64,000 nucleotides of DNA, from NCBI RefSeq assembly GCF_001514205.1, contig NZ_KQ948774.1, forward strand, positions 124,001 to 188,000, written 5' to 3'. The position numbers and the translations under genes are program-made. Below the pieces are notes generated by a model. The model saw only the letters and a program-made list of their open reading frames with translations, was not told the origin of the DNA and did not search any database. Every line of letters begins with the position of its first letter. Position 1 is the first letter of the stretch. This DNA comes from Streptomyces griseoruber. Lineage in GTDB: Bacteria > Actinomycetota > Actinomycetes > Streptomycetales > Streptomycetaceae. Shown here piece after piece: positions 1 through 64,000 of the stretch.

Positions 1-2947
1 ACTGCTCCGCCTCGGCCCGCCGGCCCGCCACCGTCCCGTCGTCGCCCTCTCCCTCGCCCTCGTTCCCGGTCTCGTCGCCGTACGCCTCCGCATAGGCCCG
101 CAGCACCGCACGCGCGCGTGCCGCCGCCCGGGCCGGCCGCCCCAGGTCGGTCTCCAGCCAGCCCGCGGCCAGCTCGGCGCCGGTCCGCGCGTGCAGCGCG
201 TCGCCGTCCAGCGCGACGAACACCGCGACCGCCTCCGCCATCTGCGACAACGCCTCCTCCAGGGCGCCCCGGATCGAGTCGTCGTCGGCGTCCTCGGCGG
301 CCGAGCGGGCCAGCAGGTCCCCGAACTGGCGGTGGGTGTGCCCGAGTTCGGCGACCAGCCGCAGCCGCGCCTCCTCGTCGTCCTCCGTCACGGCGAGCGC
401 GTCCACGCACTCCTCCACCGCGCCGGCCATCAGCGCCCGCGCCCCCTCCGTCCCGTCCTCGGTCCGCAGCGCCAGCCACGCACGGGCGCGCAGCGAACGC
501 ACCAGCCCGTGCACATTGCCCAGAGCGCGCCACAGCTCACCCGCGCGCGCGTACGCCCGGTCCGCCTCCTCGTGCAGTCCCGCCTGGCCGAGGGACTCGG
601 CGGCCAGATGGGCGAGGGTCGCGTGATCGTGCTGCTCGGGCCAGTGCCGGGCGATCTCGGCGGCCTGGAGCCGGCGCTCGGCGGCGTCCCGGTGCTCGCC
701 CAGCTCGCTCAGGCAGTCGCCCAGCCACCACTGCGTCTGGACGACCGCCCCGTCGCCGTGCGTCTCCTCCCGCAGATCGGCCAGCGCCGACTCCAGCACC
801 TCCGCGGCCTCCGCCCAGCGGCCCAGCCGGACCAGATACCCGCCGAGCTGGTGCCGCGCCCACGCACCGAACGTCGGGCCCTCGCCCGCCTCGTCGGCCC
901 AGTGCGCCGCCTCCAGGGCGTGCTCGGCGGCCTCCGCCGCCTGCCCCCGCTCCCCGACGACCTCGGCGAGCTGAAGATGCAGCTGGGCCCGCCCGACCGG
1001 CTCCAGAACGGGCCCGCCGTGCTCCAGGGCCGCCCGCAGCGCCCGCTCCGCCTCCGCCATGTCGCCCAGATGGTGCGCGAGACCCGCCAGCCGGGCCTCG
1101 TACTCGCAGGCGAACCACGGCAGCCCCGCCCCGGTGAACTCCGCGGCGGCCCGTGCGAACAACTGCGCGCCCGCCTCGACGTCCCCGGAGTGGGTGGCGA
1201 GTTCCCCGAGCATCGCGTGCCCCTCGGCGAGCCGCGCGGTCAGCCGTACGTCGTCCCCGGTCCGGCCCTCGACCAGCGCGAGCAGCTCCCGTACGGCCGC
1301 CTCCGCCTCCCCCAGAACCGTCTCCGCCATCGGCCCGTCCGCCTCGTGGACCCGCCGCATCAGGATCCGCGCCCGCGCCATCAGCACCCCCGCCGCCTGC
1401 CGCACCTGGGTGCCGCCCTCGGCGTACAGCGCGAGCACGTCGTCGTACGGGCCGGCCACCGCCGCGAGCGCCTTGCCGACGTCCTCACCGGCGAGCGCAC
1501 GGACGTACGCCCCCCGCGCGCGTGCCGCCAGCGACTCCCCGGGGTCGTCCGCCTCCGCGTACAGCTCGGCGGCCCGCTCGAACGTTTCCGCACCCTGCGG
1601 GCCCAGCGCGATCGCCTCGTGCTCGGCGATCTCCGCACGGTCGCGCGCGTCCAGCGCGCCCCCCGCCGCGCCCTGCGCGCCCTCGGCCGCCCGCGCGACC
1701 GCCGCCCACGCCTCCACGGCCTGCGGCCGCAGCGTGTCCGACAGCCGCCGGGCCTCGGCGAGCAGGTCCGGCAGCTCGGACCCCGCCGGCTCCGCCGCCA
1801 CGGCCGGCACCGGCGCGCCCACCGCGGCCGGACGCACCGCACGCACCCCGAGCGGCAACCGCTCCACCAGCGGACGCTGCGCCATCCGCGCGCGGGCCCG
1901 GTCACTGACGTACTCCGTGCCGTTGCGCTCGTCGAACCGCGCCGCCAGCGCGAGGGCCTCCGCGCGCGCGTGGGCGGCCAGTTCCCCGGCCGTCCACTCC
2001 CGCCCGGCCGGACCGGGCACCCGCTGCCCGCCCAGACCGAGCCCCGACAGCCGCTCCGTCAGCAGCACCACGACACTCAGGAACTCCAGCTTGCTGCGCG
2101 GATGCCCGTCGTCCGTGAAGTACGCCGGCCGCTCCGCGAGCAGCTCCAGCCCCCGCGCCTCGTTCCCGGTCAGCGCACAGAACTCGACGTGGTCGGCGTA
2201 CGCGCCCCGCATGCTCTCCATCGGCCGCACCAGCCGGAAGCCCCGCAGATGGTGGGCGCGCGCCTCCTCCAGCCGCCCCAGCCGCAGCAGCGGCACCAGC
2301 GACGAGGCCAGGACCGTGTGCGGCTCGTGCGCACACGCGTACTCGCCCTCCAGGACCGGCGCCCACAGCCGCAGCGCCTCCTCGTCCCGGCCCCGCTCCG
2401 CCTGCCACCAGCCCTGGCCGTGCAGCTCGCACGCGTGGCAGTCCGCCATCGCGTCCCGGTCCGCGGCCAGCCAGGCGGCGAACGCCCGCTCCGCGCGCGG
2501 GACGTCCCCCACATGCGCGGCCACACTGAACTCGGCGCTGCGCACCGCACGCTCCGAGTGCCCGGCGAGCCGGTAGCGGTGCTCCATCTCGCCCAGCCAC
2601 TTCTCCACCGACGCCAACGGCACATGCGGCTGGTCGAGCATGCCGGCCGACATCCACTTGAAGACCCAGTGCAGGGAATGCGTCTCGTAGTCGTCGAAGT
2701 CCCCGGGCCGCTCGTCCCACAGGCGCAGCAGCCGCGCGAACGGGACGAACATCTTGTCCTTCTCGGAGCTGTAGTTGTAGACCTTCAGCTGGTGCCCGAG
2801 TGCCTCGATCACCGCCAGCGGGATGTTCAGCCTCTCGGCCTCGGCCAGCAACTGCTCCGCGCGCGCGTTGCGGGCCGGACCCTCCGGCCGCTCACCGTTC
2901 TCCGCCATCGCCCGGCGGAGCGCGTCGAAGTCCCTGATCTCACTCAT
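1..2947 (-). CDS. Large tetratricopeptide-repeat protein coupled to Hsp90 (partial; C-terminus outside window)
   Basis: About 982 codons are visible and the frame stays open to the window edge, so the C-terminus is missing. The protein begins MSEIRDFDALRRAMAENG and is almost entirely alpha-helical, with many degenerate TPR-like helix pairs rich in Ala, Glu, Leu and Arg (for example the stretches around LGDMAEAERALRAALEHG and LGRWAEAAEVLESALADL). I see no catalytic motif, signal peptide or membrane segment, so a cytoplasmic scaffold is likely. Its ATG (2945-2947) overlaps the TGA of the upstream Hsp90 gene (2944-2946), the classic ATGA coupling, so the two are probably made in fixed proportion. 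TPR proteins commonly act as protein-binding adaptors, and eukaryotic Hsp90 works with TPR co-chaperones. A co-chaperone role here is inference. No specific function is known to me. Confidence 0.85.
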   Translation of the reverse strand, partial: MSEIRDFDALRRAMAENGERPEGPARNARAEQLLAEAERLNIPLAVIEALGHQLKVYNYSSEKDKMFVPFARLLRLWDERPGDFDDYETHSLHWVFKWMSAGMLDQPHVPLASVEKWLGEMEHRYRLAGHSERAVRSAEFSVAAHVGDVPRAERAFAAWLAADRDAMADCHACELHGQGWWQAERGRDEEALRLWAPVLEGEYACAHEPHTVLASSLVPLLRLGRLEEARAHHLRGFRLVRPMESMRGAYADHVEFCALTGNEARGLELLAERPAYFTDDGHPRSKLEFLSVVVLLTERLSGLGLGGQRVPGPAGREWTAGELAAHARAEALALAARFDERNGTEYVSDRARARMAQRPLVERLPLGVRAVRPAAVGAPVPAVAAEPAGSELPDLLAEARRLSDTLRPQAVEAWAAVARAAEGAQGAAGGALDARDRAEIAEHEAIALGPQGAETFERAAELYAEADDPGESLAARARGAYVRALAGEDVGKALAAVAGPYDDVLALYAEGGTQVRQAAGVLMARARILMRRVHEADGPMAETVLGEAEAAVRELLALVEGRTGDDVRLTARLAEGHAMLGELATHSGDVEAGAQLFARAAAEFTGAGLPWFACEYEARLAGLAHHLGDMAEAERALRAALEHGGPVLEPVGRAQLHLQLAEVVGERGQAAEAAEHALEAAHWADEAGEGPTFGAWARHQLGGYLVRLGRWAEAAEVLESALADLREETHGDGAVVQTQWWLGDCLSELGEHRDAAERRLQAAEIARHWPEQHDHATLAHLAAESLGQAGLHEEADRAYARAGELWRALGNVHGLVRSLRARAWLALRTEDGTEGARALMAGAVEECVDALAVTEDDEEARLRLVAELGHTHRQFGDLLARSAAEDADDDSIRGALEEALSQMAEAVAVFVALDGDALHARTGAELAAGWLETDLGRPARAAARARAVLRAYAEAYGDETGNEGEGEGDDGTVAGRRAEAEQ

Positions 2948-4788
2948 CGGTGGTCGTCCTCCCCGTGTGCGGACTCCCCGTGCGTGGCCCATTCCAGAAG
3001 GCCGATGAACGCCCGGTTCAGCAAGGCCGAGTCCGCGGGCCTGAGCGGCCGCTGCGCCATCAGCAGCGCCTGCCCGTACAGGGACTCCGTGGCGGTGCCG
3101 ATCAGTTCCGCCTCCCGCAGCGAACTGATCCGCCGGATCAGCGGGTTGAGATGGTTCAGCACCAGACGCGCGCGCGGGGCGCCGCCGCGCAGCGAGCCCA
3201 GGATGCCCGCCCACAGGTCGTCGGCCTGCGCCTCGGCCTCCGCCCGCGCCTGCTCGTGCCGCGCCCCCCGGTCGTCCAGGTGCAGCGCGGGCACGGACAG
3301 CGGATGGAAGGCCCGCAGGACGACGTCACAGCCCAGCGGGTCCAGCTTCGCCCGCGCGGCCGCCAGGAACCCCGCCAGCGCCAGCTCCTCCGCCGGGTCC
3401 ACCGCGTCCAGATGCGCCGTCACGGTGTCCGCGTCCAGCTCGGCGACCACCGTCCCCGGCCGCACCGACGGCAGCGCCTCGACCAGCTCGCTGTCGTACG
3501 TGTAACCGCCGTTGACCACCCCGACGCCCTGCGCGGCCGCGATCGGCGCGACCTGCCGGTACTCCTCCACCGTCCGCGTGAAGTGCACCACCGGGTGCCG
3601 CTGCGCAAACTCCTCCAGCGACAGCTGCCCGTCGCTCGTCTCGAACGGCAGCCACGGCAGCATGGTCCGCAGCATCTCCGTGTCGTGCCGCGCCAGCGAC
3701 TTCACGCCCAGGTGGTGCACGGCCAGGAAGGCCGAGAGCCGCTCCGGATCACCCGCCGCGAGCCCCGTCAGCCACGACCGGATCCGCTCCCCGAGCGCCT
3801 CCCGTACGGCGGCCAGCGTCTCGTCCTCGTACAGCGCCTCGCGCGAGGCCGTCGGCCGCAGACTGTCCGTGTCCAGGACACAGCGCACGAAGAACGCCCA
3901 GTCGGGCAGCAGCTGTTCGGCCCGTTCGGTCAGCAGCATGCCCTTCAGGTGCACCCGGTGCGTGGCCCGCTGGGCGGGACTCACGGCCGCCGGCAGCACG
4001 TACGCCACCCCGCGGATCCCCGCCAGCGGCACGTCCAGCTCGATCGTGTCCAACGGCGTGAACCCGAACAACCGGTGGCAGTGCCGGGCCAGCGCCACCC
4101 GCCGGTTCGCGGGGGAGGGGTACGGCCGGTCCCAGGGCGCCGGCAGATCGGTGACCGCCTCCTCGCCCACCCGGACGTCGTAGGGCAGCAGCGAGCCGAA
4201 GTCCCGCGCCAGTTTCAGCACGCGCTCCTCGGTGAGCCACTCCCCGGCCCCGGCGCGCGCCACCAGGTGCACGGTGGTGCCCGGCTCGGGCCGCTCGTCG
4301 TGCGGCAGGGTCCGCACGGTGTACGAACCGTCGTCGCGCGCCGTCCACTCCACCGGCGGCGCGGCGGGCGTACGGGCACTGCGGCTGACCACCCGGATCC
4401 GCTCGGCGACCACGAAACAGGCCAGCAGTCCGATGCCGAACTGCCCGAGGAAGTCGGACCGCGCCTCCTGGAGGCCCTCCGCCCGCTTGGAGCTGCGCCC
4501 GATGGTCGCCAGCAGGTCGTGCACGTCGGCCTCGGTGAGCCCGACGCCGGAGTCCTCCACCCGCAGGGTCCCGCCCGAGGCGTACAGCCTGACCCGCGCC
4601 GGGGCACCGGGCTCCTCGGCCCGCCGGGCGGTGATGGCGTCCACGGCGTTCTGCAGCAGTTCCCGCAGATAGACCTTGGGGCTGGAGTAGAGGTGATGGG
4701 ACAGCAGGTCCACCAGACCACGCAGGTCGACCTGGAACGTATGAGGTGACGGTGATGCCTGGGATGACTGTGAGGTCTGGGAGTCCAT
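2944..4788 (-). CDS. Hsp90-family (HtpG-like) molecular chaperone, divergent
   Basis: 614 residues. The N-terminal GHKL ATPase is clear: ELLQNAVDA (residues 43-51, catalytic Glu and Mg-binding Asn), EDSGVGLT (78-85, nucleotide-binding Asp79) and the lid motif GQFGIGLLACF (from 115). The middle domain carries the expected DSLRPTASREALYED segment, where the Arg contacts the ATP gamma-phosphate in known Hsp90s. The C-terminal third is poorly conserved and ends in an acidic His/Glu-rich tail with no MEEVD motif. I chose the ATG at 4786-4788 (MDSQTSQSS) because the open frame upstream is Pro/Arg-rich non-coding-like sequence. The ribosome binding site is weak, so a nearby start is possible. It is the first gene of a two-gene operon with the TPR protein and is divergent from recG. 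It is distinct from canonical HtpG. Confidence 0.88.
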   Translation of the reverse strand: MDSQTSQSSQASPSPHTFQVDLRGLVDLLSHHLYSSPKVYLRELLQNAVDAITARRAEEPGAPARVRLYASGGTLRVEDSGVGLTEADVHDLLATIGRSSKRAEGLQEARSDFLGQFGIGLLACFVVAERIRVVSRSARTPAAPPVEWTARDDGSYTVRTLPHDERPEPGTTVHLVARAGAGEWLTEERVLKLARDFGSLLPYDVRVGEEAVTDLPAPWDRPYPSPANRRVALARHCHRLFGFTPLDTIELDVPLAGIRGVAYVLPAAVSPAQRATHRVHLKGMLLTERAEQLLPDWAFFVRCVLDTDSLRPTASREALYEDETLAAVREALGERIRSWLTGLAAGDPERLSAFLAVHHLGVKSLARHDTEMLRTMLPWLPFETSDGQLSLEEFAQRHPVVHFTRTVEEYRQVAPIAAAQGVGVVNGGYTYDSELVEALPSVRPGTVVAELDADTVTAHLDAVDPAEELALAGFLAAARAKLDPLGCDVVLRAFHPLSVPALHLDDRGARHEQARAEAEAQADDLWAGILGSLRGGAPRARLVLNHLNPLIRRISSLREAELIGTATESLYGQALLMAQRPLRPADSALLNRAFIGLLEWATHGESAHGEDDHR

Positions 4789-4955
4789 CGCTGCAGCGCC
4801 GCGAAGTGGGGACGAGCACGGCGCGGGGTCGGGCGGTCCCGGTGGGGCGGTGACCGCGGATGATGGCCGGAGGCGCGTCATCCTAGAGCCCGAACGAGCC
4901 GTCTGACCAGGTGTTTCAGGACACGTATCGAGCAATGTCGGTGGCGTGGTGTGCA

Positions 4956-7900
4956 ATGGATCTCGTGCCCGCACTCGAAGAACCACTGAAAAAGGTGCTC
5001 GGCCCACCGACCGCGAAGGTGATGGCCGAACACCTAGGCCTGCACACCGTCGGCGACCTCCTGCACCACTATCCCCGCAGATACGAGGAGCGCGGCCAGC
5101 TCACCCACCTGGCCGACCTCCCCATGGACGAGCACGTCACGGTGGTCGCCATGGTCGCCGACGCCCGGCTGCTCTCCTTCGCCTCCGCCAAGGCACCCCG
5201 CGGCAAGGGGCAGCGGCTGGAAGTCACCATCACCGACGGCAGTGGCCGAGTCCAGCTGGTCTTCTTCGGCAACGGCGTCCACAAACCCCACAAGGACCTC
5301 CTGCCCGGCACCCGCGCGATGTTCGCCGGCAAGGTCTCCGTCTTCAACCGCCGCCTCCAACTGGCACATCCGGCGTACGAATTGCTGCGCGGAGAAGGCG
5401 ACGAGACGGTGGAGACCTGGGCGGGCGCCCTGATCCCGCTCTACCCGGCGACGGCCAAACTGGAGTCCTGGAAGATCGGCAAGGCGATCCAGACCGTCCT
5501 GCCCAGCGCCCAGGAGGCCGTCGACCCCCTCCCGACCGGCCTGCGCGAGGGCCGCGGCCTGCTCACCCTCCCCGAGGCCCTCCTCAAGATCCACCGCCCC
5601 CACACCAAGGCCGACATCGCCGACGCCCGGGCCCGCCTCAAGTGGGACGAGGCCTTCGTCCTCCAGGTCGCCCTGGCCCGCCGCCGCCACGCCGACGCCC
5701 AACTCCCCGCCGTCCCCCGCCGGCCGTCCCCCGACGGCCTCCTCACCGCCTTCGACGACCGCCTCCCCTTCACCCTCACGGAGGGCCAGCGGAAGGTCTC
5801 CAAGGAGATCTTCGACGACCTCGCCACCGCCCACCCGATGCACCGCCTCCTCCAGGGCGAGGTCGGTTCGGGCAAGGCCCAGCCCCTCGACTCGCTGGTG
5901 CTCACACCCAGCGGGTTCCGTCGCATGGGGGACATGGAGGTGGGCGATGAAGTCGTCGTGCCGGACGGAGAGATCGCGCTCGTCGACGGCGTCTTCCCAC
6001 AGGGAGAACGTGAGGTCTGGCGCCTGGTCCTTTCCGACGGAAGCTCCGTCGAATGCGACGACGAGCATCTCTGGATCGTCGGAACGAGTCGCGGCTGGCA
6101 CCGTGGCCGGCCCCCCAGAGTCATGACGACCCGGGAGATTCGTCTCGACACGTTCAAGGCCAACGGATCGTCGAAGTGGTACCTGCCGGTAGCCACGCCG
6201 GTCGATCTGGGAGGCGATGCCGACCTGCCTCTTGATCCCTACCTGCTCGGCCTCCTGCTCGGCGACGGCTCATTCCGCCACGGCCTGCGCCTGTCGACCG
6301 TGGACGAGGAGATCCGTGATGCTGCGGCAACAGCGGTGACCCCCGCAGGCACCCGCAACCCTCTGATCCGGACATTGCGCGATCTGGGGCTGTGGGGTGT
6401 GACGTCGCACGGAAAATTCGTCCCGGACGAGTTCAAGAACACCTCGGCCAAGAACCGGCTTGCCCTGCTGCAAGGACTACTGGACACCGGCGGAACCGTA
6501 CAAGCGGACGGCTCGAGCATTTCGCTTTGTTCAGACTCGCTCAGGCTCGCGGAGGATGTCGCCTGGCTTGTGCGCTCACTGGGAGGGCGGGCCCGAATTC
6601 TTCCCGAGAAAGCAGCCTTCGACGTCTCGGTGGCGCTACCCGACGCGTACGTCCCCTTCAGGCTCACCCGTAAGGCGGAACGCGTACGGCCACGACCGAA
6701 GCACCACACCTTCCGGCGCGGAATCCGAGCCGTCGAACACGTGGGACGCAAACCGGTCCAATGCATCAGCGTCGCCCACCCGAGCCATGCCTACGTCACC
6801 GACAACTTCACGGTGACCCACAACACGATGGTGGCCCTGCGCGCCATGCTCGCCGTCGTCGACGCCGGGGGACAGGCCGCCATGCTGGCGCCCACCGAGG
6901 TGCTCGCCCAGCAGCACCACCGCTCGATCGTGGAGATGATGGGCGAGCTGGCCGAGGGCGGCATGCTGGGCGGTGCCGAGCAGGCGACCAAGGTGGTGCT
7001 GCTGACCGGCTCCATGGGCGCCGCCGGCCGTCGCCAGGCCCTGCTCGACCTCGTCACCGGCGAGGCCGGCATCGTCATCGGCACCCATGCGCTGATCGAG
7101 GACAAGGTCCAGTTCCACGACCTGGGCCTGGTGGTCGTCGACGAACAGCACCGCTTCGGCGTCGAGCAGCGCGACGCCCTGCGCGGCAAGGGCAAGCAGC
7201 CCCCGCACCTGCTCGTCATGACGGCCACCCCCATCCCGCGCACGGTCGCGATGACCGTCTTCGGCGACCTGGAGACCTCCGTCCTCGACCAGCTCCCGGC
7301 CGGCCGCTCACCCATCGCCAGCCATGTGGTCCCCGCCGCCGACAAGCCCCACTTCCTGGCCCGCGCCTGGGAACGGGTCCGCGAGGAGGTGCAGAACGGC
7401 CACCAGGCGTACGTCGTCTGCCCCCGCATCGGAGACGAGGAGGAGGACCCGAAGAAGGCCGGGAAGTCCGCGGCGGACGAGGCCGAGAAGCGCCCCCCGC
7501 TGGCCGTCCTGGACGTGGCCGACCACCTCTCCAAGGGCCCTCTGCACGGCCTCCGGGTCGAGGTCCTCCACGGCCGTATGCCCCCCGACGACAAGGACGC
7601 GGTCATGCGCCGCTTCGCCGCCGGGGACACCCATGTCCTGGTCGCCACGACCGTCATCGAGGTCGGCGTCAACGTCCCGAACGCCACCGCCATGGTGATC
7701 ATGGACGCCGACCGTTTCGGCGTCTCCCAGCTCCACCAGCTCCGCGGCCGCGTCGGCCGGGGCTCCGCCGCCGGTCTCTGCCTCCTGGTCACCGAGATGC
7801 CCGAGGCCAGCGCCGCCCGCCAGCGTCTGAACGCCGTCGCCTCCACCCTCGACGGCTTCGAACTCTCCCGACTCGACCTCGAACAGCGCCGCGAGGGCGA

Positions 7901-8105
7901 TGTCCTCGGCCAGGCCCAGTCCGGCGCCCGCACCTCCCTGCGGGTCCTCGCCGTGATCGAGGACGAGGAGGTCATCGCGGAGGCGAGGGAGGAGGCGGTC
8001 GCCGTGGTCACCGCCGACCCCGAACTGACGGGACTTCCCGGCCTGCGCACCGCCCTGGACGCCCTGCTGGACGAGGAGAGGGAGCAGTACCTGGACAAGG
8101 GCTGA
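4956..8105 (+). CDS. recG: ATP-dependent DNA helicase RecG, interrupted by an in-frame intein
   Basis: The precursor is 1049 residues, of which 316 are an intein, leaving a 733-residue extein of normal RecG length. RecG remodels stalled replication forks and Holliday junctions. The extein shows the N-terminal wedge/OB region (YEERGQLTHLADL, then VTITDGSGRVQLVFF), Walker A GEVGSGK/T split exactly between Lys307 and Thr624, the DExH box VVDEQHRFG, ATPIPRTVAMT, and the C-terminal helicase motif HQLRGRVGRG. The ATG at 4956 (MDLVPALEEPLKK) fits remembered Streptomyces RecG starts; another in-frame ATG lies at 4935. The ribosome binding site is poor, so a short-leader transcript is possible. It is divergent from the Hsp90 operon and followed by rsmD. 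Because the insertion destroys the P-loop, helicase activity should require protein splicing. Confidence 0.95.
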   Translation: MDLVPALEEPLKKVLGPPTAKVMAEHLGLHTVGDLLHHYPRRYEERGQLTHLADLPMDEHVTVVAMVADARLLSFASAKAPRGKGQRLEVTITDGSGRVQLVFFGNGVHKPHKDLLPGTRAMFAGKVSVFNRRLQLAHPAYELLRGEGDETVETWAGALIPLYPATAKLESWKIGKAIQTVLPSAQEAVDPLPTGLREGRGLLTLPEALLKIHRPHTKADIADARARLKWDEAFVLQVALARRRHADAQLPAVPRRPSPDGLLTAFDDRLPFTLTEGQRKVSKEIFDDLATAHPMHRLLQGEVGSGKAQPLDSLVLTPSGFRRMGDMEVGDEVVVPDGEIALVDGVFPQGEREVWRLVLSDGSSVECDDEHLWIVGTSRGWHRGRPPRVMTTREIRLDTFKANGSSKWYLPVATPVDLGGDADLPLDPYLLGLLLGDGSFRHGLRLSTVDEEIRDAAATAVTPAGTRNPLIRTLRDLGLWGVTSHGKFVPDEFKNTSAKNRLALLQGLLDTGGTVQADGSSISLCSDSLRLAEDVAWLVRSLGGRARILPEKAAFDVSVALPDAYVPFRLTRKAERVRPRPKHHTFRRGIRAVEHVGRKPVQCISVAHPSHAYVTDNFTVTHNTMVALRAMLAVVDAGGQAAMLAPTEVLAQQHHRSIVEMMGELAEGGMLGGAEQATKVVLLTGSMGAAGRRQALLDLVTGEAGIVIGTHALIEDKVQFHDLGLVVVDEQHRFGVEQRDALRGKGKQPPHLLVMTATPIPRTVAMTVFGDLETSVLDQLPAGRSPIASHVVPAADKPHFLARAWERVREEVQNGHQAYVVCPRIGDEEEDPKKAGKSAADEAEKRPPLAVLDVADHLSKGPLHGLRVEVLHGRMPPDDKDAVMRRFAAGDTHVLVATTVIEVGVNVPNATAMVIMDADRFGVSQLHQLRGRVGRGSAAGLCLLVTEMPEASAARQRLNAVASTLDGFELSRLDLEQRREGDVLGQAQSGARTSLRVLAVIEDEEVIAEAREEAVAVVTADPELTGLPGLRTALDALLDEEREQYLDKG
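5877..6824 (+). other. Intein (class 3-like) within RecG, with degenerate LAGLIDADG endonuclease domain
   Basis: 316 residues, from Ala1 (GCC, 5877-5879) to Asn316 (AAC, 6822-6824), followed by extein Thr. Block A is AQPLDSLVLTPSGFRRMGD. Block B is DGSSVECDDEHLWIV with His64 and Trp66. The endonuclease block C is YLLGLLLGDGS (catalytic Asp130 present) and block E is LLQGLLDTGGTV (the Asp expected at position 205 is Gly). Block F is VQCISVAHPSHAYV with Cys296, and block G is FTVTHN. A non-nucleophilic first residue, Trp at B:12, Cys at F:4 and Thr at +1 is the WCT signature of class 3 inteins, which splice through a block F Cys branched intermediate. Codon use is less GC-biased than the flanks (runs such as att-tcg-ctt-tgt-tca), consistent with acquisition by transfer. 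Confidence 0.93.
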
Positions 8106-8117
8106 GGTGCTGCCCAC

Positions 8118-8176
8118 CCGGGGGCGCGGGGCTGCATACGATATGCGGCTACCGCCGCGCGGGCGCGACCAGCCAC
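8118..8176. repeat. Streptomyces-type short interspersed repeat with internal hairpins
   Basis: Between recG and rsmD lies GGGGGCGCGGGG, then two small palindromes (GCATACGATATGC and GCGGCTACCGCCGC), then GCGCGACCAGCCAC. The same outer blocks, without the internal hairpins, recur inside smc at 18502-18540. I recognise this block order from memory as a frequent dispersed intergenic sequence in Streptomyces genomes. It may act as a 3' stability or termination element for recG; that is inference. Confidence 0.6.
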
Positions 8177-8213
8177 ACTGAACCGAAAAGCCGCCCACGA
8201 CCAAGGACCGAAG

Positions 8214-8798
8214 ATGACCCGCGTGATCGCCGGCGCAGCCGGCGGACGTCGCCTTGCAGTACCGCCAGGCACCGGAACCCGTCCCACCTCCGACCGCGCA
8301 CGCGAAGGCCTCTTCTCCACCTGGCAGTCCCTCCTCGGCGGCCCCCTCGACGGCGAACGGGTTCTCGACCTCTACGCCGGATCAGGGGCCGTGGGCCTGG
8401 AGGCCCTCTCCCGGGGCGCGAGCCACACCCTCCTCGTCGAGGCCGACGCCCGAGCGGCCCGGGTCATCCGCGAGAACGTGAGAAACCTCGCCCTGCCCGG
8501 CGCCGAGGTCCGCGCGGGCAAGGCCCAGCAGGTCATCCAGACGGCGCCGGCGGCTCCGTACGACCTCGTCTTCCTGGACCCGCCCTACGCCGTCACGGAC
8601 GACGATCTTCGCGAGATTCTCCTCACACTCCGCTCTGAGGGCTGGCTCGCGCCCGAGGCGCTCGTCACCGTGGAGCGCAGCACCAGAGGCGGTGAGTTCG
8701 GCTGGCCGGACGGTTTCGAAGCGCTCCGGGCCCGTCGTTACGGCGAGGGAACGTTTTGGTACGGTCGCGCCGCCTCTACGTGCGAAGACGCACGATGA
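8214..8798 (+). CDS. rsmD: 16S rRNA (guanine966-N2)-methyltransferase RsmD
   Basis: 194 residues, starting MTRVIAGAAGGRRLAVPPG, a typical RsmD N-terminus. It methylates the exocyclic amine of G966 in the small ribosomal subunit using SAM. The SAM-binding motif I is VLDLYAGSGAVGLEALSRGA and the catalytic motif IV is DLVFLDPPY, both diagnostic for this N2-guanine methyltransferase group. A purine-rich sequence (aaggaccgaag) just before the ATG serves as ribosome binding site. It is followed closely by coaD, the usual rsmD-coaD pairing in actinobacteria. Confidence 0.95.
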   Translation: MTRVIAGAAGGRRLAVPPGTGTRPTSDRAREGLFSTWQSLLGGPLDGERVLDLYAGSGAVGLEALSRGASHTLLVEADARAARVIRENVRNLALPGAEVRAGKAQQVIQTAPAAPYDLVFLDPPYAVTDDDLREILLTLRSEGWLAPEALVTVERSTRGGEFGWPDGFEALRARRYGEGTFWYGRAASTCEDAR

Positions 8799-8824
8799 CC
8801 GGACCGGAGAGCGAGGGATCACAA

Positions 8825-9304
8825 GTGCGCCGCGCCGTCTGTCCCGGGTCGTTCGACCCGATCACCAACGGACACCTCGACATCATTTCCCGCGCCTCCC
8901 GTCTCTATGACGAGGTCTATGTCGCGGTCATGATCAACAAGTCGAAGAAGGGCCTCTTCGAGGTCGACGAGCGACTCGACCTGATCCGTCAGGTCACCGC
9001 CGAGTACGGCAACGTACGGGTCGAGGCCTTCCACGGCCTGCTCGTCGACTTCTGCAAGCAGCGCGACATCCCCGCCATCGTCAAGGGCCTGCGCGCGGTC
9101 AGCGACTTCGACTACGAGCTCCAGATGGCCCAGATGAACAACGGGCTGTCCGGGGTCGAGACGCTCTTCGTACCGACCAACCCCACCTACAGCTTCCTGT
9201 CCTCCTCCCTGGTCAAGGAGGTGGCCACCTGGGGCGGCGACGTCTCCCACCTGGTCCCGCCGCTCGTCCTCGAGGCCCTCAACGAGCGCCTGCGCAAGGA
9301 CTGA
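8825..9304 (+). CDS. coaD: Phosphopantetheine adenylyltransferase (coenzyme A biosynthesis)
   Basis: 159 residues. CoaD transfers AMP from ATP to 4'-phosphopantetheine to form dephospho-CoA. The nucleotidyltransferase signature GSFDPITNGHLDII contains the TxGH motif (TNGH), and the distal ISSS-like motif is YSFLSSSLVKEVA. I chose the GTG at 8825 (VRRAVCPGSFDP) because it gives the 159-residue length I remember for S. coelicolor CoaD and is preceded by gagcgaggg. Upstream ATGs in frame would add non-conserved residues overlapping rsmD. It lies 26 nt after rsmD and is likely cotranscribed. Confidence 0.95.
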   Translation: MRRAVCPGSFDPITNGHLDIISRASRLYDEVYVAVMINKSKKGLFEVDERLDLIRQVTAEYGNVRVEAFHGLLVDFCKQRDIPAIVKGLRAVSDFDYELQMAQMNNGLSGVETLFVPTNPTYSFLSSSLVKEVATWGGDVSHLVPPLVLEALNERLRKD

Positions 9305-9362
9305 TGGGGCTACAGTCGTCCCGTCCGTCTCCAACACAGCTGTAGAGAGTGGCGAGCACCCG

Positions 9363-10436
9363 GTGGACGTACAGAAGAAGCTCGACGAGATCGTCACGGC
9401 GGTCTCCAGTGCCCGGTCGATGCCCATGTCGGCCTCGTGCGTGGTCAACCGCGCCGAGCTGCTCGCCCTGCTGGAAGAGGTGCGCGCGGCCCTGCCCGAC
9501 TCGCTCGCCCAGGCCCAGGAGCTGATCGGCGACCGCGACCAGATGGTCGAGCAGGCCCGCCAGGAGGCCGACCGGATCATCTCCACCGCGCATGTCGAGC
9601 GCGGCTCGCTGATCTCCGACACCGAGATCGCCCGCCGCTCCCAGGCCGAGGCCGACCGGATCCTCGCCGAGGCCCGCCGCGAGGCCGAGGAGGTCCGCGC
9701 GGAGGCCGACGACTACGTCGACTCCAAGCTCGCCAACTTCGAGGTCGTCCTCACCAAGACCATCGGCTCGGTCGGCCGGGGCCGCGAGAAGCTCCTGGGC
9801 ACCGGCCCCGGGCTGGACGAGCAGGGGTACGGGGACCCGGAGGAGGACGACGCCCCCGAGCGCAGCCACGACCCCGAGACCCTGCGCCGGGACGCCGACG
9901 CCTACGTCGACACCAAGCTGGGTGCCTTCGAGGCCGTCCTCACCAAGACGCTGGAAGCCGTCGGCAAGGGCCGGCTGAAGCTGCACGGCCGGATCGCCTC
10001 CGACGACCTCGGCGCCCTCGCCGACGACCACACGACCTTCCAGCACTCCTCCGACGCCGACTACCTCGCCGACCTCGCGGCCCTCGCCGAGCAGGACAAC
10101 GCGGCCCCGGCCGCGGTCGGACCGCGGGCGCCGCAGCCGTCGTACGAGGAACAGCCGGTCGCCTACGCCTACCAGCAGCAGGACCAGTACGGCTACGACC
10201 AGACGTACGCCCAGCAGGACCCGTACGGCTACCAGCAGGCGGACCCCTACGCGGTGGCGTCCTACCAGGGCTACGACGCCCAGCAGACCGCCTACGACCC
10301 GCACCAGCAGCCCCAGCAGACGCAGCAGCCCCAGCAGCCCCAGCAGTCCTACGCCCTCGACGAGACCAGCCTCTTCGACACGGGCATGATCACGCCGGAG
10401 CAGCTGCGCGCCTACGAGCAGGGCCGCGGGCTCTAG
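9363..10436 (+). CDS. SepIVA/DivIVA-like coiled-coil cell-division protein with Q/Y-rich tail
   Basis: 357 residues, GTG start (VDVQKKLDEIVTAVSSARS). The N-terminal half has long heptad-rich Ala/Glu/Arg helices (about residues 35-125), as in DivIVA and ATP-synthase-b-like proteins. Two copies of a roughly 30-residue module follow: DDYVDSKLANFEVVLTKTIG, ending GRGREKLLG, and DAYVDTKLGAFEAVLTKTLE, ending GKGRLKLHG. The last 100 residues are low-complexity, rich in Gln, Tyr, Asp and Pro (repeated DPYGYQQ-like units and runs of PQQ), ending MITPEQLRAYEQGRGL. The neighbour order coaD / this gene / DUF177 / rnc / mutM resembles the mycobacterial sepIVA region. SepIVA is a mycobacterial septation factor; the equivalent role in Streptomyces is inferred. 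Confidence 0.85.
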   Translation: MDVQKKLDEIVTAVSSARSMPMSASCVVNRAELLALLEEVRAALPDSLAQAQELIGDRDQMVEQARQEADRIISTAHVERGSLISDTEIARRSQAEADRILAEARREAEEVRAEADDYVDSKLANFEVVLTKTIGSVGRGREKLLGTGPGLDEQGYGDPEEDDAPERSHDPETLRRDADAYVDTKLGAFEAVLTKTLEAVGKGRLKLHGRIASDDLGALADDHTTFQHSSDADYLADLAALAEQDNAAPAAVGPRAPQPSYEEQPVAYAYQQQDQYGYDQTYAQQDPYGYQQADPYAVASYQGYDAQQTAYDPHQQPQQTQQPQQPQQSYALDETSLFDTGMITPEQLRAYEQGRGL

Positions 10437-10567
10437 AGCCACCCGGATTGGGCTGTGGGCGAAAGCTCCAGTATCCTGGCTCTTCGGTCGCGAGTACGCC
10501 CGCGATCTCCGCTGCCCGCAACACCGAAGGGCGGCGGCCCTCAGAGTTCGGAAGATCGAAAGCAGGA

Positions 10568-11218
10568 ATGGCCCCCAACGCACGCCTCGACCACCGCAAC
10601 CCCCTCGTGTTCGACACGCACGAGCTGGGTCGGCGTCCCGGCGCGCTGCAGCGGCTGGCCCGCTCGGTCGACGCCCCCAAGGACCTCGGTATCCAGGGAG
10701 TCATCGGAGTGCCGGAAGGCGCCCCGGTGGAGCTCGAACTCCGCCTCGAGTCGGTCATGGAAGGGGTGCTCGTCACGGGCACCGCCCGTGCACGGGCCGA
10801 GGGGGAGTGCGTAAGGTGTCTGGAGCCGCTCGAGCTCGCTCTCGAAGCGGACTTCCAGGAGATGTTCTCGTACCCCGACGCCGACGACCGTGGCCGCGTG
10901 AAGGCGGAACCGGTCGACGACGCTGAGGACGACGAGGACAGGCTCTTCCTCGAGGACGGCATGTTCGACCTCGAACCCGTGCTGCGCGATGCGGCGGTGC
11001 TCGCACTGCCGATGCAGCCGGTGTGCCAGGACGACTGTCCCGGTCTGTGCTCCGAGTGCGGAGCCCGGCTGGCGGACGACCCGGACCACCACCACGACGC
11101 CACCGACATCCGTTGGGCGGCACTGCAGGGACTCGCCGGTTCACTCGGAGACGGCGAGAAGGACGAGATGAGCGGCGCCGAAGCGGAAGCGGGCGTCGAC
11201 GAGAAGCAGGAGAAGTAG
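10568..11218 (+). CDS. DUF177 (YceD-family) protein, linked to 23S rRNA/L32 expression
   Basis: 216 residues. It starts at the ATG at 10568 ([20 protein letters not shown]) preceded by agcagga. The family core is visible: a beta-rich [22 protein letters not shown] with a CxxC pair, and a C-terminal cysteine set [16 protein letters not shown] followed by D-I-R-W-A-A-L. YceD/DUF177 proteins are almost always encoded directly upstream of rpmF, as here with only 2 nt between genes, and have been tied to 23S rRNA metabolism in other bacteria. The Cys motifs suggest zinc binding. It probably forms a transcription unit with rpmF and rnc. The 131-nt gap before it may hold a promoter, but I see no convincing one. 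Confidence 0.92.
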
Positions 11219-11220
11219 CC

Positions 11221-11394
11221 GTGGCTGTTCCGAAGCGGAAGATGTCGCGCAGCAACACGCGCCACCGCCGGTCGCAGTGGAAGGCTGCGGTCCCCACCCT
11301 GGTTGCGTGCGAGCGCTGCCACGAGCCCAAGCAGCAGCACATCGCGTGCCCGTCTTGCGGCACCTACAACAAGCGCCAGGTCCTCGAGGTCTGA
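11221..11394 (+). CDS. rpmF: 50S ribosomal protein L32
   Basis: 57 residues, GTG start with ggagaag ribosome binding site inside the end of the DUF177 gene. [20 protein letters not shown] is the canonical L32 N-terminus. The four cysteines [18 protein letters not shown] make this the zinc-binding (C+) form. Zinc-independent paralogues exist in Streptomyces and replace C+ forms under zinc limitation, so this copy is expected to be the zinc-replete one. Confidence 0.97.
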
Positions 11395-11401
11395 GCGGCT
11401 G

Positions 11402-12253
11402 GTGAGAGGCTCCGTGTCTAGCCCCAAGAAGGCGGAAGACGCCAAGGCGGATTCCACCGCCAAGAAAAAGGCGGACAACACGGCCTCGTCCCACACGCTT
11501 CTGGAAGGGCGGCTCGGCTATCAGCTCGAGTCCGCCCTTCTGGTGCGTGCGCTGACCCACCGTTCCTACGCGTACGAGAACGGCGGTCTGCCGACGAACG
11601 AGCGGCTGGAGTTCCTCGGGGACTCCGTGCTCGGCCTCGTTGTCACGGACACGCTGTACCGCACCCACCCCGATCTGCCCGAGGGCCAGCTGGCCAAGCT
11701 CCGGGCCGCGGTGGTCAACTCGCGTGCGCTGGCGGAGGTCGGTCGTGGCCTCGACCTGGGCTCCTTCATCCGGCTCGGCCGGGGTGAAGAGGGCACGGGC
11801 GGCCGGGACAAGGCGTCCATCCTCGCCGACACCCTCGAAGCGGTGATCGGCGCGGTCTATCTCGATCAGGGCCTCGACGCGGCCTCCGAACTGGTGCACC
11901 GCCTGTTCGACCCGCTCATCGAGAAGTCCTCGAACCTCGGTGCCGGCCTGGACTGGAAGACCAGTCTCCAGGAGCTCACCGCGACCGAAGGGCTCGGCGT
12001 GCCCGAGTACCTGGTCACGGAGACCGGCCCCGACCACGAGAAGACCTTCACTGCTGCCGCCCGCGTCGGAGGCGTCTCGTACGGCACCGGCACCGGCCGC
12101 AGCAAGAAGGAGGCGGAGCAGCAGGCCGCCGAGTCCGCCTGGCGGTCCATCCGGGCCGCGGCGGACGAGCGCGCCAAGGCGGCGAAGGCGGCCCAGGCCG
12201 CGGCAGCCGTCGAGGCCGACACCGGCGCGGACTCCGAGTCCGCCTCCGCCTGA
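11402..12253 (+). CDS. rnc: Ribonuclease III (AbsB-type)
   Basis: 283 residues from the GTG at 11402. A GTG at 11414 with a better ribosome binding site (gagagg) would remove four residues. RNase III cleaves double-stranded RNA, processes rRNA and in S. coelicolor (absB) globally affects antibiotic synthesis. The catalytic signature [14 protein letters not shown] and the second acidic motif [15 protein letters not shown] are intact. A dsRNA-binding domain follows ([11 protein letters not shown] to [16 protein letters not shown]). The Lys-rich N-terminus and Ala-rich C-terminus are low-complexity extensions typical of Streptomyces. It begins 7 nt after rpmF and ends at a strong hairpin terminator. 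Confidence 0.95.
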
Positions 12254-12269
12254 TAGGAACACGACAGTA

Positions 12270-12306
12270 CGGCGCCCGTCCCTCGACACCCGAGGGGCGG
12301 GCGCCG
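12270..12306 (+). terminator. Hairpin terminator after rnc
   Basis: A 15-bp stem (12270-12284 with 12292-12306, one T-G wobble) and 7-nt loop lie 16 nt after the rnc stop. There is no U-tract, as is common in Streptomyces. It separates the rpmF-rnc unit from mutM. Confidence 0.75.
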
Positions 12307-12324
12307 CACATCCGGGGGATCGCC

Positions 12325-13185
12325 ATGCCCGAGTTGCCCGAGGTCGAGGTCGTCCGGCGCGGTCTGGAGCGATGGGTCGCCCATCGCACGGTCGCCGACG
12401 CCGAGGTGCTGCACCCGCGTGCCGTACGCCGTCATCCGGCCGGTGCCGACGACTTCACGCACCGGCTCGAGGGCCATCGCATCGGCATCCCCAGCCGTCG
12501 CGGGAAGTACCTCTGGCTGCCGCTGGAGGACACCGGCCAGGCGATCCTCGCCCACCTCGGGATGAGCGGCCAGCTGCTGGTCCAGCCGCAGGGGTCACCC
12601 GACGAGAAGCACCTGCGCGTCCGCGTCCGTTTCGCCGACGCGCTCGCCACCGAGCTCCGCTTCGTCGACCAGCGCACCTTCGGCGGCCTCTCGCTGCACG
12701 ACACCACCCCCGACGGACTGCCCGACGTCATCGGGCACATCGCCCGCGACCCCCTCGATCCGCTGTTCGACGACGAGGCCTTCCACCACGCCCTGCGCCG
12801 CAGGCGGACCACGATCAAACGGGCCCTGCTCGACCAGTCGCTGATCAGCGGCGTCGGCAACATCTACGCGGACGAGGCCCTGTGGCGCTCGCGTCTGCAC
12901 TACGACCGCCCGACGAGCGGCTTCACCCGGCCCCGCACCCTGGAACTCCTCGGACACGTCCGGGACGTGATGAACGCGGCCCTGTCCGTCGGCGGCACCA
13001 GCTTCGACAGCCTGTACGTCAACGTCAACGGGGAGTCGGGCTACTTCGACCGCTCCCTGGACGCGTACGGGCGTGAGGGTCTGCCCTGCAAGCGGTGCGG
13101 CACGCCGATGCGCCGGCGCCCGTGGATGAACCGGTCCAGCTACTTCTGTCCGAAGTGTCAGAAGGTGCCGCGCGTCCCGTCGTAG
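12325..13185 (+). CDS. mutM: Formamidopyrimidine-DNA glycosylase (Fpg/MutM)
   Basis: 286 residues. It excises 8-oxoguanine and formamidopyrimidines and cleaves the abasic site. The invariant N-terminus [14 protein letters not shown] supplies the catalytic Pro2 and Glu3. The conserved Lys of the Fpg family is in SRRGKYLWL, the H2TH motif is in [18 protein letters not shown], and the C-terminal zinc finger is CKRCGTPM to SSYFCPKCQ. It is conserved directly downstream of rnc in actinobacteria. Its 3' end overlaps the convergent HxlR gene by 28 bp. Confidence 0.96.
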
Positions 13186-13559
13186 CGCTCCCGGGCCGCC
13201 AGTACGTCGTCCATCCGGCCCTCCACACAGTGGATGAGGGCCAGCAGCCGCTCGGCGACCTCGCGGCCGAGCGGGGTCAGTTCGTAGTCCACGCGCGGCG
13301 GGTTGGTCGGCCGGGCGTCGCGGTGCACCAGCCCGTCGCGCTCCAGCGCGTGCAGCGTCTGGGACAGCATCTTCTCGCTCACGCCGTCGATCCGGCGGCG
13401 CAGTTCGTTGAACCGCAGCGATCCCTCGTGCAGTGCCCCGAGCGTCAGGCCGCCCCAGCGGCCCGTGACGTGCTCCAGCGTGCCGCGCGAGGGGCAGGCC
13501 TTGGCGAACACGTCGTACGGGAGGTCCAGGTCCTCCGCGCGTTCCTGGGTGCTGGTCAT
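13158..13559 (-). CDS. HxlR-family winged-helix transcriptional regulator
   Basis: 133 residues from the ATG at 13559 ([20 protein letters not shown]). The HxlR pattern is clear: an N-terminal conserved Cys (KACPSRG), a helix-turn-helix [25 protein letters not shown], and the wing helix [22 protein letters not shown] followed by a Pro-rich wing [14 protein letters not shown]. HxlR proteins often sense electrophiles, quinones or oxidants through the Cys. The gene is divergent from a WrbA-like NAD(P)H:quinone oxidoreductase and probably controls it and itself through the palindrome at 13599-13619. The 3' ends of this gene and mutM overlap. Confidence 0.92.
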
Positions 13560-13598
13560 GACAGCAGCGTACGCGAAGGCAGCGCTAACCAACAGGTT

Positions 13599-13619
13599 GC
13601 ACTAACCAGGAGTTAGTGC
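13599..13619. promoter_or_regulatory. Candidate HxlR operator between divergent genes
   Basis: Perfect 8-bp inverted repeat GCACTAAC-N5-GTTAGTGC in the 105-bp divergent intergenic region, with a partial GCTAACC half-site just upstream (13584-13590). The position and the regulator-target divergence fit an autoregulated HxlR operator. This is inference from symmetry. Confidence 0.6.
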
Positions 13620-13664
13620 TTTCCTTTGGTCACTGTCTCTGAGCTGCCCTTTCGAGGAGTTCCC

Positions 13665-14252
13665 ATGTCCAAGCCCGTGGTGTCCGTCGCCTACCACTCC
13701 GGTTACGGCCACACCGCCGTCCTCGCCGAAGCGGTCCGCACCGGTGCCGTCGAGGCGGGTGCCGAGGTGCATCTGATCAAGGTCGACGAGATCACCGAGG
13801 AGCAGTGGACCCTGCTCGACGGCTCGGACGCCATCGTGTTCGGCTCGCCGACCTACATGGGCACCGCGTCCGGCGCCTTTCACGTCTTCGCGGAAGCCAC
13901 CTCCGCGCGCTGGGCCACCCAGGCTTGGAAGGACAAGCTCGCCGCCGGCTTCACCAACTCCGGCTCCAAGAGCGGCGACAAGCTGCACACCCTGCAGTTC
14001 TTCCAGATCCTGGCCGCGCAGCTCGGTATGCACTGGGTCAACCTCGGTCTGCTGCCCGGCTGGAACAGCAGCACCTCCTCCGAGCACGACCTCAACCGCC
14101 TCGGCGTGTTCCTCGGCGCGGCCGCGCAGACCAACGTCGACGAGGGTGCGGAGGCCGTCCACAAGGCCGACGTGGCGACGGCGGAGCACCTGGGCCGGCG
14201 GGTCGCCGAGACCGCGACGGTCTTCCTGGCCGGCCGGGCCCAGGCTGCATGA
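13665..14252 (+). CDS. WrbA-like flavodoxin-family NAD(P)H:quinone oxidoreductase
   Basis: 195 residues, ATG at 13665 with a cgaggagt ribosome binding site. The flavodoxin fold is evident: FMN phosphate-binding loop YHSGYGHTAVLAEAV near the N-terminus, the GSPTYMGTASGAFHVF segment that contacts the isoalloxazine ring, and GFTNSGSKSGDKLHT. Such proteins reduce quinones by two electrons and avoid semiquinone radicals. Control by the divergent HxlR regulator is likely. It converges with the CAP-domain gene, whose stop is only about 31 nt away, with no clear terminator between them. Confidence 0.9.
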   Translation: MSKPVVSVAYHSGYGHTAVLAEAVRTGAVEAGAEVHLIKVDEITEEQWTLLDGSDAIVFGSPTYMGTASGAFHVFAEATSARWATQAWKDKLAAGFTNSGSKSGDKLHTLQFFQILAAQLGMHWVNLGLLPGWNSSTSSEHDLNRLGVFLGAAAQTNVDEGAEAVHKADVATAEHLGRRVAETATVFLAGRAQAA

Positions 14253-14283
14253 TCGTTTCTGCGTGGCTCTGGTGGGCGCGGGT

Positions 14284-15474
14284 CTAGTACCCGAAGTCCT
14301 GGGTCCACCAGGGGCCGCCGGACCCGAAGTGGACGCCGACGCCCAGCGTCTTGAAGTCGCAGTTCAGTATGTTCGCCTTGTGGCCGGGGCTGTTCATCCA
14401 GGCCTCCATGACGGCGGCCGCGTCGGCCTGGCCCCGGGCTATGTTCTCGCCGCCCAGGCTGGATATGCCGGCCGCCTCGGCCCGGTCCCACGGGGTCTTT
14501 CCGTCGGGGTCGGTGTGGTCGAAGAAGCCCCGCGCGGCCATGTCGTCGCTGAACTTCTCGGCCAGCTCCGACAGCGCGCTGTTCGCGGAGAGGGCGCTGC
14601 AGCCGACCTTGGCCCGCTCCTCGTTGACGAGTGCGAGCACCTCGGCCGCGGCCTGCGCCTCGGCCGAGACCGTCACGGCGGACTCGGACTTCTGGGGCGC
14701 CTTGGTGACCGCCTTCGCCTTCGAGGCCGAGGTCGCCGGCTCCTCCGAGGGAGTGACCTCGGGCTTCTTCTCGGCCGTCCTGCTCGGCGAGGCCGAGGCC
14801 GAGGACTTCGAGGCCGACGCAGTGGGCGAGGTCGAGGTCGAGGTCGAGGCCGAGGCGGAGCGCCCCGCGTCACGGCTGGTCGAGGTGCCGGCGCGGCCGG
14901 TCTCGGCGGAGCCGGCGGTGCCGCCCTGCTCGGCGTTGGAGTTGCCGGGGGTATCGGCGGCCTGCACATTGTCGCCGGGACCGGTGCCGCCGCCGAGCCG
15001 GTAGTTCTCCAGGCCGGGCACCACGCCGGTGGCCACCGCTACCGTGCCGAGGGCGACCGCGGCGGAGACGCCGAGCAGACCCGCCTTGACCGGGGTGGCC
15101 GCCTTCCTCTTGCGGCGGCGGCCCGCCCCGCCCCGCCCGCCACCGTCGGGCCGGAAGCCGTCGGTCCGGAAGCCGTCGGTCCTGAAGCCGTCGGGCGTGA
15201 AATCGTCGGGCGTGAAGCCGTCGGGCCGGAAGTCGTCGGCCGCGAAGCCGGTGCCGTACCCCTCCTCCGTCGCGTACAGGTACTCCCTGCTTCTCGCGAC
15301 GGTGTCGGCGTACGCCTCCGGGTTCAGGTACGGCGCGATGCCGAGCGTGTCGGGGCCGTCCGCGTACGAGTACCGCGGGTCATAGCCGTCCGTGTACGAG
15401 CCGTGCGTCTCCGTGACCCCCGTGGCGCGGCCCGTGGCGGCGCGGCCGGCGGCGGAGCGTCGGTGGCGTCCCAT
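14284..15474 (-). CDS. CAP-domain (SCP/PR-1-like) membrane-anchored extracellular protein
   Basis: 396 residues from the ATG at 15474 (MGRHRRSAAGRAATGRATG), preceded by ggaaggcaaggg; an ATG 21 nt upstream is also possible. In order: an acidic/aromatic cytoplasmic tail, six tandem FxxDG/D pentapeptides, a basic stretch (GRRRKRKAA), one transmembrane segment (AGLLGVSAAVALGTVAVATG), a long Ser/Thr/Ala/Pro-rich linker, and a C-terminal CAP domain (about residues 275-396) with LALVNEERAKVGCSAL, FFDHTDPDGKTPWDRAEAAG, GGENIARG and WMNSPGHKANIL. Bacterial CAP proteins are of uncertain function, with lipid binding, protease or adhesin roles proposed. It is divergent from acyP. Confidence 0.88.
   Translation of the reverse strand: MGRHRRSAAGRAATGRATGVTETHGSYTDGYDPRYSYADGPDTLGIAPYLNPEAYADTVARSREYLYATEEGYGTGFAADDFRPDGFTPDDFTPDGFRTDGFRTDGFRPDGGGRGGAGRRRKRKAATPVKAGLLGVSAAVALGTVAVATGVVPGLENYRLGGGTGPGDNVQAADTPGNSNAEQGGTAGSAETGRAGTSTSRDAGRSASASTSTSTSPTASASKSSASASPSRTAEKKPEVTPSEEPATSASKAKAVTKAPQKSESAVTVSAEAQAAAEVLALVNEERAKVGCSALSANSALSELAEKFSDDMAARGFFDHTDPDGKTPWDRAEAAGISSLGGENIARGQADAAAVMEAWMNSPGHKANILNCDFKTLGVGVHFGSGGPWWTQDFGY
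15143..15247. repeat. 15-bp tandem repeat array encoding FxxDG pentapeptides
   Basis: Seven consecutive degenerate 15-bp units of the form CCGTCGGnCCGGAAG lie inside the CAP-domain gene. On the coding (minus) strand they give repeats such as FRPDG, FTPDD, FTPDG and FRTDG. Slippage-prone structure is likely to vary in copy number between strains. Confidence 0.8.
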
Positions 15475-15532
15475 GCCCTTGCCTTCCTCGTCCATCGGTC
15501 AACCCGTCTCATACGATCTTGGGCGAACCCGT

Positions 15533-15550
15533 CTCACTCGATCGAGTGAG
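15533..15550. promoter_or_regulatory. 18-bp perfect palindrome between the CAP gene and acyP
   Basis: CTCACTCGATCGAGTGAG is a perfect palindrome in the 166-bp divergent region, followed at 15553-15560 by TCATATGA and preceded by a related GTCTCATACGATC. The cluster looks like a regulator binding region for the CAP gene, acyP or both. The regulator is unknown. Confidence 0.5.
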
Positions 15551-15640
15551 TTTCATATGAGAATCATTGGGTCGGGACGGTACCGCATGGCGCCAGGGGA
15601 GGAAGTGCCCCGAGAGACATTGCCCGGTTAGGTTGCACCC

Positions 15641-15922
15641 ATGAGCGAGGATGTGCGACTGGTCGCCTGGGTACGTGGACACGTCCAGGGCGTGGGATTC
15701 CGCTGGTTCACACGGGCGAAGGCGCTGGAGATCGGCGGGCTGAGTGGTTTTGCTCTCAATCTGGCCGACGGCCGGGTCCAGGTGGTCGCCGAGGGGGCCA
15801 GAGAGGGCTGTGACGGCCTGCTGGACTGGCTGACGGGTGACGACACGCCCGGACGCGTGGACGGAGTCACCGAGATATGGGACACACCCCGCGGCGGCTA
15901 CGACGGCTTCGCGATCCGCTGA
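15641..15922 (+). CDS. acyP: Acylphosphatase
   Basis: 93 residues, the usual size for the family. It hydrolyses the acyl-phosphate bond of acetyl phosphate, carbamoyl phosphate and similar compounds. The signature [18 protein letters not shown] contains the phosphate-binding loop and catalytic Arg, and the catalytic Asn lies in [17 protein letters not shown]. From memory it sits upstream of smc in Streptomyces, as here. Confidence 0.95.
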
Positions 15923-16300
15923 CCACCCCGCGCCGGGACGCCGCCGGAAAGGCGAGGGATGTGCCACCGGCATGTGCCCCGGACGGAAAGGAGCAGGTGG
16001 TTGCCAAGAATCGCTTGCGATGGCATGCTCCGCACGCAAGGATGATCGCCACGTCCCAAGGGCCCCGCGTCCGTCGCAGCGCCGCCGTTCCGGCCGCGCT
16101 CCGGTGGGTTGCCCGCCAATACGGGGCGTGATCGTGTTGACCGTCAAACTTTTTGGTGAGACGCTGAAAGCACCCCGCGCACCTAGCTGTTTGGCATGGA
16201 TGAACGGCACCACGAACAAGATCTAGCCAAGACCGCGGGTGCGAATCCCTCACGACCCACACCGCTTCGGTCGGTCACTCAGTGTGGAGGACCATCCATC
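15923..16300. other. 378-bp intergenic region upstream of the coiled-coil gene
   Basis: No gene is supported: short open frames here lack ribosome binding sites and family features. The sequence is less GC-rich than the neighbouring genes. It includes the small palindrome TTGACcGTCAA (16137-16147) that also contains a -35-like TTGACC, and an A/T-rich CAAACTTTTTGG. I could not pair it with a convincing -10 box, but a promoter for the 67-residue protein somewhere here is likely. Confidence 0.4.
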
Positions 16301-16504
16301 ATGGCAAAGGCGCTTCTCGGTTACGTCGGCGGCTCCGACCCGCGACTCCTCGCCGAGATGCGACGGCTCCAGCAGCGCGTCCAGGACCTGGAATCCGAGC
16401 TCGGACGAATCCAGGCCGAGAACGACGCTCTCACGGCTGCCGCTTCTCACGACAGGTTCATGGAGAGCATCGACGCACACCAGGCGGAGCCTGCGCTCAC
16501 CTGA
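16301..16504 (+). CDS. Small conserved coiled-coil protein of unknown function
   Basis: 67 residues. The ATG at 16301 is chosen for its tggagga ribosome binding site. The protein begins MAKALLGYVGGSDPRLLAEM and then forms one amphipathic helix (MRRLQQRVQDLESELGRIQAENDAL region, Leu at heptad positions) followed by a short tail. There is no signal peptide or membrane segment. I recall near-identical small proteins at this locus, upstream of smc, in other Streptomyces, so it appears conserved. A role with SMC or as an oligomerisation module would be a guess. It is followed by a strong terminator, so it forms its own transcription unit. Confidence 0.8.
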   Translation: MAKALLGYVGGSDPRLLAEMRRLQQRVQDLESELGRIQAENDALTAAASHDRFMESIDAHQAEPALT

Positions 16505-16588
16505 TCGCTGCACCGCTCCACGACAGCACACGCAGTGGTCGGGCGACTCGTCTCAACCGCGTCGGACCGCTAAGTTGTCAGAAGTTGC

Positions 16589-16620
16589 AAGGGACGCCTC
16601 GGCGTCCCTTCTTTCTTTCC
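16589..16620 (+). terminator. Intrinsic terminator after the small coiled-coil gene
   Basis: A 9- to 10-bp perfect stem AAGGGACGC...GCGTCCCTT (16589-16610) is followed by the pyrimidine run CTTTCTTTCC. It is one of the few terminators in the window with a recognisable T-rich tail. Confidence 0.85.
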
Positions 16621-16771
16621 CCCGCGCCTCTGGTGCCCGTCCCCGTCCGTCCAGCGCCCCGCCCCCTCGGTCTTCTTAACGTGTGGTGTGCCCTGTGCGT
16701 TCATGGGTGAAACCGCGGGGTCGCCGGGCGTTCATGGAGTGAGACACCCCCGGAAGGTAGAGTCCAGCGCC

Positions 16772-19700
16772 GTGCACCTCAAGGCCCTGACCCTCCGGGG
16801 GTTCAAGTCGTTCGCATCCGCGACCACGCTCCGGTTCGAACCGGGGATCACGTGCGTCGTGGGGCCCAACGGCTCGGGCAAGTCCAACGTCGTCGACGCC
16901 CTGAGCTGGGTGATGGGCGAACAGGGCGCCAAGTCGCTGCGCGGCGGCAAGATGGAGGACGTCATCTTCGCCGGCACCACCGGCCGTCCCCCGCTGGGCC
17001 GCGCCGAGGTGTCCCTGACCATCGACAACTCCGACGGGGCCCTGCCCATCGAGTACGCCGAGGTCACCATCACGCGGATCATGTTCCGCAACGGCGGCAG
17101 CGAGTACCAGATCAACGGCGACACCTGCCGCCTCCTCGACATCCAGGACCTCCTCTCCGACTCCGGCATCGGCCGCGAGATGCACGTCATCGTCGGCCAG
17201 GGCCAGCTCGACTCCGTCCTGCACGCCGACCCCATGGGCCGCCGCGCCTTCATCGAGGAGGCGGCGGGCGTCCTCAAGCACCGCAAGCGCAAGGAGAAGG
17301 CGCTCCGCAAGCTCGACGCGATGCAGGCCAACCTCGCGCGCGTGCAGGACCTCACCGACGAACTGCGCCGCCAGCTCAAACCCCTGGGCCGTCAGGCGGC
17401 GGTCGCCCGCCGGGCCGCCGTGATCCAGGCGGACCTGCGGGACGCCCGGCTCCGTCTGCTCGCCGACGATCTCGTCCGGATGCGGGACGCCCTCCGGGCG
17501 GAGGTGGCCGACGAGGCCGCGCTCAAGGAACGCAAGGAGGCCGCCGAGCAGGAACTGCGCAAGGCCCTCCAGCGCGAGGCGCTCCTGGAGGACGAGGTCC
17601 GCCGGCTCTCCCCGCGCCTCCAGCGCGCCCAGCAGACCTGGTACGAGCTCTCCCAGCTCGCCGAACGCGTCCGCGGCACGGTCTCCCTCGCCGACGCCCG
17701 CGTGAAGAGCGCCACCTCCGCACCCCCCGAGGAGCGGCGCGGCCGCGATCCCGAGGACATGGAGCGCGAGGCCGCCCGCGTCCGGGAACAGGAGGCCGAG
17801 CTGGAGGCCGCCCTCGAAGCGGCCCAGCACGCCCTCGACGACACCGTCGCCCACCGCGCCGACCTGGAACGCGAACTCACCGTCGAGGAACGGCGGCTGA
17901 AGGACGTCGCCCGCGCCATCGCCGACCGCCGCGAGGGCCTGGCCCGGCTGAACGGCCAGGTCAACGCCGCCCGTTCACGCGCCGCCTCGGCCCAGGCCGA
18001 GATCGACCGCCTGGCAGCGGCGAGGGACGAGGCCCAGGAGCGGGCGTTCGCGGCACAGGAGGAGTACGAGACCTTGCAGGCCGAGGTCGACGGCCTCGAC
18101 GCGGGCGACGCCCAACTCGCCGAGCAGCACGACGCCGCGAAACGGCAGCTCACCGAGGCCGAGGCCGCCCTCACCGCGGCCCGCGAGGCGGCCACCACGG
18201 CGGAACGCGAACGCGCGGCGACCAAGGCCCGCCACGAGGCGCTGGCGCTGGGTCTGCGCCGCAAGGACGGCACGGGTGCCCTGCTCGGCGCGAAGGACCG
18301 CCTCACCGGCCTGCTGGGCCCGGCCGCCGAACTGCTGACGGTGACGCCGGGTTACGAGGTCCCGCTGGCGGCAGCTTTCGGAGCGGCGGCGGACGCGATC
18401 GCGGTGACGACCCCGGCCGCGGCGGCCGAGGCCCTCCGTCTGCTGCGCAAGCAGGACGCGGGCCGGGCGGCACTGCTGCTCGCCGGTTCACCGGACGCGC
18501 CCCATGGGGGCGCGGGGAACTGCGCGACCAGCCACGACGAAGCCGCGGACGCCCCACGTCCGCACGCAGCCGATTTCGTCCGCGCCCCCGCCGACCTGAT
18601 GCCCGCCGTACGCCGTCTCCTCCACAACGTCGTCGTGGTCGACACCCTGGAAGCCGCCGAGGATCTCGTATACCGGCACCCCGAACTGACCGCGGTCACC
18701 GCCGAAGGCGACCTCCTCGGCGCCCACTTCGCCCACGGCGGTTCCGCCGGCGCCCCCAGCCTGCTGGAAGTACAGGCCTCGGTGGACGAGGCGGCCGCAC
18801 AGCTGGAAGAGCTGGCCGTGCGCTGCGCGGAACTCACCGAGGCCCAGCAAGAGGCCGGCGCACAGCGCAAGGAGTGCGCCGCGCAGGTGGAGGAGCTGGC
18901 GGAGCGGCGCCGGGCCGCCGACCGGGAGAAGTCGGCCGTGGCCCAGCAACTGGGCCGGCTGGCAGGGCAGGCACGGGGCGCGGCCGGCGAGGCCGAGCGG
19001 TCCACGGCGGCAGCCGCCCGCGCGCAGGACGCGCTCGACCGTGCGCTGGAGGAGGCCGAGGTACTCGCCGAACGGCTGGCCGTGGCCGAGGAGATGCCCG
19101 TGGAGGAGGAGCCCGACACCTCGGTGCGCGACCGCCTCGCCGCCGACGGGGCCAATGCCCGCCAGACCGAGATGGAGGCGCGGCTCCAGGTCCGTACGCA
19201 CGAGGAGCGGGTGAAGGGACTGGCCGGCCGGGCCGACTCGCTCGACCGGGCCGCCCGCGCGGAACGCGAGGCACGCGCGCGTGCCGAACAGCGGCGGGCC
19301 CGGCTGCGCCACGAGGCCGCCGTCGCGGAGGCCGTCGCCTCGGCCACCCGCCAGCTGCTCGCGCATGTCGAGGTGTCCCTCGGCCGGGCGCAGGCCGAGC
19401 GGGCCGCGGCCGAGGCCGCGAAGGCGCGCCGTGAGCAGGAGCTGGCCGCCGCCCGCACCGCCGGGCGCGATCTCAAGGCCGAACTGGACAAGCTGACCGA
19501 CTCGGTCCACCGCGGTGAGGTGCTCGGCGCCGAGAAGCGGATGCGGATCGAGCAGCTGGAGACCAAGGCGCTGGAGGAGCTGGGTGTGGAGCCCGAGGGG
19601 CTCGTCGCCGAGTACGGGCCCCATCAGCTCGTACCGCCGTCGCCGCCGGCCGAGGGCGAGGTGCTGCCCGAGGACCCCGAGCACCCCCGCAACCAGCCGG

Positions 19701-20356
19701 TGCCGTTCCGCCGTGCCGAACAGGAGAAGCGGCTGAAGGCGGCGGAGCGGGCGTACCAGCAGCTCGGCAAGGTCAACCCGCTGGCGCTGGAGGAGTTCGC
19801 CGCGCTGGAGGAGCGCCACAAGTTCCTCAGCGAGCAGCTGGAGGACCTGAAGAAGACCCGTGCCGATCTGCTTCAGGTGGTGAAGGAGGTCGACGAGCGG
19901 GTCGAGCAGGTCTTCACCGAGGCGTTCCGGGACACGGCCCGGGAGTTCGAGGGTGTCTTCAGCCGGCTCTTCCCGGGCGGGGAGGGGCGGCTGATCCTGA
20001 CCGATCCCGACAACATGCTCACCACGGGCGTGGACGTGGAGGCCCGGCCGCCGGGCAAGAAGGTCAAGCGGCTCAGCCTGCTCTCCGGCGGGGAGCGGTC
20101 GCTGACGGCCGTCGCCATGCTGGTGTCGATCTTCAAGGCCCGGCCCAGCCCGTTCTACGTCATGGACGAGGTCGAGGCCGCCCTCGACGACACCAACCTC
20201 CAGCGGCTGATCCGCATCATGCAGGAGCTCCAGGAGTCCTCGCAGCTGATCGTGATCACCCACCAGAAGCGCACCATGGAGGTCGCCGACGCGCTGTACG
20301 GCGTGTCCATGCAGGGCGACGGGGTGTCGAAGGTGATCAGCCAGCGGTTGCGCTGA
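16772..20356 (+). CDS. smc: Chromosome segregation ATPase SMC
   Basis: 1194 residues from the GTG at 16772 (VHLKALTLRGFKSFASATTL). It is the core of the condensin complex that compacts and segregates chromosomes, vital during sporulation septation. Walker A is GPNGSGKSNVVDALSW (residues 31-46). Two long coiled coils flank a hinge (about residues 510-690), and the C-terminal head has the signature LSGGERSLTAVAML and Walker B FYVMDEVEAALDD. A TAGAGT -10-like box (16758-16763) ends 8 nt before the GTG, suggesting a leaderless transcript. Within the hinge, codons at 18502-18540 consist of a dispersed Streptomyces repeat sequence, giving the atypical residues APHGGAGNCATSHDEAADAP. Confidence 0.96.
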   Translation: MHLKALTLRGFKSFASATTLRFEPGITCVVGPNGSGKSNVVDALSWVMGEQGAKSLRGGKMEDVIFAGTTGRPPLGRAEVSLTIDNSDGALPIEYAEVTITRIMFRNGGSEYQINGDTCRLLDIQDLLSDSGIGREMHVIVGQGQLDSVLHADPMGRRAFIEEAAGVLKHRKRKEKALRKLDAMQANLARVQDLTDELRRQLKPLGRQAAVARRAAVIQADLRDARLRLLADDLVRMRDALRAEVADEAALKERKEAAEQELRKALQREALLEDEVRRLSPRLQRAQQTWYELSQLAERVRGTVSLADARVKSATSAPPEERRGRDPEDMEREAARVREQEAELEAALEAAQHALDDTVAHRADLERELTVEERRLKDVARAIADRREGLARLNGQVNAARSRAASAQAEIDRLAAARDEAQERAFAAQEEYETLQAEVDGLDAGDAQLAEQHDAAKRQLTEAEAALTAAREAATTAERERAATKARHEALALGLRRKDGTGALLGAKDRLTGLLGPAAELLTVTPGYEVPLAAAFGAAADAIAVTTPAAAAEALRLLRKQDAGRAALLLAGSPDAPHGGAGNCATSHDEAADAPRPHAADFVRAPADLMPAVRRLLHNVVVVDTLEAAEDLVYRHPELTAVTAEGDLLGAHFAHGGSAGAPSLLEVQASVDEAAAQLEELAVRCAELTEAQQEAGAQRKECAAQVEELAERRRAADREKSAVAQQLGRLAGQARGAAGEAERSTAAAARAQDALDRALEEAEVLAERLAVAEEMPVEEEPDTSVRDRLAADGANARQTEMEARLQVRTHEERVKGLAGRADSLDRAARAEREARARAEQRRARLRHEAAVAEAVASATRQLLAHVEVSLGRAQAERAAAEAAKARREQELAAARTAGRDLKAELDKLTDSVHRGEVLGAEKRMRIEQLETKALEELGVEPEGLVAEYGPHQLVPPSPPAEGEVLPEDPEHPRNQPVPFRRAEQEKRLKAAERAYQQLGKVNPLALEEFAALEERHKFLSEQLEDLKKTRADLLQVVKEVDERVEQVFTEAFRDTAREFEGVFSRLFPGGEGRLILTDPDNMLTTGVDVEARPPGKKVKRLSLLSGGERSLTAVAMLVSIFKARPSPFYVMDEVEAALDDTNLQRLIRIMQELQESSQLIVITHQKRTMEVADALYGVSMQGDGVSKVISQRLR
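18502..18540. repeat. Dispersed repeat sequence exapted as coding sequence in the SMC hinge
   Basis: CCATGGGGGCGCGGGGAACT followed by GCGCGACCAGCCACGACGA shares both outer blocks with the intergenic repeat at 8118-8176. It is read in frame, so a mobile or spreading repeat appears to have inserted into the hinge of SMC without disrupting it. Confidence 0.6.
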
Positions 20357-20431
20357 GGCCTTTGAGTTCAAGAGGTGAACACATGTGCCTCTCGTGTGTC
20401 TGTGATCTCACAATTTCCCACGTTTGATTTT

Positions 20432-20452
20432 GAGACTTGAAGGCATAGTCTC
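20432..20452. promoter_or_regulatory. Inverted repeat upstream of glcP
   Basis: GAGACT-N9-AGTCTC lies about 60 nt upstream of the glcP start, in a relatively A/T-rich stretch that also has an imperfect GTTCA-agag-GTGAAC repeat just after smc. This is the probable glcP control region. The binding protein is unknown. Confidence 0.35.
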
Positions 20453-20511
20453 GGCAACGTTGGATTTACCTTCAGGTACCACCTATCTGGGGGACCACGA
20501 GGGAGTGGAAT

Positions 20512-21927
20512 GTGAGCACAGCGCAGGCACAGAAGTCAGGAGCCGTGACGGCTCCTCCCGATCATCTCGGGCACGTCATCTTCATCGCGGCGGCAGCGGC
20601 GATGGGCGGATTCCTCTTCGGGTACGACAGCTCCGTGATCAACGGCGCCGTCGAGGCCATCCGGGACCGCTACGACATCGGCTCCGCCGCCCTCGCCCAG
20701 GTCATCGCCATCGCCCTGATCGGCTGCGCCATCGGTGCCGCGACCGCCGGCCGGATCGCCGACCGCATCGGCCGTATCCGGGTCATGCAGATCGCCGCCG
20801 CGCTGTTCACCGTCAGCGCCGTCGGCTCGGCGCTGCCCTTCTCCCTGTGGGACTTCGCCCTGTGGCGGGTCGTCGGCGGCTTCGCCATCGGCATGGCCTC
20901 CGTCATCGGCCCCGCCTACATCGCCGAGGTCGCCCCGCCCGCCTACCGCGGCCGGCTCGGCTCGTTCCAGCAGGCCGCGATCGTCATCGGCATCGCCGTC
21001 TCGCAGCTGGTCAACTGGGGTCTGCTGAACGCGGCCGGCGGCGACCAGCGCGGACGGCTGATGGGCCTGGAGGCCTGGCAGGTCATGCTCGGCGTGATGG
21101 TCGTCCCGGCCGTCCTCTACGGCATGCTCTCCTTCGCCATCCCCGAGTCCCCGCGCTTCCTGATCTCCGTCGGCAAGCGGGAGCGGGCCCGGGAGATCCT
21201 CGCCGAGGTCGAGGGCGAGAGCGGTGATCTCGACGCCCGGGTCGCCGAGATCGAGCACGCCATGACCAGTGAGCACCGCTCCACCTTCAAGGACCTGCTC
21301 GGCGGCGGCTTCTTCTTCAAGCCGATCGTCTGGATCGGTATCGGCCTCTCCGTCTTCCAGCAGTTCGTCGGCATCAACGTCGCCTTCTACTACTCCTCGA
21401 CGCTGTGGCAGTCGGTCGGCGTCGATCCGGCGGAGTCGTTCTTCTACTCCTTCACCACCTCGATCATCAACATCGTCGGCACCGTCATCGCGATGATCTT
21501 CGTGGACCGCATCGGCCGCCGCCCGCTCGCGATCATCGGCTCGGTCGGCATGGTGATCGGTCTCGCGCTGGAGGCCTGGGCCTTCTCCTACGACCTCGTC
21601 GACGGCAAGCTCCCGGCCGCCCAGGGCTGGACCGCCCTGGTCGCCGCCCATGTCTTCGTCCTCTTCTTCGCCCTGTCCTGGGGCGTGGTCGTCTGGGTCA
21701 TGCTCGGCGAGATGTTCCCCAACAAGATCCGCGCCGCCGCCCTGGGCGTGGCCGCCTCCGCGCAGTGGATCGCGAACTGGGCCATCACCGCGAGCTTCCC
21801 GTCCCTCGCCGACTGGAACCTCTCCCTCACCTACGTCATCTACACGGCCTGCGCCGCCCTCTCGGTCCCGTTCGTCCTCAGGTACGTCAAGGAGACGAAG
21901 GGCAAGGCCCTGGAGGAGATGGGCTGA
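20512..21927 (+). CDS. glcP: Glucose/sugar:proton symporter GlcP (major facilitator superfamily)
   Basis: 471 residues, GTG start with gggagtgg ribosome binding site. It is a twelve-helix sugar porter family protein with all diagnostic motifs: GGFLFGYDSSVINGA in helix 1, RIADRIGRIR in loop 2-3, PESPRFL after helix 6, the substrate-binding QQFVGINVAFYYSS in helix 7, DRIGRRPL in loop 8-9, and a C-terminal ETKGKALEEM. The N-terminus and motif spacing match GlcP of S. coelicolor, the glucose permease that feeds glucose kinase-dependent carbon catabolite repression. The 155-bp upstream region carries its own control signals, so it is transcribed separately from smc. The next gene converges on it. 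Confidence 0.92.
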   Translation: MSTAQAQKSGAVTAPPDHLGHVIFIAAAAAMGGFLFGYDSSVINGAVEAIRDRYDIGSAALAQVIAIALIGCAIGAATAGRIADRIGRIRVMQIAAALFTVSAVGSALPFSLWDFALWRVVGGFAIGMASVIGPAYIAEVAPPAYRGRLGSFQQAAIVIGIAVSQLVNWGLLNAAGGDQRGRLMGLEAWQVMLGVMVVPAVLYGMLSFAIPESPRFLISVGKRERAREILAEVEGESGDLDARVAEIEHAMTSEHRSTFKDLLGGGFFFKPIVWIGIGLSVFQQFVGINVAFYYSSTLWQSVGVDPAESFFYSFTTSIINIVGTVIAMIFVDRIGRRPLAIIGSVGMVIGLALEAWAFSYDLVDGKLPAAQGWTALVAAHVFVLFFALSWGVVVWVMLGEMFPNKIRAAALGVAASAQWIANWAITASFPSLADWNLSLTYVIYTACAALSVPFVLRYVKETKGKALEEMG

Positions 21928-22085
21928 CCGCCCTCCACAAGCCCGGGGGGAAGGGCTCACACCCCGCCGCCCCTCTCCCCGAACCCGACCGCCGCCCCCG
22001 TTCCGGCCACCCCGGACCGGGGGCGGCGGCGTACCGTCCGTCCGGCGCACGCGGTCGTCCGCCCGGCGCGGTCACCCCGGCCGGC

Positions 22086-23057
22086 TCAGCCCTCCAGTGC
22101 CGGAAGCACCCGCTCCGCGAGCAGCCGCAGACTCCGCCACCCCTCCTCCAGCGGCATCCCGCCCGCCAGTGGATGCAGGACGAGGTTGTCGAGGCCCTGG
22201 GCCACGCACGCGTCCGGAGTGAGGATCCGGTAGACGCCCTCCGCGCGCAGCTCCTCGACCGTCGTCGCTCCCGAACGCACCGCCGAGCGGATCTCGCCGG
22301 ACTGCCAGGAGGCGTAGGTCCGGGCCTCGTGGAGGAAGTGGCGGCCGTACTCGGCCCAGGCCCGGTCCGGGTCCTCGGCGAGATGGAGCAGCGGCGTCTC
22401 GGCGCCCGGCATCATCGTCCAGCCCTGCGTCCCGTACTCCACGAGCCGCTCCTTGTAGTACGTCTCCAGCTCCGGCAGGTGCGCGCTCGGGAAGAACGGC
22501 AGGCCGAGCCGGGCGGCCCGGCGGGCGGCGGCCTTCGAGGAGCCGCCGACCAGCAGCAGGGGGTGCGGATCGGACCCCGGGCGCGGGGTGACCCGTACCG
22601 TACGGCCCCGGTACTCGAACTCCTCGCCGGTCCACGCCTTCAGCACGGTCTCCAGCAGCTCGTCCTGGAGCCGGCCGCGCCGCTTCCAGTCGACGCCCGC
22701 GCGGTCGTACTCCTCGCGCCGGTAGCCGATCCCGGCGACCGTGAGCAGCCGGCCGCCGCTGAGCAGGTCCAGGACCGCGATGTCCTCGGCCAGCCGCAGC
22801 GGGTCGTGCAGCGGGCCGATCACCGCCGACACCGTGACCGCCAGCCGCCGGGTCGCCCCCAGCACCGCCCCCGCGAAGACGAACGGCGACGGCAGCCAGT
22901 TGTTCTCGACGCCGTGGTGCTCCTCCGTCTGCACGGTGGTCACCCCGTGCTCGTCGGCGTACGCGGCCATCTCCAGCGCGGCCCGGTACCGGGCGCCCAG
23001 CTCGGCGGGGGAGGCGCCGGGCGCGACGAGGTTGAAACGGACGACGGTGACGGGCAT
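22086..23057 (-). CDS. LLM-class F420-dependent (luciferase-like) oxidoreductase
   Basis: 323 residues, ATG at 23057 with gaaggggg ribosome binding site. The (beta/alpha)8 luciferase-like fold is recognisable from MPVTVVRFNLVAPGASPAEL, YADEHGVTTVQTEEHHG, the cofactor-binding LAEDIAVLDLLSGGRLLTVAGIGYR, and PLLLVGGSSKAAARRAARLG. The pattern is of the F420-dependent group common in Streptomyces rather than FMN-dependent luciferases, but the substrate cannot be deduced. It lies between and opposite to glcP and ftsY, with no operon partner. Confidence 0.88.
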   Translation of the reverse strand: MPVTVVRFNLVAPGASPAELGARYRAALEMAAYADEHGVTTVQTEEHHGVENNWLPSPFVFAGAVLGATRRLAVTVSAVIGPLHDPLRLAEDIAVLDLLSGGRLLTVAGIGYRREEYDRAGVDWKRRGRLQDELLETVLKAWTGEEFEYRGRTVRVTPRPGSDPHPLLLVGGSSKAAARRAARLGLPFFPSAHLPELETYYKERLVEYGTQGWTMMPGAETPLLHLAEDPDRAWAEYGRHFLHEARTYASWQSGEIRSAVRSGATTVEELRAEGVYRILTPDACVAQGLDNLVLHPLAGGMPLEEGWRSLRLLAERVLPALEG

Positions 23058-23181
23058 GGGGACCCCCTTCGGCGGATGTGGAGGGACCGTAGCTGACGCT
23101 TCGTCAGGTGGCCAGGGGTGCGAGACACCCGCCCCGGGGAGCCGGGCCGCCGCCCGGGGAGGGATGGATACTGGACGGGTT

Positions 23182-24396
23182 ATGGAAACCGTCATCCTTG
23201 CTGTAGTCATCGCCGTGGTCGTGCTCGCGGTGCTCGGCGGGCTCGTCGTCGGCAGCCGGCGCAAGAAGCCGCTGCCCCCGCCGCCCCCCGCCGCGCCCGA
23301 CATCACCGCGCCTCCGGCCGAGCCGCACGTCGGCGACGAGGCCGAGACGCCGCGCGACGAACCGCGCCGCACGATCGAGGAGGTGGATCTTCCCGACGGC
23401 GGCCCGGCCGGGGTCGCGGTCGAGGAACCGCCCGCCGACCTCTTGGCCGAGGCTCCGGAGATCGAGATCCCGGAGCCCACCGCGGGGCGTCTCGTACGCC
23501 TGCGCGCCCGTCTCTCCCGCTCCCAGAACGCCCTCGGCAAGGGGCTGCTCACGCTGCTCTCGCGCGAGCACCTCGACGACGACACCTGGGAGGAGATCGA
23601 GGACACCCTGCTCACCGCCGACGTCGGCGTCCTGCCCACGCAGGAGCTGGTGGACCGGTTGCGCGAGCGGGTGAAGGTGCTCGGCACCCGGACCCCCGAG
23701 GAGCTGCGCGCCCTGCTGCGCGAAGAGCTGCTCAAGCTGGTCGGCACCGACGTCGACCGCACGGTGAAGACCGAGCCCGAGGACCGCAAGCCCGGCATCG
23801 TGATGGTCGTCGGCGTCAACGGCACCGGCAAGACCACCACCACCGGCAAGCTCGCCCGGGTGCTCGTCGCCGACGGCCGTACGGTCGTCCTCGGCGCCGC
23901 CGACACCTTCCGCGCCGCCGCAGCCGACCAGCTCCAGACCTGGGGCGAGCGGGTCGGCGCCCACACCGTGCGCGGACCCGAGGCCGGCGACCCCGCCTCC
24001 GTCGCCTTCGACGCGGTGAAGGAGGGCAAGGAGATGGGCGTCGACGTGGTGCTCATCGACACCGCCGGGCGGCTGCACACCAAGACCGGGCTCATGGACG
24101 AGCTCGGCAAGGTCAAGCGCGTCGTGGAGAAGCACGCCCCGCTGGACGAGGTGCTGCTCGTCCTCGACGCCACCACCGGGCAGAACGGCCTGGTCCAGGC
24201 CCGGGTCTTCGCCGAGGTCGTCGACATCACCGGCATCGTGCTGACCAAGCTCGACGGCACCGCCAAGGGCGGCATCGTCGTCGCCGTCCAGCGCGAGCTG
24301 GGCGTGCCCGTCAAGCTCGTCGGTCTCGGCGAGGGCGCGGACGACCTGGCGCCGTTCGAGCCGGAGGCGTTCGTTGACGCCCTCATCGGAGAATGA
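23182..24396 (+). CDS. ftsY: Signal recognition particle receptor FtsY
   Basis: 404 residues from METVILAVVIAVVVLAVLGG, an N-terminal membrane anchor typical of actinobacterial FtsY, followed by an acidic Pro/Glu-rich A domain (to about residue 105). The NG GTPase domain has G1 GVNGTGKTTTTGKLA, DTFRAAAADQLQTW, G3 DTAGRLHTK, G4 TKLDGTAKGG and the closing GLGEGADDLAPFEPEAFV. It receives the SRP-ribosome complex at the membrane and works with Ffh, encoded about 8 kb downstream. The start is fixed by the conserved METVIL sequence; the ribosome binding site (acgggtt) is weak. Its stop is followed by several palindromes. Confidence 0.96.
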   Translation: METVILAVVIAVVVLAVLGGLVVGSRRKKPLPPPPPAAPDITAPPAEPHVGDEAETPRDEPRRTIEEVDLPDGGPAGVAVEEPPADLLAEAPEIEIPEPTAGRLVRLRARLSRSQNALGKGLLTLLSREHLDDDTWEEIEDTLLTADVGVLPTQELVDRLRERVKVLGTRTPEELRALLREELLKLVGTDVDRTVKTEPEDRKPGIVMVVGVNGTGKTTTTGKLARVLVADGRTVVLGAADTFRAAAADQLQTWGERVGAHTVRGPEAGDPASVAFDAVKEGKEMGVDVVLIDTAGRLHTKTGLMDELGKVKRVVEKHAPLDEVLLVLDATTGQNGLVQARVFAEVVDITGIVLTKLDGTAKGGIVVAVQRELGVPVKLVGLGEGADDLAPFEPEAFVDALIGE

Positions 24397-24420
24397 CCCG
24401 CTCTTAGCGAAGCGCCCCGT

Positions 24421-24438
24421 GGTCCCGGATCCGGGACC
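24421..24438. repeat. 18-bp perfect palindrome downstream of ftsY
   Basis: GGTCCCGGATCCGGGACC lies 25 nt after the ftsY stop. It could be part of the transcription end signal. Confidence 0.55.
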
Positions 24439-24444
24439 GGCGAG

Positions 24445-24481
24445 AAGCGCCCGCCCCCAGGTGCAGTGGGAGCGGGCGCTT
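24445..24481 (+). terminator. Hairpin terminator of ftsY
   Basis: A perfect 10-bp stem AAGCGCCCGC/GCGGGCGCTT with 17-nt loop that can pair further (CCCA with TGGG). It could terminate ftsY and shield against antisense transcription from the prim-pol gene. Confidence 0.75.
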
Positions 24482-24507
24482 CGCTGTGTACCGGCCGGGA
24501 GGGGGCG

Positions 24508-24670
24508 CTAGTGCCGCGGCAGGCGACGTTCGCCCCGTCGCGACGCCCGGTACGCACTCTCGCCGCACCGGCCGAAAGCACGTCCAGTACGAGGACTTCC
24601 GGCCGGCACGCCGAGAGCACGCACCGGACGCCGCTCCTTGACGGGCAGACGTTGCCTGCCGCGGCACTAG
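24508..24670. mobile_element. MITE-like 163-bp element with 22-bp terminal inverted repeats
   Basis: The ends CTAGTGCCGCGGCAGGCGAC (24508-24527) and the reverse complement of 24649-24670 match at 21 of 22 positions. The interior continues as an imperfect palindrome, roughly three-quarters self-complementary around position 24588, so the whole element can form one long hairpin. It has no coding capacity. CTAG at both outermost ends could be target duplication or part of the repeat. The right end provides the TAG stop codon (24667-24669) of the adjacent minus-strand gene. The transposase family is unknown. It could alternatively be a non-mobile hairpin repeat. Confidence 0.7.
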
Positions 24671-25323
24671 GCGCGGGAGCGGTGCGCCACGTACGCCAGG
24701 GTCCCCAGCAGCAGCCGGGCCTCCGGGGGCCGGGTGGCCGAGTCCAGGGCCGGTGGGCGCAGCCAGTGGACCGGGCCGAGGCCGCCGCGGTCGGAGGGCG
24801 GGGCCGTGACGTACGTACCCGGGCCGAGGCCGCGCAGATCGAGGGCGGCCGGGTCGTCCCAGCCCATGCGGTAGAGGAGGCCGGTCAGCTCGGCGGCGGC
24901 CCCGGGGGCGACGAAGAACTGGGTGCGGCCCTCGGGGGTGGCGGTGACCGGACCGAGGGGCAGGCCCATGCGCTCCAGTCTGACCAGGGCCCGGCGCCCG
25001 GCGGGCCCGGCGACCTCGATCACGTCGAAGGCGCGCCCGACCGGCAGCATCACCGCGGCGCCCGGGAACTCCGCCCAGGTCCGCGTCACGTCGTCGAGGG
25101 TGGCGCCGGCCGGGACCCGGGCCGCGAACTCCAGGGGGTGGGCGCCGGGTGCGCGGCAGCCGGGGCGGCCGCAGGAGCAGACGCCGGCCGCGGCCCGGGC
25201 GCCCGGTACGACGTCCCAGCCCCACAGTCCTGTGAACTCGGCGACGGCGGTGCACTCGGACGAGCGACCGCGCCTGCGCGCGCCGGAGCGGATCTCGCGG
25301 ATGCCGCCGATCGTGAAGCCCAT
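24667..25323 (-). CDS. Prim-pol domain-containing protein (bifunctional DNA primase/polymerase N-terminal-like)
   Basis: 218 residues from the ATG at 25323 (MGFTIGGIREIRSGARRRG), with a strong ggaggggg ribosome binding site. It resembles the short prim-pol-like proteins that Streptomyces encode between ftsY and nsdA. Visible features are GLWGWDVVPG, a CSCGRPGCRAPGAHPLEF cysteine/histidine cluster typical of these proteins (GC..PGKHP-like) and VMLPVGRAFDVIEV. The catalytic acidic pair of true archaeo-eukaryotic primases is not obvious, so activity is uncertain. The gene stops within the right terminal repeat of the MITE-like element. It is divergent from nsdA across a 447-bp gap. Confidence 0.75.
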   Translation of the reverse strand: MGFTIGGIREIRSGARRRGRSSECTAVAEFTGLWGWDVVPGARAAAGVCSCGRPGCRAPGAHPLEFAARVPAGATLDDVTRTWAEFPGAAVMLPVGRAFDVIEVAGPAGRRALVRLERMGLPLGPVTATPEGRTQFFVAPGAAAELTGLLYRMGWDDPAALDLRGLGPGTYVTAPPSDRGGLGPVHWLRPPALDSATRPPEARLLLGTLAYVAHRSRA

Positions 25324-25770
25324 GCCCCCTCCAACGGGTGTGCCGCGCCGGTGGTTACGTAACGGTCGCATGTCGTAACTCTGCGTACTTTCGCTGCCCG
25401 TCGGCCGCCTGTTGCAGACGGCGTCCGGAAGCACGCCGGGTGGTGTGGTCGGCGACGCGCGCCCCTGAGTGCTTCCCTCCGCTCACCCCCACCCGTCCTG
25501 TGTCAAGTGAATCGCCTACGGGCCATCGGTAGTTCATTCGAAGGGGTGGCGAATGGTGGCGTTTCCGGGATCCTCGTGGCTGGGTCCGTGATCGTAGGAT
25601 TACTTTGAGTGTGCGGGTCCTGGAGGCACATGCGTTTGTGGGTATGCCGGAGGCAAGTCGACTTTCCGTTCGAAGGGTGACAACTACCGGACGAGGGGCC
25701 GTATTTACCGGCATTCTGATAAGGCTTGGCGCACTCAGTGACAAGTGGTCTCAGGGATGGGGGCGTTCCA
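25324..25770. other. 447-bp divergent intergenic region between the prim-pol gene and nsdA
   Basis: No gene is supported. It holds a perfect 10-bp palindrome GTTACGTAAC (25354-25363), then GTCGTAAC, and is clearly less GC-rich towards nsdA (25500-25740), as expected of a promoter region. nsdA expression is developmentally relevant, so this stretch is a candidate for regulator binding, but no known box was recognised. Confidence 0.45.
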
Positions 25771-27255
25771 GTGAGCGGCAACGACGGAAGCGGGAGCGGC
25801 GCTTCGCATGCGGACAAGCGCCCGAACGAGCTGCTCACCTCCTGGTTCGTGCGCAGCGGCTGGTCGAAGGGCGAGCTGGCCCGGCAAGTCAACCGTCGTG
25901 CACGCCAGTTGGGCGCCAACCACATCTCCACGGACACGTCACGCGTGCGCCGCTGGCTGGACGGCGAGAACCCCCGCGAGCCCATCCCCAGGATCCTGTC
26001 CGAGCTGTTCTCCGAGCGGTTCGGCTGTGTCGTCTCGGTCGAGGACCTCGGTCTGCGCGCCACCCGCCAGGCACCCTCCGCGACCGGCGTCGACCTGCCC
26101 TGGACGGGTCCGCAGGCGGTGGCCCTGCTCAGCGAGTTCTCGCGCAGCGACCTGATGCTGGCGCGGCGCGGCTTCCTCGGAACCTCGCTGGCGCTGTCCG
26201 CGGGCCCGTCCCTGATCGAGCCGATGCAGCGCTGGCTCGTCCCCACCCCGCCCTCCCCGCTCGCGGAACCGGAGTCCGTGCCCACCAGCCGGGCCCGCGG
26301 CCGGCTCTCCCGGCCCGAGCTGGACCTGCTGGAGTCCACCACGGTGATGTTCCGGCAGTGGGACGCCCAGTGCGGCGGCGGACTGCGCCGCAAGGCCGTC
26401 GTCGGCCAGCTCCACGAGGTGACCGACCTCCTCCAGGAACCCCAGCCCGAGGCGACCTCCCGCAAGCTGTTCAAGGTCGCCGCCGAGCTGGCCGAACTCG
26501 CCGGCTGGATGAGCTACGACGTGGGGCTCCAGCCGACCGCCCAGAAGTACTTCGTGCTCGCCCTGCACGCCGCCAAGGAGGCCGGCGACCGGCCGCTCGG
26601 CTCGTACATCCTGTCCAGCATGAGCCGCCAGATGATCCACCTGGGACGGCCCGAGGACGCGCTGGAGCTGATCCACCTCGCGCAGTACGGCAGCCGGGAC
26701 TGCGCGAGCCCGCGCACCCAGTCCATGCTGTATGCGATGGAGGCCCGCGCCTACGCCAACATGGGGCAGCCGGGCCGCTGCAAACGGGCCGTGCGGATGG
26801 CCGAGGACACCTTCGCCGACGCCGACGACTGGGACGAGCCGGACCCCGACTGGATCCGCTTCTTCTCCGAGGCCGAGCTGTACGGCGAGAACAGCCACTC
26901 CTTCCGCGACCTCGCCTATGTCGCCGGCCGCAGCCCCGCCTACGCCTCCCTCGCCGAACCCCTGATGCGGAAGGCCGTGCGGCTGTTCGCGGACGACACC
27001 GACCACAAGCGGTCGTACGTGCTGAACCTCATCGGCATGGCCACCGTCCACCTGCTGCGCCAGGAGCCCGAGCAGAGCGCCACCCTGGCCGCACAGGCCA
27101 TGCAGGAGGCCAAGAAGGTCCGCTCCGAGCGTGTCAACACTCGTATTCGAAAGACCGTCGACAGTGCCGTCCGCGAGTTCGGCGACCTGACCGAGGTCGT
27201 CGACCTCACCGAGCGGCTCGCCATGGAGCTGCCGGAGACGGCCGAGGCCGTCTGA
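25771..27255 (+). CDS. nsdA: NsdA, TPR-domain repressor of antibiotic production and sporulation
   Basis: 494 residues from the GTG at 25771 (VSGNDGSGSGASHADKRPN), with ggatgggggc upstream. The N-terminal region resembles a helix-turn-helix (LTSWFVRSGWSKGELARQV, then TSRVRRWLDGENPREPIPRI). The C-terminal two-thirds are TPR-like helices (from about residue 215). NsdA homologues negatively affect sporulation and antibiotic production in S. coelicolor, where disruption increases actinorhodin. The locus next to ftsY and amtB matches the gene order I remember for nsdA. A run of two hairpins follows the stop. Direct DNA binding has not been clearly established, to my knowledge. Confidence 0.9.
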   Translation: MSGNDGSGSGASHADKRPNELLTSWFVRSGWSKGELARQVNRRARQLGANHISTDTSRVRRWLDGENPREPIPRILSELFSERFGCVVSVEDLGLRATRQAPSATGVDLPWTGPQAVALLSEFSRSDLMLARRGFLGTSLALSAGPSLIEPMQRWLVPTPPSPLAEPESVPTSRARGRLSRPELDLLESTTVMFRQWDAQCGGGLRRKAVVGQLHEVTDLLQEPQPEATSRKLFKVAAELAELAGWMSYDVGLQPTAQKYFVLALHAAKEAGDRPLGSYILSSMSRQMIHLGRPEDALELIHLAQYGSRDCASPRTQSMLYAMEARAYANMGQPGRCKRAVRMAEDTFADADDWDEPDPDWIRFFSEAELYGENSHSFRDLAYVAGRSPAYASLAEPLMRKAVRLFADDTDHKRSYVLNLIGMATVHLLRQEPEQSATLAAQAMQEAKKVRSERVNTRIRKTVDSAVREFGDLTEVVDLTERLAMELPETAEAV

Positions 27256-27288
27256 CACCCCGCTCCACTGCGCGAAACCCCATGAACC

Positions 27289-27383
27289 CCGGCCGCGGCC
27301 GGCCTTCCCGAAGTGCCCGACTCGGCTCCCCCATGCCAGGTCATCGGAAGGCCGTCCGCGGCCGGTTTCCTTCCCCGAAGGAA
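27289..27383 (+). terminator. Two hairpins downstream of nsdA
   Basis: A 20-bp inverted repeat (27289-27308 with 27346-27365, 19 of 20 paired) contains the 14-bp palindrome CCGGCCGCGGCCGG. It is followed at once by a second stem TTCCTTC-CCC-GAAGGAA (27367-27383). These probably terminate nsdA before the amtB control region. Confidence 0.65.
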
Positions 27384-27425
27384 GGTTGCGCCACCATAAC
27401 GATCCACTCGGCGAACATCAGCCAG

Positions 27426-27472
27426 TTCACCGACGCGTAACGCACCAGGCGCCTTCGTCACGGCGGCGAAAC
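27426..27472 (+). promoter_or_regulatory. Candidate GlnR boxes upstream of amtB
   Basis: GTCAC-N6-GAAAC at 27457-27472 matches the Streptomyces GlnR consensus gTnAc-N6-GaAAc exactly. A weaker copy TTCAC-N6-GTAAC lies at 27426-27441, with box starts 31 bp apart. GlnR activates amtB-glnK-glnD under nitrogen limitation in S. coelicolor. The rest of the gap (27473-27590) holds the leader and a gaggag ribosome binding site. Confidence 0.75.
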
Positions 27473-27590
27473 AACGAGGGGCTTCCACCGAAACCGCGCT
27501 GCGTCAATCTCATGGCGCATAACCGGCCCACCCCTCTTTTTCCGCTCTGGCTTCGCCCGCACGGGGCCGTACTACGACGAGGAGACGCCG

Positions 27591-29260
<1,670 letters not shown>

Positions 29261-29286
29261 CCGCAGAACAGAACAGGAGTCGCTGG

Positions 29287-31740
29287 GTGACGGGCACGGA
29301 TGTGCGAAACGAAACAGAGGACTCGGGACCCAGCGGCTATGCGGCGGCCCGGCTGCGCCTCCTCACCGAGGAGGCGCGGTCCGGGCCGCCGCGCCGTGCC
29401 GCCCTCTCCACGCTCACGGACGACTGGCTGGCCGGACTGTTCACCGCCGCGGCCGAAGGACTGCGCGGCGTCTCCCTGGTCGCCGTCGGCGGCTACGGCC
29501 GCGGCGAGCTCTCCCCGCGCAGCGACCTCGACCTGCTGCTCCTGCACGACGGCGGCGACCCCAAGGCCGTCGCCTCCCTCGCCGACCGCCTCTGGTACCC
29601 GGTCTGGGACCTCGGCCTCGCCCTCGACCACTCGGTGCGCACCCCCGCCGAGGCCCGCAAGACCGCCGGGGAGGATCTGAAGGTCAACCTCGGTCTCCTC
29701 GACGCCCGCCACCTCGCCGGCGACCTGACCCTGACGTCCGCGCTGAGGACGACCGTCCTCGCCGACTGGCGCAACCAGGCCCCCAAACGCCTGCCCGAGC
29801 TCCAGGAACTCTGCGCCGAGCGCGCCGAACGCCAGGGCGAGCTCCAGTACCTCCTGGAACCCGACCTCAAGGAGGCCCGCGGCGGCCTCAGGGACGCCAC
29901 CGCCCTGCGCGCCGTCGCCGCCTCCTGGCTCGCCGACGCACCCCGCGAGGGCCTCGACGACGCCCGCCGCCGCCTCCTCGACGTCCGCGACGCCCTCCAC
30001 CTGGCCACCGGCCGCGCCACCGACCGTCTCGCCCTCCAGGAGCAGGACCAGGTCGCCGCCGGACTGGGCCTCCTCGACGCCGACACCCTCCTGCGCCAGG
30101 TCTACGAGGCCGCGCGCGTCATCGCGTACGCCAGCGACGTCACCTGGCGCGAAGTGGCGCGCGTGCTGCGCTCGCGCGCCGTACGGCCGCGGCTGCGCGC
30201 CATGCTCGGCGGCGGAAAGCCCGCCCCCGAGCGGTCCCCGCTCGCCGAGGGCGTCGTGGAGCAGGACGGCGAGGTGGTGCTCGCCCGCGCCGCCCGCCCC
30301 GAACGCGACCCCGTGCTGCCGCTGCGCGCCGCGGCCGCCGCCGCCCAGGCCGGCCTCCCGCTCTCCCTGCACGCCGTACGGCGCCTCGCCGCCACCGTGC
30401 GGGCCCTGCCGACCCCCTGGCCGGCCGAGGCCCGCGAACAGCTGGTCACCCTGCTCGGCTCCGGCCGGCCCACCGTGGAGGTCTGGGAGGCGCTGGAGGC
30501 CGAGGGACTGATCACCCGGCTGCTGCCCGACTGGGAGCGGGTGCGCTGCCGGCCGCAGCGCAACGCCGTACACATCTGGACCGTCGACCGGCACCTCATC
30601 GAGACCGCCGTCCGCGCCTCCGAGTTCACCCGCCGCGTCAGCCGCCCCGACCTCCTCCTGGTCTCCGCGCTGCTGCACGACATCGGCAAGGGCTGGCCCG
30701 GCGACCACTCGGTCGCGGGCGAGATCATCGTCAAGGACGTCGCCGCCCGCATCGGCTTCGACCGCGCGGACGTGGCGGTGCTCTCCTGCCTGGTACGGCA
30801 CCACCTGCTGCTCGTCGAGACGGCGACCCGGCGCGACCTGGAGGACCCGGCCACGGTCCGCGCGGTCGCCGACGCCGTCGGCTCGCAGAGCACGCTCGAA
30901 CTGCTGCACGCGCTCACCGAGGCGGACGCGCTGGCCACCGGGCCCGCCGCCTGGTCCTCCTGGCGGGGTTCGCTCGTGGCGGACCTGGTCAAGCGGGTCG
31001 GGGCGGTCCTCGCCGGGGACCAGCCCGAGGAGCCGGACACCGCCGCGCCCACCGCCGAACAGGAACGGCTCGCCATCGAGGCGGTCGCCACCGGCAGCCC
31101 CGTGCTGGCCCTGCGGGCCCAGACCGAGCCGCCGGCCGACGCGGGGGAGCAGCCCCCCGGCGACCCCGAGCCGCTCGGCGTGGAGCTGCTCATCGCCGTA
31201 CCGGACCAGGAGGGCGTGCTGCCCGCGGTGGCCGGCGTGCTCGCCGTGCACCGGCTGACCGTGCGCACCGCCGAGCTGCGCTCCCTGGACCTGCCGGACG
31301 GCGTCGAGGGCTCCGTCGTGCTGCTGAACTGGCGGGTCGCCGCCGAGTACGGCTCGCTGCCCCAGGCCGCCCGGCTGCGTGCCGACCTCGTGCGCGCCCT
31401 CGACGGCTCCCTGGACATCGCCGGACGGCTCGCCGAGCGCGACGCGGCCTACCCCCGGCGCCGGGGCGTGGTCGCGCCCCCGCCGCGCGTGACGGTCGCC
31501 CCGGCGGCCTCCCGGCACGCCACGGTCATCGAGGTCCGCGCCCAGGACGCGCCGGGGCTGCTGTTCCGGATCGGGGCGGCCCTGGAGGACGCGGGCGTAC
31601 GGGTGCGGAGCATGCACGTCAGCACCCTGGGCGCGAACGCCGTGGACGCCTTCTACGTCACCGGCGCGCAGGGGGCGCCGCTGCCGGGCGACGAGGCGGC
31701 GGCCGTGTCCCGCAAACTGGAGGAGACCCTGCGGGGCTGA
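29287..31740 (+). CDS. glnD: PII nucleotidylyltransferase / deadenylylase GlnD
   Basis: 817 residues, GTG start with acaggag ribosome binding site, 26 nt after glnK. Domain order: a nucleotidyltransferase domain with GGYGRGELSPRSDLDLLLLH, a PII-uridylyltransferase helical region, an HD phosphohydrolase domain (SALLHDIGKGWPGDHS, with RHHLLLVETATRRD), and two C-terminal ACT domains (LLIAVPDQEGVLPAVAGVLA and VRAQDAPGLLFRIGAALED) that sense glutamine in the family. In Streptomyces this enzyme adenylylates GlnK at Tyr51. It is the last gene of the operon. Confidence 0.96.
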   Translation: MTGTDVRNETEDSGPSGYAAARLRLLTEEARSGPPRRAALSTLTDDWLAGLFTAAAEGLRGVSLVAVGGYGRGELSPRSDLDLLLLHDGGDPKAVASLADRLWYPVWDLGLALDHSVRTPAEARKTAGEDLKVNLGLLDARHLAGDLTLTSALRTTVLADWRNQAPKRLPELQELCAERAERQGELQYLLEPDLKEARGGLRDATALRAVAASWLADAPREGLDDARRRLLDVRDALHLATGRATDRLALQEQDQVAAGLGLLDADTLLRQVYEAARVIAYASDVTWREVARVLRSRAVRPRLRAMLGGGKPAPERSPLAEGVVEQDGEVVLARAARPERDPVLPLRAAAAAAQAGLPLSLHAVRRLAATVRALPTPWPAEAREQLVTLLGSGRPTVEVWEALEAEGLITRLLPDWERVRCRPQRNAVHIWTVDRHLIETAVRASEFTRRVSRPDLLLVSALLHDIGKGWPGDHSVAGEIIVKDVAARIGFDRADVAVLSCLVRHHLLLVETATRRDLEDPATVRAVADAVGSQSTLELLHALTEADALATGPAAWSSWRGSLVADLVKRVGAVLAGDQPEEPDTAAPTAEQERLAIEAVATGSPVLALRAQTEPPADAGEQPPGDPEPLGVELLIAVPDQEGVLPAVAGVLAVHRLTVRTAELRSLDLPDGVEGSVVLLNWRVAAEYGSLPQAARLRADLVRALDGSLDIAGRLAERDAAYPRRRGVVAPPPRVTVAPAASRHATVIEVRAQDAPGLLFRIGAALEDAGVRVRSMHVSTLGANAVDAFYVTGAQGAPLPGDEAAAVSRKLEETLRG

Positions 31741-31851
31741 GCCCGACGACGGGCGGGACCGGGTCCGGTGACGACCGTGACCCGGTCTTGCCTCGCCGGG
31801 ATACCCTTGAAGACGCTCGTACCGCCCCCGACCCCGAGGACCGACGCCGCC

Positions 31852-33405
31852 GTGTTCGATACTCTCTCCGATCGCCTCTCAGCGACTTTCAAGAACCTGC
31901 GCGGCAAGGGACGGCTCTCCGAGGCGGACATCGACGCCACCGCGCGCGAGATCCGCATCGCCCTCCTCGAGGCCGACGTGGCCCTCCCTGTCGTCCGTTC
32001 GTTCATCAAGAACGTCAAGGAGCGGGCGCTCGGGGCCACTGTCTCGCAGGCGCTGAAGAACCCCGCCCACCAGATCCTGAAGATCGTCAACGAGGAACTC
32101 GTCACGATCCTCGGCGGGGAGACCCGACGGCTGCGCTTCGCCAAGCAGCCGCCCACCGTGATCATGCTGGCCGGTCTCCAGGGCGCCGGCAAGACCACCC
32201 TCGCGGGCAAGCTCGGCCGCTGGCTGAAGGAGCAGGGCCACTCGCCGCTGCTCGTCGCCTGCGACCTCCAGCGCCCCAACGCCGTGAACCAGCTCAGCGT
32301 CGTCGCCGAGCGCGCGGGCGTGGCCGTCTACGCGCCCCAGCCGGGCAACGGCGTGGGCGACCCGGTCCAGGTCGCCAAGGACTCCATCGAGTTCGCGAAG
32401 GCCAAGGTCCACGACATCGTGATCGTGGACACCGCCGGCCGCCTCGGCATCGACCAGGAGCTGATGCAGCAGGCCGCGGACATCCGCGACGCCGTCTCGC
32501 CCGACGAGATCCTCTTCGTCGTCGACGCGATGATCGGTCAGGACGCCGTCAACACCGCCGAGGCCTTCCGCGACGGCGTCGGCTTCGACGGCGTGGTGCT
32601 CTCCAAGCTCGACGGCGACGCCCGCGGCGGTGCGGCCCTGTCGATCCGGCAGATCACCGGCAAGCCGATCATGTTCGCGTCCAACGGTGAGAAGCTCGAC
32701 GACTTCGACGCCTTCCACCCGGACCGGATGGCCTCCCGCATCCTCGACATGGGTGACCTGCTCACCCTGATCGAGCAGGCGGAGAAGACGTTCAGTCAGG
32801 AAGAGGCCGAGAAGATGGCCTCCAAGCTGGCGTCGAAGAAGGGCCAGGACTTCACCCTGGACGACTTCCTGTCCCAGATGGAGCAGGTCAGGAAGATGGG
32901 CAGCATCAGCAAGCTGCTCGGCATGCTGCCCGGCATGGGGCAGATCAAGGACCAGATCAACAACCTCGACGAGCGCGAGGTCGACCGCGTCGGCGCGATC
33001 ATCAAGTCGATGACCCCGGCCGAGCGCCAGGACCCCACGATCATCAACGGCTCGCGCCGCGCCCGTATCGCCAAGGGCTCCGGTGTCGAGGTCAGCGCGG
33101 TCAAGGGCCTGGTCGAGCGGTTCTTCGAGGCCCGCAAGATGATGTCCCGCATGGCCCAGGGCGGCGGCATGCCCGGCATGCCGGGGATCCCGGGCATGGG
33201 CGGCGGCCCCGGCCGGCAGAAGAAGCAGCCGAAGCAGGCCAAGGGCAAGCAGCGCTCCGGCAACCCGATGAAGCGCCGGCAGCAGGAGCTGGAGGCGGCG
33301 CAGCGCCGCGAGGCCCAGGCCCAGGGCGGCAACGCGTTCGGGGTGCCGCAGCAGGGCGCCCAGGACTTCGAGCTGCCGGACGAGTTCAAGAAGTTCATGG
33401 GCTGA
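31852..33405 (+). CDS. ffh: Signal recognition particle protein Ffh (SRP54)
   Basis: 517 residues from the GTG at 31852 (VFDTLSDRLSATFKNLRGKG). The N domain is followed by the G domain with GLQGAGKTTLAGKLG, DLQRPNAVNQL, DTAGRLGIDQELM, SKLDGDARGG and ASNGEKLDDFDAFHPDRMASR. The Met-rich M domain contains KMGSISKLLGMLPGMGQIK and SRRARIAKGSGVEVSAVKGLVERF, which binds 4.5S RNA. A Gly/Met-rich and basic linker leads to the tail. It works with FtsY encoded upstream. A perfect 15-bp hairpin follows. Confidence 0.97.
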   Translation: MFDTLSDRLSATFKNLRGKGRLSEADIDATAREIRIALLEADVALPVVRSFIKNVKERALGATVSQALKNPAHQILKIVNEELVTILGGETRRLRFAKQPPTVIMLAGLQGAGKTTLAGKLGRWLKEQGHSPLLVACDLQRPNAVNQLSVVAERAGVAVYAPQPGNGVGDPVQVAKDSIEFAKAKVHDIVIVDTAGRLGIDQELMQQAADIRDAVSPDEILFVVDAMIGQDAVNTAEAFRDGVGFDGVVLSKLDGDARGGAALSIRQITGKPIMFASNGEKLDDFDAFHPDRMASRILDMGDLLTLIEQAEKTFSQEEAEKMASKLASKKGQDFTLDDFLSQMEQVRKMGSISKLLGMLPGMGQIKDQINNLDEREVDRVGAIIKSMTPAERQDPTIINGSRRARIAKGSGVEVSAVKGLVERFFEARKMMSRMAQGGGMPGMPGIPGMGGGPGRQKKQPKQAKGKQRSGNPMKRRQQELEAAQRREAQAQGGNAFGVPQQGAQDFELPDEFKKFMG

Positions 33406-33445
33406 CGCGGGTAACCTCCCCGCCGACGCCGTAAGCGATACGTCA

Positions 33446-33480
33446 CTGAGGGCGCCCTCCGCCGAGGAGGGCGCCCTCAG
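33446..33480 (+). terminator. Terminator of ffh
   Basis: A perfect 15-bp stem (33446-33460 with 33466-33480) and 5-nt loop GCCGA lie 40 nt after the ffh stop. There is no U-tract. Confidence 0.85.
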
Positions 33481-33518
33481 CGCATGCCGAGGCCCGGTGT
33501 CTGCCGTAACGTCCAGAT

Positions 33519-35462
33519 ATGAGCAATGCCGCTCCGCCGCGCAGGGCCCCCGACCAGCCATGGCGCTCCGAGGGCACCCCGGACGACGGAACACCGCCCC
33601 CCGGCGGATCCGGTGGCAGACGACCCCGGGGCCGCTGGTGGGGCCTCGCCGTCACCGCGGTGATCGTCTTCCTGATCGTCTACGTCGGACTGAACTACCT
33701 CGGCCAGGGCAACGAGCCGACCATCTCCTACACCGAGTTCAGCAAGCAGGTCGACGAGGGCAACGTCGCGAAGATCTACTCCAAGGGCGACGCGATCCAG
33801 GGCCAGCTGAAGAACGCCCGGGACAACCCCGACGACGACGGCACCTACACCCGGTTCAAGACACAGCGCCCCGCCTTCGCGGACGACGACCTCTGGCAGA
33901 ACCTGAGCAGCCACGACGTCACGGTCACCGCCCGGCCGGTCGTGCAGCAGCGCAGTCTGCTCTCCAACCTGCTGATCTCACTGATCCCGATCGTGCTGCT
34001 GGTCGCGGTGTGGGTCTTCTTCGCCCGGAGGTTCGCCGGGGGCCTCGGCGGAGCCGGCGGCATGCTGGGGCGCAAGGCGCCGCCCAAGCCGGTCGAGCTG
34101 CGGCCCGGAACCCAGCGCACGACCTTCGCCGACGTGGCCGGCATCGACGAGGTCAAGGGCGAACTGGACGACGTCGTCGACTTCCTGGAACACCCCGACG
34201 CCTACCGCAGGATGGGCGCCAAGATGCCGCGCGGGGTGCTGCTCGCGGGCTCGCCCGGCACCGGCAAGACCCTGCTGGCCCGCGCGGTGGCCGGCGAGGC
34301 GGGGGTGCCGTTCTTCTCGGCCTCCGCCTCCGAGTTCATCGAGATGATCGTCGGCGTCGGCGCCTCCCGGGTCCGGGAGCTGTTCGCCGAGGCCCGCAAG
34401 GTGGCACCGTCGATCATCTTCATCGACGAGATCGACACCATCGGCCGGGTCCGCAGCGGGGGCGCGTCGGTGAGCGGTCACGACGAGCGCGAGCAGACAC
34501 TGAACCAGATCCTCACCGAGATGGACGGCTTCTCCGGCTCCGAGGGCGTGATCGTCATCGCGGCCACCAACCGCGCCGACATCCTGGACCCCGCGCTCAC
34601 CCGGCCCGGCCGCTTCGACCGGGTGGTCAACGTCTCCCCGCCGGACCGCGGCGGACGCGAGGCGATCCTGCGCATCCACACCCGCGGGATCCCGCTCGCC
34701 CCGGACGTGGACCTGACCCAGGTGGCCCGCACCACCCCGGGCATGACAGGGGCGGATCTGGCCAATCTCGCCAACGAGGCCGCCCTGCTCGCCGTCAAGC
34801 GCAAACAGAGCCAGGTCACCCCGTCGCACCTGTCGGAAGCCCTGGAGAAGGTGCAGCTCGGAGCCGAGCGCACCCTCGTGATGCCGGAGGAGGACCGCCG
34901 CCGCACCGCCTACCACGAGAGCGGCCACGCCCTCCTCGGCATGCTCCAGCCGGGCGCCGACCCCGTCCGCAAGGTCACCATCGTGCCGCGCGGCCGCGCC
35001 CTCGGCGTGACCATGTCGACCCCGGAGGTCGAGCGGTACGCGCACTCCGAGCAGTATCTGCGCGGCCGCATCATCGGCGCCCTCGGCGGGATGGCGGCCG
35101 AGGAGGTGATCTACGGGGTCGTCACGACCGGCGCCGAGAACGACCTCGAACAGGTCACCAACATCGCGCGCGGGATGGTCGCCCGCTGGGGCATGAGCGA
35201 CCGGGTCGGCCGGCTGTCCGCCCTGCCCAGCGACGCCCAGCAGGCGTACGGCCTCGCCGCCGCCCCCGCCACCCTCGACGTCATCGACGACGAGATGCGC
35301 CGGATCGTCGACGAGTGCTACGAGGAGGCGCTGCGCAAACTCCGCGACCACCGCGGCCAGCTGGACGCCCTCGCCGAGGCGCTGCTGGAGCACGAGACCC
35401 TGGAGGAGGCCGACGCCTACCGCATCGCGGGGATCACCCGGCTCCGCAAGGAGGAGGACTGA
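33519..35462 (+). CDS. FtsH-family membrane AAA+ zinc metalloprotease (second FtsH)
   Basis: 647 residues. A disordered Pro/Gly-rich N-terminus is followed by a first membrane helix ([20 protein letters not shown]), an extracytoplasmic FtsH-extracellular domain (about 65-150), and a second helix ([18 protein letters not shown]). The AAA+ domain has [18 protein letters not shown], Walker [17 protein letters not shown], Walker [12 protein letters not shown] and an SRH with [17 protein letters not shown]. The protease domain has the zinc motif HESGH and the third ligand region [16 protein letters not shown]. FtsH degrades misassembled membrane proteins and short-lived regulators. The main Streptomyces ftsH lies elsewhere near tilS, so this is likely the paralogue I recall beside ffh in S. 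coelicolor. Confidence 0.92.
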
Positions 35463-35478
35463 TTCCCGGGCCCCCGCG

Positions 35479-36333
35479 TCAGGGCGTACGGGCGATCAGG
35501 TACCGGAACACGTTCGGCATCCACACCGTGCCGTCCCGCCGGCGGTAGGGGTGCAGCGCCTCCGTCAGCTCCTTGCCGACCTGTTCCCGGTCGGTCGCCG
35601 CGACCGCCGCGTCGAACAGGCCCGTGGACAGCAGGCCCTTGACGGCGCTGTCCACCCCGGCATACCCGAAGGGGCAGGCCACCCGCCCGGATCCGTCCGG
35701 CCTGAGGCCCGCCCGCTCGGCCACCTCCTCCAGGTCGTCCCGCAGAGCGGGCCGCAGCCGGGCGTCCGGTCCGGCCACGGCGCGCAGGACGTCCCAGGTG
35801 GCGCAGCGCTCCGGCGGGCCCCAGCCGACGAGCACCACGGGCGCCCCCCGCTCGCTGAGCGGGACCGCCGCCGTGAGCAGCCCGACCAGCGCCTCCGCGT
35901 CACCCGCGACAGCGCCGATCGGTTCGAAGGCGGTCACCAGGTTGTACCCGGGCGTCTCCGCGCCGGCCGCGTTCTCGGGGGACCGGCCGGTCAGCCGGAC
36001 GTCTCCTGGCGCGCGTGCCTCCCCGGGGTGCGCCTCCCCGGCCGGAGGCAGCAGACGCTCGCGCGCGAGGGCGAGGCGCTCGGGGGAGCAGGGCTCGGCA
36101 CCGGTGAGGGCCGCGCCTCTCGACGCCGCCATCAGCAGGGCGAGCCCGGAGCCGCAGCCGAGGCCGAGCAGCCGGGTGCCGGGGCCCACTTCCAGCCGCT
36201 CGTAGACGGCCTCGTAGAGCGGAACCAGCATCCGTTCCTGGATCTCGGACCAGTCACGCGCGCGTGCACCCAGGTCCGTGCGGGGCACCGGCCCCGCGGT
36301 CGGAAGGTGCTGCCGCACGAGCACAGGTGTCAT
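35479..36333 (-). CDS. SAM-dependent methyltransferase-like protein
   Basis: 284 residues from the ATG at 36333 (MTPVLVRQHLPTAGPVPRTD); an in-frame ATG 15 nt upstream is possible. A class I Rossmann methyltransferase motif I is recognisable as TRLLGLGCGSGLALLMAASRG, with the adenine-binding acidic residue in GAEPCSPERLALARERL. The middle (PGYNLVTAFEPIGAVAGDAE) resembles motif IV and the C-terminus ends MPNVFRYLIARTP. The substrate is unknown. It converges with the ftsH gene (16 nt apart), and its 5' end faces the proS promoter. Confidence 0.75.
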   Translation of the reverse strand: MTPVLVRQHLPTAGPVPRTDLGARARDWSEIQERMLVPLYEAVYERLEVGPGTRLLGLGCGSGLALLMAASRGAALTGAEPCSPERLALARERLLPPAGEAHPGEARAPGDVRLTGRSPENAAGAETPGYNLVTAFEPIGAVAGDAEALVGLLTAAVPLSERGAPVVLVGWGPPERCATWDVLRAVAGPDARLRPALRDDLEEVAERAGLRPDGSGRVACPFGYAGVDSAVKGLLSTGLFDAAVAATDREQVGKELTEALHPYRRRDGTVWMPNVFRYLIARTP

Positions 36334-36520
36334 GAATAAGCGCCCCATTCCGCCGAGAATTTGCCGCAGTACCGATCAGGTGACCCCCGTGCAGTGCGCT
36401 CGCACTTCCCCCGTATGCCAGGTAACTCCCCCTCTGCGGCCGCGTCCAGGGGTCTCGGGGCCCCGCTTGAGGACTCGCGGGAGGAGTGGCGAGAATTCAC
36501 ATTCCGGCAACGTGGGCCCG

Positions 36521-36526
36521 TAGCAT
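36521..36526 (+). promoter_or_regulatory. -10 box for a leaderless archaeal-type proS
   Basis: TAGCAT ends 6 nt before the ATG at 36533, the distance expected between a -10 box and the transcription start of a leaderless mRNA. No ribosome binding site is visible. The -35 region is poor (TTCACA with a 19-bp spacer). Confidence 0.45.
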
Positions 36527-36532
36527 CGCGTC

Positions 36533-37948
36533 ATGGCCAAGGCACCCGTTCTCACGCCGCGGGCGGACGACTTCCCCCGGTGGTACCAGGATCTGATCAA
36601 CAAGGCCGAACTGGCCGACAACGGTCCGGTGCGCGGCACCATGGTCATCCGACCGTACGGGTACGGGCTGTGGGAGCGGATGCAGGCCGAGATGGACGCC
36701 CGCATCAAGGAGACGGGCACCCAGAACGCGTACTTCCCGCTGCTGATCCCGCAGTCGTACCTCACCCGCGAGGCCGACCACGTCGAGGGTTTCGCCCCGG
36801 AGCTGGCGGTGGTCACCCACGGCGGCGGCAAGGAGCTGGAGGAGCCGGCGGTGGTCCGCCCCACCTCCGAGATGATCATCAACGCCTCCTTCTCGAAGTG
36901 GGTGCAGAGCTACCGCGACCTGCCCCTGCTCATCAACCAGTGGGCCAATGTCGTGCGTTGGGAGCTGCGCCCCCGGCTGTTCCTGCGGACGACCGAGTTC
37001 CTCTGGCAGGAGGGACACACCGCGCACGCCACCTACGAGGACGCCCGCGACTTCGCCGCGCACATCCACCGGCGGGTCTACGAGGACTTCATGGTGAACG
37101 TCCTCGCGATGGACGTGGTGGCCGGCTGCAAGACCACCCGGGAGCGGTTCGCCGGAGCCGTCAACACCCTCACCCTCGAAGGGATGATGGGCGACGGCAA
37201 GGCCCTCCAGATGGCCACCAGCCATGAACTCGGGCAGAACTTCGCCAGGGCGTTCCAGACCACGTACCTGTCGAAGGACGGCACGCAGGAACTGGTCTGG
37301 CAGACGTCCTGGGGCTCGACGACCCGCATGATCGGCGCCCTGGTGATGATGCACGGCGACGACGACGGGCTGCGGGTGCCGCCCCGGCTGGCGCAGATCC
37401 AGGCCGTGGTCCTCGCGATCAAGGGCGACGAGGCGGTTCTGGCCAAGGTCCGCGAGCTGGGCGACCGGCTGAAGGCGGCCGGGATCCGGGTGCATGTCGA
37501 CGACCGCACCGACGTGCCCTTCGGGCGGCGCGCGGTCGACTGGGAGCTGAAGGGCGTGCCGGTCCGCGTCGAGATCGGGCCGCGCGACCTGGAGAACGGC
37601 ACGGCGATGCTGGCCCGCCGCATCCCGGGAGGCAAGGAGCCGGTGGCCGTCGACAGCCTCGTACAGCTGCTGCCGTCCGTGCTGGAGGAGGACCAGGCGC
37701 TGCTGCTGACGCAGTCCCTCCAGCGGCGCGAGGCGCGCACGGTGGAGGTGGCCACGGTGGGGGAGGCCGTCGAGGCGGCCACGGCCGGCCGCTGGGCGCG
37801 CATCCCCTGGGCGGTCCTCGGCGCGGAGGGCGAGGCCGCTCTCGCCGAGCACGCCGTGACCGTACGGTGTCTGGTCGCCGAGGACGGGTCGGTGCCGGAC
37901 ACCGAGGACGCGCCCGGTAACGTCGCGGTCGTCGCGCGCGCCTACTGA
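36533..37948 (+). CDS. proS: Prolyl-tRNA synthetase, archaeal/eukaryotic type (ProS type 3)
   Basis: 471 residues. It charges tRNA-Pro. The sequence is of the archaeal/eukaryotic ProRS architecture, without the editing insertion of the usual 560-570-residue bacterial ProRS: DDFPRWYQDLINKAELADN, motif 2 PRLFLRTTEFLWQEGHTAH, VVRPTSEMIINASFS, and motif 3 GSTTRMIGALVMMHGDDDGL. The chain ends in Tyr (VVARAY), as in T. thermophilus-type ProRS, where the C-terminal Tyr contributes to the active site. Streptomyces normally carry a bacterial-type ProRS elsewhere, so this may be a second or alternative enzyme acquired by transfer, possibly an inhibitor-resistant one; that is inference. Confidence 0.93.
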   Translation: MAKAPVLTPRADDFPRWYQDLINKAELADNGPVRGTMVIRPYGYGLWERMQAEMDARIKETGTQNAYFPLLIPQSYLTREADHVEGFAPELAVVTHGGGKELEEPAVVRPTSEMIINASFSKWVQSYRDLPLLINQWANVVRWELRPRLFLRTTEFLWQEGHTAHATYEDARDFAAHIHRRVYEDFMVNVLAMDVVAGCKTTRERFAGAVNTLTLEGMMGDGKALQMATSHELGQNFARAFQTTYLSKDGTQELVWQTSWGSTTRMIGALVMMHGDDDGLRVPPRLAQIQAVVLAIKGDEAVLAKVRELGDRLKAAGIRVHVDDRTDVPFGRRAVDWELKGVPVRVEIGPRDLENGTAMLARRIPGGKEPVAVDSLVQLLPSVLEEDQALLLTQSLQRREARTVEVATVGEAVEAATAGRWARIPWAVLGAEGEAALAEHAVTVRCLVAEDGSVPDTEDAPGNVAVVARAY

Positions 37949-38208
37949 GACGGCGCGCTCCGGCGGGCAGAGCGACCGAAACGCCCCTTGTGCCCCGCCG
38001 TACACCTGTTCCCCAGCGCGCGGACAGGGGCTACGCGCCGGGGCGTACGGCGAACTACGCACCACCTTGGGATGAGCTGTGCGGCTTCTCCGCAGATCAG
38101 CGCACCCGCCCTCGTCTCCACGCATCAGCGGCAACTGACGGGTACGTGCAAATTATTTGGGATGCCCCGGAATAGGAACACAGCGGCACCCCCGCTCGTT
38201 GTCATTAC

Positions 38209-38808
38209 GTGAGCACGACACAGACACCACCTGTTCTCGCCGCAGAGCTGGCACAGGCGTGGGCCGACATTCAGCGGTACCACCCCGAGCTGCCGGACCT
38301 TGCCGCGCCAGAGTCCCTGATCGGGGAGTCGTCGTCCGCCTGCGGTCACGAGCTCTCCTTCGAGCGACTGCTCCATGAGGCAGTCCATGGCGTCGCCGCC
38401 GCCCGCGGCGTTCGCGACACCTCCCGCGCCGGCCGCTACCACAACCGCAGATTCCTCGCCATCGCCGAGGAGCTGGGCCTGGACCACCCCGAGGAACCGC
38501 ACCCCAGCAGCGGTTTCTCGCTGGTCACGCTCAACCCCGAGGCCAAGCGGCGCTACCGTCCGACCATCGAGCGCCTCCAGCGGGCCCTCAAGGCCCACAC
38601 GGCGGCCACCTCCGCCGACAGCACCACCCGCACCTTCCGCGGCCCCGCCGCCCGCCACGGCTCCTCCGGCGGCGGCGTCCGGGTCAAGGCGGTCTGCGAC
38701 TGCGGTCGCAACGTCCGGGTGGTCCCGTCGGTGCTGGCCCAGGCCCCGATCGTGTGCGGCGGCTGTGGCAAGCCGTTCCGCATCCCCGAGATCGCGGGCG
38801 CCGCGTAA
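38209..38808 (+). CDS. SprT-like zinc metalloprotease-domain protein with C-terminal zinc ribbon
   Basis: 199 residues, GTG start. I recognise an HExxH motif in FERLLHEAVHGVAAARG (His56, Glu57, His60), followed 18 residues later by RYHNRRFLAIAEELGL, equivalent to the third zinc ligand of SprT proteins (HGxxF). A flexible Ser/Thr-rich linker leads to a four-Cys ribbon CDCGRNVRVV to CGGCGKPF, again as in SprT/SPRTN family members. SPRTN and relatives cleave DNA-protein crosslinks; whether this protein does so is speculation. It lies between proS and rpsP, alone in its unit, with a terminator behind it. It would usually be annotated hypothetical. Confidence 0.75.
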   Translation: MSTTQTPPVLAAELAQAWADIQRYHPELPDLAAPESLIGESSSACGHELSFERLLHEAVHGVAAARGVRDTSRAGRYHNRRFLAIAEELGLDHPEEPHPSSGFSLVTLNPEAKRRYRPTIERLQRALKAHTAATSADSTTRTFRGPAARHGSSGGGVRVKAVCDCGRNVRVVPSVLAQAPIVCGGCGKPFRIPEIAGAA

Positions 38809-38859
38809 GCCGTACGACGGTCATGCACCGGCATCTCGTGGCTGCCGGTTCAGCGTGGT

Positions 38860-38890
38860 GCGGGGAGCCGTGGTTCCAAGGGCTCCCCGC
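38860..38890 (+). terminator. Terminator after the SprT-like gene
   Basis: A perfect 10-bp stem GCGGGGAGCC/GGCTCCCCGC with 11-nt loop, 50 nt after the stop. The rest of the 290-bp gap should hold the rpsP promoter (the GGCACAATGGCTAGC region near 38956-38970 is the most promoter-like). Confidence 0.75.
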
Positions 38891-39098
38891 CGAGCGCCGG
38901 GCGCTCCCGAGGCATGCCCGCGCACACCCTCGGCGCGGGGTGACCCGTGGGGTGTGGCACAATGGCTAGCTGTACTCGACAGCCGCACAGGACCCCTCTC
39001 TCCTCCGGCTGACGCGTCCATCGGGCACTCGGGTACCGCAACCCCACGCGGCTCTCTCGCCGTGCCCAACCACGTCAAAACCAGGAGAGTCCACTCCC

Positions 39099-39518
39099 GT
39101 GGCAGTCAAGATCAAGCTGAAGCGTCTGGGCAAGATCCGTTCGCCTCACTACCGCATCGTCATCGCCGACTCCCGCACCCGCCGTGACGGCCGTGCGATC
39201 GAGGAGATCGGCAAGTACCAGCCGACGTACAACCCGTCGATCATCGAGGTCGACGCGGACCGCGTCGCGTACTGGCTGGGTGTCGGCGCGCAGCCGACCG
39301 AGCCCGTGCTCGCCATCCTGAAGAAGACCGGCGACTGGCAGAAGTTCAAGGGCGAGCCCGCCCCGGCTCCGCTGCTGGTGGCCGCGCCCAAGAAGGCGCG
39401 CCCCTCGTTCGAGGCCCTTGGCGGCGACGACGAGGGCAAGGGTGAGGCGATCACCCAGAAGAAGAAGGCCGAGAAGAAGGACGAGGCCACCGCTGAGTCC
39501 GAGTCGACCGAGGCCTGA
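39099..39518 (+). CDS. rpsP: 30S ribosomal protein S16
   Basis: 139 residues, GTG start with aggagag ribosome binding site. [20 protein letters not shown] and [20 protein letters not shown] are canonical S16. The C-terminal 55 residues are a Lys/Glu/Ala-rich extension typical of actinobacteria. It is the first gene of the rpsP-khpA-rimM-trmD-rplS cluster. Confidence 0.97.
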
Positions 39519-39520
39519 GC

Positions 39521-39760
39521 ATGCTCGAGGAGGCTCTCGAGCACCTCGTGAAGGGCATCGTCGACAACCCTGACGATGTGCAGGTCGCCTCGCGCAACCT
39601 GCGCCGCGGGCGCGTTCTCGAGGTCCGGGTCCACCCGGACGACCTCGGCAAGGTGATCGGCCGCAACGGCCGCACCGCACGCGCTCTGCGCACCGTCGTG
39701 GGCGCCATCGGCGGCCGCGGAGTCCGTGTCGACCTGGTCGACGTGGATCACGTCCGCTGA
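39521..39760 (+). CDS. khpA: KH-domain RNA-binding protein (KhpA family)
   Basis: 79 residues, ATG 2 nt after rpsP. A single type II KH domain with the GxxG loop in VIGRNGRTARALRTVVGAI. It is conserved between rpsP and rimM in Gram-positives. In streptococci KhpA pairs with KhpB to bind RNA and influence cell division. Symbol assigned by family and position. Confidence 0.92.
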   Translation: MLEEALEHLVKGIVDNPDDVQVASRNLRRGRVLEVRVHPDDLGKVIGRNGRTARALRTVVGAIGGRGVRVDLVDVDHVR

Positions 39761-39778
39761 CGTATCGCAGCACCGGCT

Positions 39779-39814
39779 CGGGCCGGGGAGGGCCATGGGG
39801 CCGTCCCCGGCCCG
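39779..39814 (+). terminator. Hairpin between khpA and rimM
   Basis: An 11-bp stem CGGGCCGGGGA/TCCCCGGCCCG with an internal GGCC/GGCC pairing. It may partially terminate or stabilise the upstream rpsP-khpA message, because the gap before rimM is 95 nt. Confidence 0.6.
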
Positions 39815-39855
39815 TAGTTGTATGACAGTGGTTGCATGACAGGAGAACAAGCACA

Positions 39856-40434
39856 GTGCAGCTGGTAGTCGCTCGCGTCGGCCGCGCCCATGGCATCAAG
39901 GGCGAGGTCACCGTCGAGGTCCGCACCGACGAGCCGGAACTCAGGCTCGCGCCCGGCGCCGTACTCGCCACCGATCCCGCCGCCGCGGGACCGCTCACCA
40001 TCGAGACCGGCCGGGTGCACAGCGGCCGGCTCCTCCTGCGCTTCGAGGGCGTCCGTGACCGCAACGGCGCCGAGGCCCTGCGCAACACGCTCCTGATCGC
40101 CGAGATCGACCCGGAGCAGCTGCCGGAGGAAGAGGACGAGTACTACGACCACCAGCTGATCGACCTCGACGTGGTCACCGAGGACGGCACCGAGGTCGGC
40201 CGTATCACCGAGATCTCGCACCTGCCCTCCCAGGACCTCTTCATCGTCGAACGCCCGGACGGCACCGAGGCGATGATCCCGTTCGTCTCGGAGATCGTCG
40301 TCGAGATCGACCTGGAGGAGCAGCGGGCCGTCATCGCCCCGCCGCCCGGTCTGATCGACGACCGCGCCGAGATCGCCTCCGCCGGGGACGACGCCTCCGC
40401 CCGGGACGACGCCTCCGCGGGGGACGAGTCGTAA
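39856..40434 (+). CDS. rimM: 16S rRNA maturation protein RimM
   Basis: 192 residues, GTG start with aggagaac. It assists assembly of the 30S head with S19. [20 protein letters not shown] is the RimM N-terminal signature, and the PRC-barrel domain starts at [20 protein letters not shown]. The last 20 residues are a duplicated Asp/Ala/Ser motif ([15 protein letters not shown]) and seem dispensable. The stop overlaps the trmD start as TAATG. Confidence 0.95.
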
Positions 40435-41267
40435 TGCGCCTCGACGTCGTCACGATCTTCCCCGAGTACCTCGACCCGCTGAACGTCTCCCTCGTCGGCA
40501 AGGCACGCGCGCGTGGCCGGCTCGACGTACGGGTGCACGACCTGCGGGAGTGGACCCACGACCGGCACAACACCGTCGACGACACCCCGTACGGCGGCGG
40601 GCCCGGCATGGTCATGAAGACCGAACCCTGGGGCGACGCCCTGGACACGATCCTCGCCGACGGCTACGAGACCGGCTCGACGCTCCCCGCGATCGTCGTC
40701 CCCACCCCCAGCGGCCGCCCCTTCACCCAGGAGCTCGCCGTCGAACTCTCCGAGCGGCCCTGGCTGATCTTCACCCCGGCCCGCTACGAGGGCATCGACC
40801 GGCGGGTCGTCGACGAGTACGCCACCCGCGTCCCCGTGTACGAGGTCTCCATCGGCGACTACGTCCTCGCCGGCGGCGAGGCGGCCGTCCTCGTGATCAC
40901 CGAGGCCGTGGCCCGGCTGCTGCCCGGGGTGCTCGGCAACGCCGAGTCCCACCGCGACGACTCCTTCGCCCCCGGCGCCATGGCCAGCCTCCTGGAGGGC
41001 CCCGTCTACACCAAGCCGCCCGTCTGGCGCGACCGGGAGATCCCGGACGTGCTGCTCAGCGGCCACCACGGGAAGATAGCCCGCTGGCGCCGCGACGAGG
41101 CCCTGCGCCGTACGACGGCCCACCGGCCCGACCTGATCGAGCGCTGCGCGCCCACGGCCTTCGACAAGAAGGACCGCGAGATGCTCTCCATCCTGGGCTG
41201 GGCCCCCGACCCCGAGGGCGAGCCGTACGGCCGATTTTGGCGCAGGCCCGAGGCCATGGAACAATAG
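40434..41267 (+). CDS. trmD: tRNA (guanine37-N1)-methyltransferase TrmD
   Basis: 277 residues. It methylates G37 of tRNAs reading CNN codons and prevents +1 frameshifting. The SPOUT knot sequences are clear: [67 protein letters not shown] and RLLPGVLGNAESHRDDSF. Translationally coupled to rimM by a 1-nt overlap. Confidence 0.97.
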   Translation: MRLDVVTIFPEYLDPLNVSLVGKARARGRLDVRVHDLREWTHDRHNTVDDTPYGGGPGMVMKTEPWGDALDTILADGYETGSTLPAIVVPTPSGRPFTQELAVELSERPWLIFTPARYEGIDRRVVDEYATRVPVYEVSIGDYVLAGGEAAVLVITEAVARLLPGVLGNAESHRDDSFAPGAMASLLEGPVYTKPPVWRDREIPDVLLSGHHGKIARWRRDEALRRTTAHRPDLIERCAPTAFDKKDREMLSILGWAPDPEGEPYGRFWRRPEAMEQ

Positions 41268-41400
41268 ACCGCTGTTGTGCGCCGTCCGGCGTGCGCCCCT
41301 GCCACAGGGGGACACGACGCCCGCCCTGACGCCGCCTGCAGACCTTACGGAAACCATCTCCCGCTGATGACCTGTGGCATTGGCGAAGAAAGCAGACAAA

Positions 41401-41751
41401 ATGTCTCACCTGCTCGACTCCGTCGACGCCGCGTCGCTGCGCAGCGACGTCCCGGCCTTCCGCCCGGGCGACACCGTCAACGTCCACGTCCGCGTCATCG
41501 AGGGCAACCGCTCTCGTGTGCAGCAGTTCAAGGGCGTCGTCATCCGCCGCCAGGGCGCCGGTGTCCGCGAGACCTTCACGGTCCGCAAGGTCTCGTTCTC
41601 CGTCGGCGTCGAGCGCACGTTCCCGGTGCACACCCCGATCGTCGAGAAGATCGAGCTCGTCACCCGCGGTGACGTCCGTCGCGCCAAGCTGTACTACCTC
41701 CGTGAGCTGCGCGGCAAGGCCGCGAAGATCAAGGAGAAGCGCGACAACTGA
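41401..41751 (+). CDS. rplS: 50S ribosomal protein L19
   Basis: 116 residues from the ATG at 41401 ([20 protein letters not shown]). [20 protein letters not shown] and [16 protein letters not shown] are canonical L19. An upstream in-frame start (41374) would add nine residues not found in the family. The 133-nt leader contains an 8-bp inverted repeat GCCACAGG/CCTGTGGC (41301-41308 and 41371-41378), which might form a long stem. Confidence 0.97.
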
Positions 41752-41760
41752 GCCCGCACG

Positions 41761-41804
41761 GTGGATCCACTGGTGATCCACTGAGCGCACCCGGGTGATC
41801 CACA
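41761..41804. repeat. GTGATCCAC short direct repeats upstream of sipW
   Basis: GTGGATCCAC (itself a 10-bp palindrome), GGTGATCCAC and GGTGATCCAC occur within 44 bp between rplS and sipW. They could be regulator half-sites. A TAGCAT box follows at 41816-41821, 9 nt before the sipW ATG. Confidence 0.5.
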
Positions 41805-41830
41805 GAGGGGCCGGATAGCATCTGACCCCG

Positions 41831-42562
41831 ATGGACACCGAAGCTCAGCCGACGACGGAGCGCGACCGCTCCTCCCGCCCCGCTCAGGGGACCGTGGAGG
41901 GACGGTCGCGTTTCTCGTTGACGGCCCGGATCGCCGAGTGGCTGCCGGGTGGCCGCATCAGCCTCACCCTGCTGATCTGCCTGGTGTTTTTGCTGCTCCT
42001 CAACGCTTTCGTGGTCCAACCATTCCAGATTCCCAGCGGATCCATGGAAAACGGATTGAGGATCGGCGACCGCGTTCTCGTAAATAGGTTGGCGTACCGT
42101 TTCGGTGCCGGGCCGCAGCGCGGCGACGTCGTCGTGTTCGACGGCACCGAGTACTTCGGGAACTCCGACTACGTCAAACGCGTCGTGGGGGTAGGCGGAG
42201 ACCACGTGGTCTGCTGCGACAAGGAGGGGAGGATCCGGGTGAACGGCCGGTCGGTCGACGAGACGTCGTTCCTGTATCCAGGCGACAGCCCGTCCACGGT
42301 GGACTTCGACGTCGAGGTTCCCGAGGGCACCCTGTTCGTCCTCGGCGACCACCGCGGCGCCTCCAGCGACTCCCGCGACCACCTGGGCTCACCGGGCGGC
42401 GGCATGATCCCCGTGGACCGGGTGATCGGCCGCGCCGACTGGATCGTCTGGCCGTACGGTCATCTCACCCGGCTGTCCCGCCCGAGCGCCTACGCGCGCG
42501 TGCCCGCCGCGAGAGCCCAGGGGGCGAGCGGCACACCGACGGCGGTGGGTGCCCATGGGTAA
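41831..42562 (+). CDS. sipW: Type I signal peptidase SipW
   Basis: 243 residues. It cleaves Sec and Tat signal peptides at the outer face of the membrane. A cytoplasmic N-tail is followed by one membrane helix (ISLTLLICLVFLLLLNAFVV), then the nucleophile Ser in QIPSGSMENGLRIGDRVL and the general-base Lys in YVKRVVGVGGDHVVC, then box E VLGDHRGASSDSRDHLG. There is no C-terminal membrane helix. It is the first of four tandem paralogues, an arrangement described for S. lividans and S. coelicolor. Possibly leaderless or short-leader from TAGCAT. Confidence 0.95.
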   Translation: MDTEAQPTTERDRSSRPAQGTVEGRSRFSLTARIAEWLPGGRISLTLLICLVFLLLLNAFVVQPFQIPSGSMENGLRIGDRVLVNRLAYRFGAGPQRGDVVVFDGTEYFGNSDYVKRVVGVGGDHVVCCDKEGRIRVNGRSVDETSFLYPGDSPSTVDFDVEVPEGTLFVLGDHRGASSDSRDHLGSPGGGMIPVDRVIGRADWIVWPYGHLTRLSRPSAYARVPAARAQGASGTPTAVGAHG

Positions 42563-43652
42563 CCGAGGCAAACCCCGCGGCATCCCCACCTCGCCCGCGG
42601 ACCAGCTCCTGCCCACCGGCGCCCGGCGCGCCTCCAGCCCGTCCGGCGGCCGCACGCGCGCGGAACGGCGCAAACTCCAGCGCAAGGTCAAGCGCAAGCG
42701 CAGGCGGTCAGCCGTCCGCGAGGTACCGCTGCTGGTCGGGGTGGCCGTCCTGATAGCGCTGGTCCTGAAGACCTTCCTGGTGCAGGCCTTCGTGATCCCC
42801 TCGGGATCGATGGAACAGACGATCCGCATCGGCGACCGCGTCCTGGTGGACAAGTTCACCCCGTGGTTCGGTTCCAAGCCGCAGCGCGGGGACGTGGTCG
42901 TCTTCAAGGATCCCGGCGGCTGGCTCAACGACGAGACGACCACGACGAAGAAGGAGGACCCCGTCGTCGTCAAGCAGGTCAAGGAAGGGCTCACCTTCAT
43001 CGGTCTGCTGCCGTCCGACAACGAGAAGGACCTCATCAAGCGGGTCGTCGGCGTGGGCGGCGACCACGTCAAGTGCTGTGACACGGAAGGGCGAGTCACC
43101 GTCAACGGCGTTCCCCTGGAAGAGGGAAGCTATCTCTACCCCGGGAACAACCCCTCCGACGCCGCGTTCGACATCACCGTGCCCCAGGGCCGGCTCTGGG
43201 TGATGGGCGACCACCGGGCCAACTCCGCCGACTCCCGCTCCCACCAGAACACGGACTACGGCGGCACGGTCGCCGAGGACGAGGTGGTCGGCCGGGCCAT
43301 GGTGATCGCCTGGCCGTTCGGACACTGGGTCCGTCTCAAGGAACCGCAAACTTTCTCTTCCGTCACCGGCTCGGCCGCCACGACGGCTTCCGCCGACCGG
43401 CTGTCGCATAGGGTTGCCCAGGACGATCCGAACGGAACGATCCAACAGCTCCCGACCCCTGCGGAACTCCCGCTCGTTATGGGAGTGGTGGGCCTGCGCC
43501 GAGCATGGGGCAGGCGGCGGCACGGAGTGAGGAGTTGGCGTGGGGGATGTGGCGGTTGGCGCACGGTCCGGGCACGAAGGCGAGGAGCACCGCGGACGTC
43601 CCGTGGACACTGCCGACCCGGCTGGGGACGGCGCCGTGACCTCCGGGAATGA
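42555..43652 (+). CDS. sipX: Type I signal peptidase SipX
   Basis: 365 residues from the ATG at 42555, which overlaps the sipW stop (a GTG at 42549 is also possible). A long, strongly basic cytoplasmic N-tail is followed by a membrane helix (VPLLVGVAVLIALVLKTFLV), Ser in VIPSGSMEQTIRIGDRVLVD, Lys in LIKRVVGVGGDHVKC, and VMGDHRANSADSRSHQNTDY. After residue about 300 the protein becomes an Arg/Gly-rich tail (GLRRAWGRRRHGVRSWRGGC onward) that overlaps the sipY coding region by 113 bp. That tail may be real, or mark loss of an earlier stop. Confidence 0.92.
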   Translation: MGNRGKPRGIPTSPADQLLPTGARRASSPSGGRTRAERRKLQRKVKRKRRRSAVREVPLLVGVAVLIALVLKTFLVQAFVIPSGSMEQTIRIGDRVLVDKFTPWFGSKPQRGDVVVFKDPGGWLNDETTTTKKEDPVVVKQVKEGLTFIGLLPSDNEKDLIKRVVGVGGDHVKCCDTEGRVTVNGVPLEEGSYLYPGNNPSDAAFDITVPQGRLWVMGDHRANSADSRSHQNTDYGGTVAEDEVVGRAMVIAWPFGHWVRLKEPQTFSSVTGSAATTASADRLSHRVAQDDPNGTIQQLPTPAELPLVMGVVGLRRAWGRRRHGVRSWRGGCGGWRTVRARRRGAPRTSRGHCRPGWGRRRDLRE

Positions 43653-44523
43653 CCCGGCGGCGGGCGGCGAGGGCCCACCGGCGGACGAGCCCCCCCGGGG
43701 CGGCGGCGACGGTCCGGGCGACCGGACCCCGAACGCGAAGAAGCCGCGCTCCTTCTGGAAGGAGCTGCCGATCCTGATCCTGATCGCGCTCGTCCTCGCG
43801 CTGATCATCAAGACCTTCCTGGTGCAGGCGTTCTCGATCCCGTCCGCGTCGATGGAGAACACCCTCCGGGTGGGCGACCGGGTTCTCGTCGACAAGCTGA
43901 CCCCCTGGTTCGGCTCCGAGCCCGAGCGCGGCGAGGTCGTGGTCTTCCACGACCCGGACAACTGGCTGGCGGGCGAGGCGACGACCGAGCCGAACGCCGT
44001 GCAGACCTTCCTCAGCTGGATCGGCCTGATGCCGTCCGCGGAGGAGAAGGACCTGATCAAGCGGGTCATCGGCGTCGGCGGCGACACCGTCTCCTGCAAG
44101 GGCACGGGCCCCCTGAAGGTCAACGGCAAGGCGCTGGACGAGCCGTACGTCTACCCGGGGAACACCCCGTGCAGCCAGGACGACCAGGGCGGCCAGTTCA
44201 CGGTGAAGGTCCCCAAGGGCTACGTCTGGGTCATGGGCGACCACCGGCAGAACTCGCGGGACTCCCGCTACAACCAGTCGGACAAGAACCACGGCATGGT
44301 GCCCGTCGACCAGGTCGTCGGCCGCGCCATCGTCAAGGCCTGGCCGATCACCCGCTGGGGCACGCTGCCGGTTCCCGACACCTTCGACCAGTCCGGTCTG
44401 AACGACCAGTCGGCGGCCTCAGCGGCCCTGACGGTCGCCCCGGAGGGCCTCGCGCTCGTCGGCGCGGTCCCGGTGGTCCTGTGGCGCCGCCGACGCGCGA
44501 CGGCGGACTCCGAGAACGGCTGA
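43540..44523 (+). CDS. sipY: Type I signal peptidase SipY
   Basis: 327 residues from the GTG at 43540, supported by a good gtgaggag ribosome binding site inside sipX. A Gly/Pro/Asp-rich disordered N-tail, a membrane helix (LPILILIALVLALIIKTFLV), Ser in SIPSASMENTLRVGDRVLVD, Lys in LIKRVIGVGGDTVSC, VMGDHRQNSRDSRYNQSDKN, and a C-terminal second membrane helix (LALVGAVPVVLWRRRR). The overlap with sipX suggests coupled translation. SipY is one of the major signal peptidases in S. lividans. Confidence 0.93.
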   Translation: MGDVAVGARSGHEGEEHRGRPVDTADPAGDGAVTSGNDPAAGGEGPPADEPPRGGGDGPGDRTPNAKKPRSFWKELPILILIALVLALIIKTFLVQAFSIPSASMENTLRVGDRVLVDKLTPWFGSEPERGEVVVFHDPDNWLAGEATTEPNAVQTFLSWIGLMPSAEEKDLIKRVIGVGGDTVSCKGTGPLKVNGKALDEPYVYPGNTPCSQDDQGGQFTVKVPKGYVWVMGDHRQNSRDSRYNQSDKNHGMVPVDQVVGRAIVKAWPITRWGTLPVPDTFDQSGLNDQSAASAALTVAPEGLALVGAVPVVLWRRRRATADSENG

Positions 44524-44596
44524 CGTTCGCACCGCTCCGTCCGTAAACCCTTTCCCAAGCTTGTGACCATGGCCGGGGAAGTCTGGGGAAGAAGGG

Positions 44597-44626
44597 CTGA
44601 CCCGGTTCGGTACCGCCGGGTAGGGT
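44597..44626 (+). promoter_or_regulatory. Promoter of sipZ
   Basis: CTGACC (-35, 44597-44602), an 18-bp spacer and TAGGGT (-10, 44621-44626) match the Streptomyces housekeeping pattern TTGACPu-N18-TAGPuPuT. The -10 ends 8 nt before the sipZ ATG, so the transcript would be leaderless. Confidence 0.7.
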
Positions 44627-44634
44627 GCGGACCC

Positions 44635-45420
44635 ATGGGCGGCGAGAGCACGACACGTACGGCCCCGCGCAGCGGCGGTGGCACCAGCAGTGGCCCGGTG
44701 GGCAGCCGGACCGGACAGCGTCTGTCCGGCCTGGTCGTCGCGCTGGGCCTCGCGCTGTTCCTGGGCGGTTTCGGCTGGGCGGCCCTGGTCTACCGGCCCT
44801 ACACCGTGCCCACCAGTTCCATGAGCCCCACGATCGAGGGCGGCTCGCGGGTGCTGGCCCAGAAGGTGGACGGCGACGAGGTGCGCCGCGGTGACGTCGT
44901 CGTGTTCAGCGACAAGGAGTGGGTCAGCAACGCGCTCGTGGTCAAGCGCGTGGTCGCGGTCGGCGGCGACACCGTCGCCTGCTGCACCGAGGGCAAGCTG
45001 ACCGTCAACGGCAAGCAGATCGAGGAACCGTATCTGCCCGAGGGCAGCCTGGCCGAGATCCAGGACTTCCCGACCGTGAAGGTCCCCGAGGGCCGGCTCT
45101 TCCTGCTCGGTGACGAGCGGCAGGGCTCCCTGGACTCCACCGCCCACCTCACGGACGCGGCCCAGGGCACGGTGGCGCGCAGCGCGGTCGAGGCCCGGGT
45201 GGACGCCGTCGTCTACCCCTGGAAGGGCATGCTCAAGAGCCCCACGGGCTTCGAGGCGCTCGGCACCCTCTCCCGGCCCGGTCCGCTGCGGACGATCCTG
45301 TGGATGATCGTCGGCGGCACCGTGCTGATCTTCGGCGGCGCCGCGTACGGCCCGATCGCCAAACGGATCTCGGCCCGCCGCCCGCGCCGCCCCCAGCCGG
45401 AGCCGGCCGGTGCCCGCTGA
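44635..45420 (+). CDS. sipZ: Type I signal peptidase SipZ
   Basis: 261 residues from the ATG at 44635 (MGGESTTRTAPRSGGGTSSG), chosen because it lies immediately downstream of a good promoter. Membrane helix LSGLVVALGLALFLGGFGWA, nucleophile Ser in TVPTSSMSPTIEGGSRVLAQ, base Lys in VVKRVVAVGGDTVACC, and the variant box E LLGDERQGSLDSTAHL. A C-terminal helix (ILWMIVGGTVLIFGGAAYGP) re-anchors it. It is the most divergent of the four: the usual GDRVL is GSRVL and GDHR is GDER. It overlaps the NUDIX gene by 11 nt. Confidence 0.93.
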   Translation: MGGESTTRTAPRSGGGTSSGPVGSRTGQRLSGLVVALGLALFLGGFGWAALVYRPYTVPTSSMSPTIEGGSRVLAQKVDGDEVRRGDVVVFSDKEWVSNALVVKRVVAVGGDTVACCTEGKLTVNGKQIEEPYLPEGSLAEIQDFPTVKVPEGRLFLLGDERQGSLDSTAHLTDAAQGTVARSAVEARVDAVVYPWKGMLKSPTGFEALGTLSRPGPLRTILWMIVGGTVLIFGGAAYGPIAKRISARRPRRPQPEPAGAR

Positions 45421-45934
45421 GACGACTCAGGGGGCGCAGGACGCCCCCGGGGCCGGGCTGCGCAAGGTCGCCCGGGTCGTGCTCCTCGACCCCCGGGACC
45501 GCATCCTGCTCCTGCACGGTCATGAACCGGACGATCCCGCCGACGACTGGTGGTTCACACCCGGCGGCGGGGTGGAGGGCGACGAGACCCGTGAGCAGGC
45601 CGCCCTGCGGGAACTCGCCGAGGAGACCGGCATCACCGAGGTCGAACTCGGCCCGGTGCTGTGGCGGCGGACCTGTTCCTTCCCGTTCGCCGGCCGCCGC
45701 TGGGACCAGGACGAGTGGTACTACCTGGCCCGTACGACGGTGACGACGACCCGGCCCACGGCCCTGACCGAGCTGGAGCGGCGCAGTGTCGCCGGAGCGC
45801 GCTGGTGGACGTGTCAGGAACTGGGCCGGGCGCATGAGACGGTGTATCCGATCAGACTCGCCGAACTGCTGGGCAGGCTGCTGGACGAAGGTCCCCCGGC
45901 CAGACCTGTAACCCTCGACACGGAAATCGTCTAG
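45410..45934 (+). CDS. NUDIX hydrolase
   Basis: 174 residues, GTG start inside the end of sipZ. The Nudix box GGGVEGDETREQAALRELAEETGI fits GX5EX7REUXEEXGU. It is conserved after the sip genes in Streptomyces. It hydrolyses some nucleoside diphosphate-X compound; the substrate cannot be deduced. Confidence 0.92.
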   Translation: MPAETTQGAQDAPGAGLRKVARVVLLDPRDRILLLHGHEPDDPADDWWFTPGGGVEGDETREQAALRELAEETGITEVELGPVLWRRTCSFPFAGRRWDQDEWYYLARTTVTTTRPTALTELERRSVAGARWWTCQELGRAHETVYPIRLAELLGRLLDEGPPARPVTLDTEIV

Positions 45935-45990
45935 GGGCGCGCGGGACTGGCGCACAATGGGGGGATCGCACGGCTGAAGGGGAACATGCC

Positions 45991-46299
45991 ATGAGCGCCG
46001 AGGACCTCGAGAAGTACGAGACCGAGATGGAGCTGAAGCTCTACCGGGAGTACCGCGATGTCGTCGGTCTGTTCAAATACGTGATCGAGACCGAGCGACG
46101 GTTCTATCTGACCAACGACTACGAGATGCAGGTGCATTCGGTCCAGGGCGAGGTGTTCTTCGAGGTCTCGATGGCCGACGCCTGGGTGTGGGACATGTAC
46201 CGGCCGGCCCGGTTCGTGAAGCAGGTGCGGGTGCTCACGTTCAAGGACGTGAACATCGAGGAGCTGAACAAGAGCGACTTGGAGCTGCCGGGCAGCTGA
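45991..46299 (+). CDS. DUF2469 family protein
   Basis: 102 residues, ATG with aaggggaac ribosome binding site. MSAEDLEKYETEMELKLYRE, YVIETERRFYLTNDYEMQVH and MADAWVWDMYRPARFVKQVR are the highly conserved DUF2469 sequence found across actinobacteria beside rplS, lepB and yraN. The function is unknown. It is acidic, with no membrane segment. Confidence 0.93.
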   Translation: MSAEDLEKYETEMELKLYREYRDVVGLFKYVIETERRFYLTNDYEMQVHSVQGEVFFEVSMADAWVWDMYRPARFVKQVRVLTFKDVNIEELNKSDLELPGS

Positions 46300-46406
46300 G
46301 GTGCCCGCTTGTGGGTGACGGAGTTGTCCACAAGCGGTGACTCATCCACCAAGATCCACTTCTGTGGGGCGGGTGCGTGAGTGTGGGCGCCGGAGGTGGT
46401 GCCTGC

Positions 46407-46769
46407 ATGAACGCACGACGTGCGATGGGCGAGTACGGCGAGGACGTGGCCGCGCGGCGGCTGTCCGAGGCCGGTATGACGATCGTGGAGCGCAACTGGC
46501 GCTGCGGCAGGACGGGCGAGATCGACATCGTCGCCCACGACGGGGACGTCCTCGTCGTCTGCGAGGTGAAGACCCGCAAGGGCAGCCGTTACGAGCACCC
46601 GATGGCCGCGGTGACCCCGCAGAAGGCCGGGCGGCTGAGGGACCTCGCGGAGCGCTGGATCCAGACCCATGGCGGCGCACCGCCCGGTGGCGTCCGTATC
46701 GATCTGGTGGGAGTCCTGCTCCCGGACCGCGGAGCCCCCGTCGTCGAGCATGTGCGGGGGGTGGCCTGA
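46407..46769 (+). CDS. YraN/UPF0102 family nuclease-fold protein
   Basis: 120 residues from the ATG at 46407, chosen for its cggaggtgg ribosome binding site over a GTG at 46377. The PD-(D/E)XK-like core is visible in [20 protein letters not shown] followed by KTRKGS, after [20 protein letters not shown]. Holliday-junction-resolvase-like fold, cellular role unclear. It lies 1 nt upstream of the ComM-like gene. Confidence 0.92.
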
Positions 46770-46770
46770 G

Positions 46771-48396
46771 ATGGGGTTCGCGCGTACGTGTTCGGTGGCG
46801 CTGGTGGGCGTCGAGGGCGTCGTCGTCGAGGTCCAGGCGGACCTGGAGCCCGGGGTGGCGGCATTCACCCTGGTGGGCCTGCCGGACAAGAGCCTGACGG
46901 AGAGCCGGGACCGGGTGCGGGCGGCGGTGGTGAACTCCGGCGCCGAGTGGCCGCAGAAGAAACTCACCGTCGGACTCAGCCCGGCGTCGGTGCCGAAGGC
47001 CGGCAGCGGCTTCGACCTGGCCGTCGCCTGCGCGGTGCTGGGCGCGTCGGAGCGGATCGACCCCCGGGTCCTCGCCGACATCGTGATGATCGGGGAGCTC
47101 GGGCTGGACGGCCGGGTCCGCCCGGTCCGGGGGATCCTGCCCGCCGTGCTGGCCGCGGCGGAAGCGGGCTACGAACAGGTCGTCGTCCCCGAGTGCGCCG
47201 CGGCCGAGGCCTCGCTGGTGCCGGGTGTCTCCGTGCTCGGGGTGCGCAGCCTGCGCCAGCTCATCGCGGTCCTCGCGGACGAACCCGTGCCCGAGGAGGA
47301 ACCGGACGACCTGGGCCGCCCGGATCCCCTCCTCGCCGGTCTGCGCATGCCCGGCACGGGCGCGGCCACCGGCATGCACAGCCTCGGCGCGGCCCACCAC
47401 GACCAGGGGCACGATCTCGCCGACGTGGTGGGCCAGCGCTCGGCACGGACCGCGGTGGAAGTCGCCGCGGCCGGCGGTCACCACCTCTTCCTCGAGGGGC
47501 CGCCGGGGGCGGGCAAGACCATGCTCGCGGAGCGGCTGCCGGCCGTCCTGCCCGGGCTGACCAGGGAGGATTCCCTGGAGGTCACGGCGGTCCACTCGAT
47601 CGCCGGGCTCCTGCCCCCGGGCAAGCCGCTGATCGACGCGGCCCCGTACTGCGCCCCGCACCACTCGGCCACGATGCAGTCGCTGGTCGGCGGGGGGCCG
47701 GGTATCGCCCGTCCCGGCGCTGTCTCACTCGCCCATCGGGGCGTGCTCTTCCTGGACGAGGCCCCGGAATTCAGCACACAGACCCTCGACGCCCTGCGCC
47801 AGCCCCTGGAAGCGGGCCATGTCGTGATCGCCCGCAGTGCGGGCGTGGTGCGCTTCCCGGCGCGGTTCCTGATGGTGCTCGCCGCCAACCCCTGCCCCTG
47901 CGGCCGCTTCTCGCAGCGCGACACCCTGTGCGAGTGCCCGCCCTCGGCGATCCGCCGCTACCAGGCCCGGCTCTCCGGACCGCTCCTCGACCGGGTCGAC
48001 CTGCGGGTCGAGGTGGATCCCGTCGGCCGGCACGAGCTCGCTCACCGCGGTCCCGGAGGCGAGTCCACGGCGACGGTCGCCGACCGGGTGCGGGCCGCGC
48101 GTGAGCGGGCGGCCGCCCGGCTCGTCGACACCCCCTGGCGGACCAACAGCGAGGTGCCGGGACGCGAGCTGCGCAGCCGCTGGCAGGCGAGGTCCGGCGC
48201 GATGGACGAGGCCGAGCGCAACCTGGAGCGGGGCGTGCTCACCGCGCGCGGGCTCGATCGCGTCCTGCGGGTCGCCTGGACCGTCGCCGACCTCGTCGGC
48301 CACGACCGGCCCGACGCCACCGACGTCGCCCTCGCCCTGCAACTGCGGACCGGGGTCCCGCGGGGTGTGCCGATGGCAATCGGGGCCCTGACGTGA
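46771..48396 (+). CDS. YifB/ComM family Mg-chelatase-like AAA+ ATPase
   Basis: 541 residues from the ATG at 46771 (MGFARTCSVALVGVEGVVVE). An N-terminal Lon-substrate-like fold (VNSGAEWPQKKLTVGLSPAS) is followed by an AAA+ domain with Walker A GPPGAGKTMLAERLPAVLPG and Walker B GVLFLDEAPEF, a Cys pair in NPCPCGRFSQRDTLCECPPS, and a C-terminal Mg-chelatase domain. ComM is a branch-migration helicase promoting integration of transforming DNA. Adjacency to yraN and dprA fits a DNA-processing group. Its stop overlaps the dprA GTG. Confidence 0.93.
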   Translation: MGFARTCSVALVGVEGVVVEVQADLEPGVAAFTLVGLPDKSLTESRDRVRAAVVNSGAEWPQKKLTVGLSPASVPKAGSGFDLAVACAVLGASERIDPRVLADIVMIGELGLDGRVRPVRGILPAVLAAAEAGYEQVVVPECAAAEASLVPGVSVLGVRSLRQLIAVLADEPVPEEEPDDLGRPDPLLAGLRMPGTGAATGMHSLGAAHHDQGHDLADVVGQRSARTAVEVAAAGGHHLFLEGPPGAGKTMLAERLPAVLPGLTREDSLEVTAVHSIAGLLPPGKPLIDAAPYCAPHHSATMQSLVGGGPGIARPGAVSLAHRGVLFLDEAPEFSTQTLDALRQPLEAGHVVIARSAGVVRFPARFLMVLAANPCPCGRFSQRDTLCECPPSAIRRYQARLSGPLLDRVDLRVEVDPVGRHELAHRGPGGESTATVADRVRAARERAAARLVDTPWRTNSEVPGRELRSRWQARSGAMDEAERNLERGVLTARGLDRVLRVAWTVADLVGHDRPDATDVALALQLRTGVPRGVPMAIGALT

Positions 48397-49553
48397 ACCG
48401 CACCGGAGAGCCGGACTCCGGCCGGCTCGCCCGGGTCTTTCTCTGCCGGGTGTTCGAGCCCGGCGACGAGGCCGGGGGGCGGTGGGTGCGGGAGCGGGGG
48501 TGTGCGGAGGTGGTGCGGGGGCTGCGGGAGGACCGGGAGCCGCCGGCCGGGGTGAGCGCGCGGCGGTGGGAAGGGCTCAGGGCGCGGGCCGCGGCGGCCG
48601 AGCCGGAGCGGGATCTGACGGTGGCCGAGGCCGCCGGGGTGCGGTTCCTGTGCCCCGGGGACGCGGAGTGGCCCGGCACCCTGGACGACCTCGGGGACGC
48701 CCGCCCGTTCGGGTTGTGGGTGCGGGGCCGGCCCAGCCTGCGGATGTGGGGCCTGCGCTCGGTCGCCGTGGTCGGCGCCCGCGCCTGCACCGAGTACGGC
48801 GCCCACATGGCCACCACCCTCGCCGCCGGCCTCGCCGAGCGCGGCTGGGTGGTCGTCTCCGGCGGCGCCTACGGCGTGGACGGCGCCGCCCACCGGGGCG
48901 CCCTCGGCGCCGGCGGCGCCACCGTCGCCGTCCTGGCCTGCGGGGTCGACCGGCCCTACCCGCGCGGCCACACCGAGCTGATCAACCGGATCGCCGCGCA
49001 GGGACTGGTCGTGGGGGAGCTGCCACCGGGGGACCATCCCACGCCCAGCAGATTCGTCCTGCGCAACAGGGTGATCGCCGCGCTCACCCGGGGCACCGTG
49101 GTCGTGGAGGCCGCCCACCGCAGCGGCTCCCTCGTCACCGCACGGGCGGCCCTGCGGCTCGGCCGGCACACCATGGGCGTCCCCGGCCCCGCCACCAGCG
49201 GACTGTCCGCCGGGGTGCACGAACTGCTGCGCGGCGAGGCCGAACTGGTCACCGACGCCGCGGAGGTCGTCGAACTCGTCGGTGACATGGGCGAACTCGC
49301 CCCGGCCCGGCGCGGCCCGGTACTCCCGCGCGACCTCCTGGAACCCGACGCCCGCCGCGTCCTCGCGGCGCTCCCCGCCCGCAGCCCGGCCCGCGCCGAG
49401 GAGATCGCCCGCGGCGCCGGGACCACCCCGGACGACGCGATCGCGAGACTGTACGAACTTAGAGCACTTGGTTACGTCGAACGACACGGCGACGGCTGGA
49501 AGTTGACACGCCAGGCGATCGTCTCCGTTCGAGGGGGTCCCGGGCCGTGCTGA
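48393..49553 (+). CDS. dprA: DNA processing protein DprA
   Basis: 386 residues. It binds single-stranded DNA and loads RecA during transformation and recombination. The Rossmann-like core is intact: [80 protein letters not shown] and [15 protein letters not shown], with a C-terminal DML1-like winged helix. GTG start overlaps the comM-like stop (GTGA). The last 36 codons (49446-49553) use rare codons (AGA twice, CTT twice, GCA, GGT, TTG, ACA, CGA) unlike the rest of the gene, possibly a trace of an integration event. Confidence 0.94.
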
Positions 49554-49837
49554 CCGAGCGTGTTCGGCCGTCCGGGGGAACGCCGAAGGCCTTGGGATTT
49601 CCCGTAGTTGGCACCCCGCCGCGGTCACCCAGCGCGATCGTCGCGACCCGGTGGTGCGGTCAGCGGAACGTATCTGCGTACAAGCGTGGACACGCCCTTC
49701 GCGCACCGCGACACTCCAGTCACGCTACGCTCACGAGGATTCCGGTACAGAACGGCAGCAGAGCGACTTCAGACCAGCAGGACACCCAGGTACCCCCGAC
49801 TCCACGTACTTCACGGCAGAACGGCACAAGGCGACGA

Positions 49838-50680
49838 ATGCCCCAGCACACCTCCGGGTCCGACCGGGCGGCGGTCCCCCCAGCCGCCCGCGACGGTGGC
49901 AGCGTGCGGCCGCCCGCTCCCTCGACGCTCGACGAGCTGTGGCGGTCGTACAAGGCGACGGGGGACGAGCGGCTGCGGGAGCAGCTGATCCTGCACTACT
50001 CGCCGCTGGTGAAGTACGTGGCCGGCCGGGTGAGCGTCGGTCTGCCGCCCAACGTGGAACAGGCCGACTTCGTCTCCTCGGGGGTCTTCGGGCTGATCGA
50101 CGCGATCGAGAAGTTCGACCTCGACCGGGAGATCAAGTTCGAGACGTACGCGATCACCCGTATCCGGGGCGCCATGATCGACGAGCTGCGGGCGCTCGAC
50201 TGGATCCCCCGGTCGGTACGGCAGAAGGCGCGCAACGTCGAGCGGGCGTACGCGACGCTGGAGGCCCGGCTGCGGCGGACCCCGACGGAGTGCGAGGTGG
50301 CCGCCGAGATGGGCATCGGCGTCGACGAGCTCCACGCGGTCTTCAGCCAGCTCTCGCTCGCCAACGTGGTCGCCCTGGAGGAACTGCTGCACGTCGGCGA
50401 CGAGGGCGGCGACGGGCTCAGCTTCATGGACACCCTGGAGGACACCGCCGCGGACAACCCCGTGGAGGTGGCCGAGGACCGCGAGCTGCGACGGTTCCTG
50501 GCCAGGGCGATCAACACCCTGCCCGACCGGGAGAAGACCGTCGTCACGCTCTACTACTACGAGGGCCTGACCCTCGCCGAGATCGGGAACGTGCTCGGGG
50601 TGACCGAGAGCCGGGTCAGCCAGATCCACACCAAGTCGGTGCTCCAGCTGCGCGCGAAACTGGCGAGCTTCGGTCGCTGA
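49838..50680 (+). CDS. whiG: RNA polymerase sigma factor WhiG
   Basis: 280 residues from the ATG at 49838 ([20 protein letters not shown]). It is a FliA-type sigma factor that starts sporulation in aerial hyphae, activating whiI and whiH, and is held inactive by RsiG with c-di-GMP in Streptomyces. Region 2 includes [20 protein letters not shown] and [19 protein letters not shown], region 3 [20 protein letters not shown], and region 4 [20 protein letters not shown] then [19 protein letters not shown]. The 284-bp upstream region has no gene and no recognised box. Confidence 0.97.
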
Positions 50681-50750
50681 CCGGATCCGGAGGCGGCCGA
50701 GCGGGCGCAGTCACTCCCGTACGGCGTGGAGCGTCCGTAAAGTGGTCGAC

Positions 50751-51332
50751 GTGCCAAGGATTCGAGCGGCCTCCGTGGCCGAGCACCGGTCGATGCAGCG
50801 TGCCGCCCTGCTGGACGCGGCACGCTCCCTGTTGTCCGAGGGCGGGACGGAGGCGCTGACCTTCCCCGCCCTCGCCGAGCGGACGGGGCTCGCGCGCTCG
50901 TCCGTGTACGAGTACTTCCGCTCGCGGGCGGCCGTGGTCGAGGAGCTGTGCGAGGTCGACTTCCCCGTGTGGGCGGCGGAGGTCGAGGCGGCGATGGCCG
51001 CGGCCGACGGGCCCCGGGCCCAGGTCGAGGCGTATGTGCGGCGGCAGTTGGCGCTGGTCGGGGACCGGCGGCACCGGGCCGTGGTGGCGATCTCGGCCAG
51101 CGAACTGGACGCCGGCGCCCGGGAGAAGATCCGGGCCGCGCACGGCGGGCTGGTCGCCATGATCGTGGAGGCGCTGGCGGAGATGGGGCATGCGGAGCCC
51201 CGGCTGGCGGCGATGCTGGTGCAGGGGGTCGTGGACTCCGCTGTGCGCAGGATCGAGCTGGGCGCGGCGGAGGCGCCGGAGGCGATCACCGAGGCCGCCG
51301 TGCGGATGGTCCTGCGGGGCGTCTGCGGCTGA
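50751..51332 (+). CDS. TetR-family transcriptional regulator
   Basis: 193 residues from the GTG at 50751 (VPRIRAASVAEHRSMQRAAL); a GTG at 50742 would overlap a TAAAGT -10-like box (50738-50743), so the shorter, leaderless form is preferred. The N-terminal helix-turn-helix ALTFPALAERTGLARSSVYEYFRSRAAVVEEL is typical TetR, with a helical ligand domain after it. The target is unknown. It is conserved downstream of whiG, but no role in development is known to me. Confidence 0.9.
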   Translation: MPRIRAASVAEHRSMQRAALLDAARSLLSEGGTEALTFPALAERTGLARSSVYEYFRSRAAVVEELCEVDFPVWAAEVEAAMAAADGPRAQVEAYVRRQLALVGDRRHRAVVAISASELDAGAREKIRAAHGGLVAMIVEALAEMGHAEPRLAAMLVQGVVDSAVRRIELGAAEAPEAITEAAVRMVLRGVCG

Positions 51333-51386
51333 GTTCCGGCCGAGGCTCGCCCGGAGTCACGCGGGAACACGCGGGAGGTCAGGGGG

Positions 51387-51929
51387 TCACGCAAGGGGAA
51401 GCAGGCGGGACGGGCCCCTGCGCAGGAGCCACCCGGGCAGCAGGTCCAGCGGGTTCAGATAGGTCCTGCCGCGCCGCAGTCCCCAGTGCAGGCAGGCCGA
51501 CGGGCAGTGGGACCCCGTGGGTTCCAGCTCGGCGACCACCTCGCCGGGGGTCACTTCGGCGCCCTCGCGTACCAGGGGGCGTACCGGCTCGTAGGTCGTT
51601 CCGAGGTCCGTGCCCGTCAGCGCCACGGACAGCACGCCCCGTCCCGCCACCCGGCCGGCGTATGCCACCCGGCCCGCCGCCACCGCTCGCACCGGTGTGC
51701 CGGGGGCGGCCACCAGGTCGACCCCGCGGTGGCCGCGGCCGTAGGGCGTCGCCGGAGGTTCCCAGCCGCGGGACACCGGCGGGCGGGTGCCCACCGGCCA
51801 GGTCCGGGCGAGAGGCGGGACCCGCGGCGGCGGCTCGGGGGGCGTGGGGGGAGGATCCGCCCAGGCCAGGGTCGTCGTCAGGGTGAGCAGCAGGAGCAGC
51901 AGCGGACCGGTGCGGCGCAGCGCTTTCAT
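51387..51929 (-). CDS. Secreted M23/LytM-family peptidase-like protein
   Basis: 180 residues. A signal peptide [24 protein letters not shown] is followed by a Pro-rich linker and a LytM fold. The first zinc motif HRGVD (HxxxD) is present, then [20 protein letters not shown]. The second motif, normally HxH, is Cys-Leu-His in [11 protein letters not shown], so the first His is replaced and catalysis may be impaired. It acts outside the membrane, either as a cell-wall endopeptidase or as a degenerate LytM activator. It is divergent from rpsB. Confidence 0.88.
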
Positions 51930-52210
51930 GGGAGAACCGTCCCGCGCTCGCGCCGATCACGGCCGGGCCTGTGGACGAACCGCCGGTTGTGGAGAGCGGC
52001 GTCACCCGGCGCCCCGCCGGTCCCGTACACTTCTTCTGGCGATCCGGGTCACCGGGTCGACTTCGCACGCCCCGGTATCGGGAGCCCGGCCCAGGTCGGT
52101 CCTCCGGTATCCGCGCCCCTCGGTCCTTCGTGGCTCGGCGCACCGCGGGCGTCAGGCGCGGGAGCCGTCCGGCCCCTGCGGCACAACCGAGAAACCCAAG
52201 GAGAACGGCC

Positions 52211-53122
52211 ATGGCCGTCGTCACGATGCGGGAGCTGCTGGAGAGCGGCGTCCACTTCGGTCACCAGACCCGTCGCTGGAACCCGAAGATGAAGCGCTTC
52301 ATCTTCACCGAGCGCAACGGCATCTACATCATCGACCTGCTCCAGTCGCTGTCGTACATCGACCGCGCCTTCGAGTTCGTCAAGGAGACCGTCGCCCACG
52401 GCGGCACGGTCATGTTCGTCGGCACGAAGAAGCAGGCGCAGGAGGCCATCGCCGAGCAGGCCACCCGCGTCGGCATGCCCTACGTCAACCAGCGCTGGCT
52501 GGGCGGCATGCTCACCAACTTCTCGACCGTCTACAAGCGTCTGCAGCGCCTCAAGGAGCTCGAGCAGATCGACTTCGAGGACGTCGCCGCGTCCGGTCTG
52601 ACCAAGAAGGAGCTTCTCGTGCTCTCGCGCGAGAAGGCCAAGCTGGAGAAGACCCTCGGTGGTATCCGTGAGATGTCCAAGGTTCCCAGCGCCGTCTGGA
52701 TCGTGGACACCAAGAAGGAGCACATCGCGGTCGGCGAGGCCCGGAAGCTGAACATCCCGGTCGTCGCCATCCTCGACACGAACTGCGACCCCGACGAGGT
52801 CGACTACAAGATCCCGGGCAACGACGACGCGATCCGCTCCGTCACCCTGCTCACCCGTGTGATCGCCGACGCCGTCGCCGAGGGCCTCATCGCCCGCTCC
52901 GGCGTCGCCACCGGCGACAAGGGCGAGAAGGCCGCGGGCGAGCCGCTCGCCGAGTGGGAGCGCGACCTGCTCGAGGGCGAGAAGAAGGCCGACGAGGCTC
53001 CGGCCGCTGAGGCCCCGGCCGCCGAGGCCCCCGCTGCCGAGGCCCCCGCTGCCGAGGCTCCGGCCGCCGAGGCTGCTGAGGCTCCCGCCGAGGCTCCGGC
53101 CGCGGACGCCGAGCAGGCCTGA
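52211..53122 (+). CDS. rpsB: 30S ribosomal protein S2
   Basis: 303 residues, ATG at 52211 with aggagaac. [20 protein letters not shown] and [20 protein letters not shown] are canonical S2. The last 45 residues are a repetitive Ala/Glu/Pro tail (several APAAE units) that is specific to Streptomyces-type S2. The 281-bp gap upstream contains the promoter region, with a TACACT -10-like box near 52026. Confidence 0.97.
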
Positions 53123-53141
53123 CCGTCCAGCGTCACGGTTG

Positions 53142-53178
53142 ACGGCGGGGGCGGCGACATCAAGTCCGCCCCCGCCGT
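53142..53178 (+). terminator. Hairpin between rpsB and tsf
   Basis: A perfect 13-bp stem ACGGCGGGGGCGG/CCGCCCCCGCCGT with an 11-nt loop, 20 nt after the rpsB stop. It probably attenuates readthrough so that S2 and EF-Ts are made at different levels. Confidence 0.8.
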
Positions 53179-53280
53179 TCACCCGTAGGTCGGCACGGAG
53201 TCGGAGAGCTACCGCCCACTGGAGTTCCCAGACCGTGCAGATCTTCGATCTTCCAGACTTCGAGAAAGATTCACAGACTC

Positions 53281-54117
53281 ATGGCGAACTACACCGCCGC
53301 TGACGTCAAGAAGCTCCGTGAGCTCACCGGCGCCGGCATGATGGACTGCAAGAAGGCGCTGGACGAGGCCGAGGGCAACGTCGAGAAGGCCGTCGAGGCG
53401 CTCCGTATCAAGGGCCAGAAGGGCGTCGCCAAGCGCGAGGGCCGCTCCGCCGAGAACGGCGCCGTGGTCGCGATCATCGCCGACGACAACGCCTCCGGTG
53501 TCCTGGTCGAGCTGAAGTGCGAGACGGACTTCGTCGCCAAGGGCGAGAAGTTCCAGAGCGTCGCCAAGGCCATCGCCGAGCACGTCGCCGCGACCTCCCC
53601 GGCCGACCTCCAGGCGCTCCTCGCCTCCGAGATCGAGGCCGGCAAGACCGTCCAGGCGTACGTGGACGAGGCCAACGCCAACCTCGGCGAGAAGATCGTC
53701 CTGGACCGCTTCGCGCAGTTCAACGACGGCTTCGTCACCGCGTACCTGCACCGCACGATGCCCGACCTGCCGCCGCAGATCGGTGTCCTCGTCGAGCTGG
53801 ACAAGCCGAACGCCGAGGTCGCCCGCGGCGTCGCCCAGCACATCGCCGCCTTCGCGCCGAAGTACCTGGCCAAGGAGGACGTGCCGGCCGAGGTCGTCGA
53901 GTCCGAGCGCCGTATCGCCGAGGAGACCACCCGCGCCGAGGGCAAGCCCGAGGCCGCGATCGCCAAGATCGTCGAGGGTCGCCTCAACGGCTTCTTCAAG
54001 GACGCGACGCTGCTCGGTCAGCCGTACGCGCTCGACAACAAGAAGTCCGTCCAGAAGGTCCTGGACGAGGCCGGTGTCACCCTGAAGCGCTTCTCGCGCA
54101 TCAAGGTCGGCATCTGA
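53281..54117 (+). CDS. tsf: Translation elongation factor Ts
   Basis: 278 residues. It exchanges GDP for GTP on EF-Tu. MANYTAADVKKLRELTGAGM and MDCKKALDEAEGNVEKAVEA form the UBA-like domain. The core motif is CETDFVAKGEKFQSVAKAIA and the C-terminal module is EGRLNGFFKDATLLGQPYAL. The ATG is preceded by gagaaagattc. It is separated from pyrH by a terminator. Confidence 0.97.
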   Translation: MANYTAADVKKLRELTGAGMMDCKKALDEAEGNVEKAVEALRIKGQKGVAKREGRSAENGAVVAIIADDNASGVLVELKCETDFVAKGEKFQSVAKAIAEHVAATSPADLQALLASEIEAGKTVQAYVDEANANLGEKIVLDRFAQFNDGFVTAYLHRTMPDLPPQIGVLVELDKPNAEVARGVAQHIAAFAPKYLAKEDVPAEVVESERRIAEETTRAEGKPEAAIAKIVEGRLNGFFKDATLLGQPYALDNKKSVQKVLDEAGVTLKRFSRIKVGI

Positions 54118-54220
54118 GTCCGTACCGCGACGGACGCCCGGTCCCTATAGGGTCGTAGGCAGTCGTCCCGGTACGCCGTCACGCGCGCGTGCGTGACGGA
54201 CGACAGCAGATCTGACGAGG

Positions 54221-54280
54221 AGGCCATTGCCGCGCACGGGTTGCCAACGACACCCCACCGGCAATGGCCTTCTTTGTATG
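54221..54280 (+). terminator. Terminator between tsf and pyrH
   Basis: A 12-bp stem AGGCCATTGCCG/CGGCAATGGCCT (54221-54232 with 54259-54270), 26-nt loop, then TCTTTGTATG, a partly T-rich tail. It ends about 30 nt before the pyrH start, so pyrH expression depends on readthrough or on a promoter within or after it. A palindrome CCCTATAGGG lies upstream at 54143-54152. Confidence 0.75.
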
Positions 54281-54309
54281 TGCACCACGTGAAAGAGGCG
54301 GGATCTCCC

Positions 54310-55068
54310 ATGACCACCAAGGCCCAGAAGAGCGACGACGGCAAAGTACACGGCCGGTTTCTGCTGAAGCTGTCCGGTGAGGCATTCTCCGGCGGTGGGG
54401 GCCTGGGCGTGGACCCCGACGTGGTGCACAAGATCGCCCGTGAGATCGCGGCCGTGGTGCGGGACGGCGCCGAGATCGCCGTCGTCATCGGCGGCGGCAA
54501 CTTCTTCCGCGGCGCCGAGCTCCAGCAGCGCGGCATGGACCGGGCCCGCTCGGACTACATGGGCATGCTCGGCACGGTCATGAACTGCCTCGCCCTCCAG
54601 GACTTCCTGGAGAAGGAGGGCATCGACAGCCGCGTGCAGACCGCCATCACCATGGGGCAGGTCGCCGAGCCGTACATCCCGCTGCGGGCCGTGCGCCACC
54701 TGGAGAAGGGCCGCGTGGTCATCTTCGGCGCCGGCATGGGCATGCCGTACTTCTCCACCGACACCACCGCCGCCCAGCGCGCCCTGGAGATCGACGCCCA
54801 GGCGCTGCTCATGGGCAAGAACGGGGTGGACGGCGTCTACGACTCCGACCCCAAGACCAACCCCGCGGCCGTCAAGTTCGACGCCCTCGGCTACGGCGAG
54901 GTCATCACGCGCGAGCTCAAGGTCGCCGACGCCACCGCCATCACGCTGTGCCGCGACAACAAGCTCCCCATCCTCGTCTTCGAGCTTCTGGCGGAGGGCA
55001 ATATCGCCCGAGCCGTCAAGGGTGAGAAGATCGGCACGCTGGTGGGTGAGCAGAACAGCCGGGGCTGA
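54310..55068 (+). CDS. pyrH: UMP kinase
   Basis: 252 residues from the ATG at 54310 ([20 protein letters not shown]), preceded by agaggcggg. It phosphorylates UMP to UDP and is a hexameric amino acid kinase family enzyme. [20 protein letters not shown] is the catalytic Lys/phosphate motif, [20 protein letters not shown] and the UMP-binding [20 protein letters not shown] follow. An in-frame GTG at 54193 would place a terminator inside the gene, so I rejected it. Confidence 0.96.
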
Positions 55069-55244
55069 CCGGGAAAATCCCCGGGTTCGTACGACAACAC
55101 CTGACCGGGGGACGGACCCTGGTCGGAGGATGGACAATGTCCTGCCGGACGGGAACCGTGCGGGAAGAAGACGCGACGCAGCCGGCCGCCGCCACCGACA
55201 GTGAACCGCAGCCGGGCCTTACTCAAGACACGCAGGAGCAAGTG

Positions 55245-55802
55245 GTGATCGAAGAGACCCTCCTCGAGGCCGAGGAGAAGATGGAGAAGGCCGTCGTGGT
55301 CGCCAAGGAGGACTTCGCCGCGATCCGCACCGGCCGTGCGCACCCGGCGATGTTCAACAAGATCGTGGCCGACTACTACGGCGCGCTGACGCCGATCAAC
55401 CAGTTGGCTTCGTTCTCCGTGCCGGAGCCGCGCATGGCGGTCGTGACCCCGTTCGACAAGACGGCGCTGCGCAACATCGAGCAGGCCATCCGCGACTCCG
55501 ACCTGGGCGTCAACCCCAGCAACGACGGCAACATCATCCGGGTGGTGTTCCCCGAGCTCACCGAGGAGCGCCGCCGGGACTACATCAAGGTCGCCAAGGG
55601 CAAGGCCGAGGACTCCCGGGTGTCCATCCGTTCCGTGCGCCGCAAGGCCAAGGACGCGATCGACAAGCTCGTCAAGGACGGCGAGGTCGGCGAGGACGAG
55701 GGCCGCCGTGCGGAGAAGGAGCTCGACGACACCACCGCGAAGTACGTCGCTCAGGTGGACGAGCTCCTCAAGCACAAGGAAGCGGAGCTGCTCGAGGTCT
55801 GA
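55245..55802 (+). CDS. frr: Ribosome recycling factor
   Basis: 185 residues from the GTG at 55245 ([20 protein letters not shown]), with caggag 7 nt upstream; 185 residues is the family norm. It splits post-termination ribosomes with EF-G. The RRF signature [20 protein letters not shown] and the C-terminal [20 protein letters not shown] are intact. Its stop overlaps the cdsA start (TGATG). Confidence 0.96.
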
Positions 55803-57010
55803 TGAACGACTCTTCCTGGGGCTCTCCGCCACCAGCCGGGACACAGGCCGGGTACTGGGGGCCCACCGACCAGGGTGCCTACCAGGGGCCTGTCCAGGGG
55901 GCCGCCCCGGCGGGTCCCACGTACGATGCGCCTGAGGCGCAGCAGACTCGCCCCATGCCCATCGTCCCCGACGTACCCGCGCACGGCGGAAACCAGGATG
56001 ACGACCCGGGGGCCGCCCGGCGGGGCGGCCCCTCGTTCCGCGACGAGGCGTACCGCCCCATGGCGCCCGACCAGGCGTCCTTCGGTGCGGAGACGTTCCG
56101 CCAAGAGACCCCGTCGGCACCGCCCTATGCGGCGGTGCCGCAGAATCCGGAGCCCATGCCCGCAGCCCCGCAGCCCGCGCCCGCACCGCAGAAGAAGAGC
56201 GCGGGCCGAGACCTGGGTGCGGCCATAGGAGTCGGGGTCGGGCTCGGTGCGCTGATCGTCGTCTCGCTGTTCATCGTCAAGGCCGTGTTCGTGGGCGTGA
56301 TAGCGGTCGCGGTCGTCGTGGGTCTGTGGGAGCTGACCAGCAGGCTGCAGGAGCGCAAGGAGATCAAGGCGCCGCTGGTGCCACTGGCGCTCGGCGGCGC
56401 CGCGATGGTCGTCGCCGGGTACGTCCGGGGGACCGAGGGCGCCTGGGTCGCCATGGCCCTGACCGCGCTCGCGGTCCTGGTCTGGCGGATGACGGAACCG
56501 CCCGAGGGCTACCTCAAGGACGTCACGGCCGGCGTCTTCGCGGCGTTCTACGTCCCCTTCCTGGCCACCTTCGTCGCCCTGATGCTCACCGCCGACGACG
56601 GACCGCGGCGGGTGCTGACGTTCCTGCTGCTCACGGTCGTCAGCGACACCGGTGCGTACGCCGTCGGCTGGCGCTTCGGCAAGCACAAGCTCGCCCCGCG
56701 CATCAGCCCCGGCAAGACCCGCGAGGGACTGCTGGGCGCGGTGTCGTTCGCGATGGTCGTGGGCGCGCTGTGCATGCAGTTCCTGATCGACGGCGGCAGC
56801 TGGTGGCAGGGTCTGCTGCTGGGTCTCGCGGTCGCGGCCAGCGCCACGCTCGGCGACCTCGGCGAGTCCATGATCAAGCGGGACCTGGGCATCAAGGACA
56901 TGGGCACGCTGCTGCCGGGCCACGGCGGCATCATGGACCGTCTGGACTCGCTGCTGCCGACCGCTCCGGTCGTCTGGCTGCTGCTCGTGCTGTTCGTGGG
57001 CTCCGGCTGA
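55802..57010 (+). CDS. cdsA: Phosphatidate cytidylyltransferase (CDP-diacylglycerol synthase)
   Basis: 402 residues. About 135 residues of Pro/Ala/Gln-rich disordered N-terminus precede the membrane domain with roughly eight helices. The CDS signature is complete: SDTGAYAVGWRFGKHKLAPR, ISPGKTREGLLGAV, and GDLGESMIKRDLGIKDMGTL then PGHGGIMDRLDSL. It makes CDP-DAG from phosphatidate and CTP, the branch point for all phospholipids. Translationally coupled to frr. Confidence 0.96.
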   Translation: MNDSSWGSPPPAGTQAGYWGPTDQGAYQGPVQGAAPAGPTYDAPEAQQTRPMPIVPDVPAHGGNQDDDPGAARRGGPSFRDEAYRPMAPDQASFGAETFRQETPSAPPYAAVPQNPEPMPAAPQPAPAPQKKSAGRDLGAAIGVGVGLGALIVVSLFIVKAVFVGVIAVAVVVGLWELTSRLQERKEIKAPLVPLALGGAAMVVAGYVRGTEGAWVAMALTALAVLVWRMTEPPEGYLKDVTAGVFAAFYVPFLATFVALMLTADDGPRRVLTFLLLTVVSDTGAYAVGWRFGKHKLAPRISPGKTREGLLGAVSFAMVVGALCMQFLIDGGSWWQGLLLGLAVAASATLGDLGESMIKRDLGIKDMGTLLPGHGGIMDRLDSLLPTAPVVWLLLVLFVGSG

Positions 57011-57037
57011 CCTGCGGCGGCATCTCCACCCTGCCGA

Positions 57038-57073
57038 CGGGCCCCCGTTCCGAACGACCAGAACGGGGGCCCG
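57038..57073 (+). terminator. Terminator after cdsA
   Basis: A perfect 13-bp stem CGGGCCCCCGTTC/GAACGGGGGCCCG with a 10-nt loop, 27 nt after the stop. It ends the pyrH-frr-cdsA unit. Confidence 0.85.
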
Positions 57074-57170
57074 CCGCCTTTACCCGACCGGTGGCACAGT
57101 GGGACGATTCATCCTGGAAGTCCCTAAAGATTCCTCTTCCTTGGAATCGTCACGAAAGGGGATGGGCGTC

Positions 57171-57620
57171 ATGTCCGGCTTCCGTGAATCGATCGACGTG
57201 GACCGCACCCCCGACGATGTGTGGGCGTATCTCATCGACCCGTCGCATCTGCCCGAATGGCAGGCGAGCGCGGTGTCGGCCGAGCAACTCGACCCCGGGC
57301 CGATCCAGGTCGGCTCCCGGCTGCGCATCACCCGGCACGTGGGCCGTCGGGAGATCCCGATGACCATGGAGTACACCGAGTACGACCCCCCGCACGCCTG
57401 GGGTCTGCAAGGCGTCGACGGTCCCGTCCGCGGCCACGTCCACGGCGAGATCACCCCTCTCGACGAGGGCCGCCGCTCCCGCGTGACCATGGAACTCGAC
57501 TTCGAGGGCAAGGGCATGGGAAAGGTCCTCCTCCCCCTGCTCGTCCGCCCCCAGGTCCGCAAGGAGCTGCCGCTCAACGAACGGCTTTTGAAGGACCGGC
57601 TGGAGCACGAGACCGCGTAG
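57171..57620 (+). CDS. SRPBCC (START-like) family protein
   Basis: 149 residues from the ATG at 57171 (MSGFRESIDVDRTPDDVWAY); an ATG 9 nt upstream is possible, and aaagggg provides the ribosome binding site. The polyketide cyclase/START-like fold is recognisable: DRTPDDVWAYLIDPSHLPEW, SRLRITRHVGRREIPMTMEY and a C-terminal helix ending LKDRLEHETA. Such proteins bind hydrophobic ligands. The function is unknown and no operon partner is evident. Confidence 0.85.
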   Translation: MSGFRESIDVDRTPDDVWAYLIDPSHLPEWQASAVSAEQLDPGPIQVGSRLRITRHVGRREIPMTMEYTEYDPPHAWGLQGVDGPVRGHVHGEITPLDEGRRSRVTMELDFEGKGMGKVLLPLLVRPQVRKELPLNERLLKDRLEHETA

Positions 57621-57703
57621 ACCGGCCGCGGGCGGCCCGTCCAGGGACGCCTCTTGACCAGGGCATTCCCCGGCCATGACCGCCCGGGCGCTACGTTTGT
57701 CGC

Positions 57704-57949
57704 GTGCGCGACGAAGGACGTCCCGGGTGGCCGGGGGCGAGGTGGTCCTGGGGGCCGGATCCCGTCAAGACCGTTCTGTTCTTCGCCTTGATCCCCCCGC
57801 TTCTGCTGGCCGGGGCGTTCGGAGTGATGGGCTGGTCCTGGTGGCCCCGCGTGTTCGCGGGCACCGTCGGCATGATCCTGTGCGTCCGGGTCCTGCTGGC
57901 CCTGTGCGGCGCCTGGCGGCGCGGCCGGGATCGCCGGGAGCGGTCGTAG
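57704..57949 (+). CDS. Small membrane protein of unknown function
   Basis: 81 residues, GTG start without a clear ribosome binding site. It has two hydrophobic segments (VKTVLFFALIPPLLLAGAFG and VFAGTVGMILCVRVLLALCG) and a basic C-terminus (RRGRDRRERS). It is probably an inner-membrane hairpin protein. Support is the membrane pattern, codon bias and position; no family was recognised. Confidence 0.55.
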   Translation: MRDEGRPGWPGARWSWGPDPVKTVLFFALIPPLLLAGAFGVMGWSWWPRVFAGTVGMILCVRVLLALCGAWRRGRDRRERS

Positions 57950-58024
57950 CACGGTGGACGGGCTGCCCGGCGCCCGGCGCCCCGTCCGGCGCCCGAGGCA
58001 CCGGATTCGATCTGCGACACTGGT

Positions 58025-59137
58025 ATGGCCATGCCTAAGCCCGGAGAACTTACTTTTGTCGCGCCGCGCGGAGCCAAGAAGCCGCCGCGGCATCTTGCCG
58101 ATCTTTCGCCTGCGGAGCGGAAGGACGCCGTCGCGGAGATCGGTGAGAAGCCGTTCCGCGCCAAGCAGCTCTCGCAGCACTACTTCGCGCGGTACGCGCA
58201 CGACCCCGTGGAGTGGACCGACATCCCCGCCGGTGCGCGGGAGAAGCTGCGGGAGGCGCTGCTGCCCGAGCTGATGACCGTCGTACGGCATCTGTCGACC
58301 GACGAGGGCACCACCCGCAAGACGCTGTGGCGGCTGTTCGACGGCACGCTCGTCGAGTCGGTGCTGATGCGGTACCCGGACCGGGTGACCATGTGCATCA
58401 GCTCGCAGGCGGGGTGTGGCATGAACTGCCCGTTCTGCGCCACCGGGCAGGCCGGGCTCGACCGGAACCTGTCCAGCGCCGAGATCGTGCACCAGATCGT
58501 GGACGGGATGCGGGCGCTCAGGGACGGGGACGTCCCGGGCGGGCCGGCGCGGCTGTCCAACATCGTCTTCATGGGGATGGGCGAGCCGCTCGCCAACTAC
58601 AAGCGGGTCGTGACCGCCATTCGGGCGCTCACCGATCCCGCTCCGGACGGGCTCGGGCTGTCGCAGCGGGGGATCACCGTCTCGACGGTCGGGCTCGTGC
58701 CCGCCATCCACCGGTTCGCCGACGAGGGCTTCAAGTGCCGGCTGGCGATCTCGCTGCACGCACCGGACGACGAGCTGCGCGACACCCTCGTCCCCGTGAA
58801 CACGCGGTGGAAGGTGCGGGAGGTGCTCGACGCGGGCTTCGACTACGTCGAGAAGTCCGGGCGGCGGCTGTCCATCGAGTACGCGCTGATCAGGGACATC
58901 AACGATCAGGCCTGGCGTGGGGACCGGCTCGGGCGGCTGCTCCGCGGCAAGCCCGTGCACGTCAATCTCATCCCGCTGAACCCGACCCCGGGCTCGAAGT
59001 GGACGGCCTCCCGGCCCGAGGACGAGAAGGCGTTCGTCGAGGCCATCGCGGCGCACGGGGTGCCGGTCACCGTACGGGACACCCGTGGCCAGGAGATTGA
59101 CGGAGCCTGTGGTCAGCTGGCGGCCACCGAGCGGTAA
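58025..59137 (+). CDS. rlmN: Dual-specificity 23S rRNA/tRNA adenine-C2 methyltransferase RlmN
   Basis: 370 residues from the ATG at 58025; an ATG at 58031 ([14 protein letters not shown]) gives 368, the length I remember for S. coelicolor. Radical SAM enzyme that methylates C2 of A2503 in 23S rRNA and A37 in tRNAs. The 4Fe-4S motif is [24 protein letters not shown] is the SAM-binding motif, and the second catalytic Cys lies near the C-terminus in [12 protein letters not shown]. The gap upstream is short and the thiamine riboswitch begins just downstream. Confidence 0.96.
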
Positions 59138-59165
59138 AATCTGGCCACGTCATATCTTCATATTC

Positions 59166-59262
59166 CGACAGGGGAGCGCCACAGCGCTGAGAGTGCGGCA
59201 ATCGGGCCGCAGACCCTCTGAACCTCGCCCAGGTCATTCTGGGTAGGAAGTTCGGTCATCGC
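59166..59262 (+). ncRNA. TPP (thiamine pyrophosphate) riboswitch
   Basis: The thi-box elements are in order: ACAGGGGAGCGCC (59168-59180), GCTGAGAGTGCGGC, an arm closing with GCCGCAGACCCTCTGAACCT, and CAGGTCATTCTGGGTAGGAA, closing with GTTCGGTC. It lies upstream of thiB-thiP-thiQ and is followed by a hairpin terminator, so thiamine pyrophosphate should switch off the transporter. Confidence 0.93.
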
Positions 59263-59274
59263 TCAAGCTGTTGT

Positions 59275-59301
59275 GCCCTGCCCGGCGTCCCCGGGCAGGG
59301 C
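59275..59301 (+). terminator. Expression-platform terminator of the TPP riboswitch
   Basis: A perfect 11-bp stem GCCCTGCCCGG/CCGGGCAGGGC with loop CGTCC, followed by CGCGTTCTTCC, begins 12 nt after the aptamer and lies 35 nt before the thiB start. Confidence 0.8.
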
Positions 59302-59336
59302 CGCGTTCTTCCTGGCCAACCCCAGGAGGACATCCA

Positions 59337-60410
59337 GTGCACATCAAGACCTTCGTGGCGGCGACGGTCGGCCTCGGGCTCGTCACGCTGTCCGCGTGCG
59401 GGTCTTCCGACGCCGGGAGCGCGTCGGACACCAAGACCGTCACCCTCGTCAGCCACGACTCGTGGGCCGTCTCCAAGAGCGTGCTCGCCGACTTCGAGAA
59501 GCAGTCCGGGTACAAGGTCAAGGTCCTGACGGACGGCGACGCGGGCCAGGCCGTCAACAAGGCCGTCCTGACCAAGGACAACCCGCAGGGGGACGTCTTC
59601 TTCGGCGTCGACAACACCCTGCTGTCGCGCGCCCTCGACAACGGTCTCTTCCAGTCGTACCGGGCGAAGGGGCTCGACCGGGTCGGCAGCGCGTACCAGC
59701 TGGACTCCGGCAAGCACCGGGTCACGCCCATCGACTACGGCGACATCTGCGTCAACTACGACAAGAAGTACTTCGCCGACCACAAGCTGACCCCGCCCAC
59801 CTCGTACGACGACCTGATCAAGCCGGCGTACAAGAACCTCCTCGTCACCGAGAACGCCTCCACCTCCTCGCCCGGTCTCGGGTTCCTGCTCGGTACCGCG
59901 GCGAAGTACGGGGACGACGGCTGGGCGGGCTACTGGAAGAAGCTCCGGGCCAACGGCGTGAAGGTGGTCGACGGCTGGGAGCAGGCGTACAACGAGGAGT
60001 TCTCGGGGTCCGCCGGCGGCAAGAAGGCCGGGGCCGACCGCCCGCTCGTCGTGTCGTACGCCTCCTCCCCGCCCGCCGAGGTGATCTACGGCGACCCCAA
60101 GCCCAGCACCGCCCCGACCGGGGTCGCCACCGGGACCTGCTTCCGGCAGATCGAGTTCGCGGGGCTGCTGAGCAACGCGAAGAACGGCGCGGGCGGCAAG
60201 GCGCTCATCGACTTCCTGATCTCCAAGGAGTTCCAGGAGGACATGCCGCTCAACATGTTCGTCTACCCGGTGATCGACGGCGCGAGCGTGCCCGCCGAGT
60301 TCACCGAGTACGGGCCCGCCGCCAAGGCCCCCGAGACCATGGACCCGGCGAAGATCGCCCAGAACCGCGACCAGTGGGTCAAGACGTGGACCTCGCTCGT
60401 ACTGAAGTGA
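59337..60410 (+). CDS. thiB: Thiamine ABC transporter substrate-binding lipoprotein
   Basis: 357 residues from the GTG at 59337 with an excellent aggagga ribosome binding site. A lipoprotein signal peptide ends LSAC with Cys21. The periplasmic binding protein type 2 fold is evident: VTLVSHDSWAVSKSVLADFE, GDVFFGVDNTLLSRALDNGL, TPIDYGDICVNYDKKYF and ENASTSSPGLGFLLGTAAKY match ThiB/TbpA. Regulated by the TPP riboswitch. The stop overlaps the thiP GTG (GTGA). Confidence 0.94.
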   Translation: MHIKTFVAATVGLGLVTLSACGSSDAGSASDTKTVTLVSHDSWAVSKSVLADFEKQSGYKVKVLTDGDAGQAVNKAVLTKDNPQGDVFFGVDNTLLSRALDNGLFQSYRAKGLDRVGSAYQLDSGKHRVTPIDYGDICVNYDKKYFADHKLTPPTSYDDLIKPAYKNLLVTENASTSSPGLGFLLGTAAKYGDDGWAGYWKKLRANGVKVVDGWEQAYNEEFSGSAGGKKAGADRPLVVSYASSPPAEVIYGDPKPSTAPTGVATGTCFRQIEFAGLLSNAKNGAGGKALIDFLISKEFQEDMPLNMFVYPVIDGASVPAEFTEYGPAAKAPETMDPAKIAQNRDQWVKTWTSLVLK

Positions 60411-62059
60411 CCGAGGCGGCCCGAAGGCCTTCCGGGAGCGCGGCGCGGCTCGGGCTGATGGCCCTGCCCGTCGCGTTCCTCGGGCTCTTCTTCGCCTATC
60501 CCGTCGCCGCGATCGTCACCCGCGGGCTGAAGGTCGACGGGAGGTGGCAGTTCGGGCGGGTGGCCGACGTCCTCGGCCAGTCCGACATCCGGCACGTCCT
60601 GTGGTTCACCACCTGGCAGGCGGTCGTCTCCACCGTGCTCACCCTGGTGGTGGCGCTGCCGGGCGCGTATGTCTTCGCGCGTCTGGACTTCCCGGGCAAG
60701 CAGGTGCTGCGGGCCGTGGTGACGGTGCCGTTCGTGCTGCCGACGGTGGTCGTCGGCAGCGCGTTCCTCGCACTCGTCGGGCGCGGCGGTCTGCTGGACG
60801 AGCTGTGGGGCGTACGGCTGGACACGACCGTGTGGGCGATCCTGCTGGCGCACGTGTTCTTCAACTACGCCGTCGTCGTACGGACCGTCGGCGGGCTGTG
60901 GGCGCAGCTCGACCCCCGGCAGGAGGAGGCCGCGCGGATGCTGGGCGCGTCCCGGCTGCGGGCCTGGCGCACGGTGACCCTGCCCGCGCTCGGACCGGCC
61001 GTGGCCGCCGCCGCGCTGATGGTCTTCCTGTTCACCTTCACCTCGTTCGGTGTGGTCCAGATCCTCGGCGGGCCCACCTTCTCCACCCTGGAGGTGGAGA
61101 TCTACCGGCAGACCTCCGAGATCTTCGACCTGTCCACGGCGGCCGTCCTGACGATCGTGCAGTTCCTGGCGGTCGGCGCGATTCTCGTCGTCCACGCCTG
61201 GACGGTACGGCGGCGGGAGACCGCCCTGCGGCTGGTGGACGCGGGGCTGACCGCCCGGCGGCCGCGCGGGGCCGGGCAGTGGGCACTGCTGGCCGGGGTG
61301 CTCGCGAGCATCGCGCTGCTGCTCGTGCTGCCGCTGGCCGTGCTGGTGCAGCGGTCCCTGGACGCACCGGACTTCGCCTACTACCGGGCGCTGACCGGCG
61401 ACGACGGCCATGTCTTCCTGGTGCCGCCGATCGAGGCGATCGGCAACTCGCTGGAGTACGCCGTCGTCGCGACCGCGATCGCGGTGGTGATCGGCGGGCT
61501 GGCCGCGGCGGCGCTCACCCGGCCCGACGCGGGCCGGCTGGTACGGGGCTTCGACGCGCTGCTGATGCTGCCGCTGGGCGTGTCGGCGGTGACCGTCGGC
61601 TTCGGGTTCCTGATCACGCTGGACGAACCCCCGCTGGATCTGCGCGCGAGCTGGATCCTCGTACCGCTCGCCCAGGCACTGGTCGGGGTCCCCTTCGTCG
61701 TACGGACCATGCTGCCCGTGCTGCGGGCGGTGGACCAGCGGCTGCGGGAGGCGGCGGCGGTGCTGGGGGCCTCGCCGTGGCGGGTGTGGCGGGAGGTGGA
61801 CCTGCCGATGGTACGGCGGGCGCTGCTGGTCGCGGCCGGGTTCGCGTTCGCGGTGTCGCTGGGGGAGTTCGGGGCGACCGTGTTCGTCGCGCGGCCGGAC
61901 CGTCCGACGCTGCCGGTGGCGGTGGCGCGGCTGCTGGGGCGGGCCGGTGAGCTCAACTACGGGCAGGCGATGGCCCTGTCGACGATTCTGATGCTGGTGT
62001 GCGCGGTGGCCCTGCTGGTGCTGGAGCGGCTGCGGACCGACCGGACGGGGGAGTTCTGA
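60407..62059 (+). CDS. thiP: Thiamine ABC transporter permease
   Basis: 550 residues with two fused permease domains and about twelve helices, as in enteric ThiP. EAA loops are EEAARMLGASRLRAWRTVTL in the first half and REAAAVLGASPWRVWREVDL in the second. VTEAARRPSGSAARLGLMAL is the start. It overlaps thiB by 4 nt and thiQ by 1 nt, giving a tightly coupled operon. Confidence 0.94.
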   Translation: MTEAARRPSGSAARLGLMALPVAFLGLFFAYPVAAIVTRGLKVDGRWQFGRVADVLGQSDIRHVLWFTTWQAVVSTVLTLVVALPGAYVFARLDFPGKQVLRAVVTVPFVLPTVVVGSAFLALVGRGGLLDELWGVRLDTTVWAILLAHVFFNYAVVVRTVGGLWAQLDPRQEEAARMLGASRLRAWRTVTLPALGPAVAAAALMVFLFTFTSFGVVQILGGPTFSTLEVEIYRQTSEIFDLSTAAVLTIVQFLAVGAILVVHAWTVRRRETALRLVDAGLTARRPRGAGQWALLAGVLASIALLLVLPLAVLVQRSLDAPDFAYYRALTGDDGHVFLVPPIEAIGNSLEYAVVATAIAVVIGGLAAAALTRPDAGRLVRGFDALLMLPLGVSAVTVGFGFLITLDEPPLDLRASWILVPLAQALVGVPFVVRTMLPVLRAVDQRLREAAAVLGASPWRVWREVDLPMVRRALLVAAGFAFAVSLGEFGATVFVARPDRPTLPVAVARLLGRAGELNYGQAMALSTILMLVCAVALLVLERLRTDRTGEF

Positions 62060-63078
62060 TGCTGCTGGGACTTGAGGCGGCCACCGTGCGGTTCGGCGGG
62101 CGGGCGGTGCTCGACGGCGTGGACCTGGAGGTCGGCGAGCACGAGGTGGTGTGTGTGCTGGGGCCGAGCGGGAGCGGCAAGTCGACGCTGCTGCGGGCGG
62201 TCGCCGGGCTCCAGCCGCTCGACTCGGGCCGGGTGCTGCTCGACGGGCGCGACCAGACGGGGAGGCCCGCGCACAAGCGGGAGCTGGGGCTGATGTTCCA
62301 GGACCATCAGCTGTTCCCGCAGCGGGACGTCGGCGGCAATGTGGCGTTCGGGCTGCGCATGCATGGCGCGTCACGGAAGGAACAGCAGGAACGCGTACGG
62401 GAGTTGCTCGACCTGGTCGGTCTCCCGGGGGCCGCCCGCCGGGCGGTCGCCGCGCTCTCCGGCGGCGAACAGCAGCGCGTCGCGCTCGCCCGGGCCCTCG
62501 CGCCCCGCCCCCGGCTGCTGATGCTGGACGAGCCGCTGGGCCAGCTGGACCGCTCGCTGCGGGAGCGGCTGGTGGTGGAACTCCGGGAACTCTTCGGCCG
62601 TTTGGGCACCACCGTCCTCGCGGTCACCCACGACCAGGGCGAGGCGTTCGGGCTCGCCGACCGGGTGGTGGTGATGCGGGACGGGCGGATCGCCCAGTCC
62701 GGTACGCCTCTTGAGGTGTGGCAGCGGCCGGCGGACGCGTTCGTCGCGCGGTTCCTCGGTTTCGAGAACGTCGTGGAGGCGAACGTCACGGGCGAGGTCG
62801 CGGTCACGCCCTGGGGCAAGGTGCCGGTGCCGGAGGGCTCCCCGCAGGGCCCGCGCACGCTCCTCGTCCGCCCCGCCGGAGTCCGTCTCGTCCCCGCCGA
62901 CGAGGGCCTGCGCTGCACGGTCGCCGCCCGTACCTTCAAGGGCACCCATGTCGCCGTACACCTCCAGCCGGAGGGCGCGCCCCGTCTGGAGGCGGCGTGC
63001 GCGCTGCGGGACGCGCCGGAGGCCGGGGACACGGTCGGAGCGACCTTCGACGTGGCGGAGACGGCGGTGCTGGCCTGA
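62059..63078 (+). CDS. thiQ: Thiamine ABC transporter ATP-binding protein
   Basis: 339 residues, ATG overlapping the thiP stop (TGATG). Walker A GPSGSGKSTLLRAVAG, Q-loop FQDHQLFPQRDV, signature LSGGEQQRVALARALA, Walker B LLMLDEPLGQLD and switch His in VTHDQGEAFG. A C-terminal TOBE-like domain (about 255-339) makes it longer than enteric ThiQ and like the Fe/spermidine/sulfate group. Assigned to thiamine by the operon and riboswitch. Confidence 0.92.
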   Translation: MLLGLEAATVRFGGRAVLDGVDLEVGEHEVVCVLGPSGSGKSTLLRAVAGLQPLDSGRVLLDGRDQTGRPAHKRELGLMFQDHQLFPQRDVGGNVAFGLRMHGASRKEQQERVRELLDLVGLPGAARRAVAALSGGEQQRVALARALAPRPRLLMLDEPLGQLDRSLRERLVVELRELFGRLGTTVLAVTHDQGEAFGLADRVVVMRDGRIAQSGTPLEVWQRPADAFVARFLGFENVVEANVTGEVAVTPWGKVPVPEGSPQGPRTLLVRPAGVRLVPADEGLRCTVAARTFKGTHVAVHLQPEGAPRLEAACALRDAPEAGDTVGATFDVAETAVLA

Positions 63079-63120
63079 GAGGCCGGGCCGTTGGCCGGGT
63101 GCCCATCGGCCACCCGCCGG

Positions 63121-63152
63121 GTGTCCACCGGATGAGGTGTCCACCGGATGAG
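63121..63152. repeat. Perfect 16-bp tandem duplication
   Basis: GTGTCCACCGGATGAG occurs twice in direct succession just after thiQ, and a GTGTCCACC-like precursor precedes it. It is a recent slippage product in non-coding DNA. Confidence 0.8.
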
Positions 63153-63160
63153 AAGGCGGC

Positions 63161-63189
63161 GGCCCGCCTTCCGGGTGGAAGGGCGGGCC
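63161..63189. terminator. Terminator between convergent thiQ and the LAETG gene
   Basis: GGCCCGCC-TTCC-GGGT-GGAA-GGGCGGGCC forms a 12-bp stem with one bulged G. It can serve both convergent genes. Confidence 0.65.
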
Positions 63190-63209
63190 ACAGGGGTGGT
63201 GTCGGGGCG

Positions 63210-63917
63210 TCAGCGGTTGCTGGAGCCGCGGCGGCGCATGCCGAAGAAGACCGCGCCGCCGCCGATGACGACGAACAGGGCGGCGATGCCGGCGATCAGG
63301 CCGGTGTTGGAGGCACCGGTCTCGGCGAGGTTGGACTCCTGGGCCGCGGGCGAGGGGGCGTTGTTCGCGGAGGGCACGGTGCTGTCGTCCGACGAGTCCG
63401 AGGGGCTCGGGGCGGCCGTGTCGGCCGGGGTGGACGGGGTGCTCGACGGCGCCTGGGACTCCGACTCGGAGGCGCTCGGGGACGGCGAGGTGGTGTCGTC
63501 GTCCGTCTTGCAGGCCTCGGCCGGGGTGGTCAGGTTGCCCGCGATGTCCTCGTCGACGAGGACCTTCTCCTTCTTGGTGGCCTTGATGTGGATCCGGTAC
63601 ACCGCGTTGGGCGCCCAGTCCTCGGCGAAGGTGATGACGGCGCCCTTCTTGGAGCCCTCGACCGTCTGCTCGCCGACCTGGCGGAGGTCGGCGCCGTTGT
63701 TCTCCAGGAAGACGGTGACGAGGGCGGGCACGCCCGAGGCGTCCTTGTCGGTGACGGTGATGACGCCCTTCGTGCCGTCACAGCCGGCAGCGGCGGAGAA
63801 GTCACCTATCTCGCAGGCCAGGGCACTGCCGGCGGCGCTGAGCGCGAGGGCGGCGGAGGCGGCGGTGACACCGAGGAAACGCACCGAACGGGCGGCGTTA
63901 CGGTGAGAAAGGGACAC
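63210..63917 (-). CDS. LAETG-anchored secreted protein (class E sortase substrate)
   Basis: 235 residues from the GTG at 63917 with an aagga ribosome binding site. A signal peptide ([21 protein letters not shown]) is followed by a compact beta-rich domain with two Cys ([12 protein letters not shown] and EACKTDD), a Ser/Thr/Pro-rich wall-spanning linker, and the sorting signal LAETG (residues 197-201), a membrane helix and an Arg-rich tail (RRRGSSNR). LAxTG is the motif preferred by Streptomyces class E sortases that attach chaplins. The biological role is unknown. Confidence 0.88.
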
Positions 63918-64000
63918 GTTTGTCCTTAGGGGAAGCGCAGCTGCGGGGGGTGGAGGGGGAGATGGCGCCCCCGGTGATGCCGAGTGCGTCACCATCCCCA

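Follow-up and report, generated by a model that had tools for sequence, protein, structure and literature searches.

The window, by which we mean the whole stretch of 64,000 nucleotides of Streptomyces griseoruber DNA that was analysed, contains at 24508-24670 a palindromic, non-coding MITE of 163 bp, including a CTAG at each end. To its left lies ftsY on the plus strand, which has a Pfam match to SRP54 GTPase and stops at 24396; to its right, and relevant here as context, is a minus-strand Prim-Pol gene (24667-25434; Pfam PF09250), which lies outside the element except for its stop codon, located inside the right-hand CTAG. The long open reading frames that run across the element are other frames of these neighbours. 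A separate 16-nt inverted repeat at 24444-24482, 3' of ftsY, is probably that gene's own terminator; relatives that do not carry the element have comparable GC-rich repeats at the same place behind ftsY.

The left terminal inverted repeat with its CTAG spans 24508-24535 (plus strand) and the right one 24643-24670 (minus strand). Both have the form CTAGTGCCGCGGCAGGC(G/A)ACGT, and the near-match of the 22-bp ends reported in the preliminary description is confirmed: the two termini are identical at 21 of 22 positions, and the inverted arms extend further, to 28 nt with 89% complementarity. The termini (GTGCCGCGG...) are of the kind seen in IS630-family elements, and not of the IS5 type. Between them, the hairpin cassette occupies 24539-24634 on the minus strand and measures 96 bp, compared with 102 bp in the family as a whole, with a score of 84 bits against model R1; likewise, the complete copy is 163 bp long against a family length of 169 bp, and alignment with the 169-bp copies places a 6-bp deletion beside the loop, at about 24576-24582. 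The interior had also been described as an imperfect palindrome, and indeed the whole segment folds as single-stranded DNA with z = -5.55, a value that none of 200 shuffles equalled; the minus strand is the best-folding one. In Rfam, the best score was 32.7 bits (mir-8515) against a gathering score of 100, and no known RNA family was matched.

The hairpin is not a chance feature of this locus, since copies occur elsewhere in the genome. The draft assembly of the same organism holds about 35 of them, usually 169 bp long, at unrelated sites and flanked by CTAG; with a covariance model of the interior, 35 cassettes scored above 70 bits, and 25 of these share the top score. Full or partial matches were found in 215 of 295 genomes of the genus, many of them covering the interior only. 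The supposition of a MITE with copies elsewhere is thereby upheld, and confinement to a single locus, which would have spoken against it, is ruled out by the other copies in its own genome. More widely, the cassette occurs throughout the Streptomycetaceae, with 141 of the 245 genomes and three of the eight genera that were sampled in the order containing it, one of these three genera belonging to another family and giving weaker matches; the named records that carry it include Kitasatospora and Embleya. Matches were also seen in 19 plasmid records (Streptomyces and Embleya), and a phage collection searched with the element gave zero matches. Loci with no match to the model (e.g. Frankiales and Myxococcota MAGs, L202, L241) were dropped from the 80 listed. 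Four copies in the organism's own genome (L070, L071, L166 and L167) are core-less or shortened, measuring about 60-96 bp; they keep the same ends, CTAG stands on either side, and they presumably arose by deletion inside the palindrome.

The TAG stop of the Prim-Pol reading frame (CTA at 24667-24669) falls in the element's right-hand CTAG, and it had been proposed that the right end contributed this codon and that insertion reshaped the C-terminus. The 3' end of the gene was fetched from 29 relatives, 23 of them readable and six unreadable. In 10 of the 23, all element-free, the protein ends at the same residue as in the window (...AHRSRA); of the others, three are two residues longer, one ends in AHRSRP, one is eleven residues longer and eight have diverged tails. 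The stop is TAG in eight of the ten same-end relatives, with a CTAG context in three (G009, G014 and G026), and the letters that follow it differ from those of the element. Because element-free relatives stop at this point, and the letters that follow are not the element's, the element most likely entered a pre-existing CTAG/TAG and left the Prim-Pol protein unaltered. The stop codon does sit in the right-hand CTAG, but the relatives do not support its having been supplied by the element, and a reshaped C-terminus was rejected.

The same placement is frequent among the other copies. Thirty-one of the 35 own-genome copies were taken for a stop test, the rest being at contig ends, cut or irregular; 22 of the 31 adjoin a coding-like reading frame that ends in the element's TAG, whereas among the 86 remaining CTAG sites of these loci, 33 form the stop of such a frame (Fisher p = 0.003); here, coding-like is a heuristic that combines a length of at least 90 codons with the GC content by codon position. 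CTAG is scarce, the 86 control sites being spread over 648 kb. Over the sampled elements as a whole, a good many of which lack CTAG or have short flanks, 77 of 162 adjoin a reading frame ending in the element's TAG. Of 177 elements, covering all end types, 127 could be resolved, and the dinucleotide TA stands on both sides of 96 of these; in the 96, duplication of TA and symmetry are indistinguishable, CTAG being its own reverse complement. Where the flanking dinucleotides of the 127 resolved elements are other than TA, seven are inverted-symmetric (CA...TG or TG...CA) and none is directly repeated, which fits arm-to-arm copying into the target site, or insertion free of duplication.

A candidate for the mover was found through the ends, which were searched in ten genomes. 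Among the matches listed, many ends pair at MITE distance, and a 1235-bp element with the same kind of ends is present in one genome (G227). Its 253-aa reading frame has matches to HTH_29 and HTH_32; DDE_3 is added by a relative, L313, in which the IS630 transposase is split, and this gives the IS630 layout. With the G227 protein as query, matches at E ≤ 1e-20 were obtained in 120 of 246 genomes, and G068 has four equal-scoring transposase copies with a 394-aa frame. Each of the 30 related-transposase loci that were fetched has an end resembling CTAGTGCCGCATCAGGCAACGTTCGCCC on one side or both, the best agreement being 17-21 of 22 positions, and L310 and L321 are autonomous elements with matching ends in other genomes; ends were also examined at L312 and L314-L316, with reading frames for some of these. 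In the organism's own draft genome, the cognate transposase was not found, the closest relative detected being 44% identical, and the mover there is absent, lost or hidden in an assembly gap; the unpaired or gap-adjacent ends of this genome (L160-L165), three of which stop at runs of N, led to no transposon. Judging from the sequence of its ends, the window MITE is presumably mobilised in trans by an IS630-family transposase, as the preliminary description had expected for an element with no transposase of its own; a transposase with the same ends, which it had proposed to look for, is present in other genomes, albeit not found in the draft genome that contains the window. Additionally, an 807-bp element with IS630-type ends (L311; G124:C1:8675770-8676576) encloses a gene resembling mycothiol maleylpyruvate isomerase, and the one reading frame scanned in it gave no transposase match.

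The cassette itself is not tied to these ends. The sequences show one hairpin, about 102 bp long, inside MITEs whose terminal repeats are quite different, of the IS630 type and of several IS5 types; clustering of 79 resolved 18-mer ends gave nine groups, one of which is a register shift. Most of the IS5-type labels denote an end pattern; an exact counterpart in an IS5 element was established for one end type, CTAGGGCCTGTTGCGAAAGTGG, which the MITE L225 and L141 (G000:C29, 1438-2920 of the locus) share over 22 nt without a mismatch. L141 belongs to the IS5 family, with DUF4096 and DDE_Tnp_1, and is about 1.48 kb long; between its intact, CTAG-flanked ends, it carries a transposase that is split and, as a passenger, a gene resembling pyridoxamine 5'-phosphate oxidase. 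Two MITEs of G283 (L052 and L053, with ends GGGCCTGTGTCGGAAGTGGCG) have cassettes identical at 102 of 102 positions to the main cassette of the window's own genome, and their ends are unrelated to the ones that flank it there. Moreover, two hybrids were found: in L195, the left end is of the IS5 type and the right end of the IS630 type, and the two ends of L209 likewise differ from each other. Recombination inside the cassette best explains the identical cassettes under unrelated ends together with the two hybrids, and we infer from these sequences that the ends have been exchanged in this way; the hybrids, at two, are few, and they could instead be products of chromosomal rearrangement.

A source of the cassette in autonomous elements was considered and rejected for those examined: none of 30 PF13340 loci has a cassette match below E 0.1, 30 IS630 loci gave a single weak match (L342; 25.7 bits), and the match at L317 is a MITE. 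Given the core-less copies with the same ends, the cassette may be dispensable for movement. A second type of short repeat, TGGGGGCACCTCCCGGCCGGAGGCTGGGGG, is found at approximately the same point in the 3' arm of the cassette in L102, L103, L124, L127, L128, L195 and L209, in tandem in L107 and also next to the cassette in L108; it is placed in the manner of a small element that favours one point of entry. MITEs with IS5-type ends are present in the window's own genome as well (L090-L093, at G000:C1:568416, C17:7149, C3:304505 and C11:279316); their cassettes have diverged to about 69% identity, with the outer stem kept and the inner stem different.

The fold of the cassette depends on the strand. 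For a 169-nt copy (L013), the model strand, which is the minus strand in the window, adopts a near-perfect fold as RNA (-154.8 kcal/mol, z -18) and the opposite strand a poorer one (-114.7, z -12); as DNA, the corresponding values for the cassette are -45.8 and -28.4. The consensus contains eight G.U pairs. In 46 aligned cassettes, nine pairs show changes on both sides, and none of 500 shuffles reached as high a number. A larger, ungapped set of 98 distinct cassettes was also assembled, some of which were required to agree with the consensus at 82 or more of 102 positions, and the structure applied to it derives from 46 of its members. Here, changes from a Watson-Crick pair to G.U outnumber those to A.C by 146:8 when cells are counted and by 22:8 as distinct states, the latter being the safer figures, as cells count related sequences. 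Watson-Crick pairing is restored by 25 distinct double changes, including C-G to G-C; at five pairs, the same wobbles are retained in 93-97 of the 98 cassettes; and in all 98, stability is greater for the model strand. These measures fit RNA and single-stranded DNA alike.

Cassettes are also oriented with respect to the replication origin, a bias that first drew attention on G283 and, in passing, on G038. Of the 150 best cassette matches listed, 11 were left out (six in G243, with no DnaA hit; three in G007 and one in G012, with DnaA close to one end of the record or far from its centre, making the origin uncertain; and one on G266:C2), leaving 139 oriented copies on 23 chromosomes with DnaA located; all counts that follow in this paragraph are among the matches listed. 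In 107 copies, the direction of the model strand is toward the origin, and in 32 it is away from it (p = 1.2e-10, a value that takes copies to be independent, an assumption that shared ancestry of copies would break). By genome, this direction is in the majority in 20 and in the minority in one, with ties in G103 (4:4) and G266. Recounting without G283 gives 87 versus 26, and without both G283 and G038, 76:21. When the origin is shifted, the fraction peaks in place or at -0.5 Mb and declines to roughly one half once the shift reaches 4 Mb in either direction. The bias is present at all distances from the origin and with both IS630-type (16:5) and IS5-type (37:14) ends, ends having been assigned for 77 of the 139 copies, five of those without a type. 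Equal-scoring copies divide 5:5 in G038 (ten copies), 9:1 in G269 and 5:2 in G192. From a second set of chromosomes, G333 and G461 were counted for orientation, with the origin assumed at the midpoint, and show a weaker 20:12 (p = 0.22). The geometry of this orientation makes the well-folding strand mostly the leading-strand template, and the bias would arise if hairpins in the wrong orientation are lost or excluded at replication forks.

Taken as a whole, we favour, with a probability of roughly 0.7, the reading that the window element is an IS630-end MITE in an existing CTAG stop, and that it bears a portable cassette, the ends of which are swapped by recombination and the copies of which are biased by strand. 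Transposases of the IS630 or IS5 type would move the cassette MITEs in trans into CTAG; recombination between cassettes would exchange the ends and so bring a MITE under the other transposase family, perhaps followed by arm-to-arm copying within the palindrome. Copies that present the better-folding strand as the lagging-strand template would be lost or never fixed, and one strand of the cassette would stay able to fold near perfectly, the other remaining imperfect. A more far-reaching version, which we put forward only tentatively and hold to be somewhat less than evenly probable, is that the real selfish unit would be the 102-bp cassette: a hairpin specific to one strand, active as single-stranded DNA or RNA, that repeatedly takes new terminal repeats and thereby employs unrelated transposase families as it spreads in the Streptomycetaceae, its two strands being tuned to let just one fold well and that one being kept off the lagging-strand template.

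As regards the bias, the serious rival is that transposases insert in a fixed orientation at replication forks, through contact with the sliding clamp, and that the hairpin plays no part. Clamp-guided insertion has been described, and comparable biases for several IS families and Tn7 are given in the available text of the same source (PMC5371812); moreover, the equal-scoring and presumably young copies of G269 are already as uneven as 9:1 among the matches listed. We nevertheless hold this to be less likely than not: the bias accompanies ends of both transposase families, the two ends of the element are nearly identical and its clear asymmetry is the cassette, and the equal-scoring copies of G038 are evenly split among the matches listed. 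The G.U pattern could also be read as no more than a mark left on an old perfect palindrome by strand-biased cytosine deamination, with no selection on the G.U pairs. Single-side changes in Watson-Crick pairs on the model strand do lean in this direction (C>T in 19 and G>A in six distinct states, p = 0.015), but the compensatory Watson-Crick double changes, C-G to G-C among them, and the five wobble pairs kept in nearly all cassettes make it improbable, as does the fact that the model strand is mostly the leading-strand template, whereas deamination should mostly affect the template of the lagging strand.

Two further explanations concern the ends and the sites. A single ancestral MITE family, in which the ends diverged stepwise to follow different transposases while selection kept the cassette, with no recombination between families, would account for the conservation of the cassette across all end types and for the likeness of many IS5-type ends (GGGCCTGT and similar); it is unlikely, as fully identical cassettes under unrelated ends and the hybrids L195 and L209 need exchange, and the IS630-type ends match another transposase family. 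An action of the cassette on host transcripts, whether by stabilising their 3' ends, by terminating them or by offering a site for RNase III, would suit both the excess of own-genome copies at stop codons over other CTAG sites and the strong RNA fold of one strand. Against this, the copies show no clear orientation relative to genes, whether those with their stop in the element (48 versus 35, p = 0.19) or those within 300 bp (87 versus 86), and the CTAG target together with the removal of in-gene insertions would explain the placement; a host 3'-UTR function was rejected on the former ground, and we consider this explanation very improbable.

In the current paradigm, as given in the accessible part of PMC11389934, MITEs originate by loss of the transposase gene. 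The present element resembles bacterial MITEs in being short and non-coding, with terminal inverted repeats and many copies, and its movement in trans is presumed; it departs from the paradigm in that its interior is a cassette common to different ends and not found in the autonomous elements examined. Duplication of TA has been shown for the IS630-family ISY100, in a paper the reference list of which names IS630 and the TA in CTAG (PMC2170065, available text). The ends of the window element and its CTAG/TA site are like those of IS630 and Tc1-mariner elements, the ends being matched by sequence only; unlike them, it has no transposase, and the deviant flanks of the resolved elements are inverted-symmetric in seven cases and direct in none. 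Other MITEs with the same cassette have ends like those of IS5 elements with DUF4096 (PF13340), exactly so for L141 and L225, whereas the window copy has IS630-type ends. REP elements partner with REP-associated tyrosine transposases. REPINs, described in the accessible part of PMC3116915 as mobile palindromes at high copy number, are similar to our elements in both of these respects. The latter differ in their DDE-type ends in CTAG, their longer hairpin and their IS630 and IS5 partners.

For the strand bias, the nearest parallel is the orientation-dependent deletion of palindromes on the lagging strand, which Trinh and Sinden reportedly observed in plasmid tests. Such deletion would predict the bias seen here, with the better-folding strand off the lagging-strand template, although the present repeats are natural and chromosomal. 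Hairpins form on the exposed lagging-strand template, according to the available text of PMC12708500. In a search of the open-access literature, with most subscription papers outside its scope, a description of this MITE family was not found in the text seen. That the element is a MITE belongs to what is known; relative to the literature seen, the occurrence of one cassette across the ends of two transposase families and the strand bias are new.

Insertion at CTAG, often a stop codon in such genomes, as at the control sites, would allow these elements to accumulate with little damage. The common view is that a passenger element descends from the transposon by which it is moved, and the shared cassette and the hybrids suggest that a change of driver is possible. 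Finally, the strand bias provides natural chromosomal data on hairpins at replication forks, through which it becomes testable whether hairpins are lost from the lagging-strand template in vivo.
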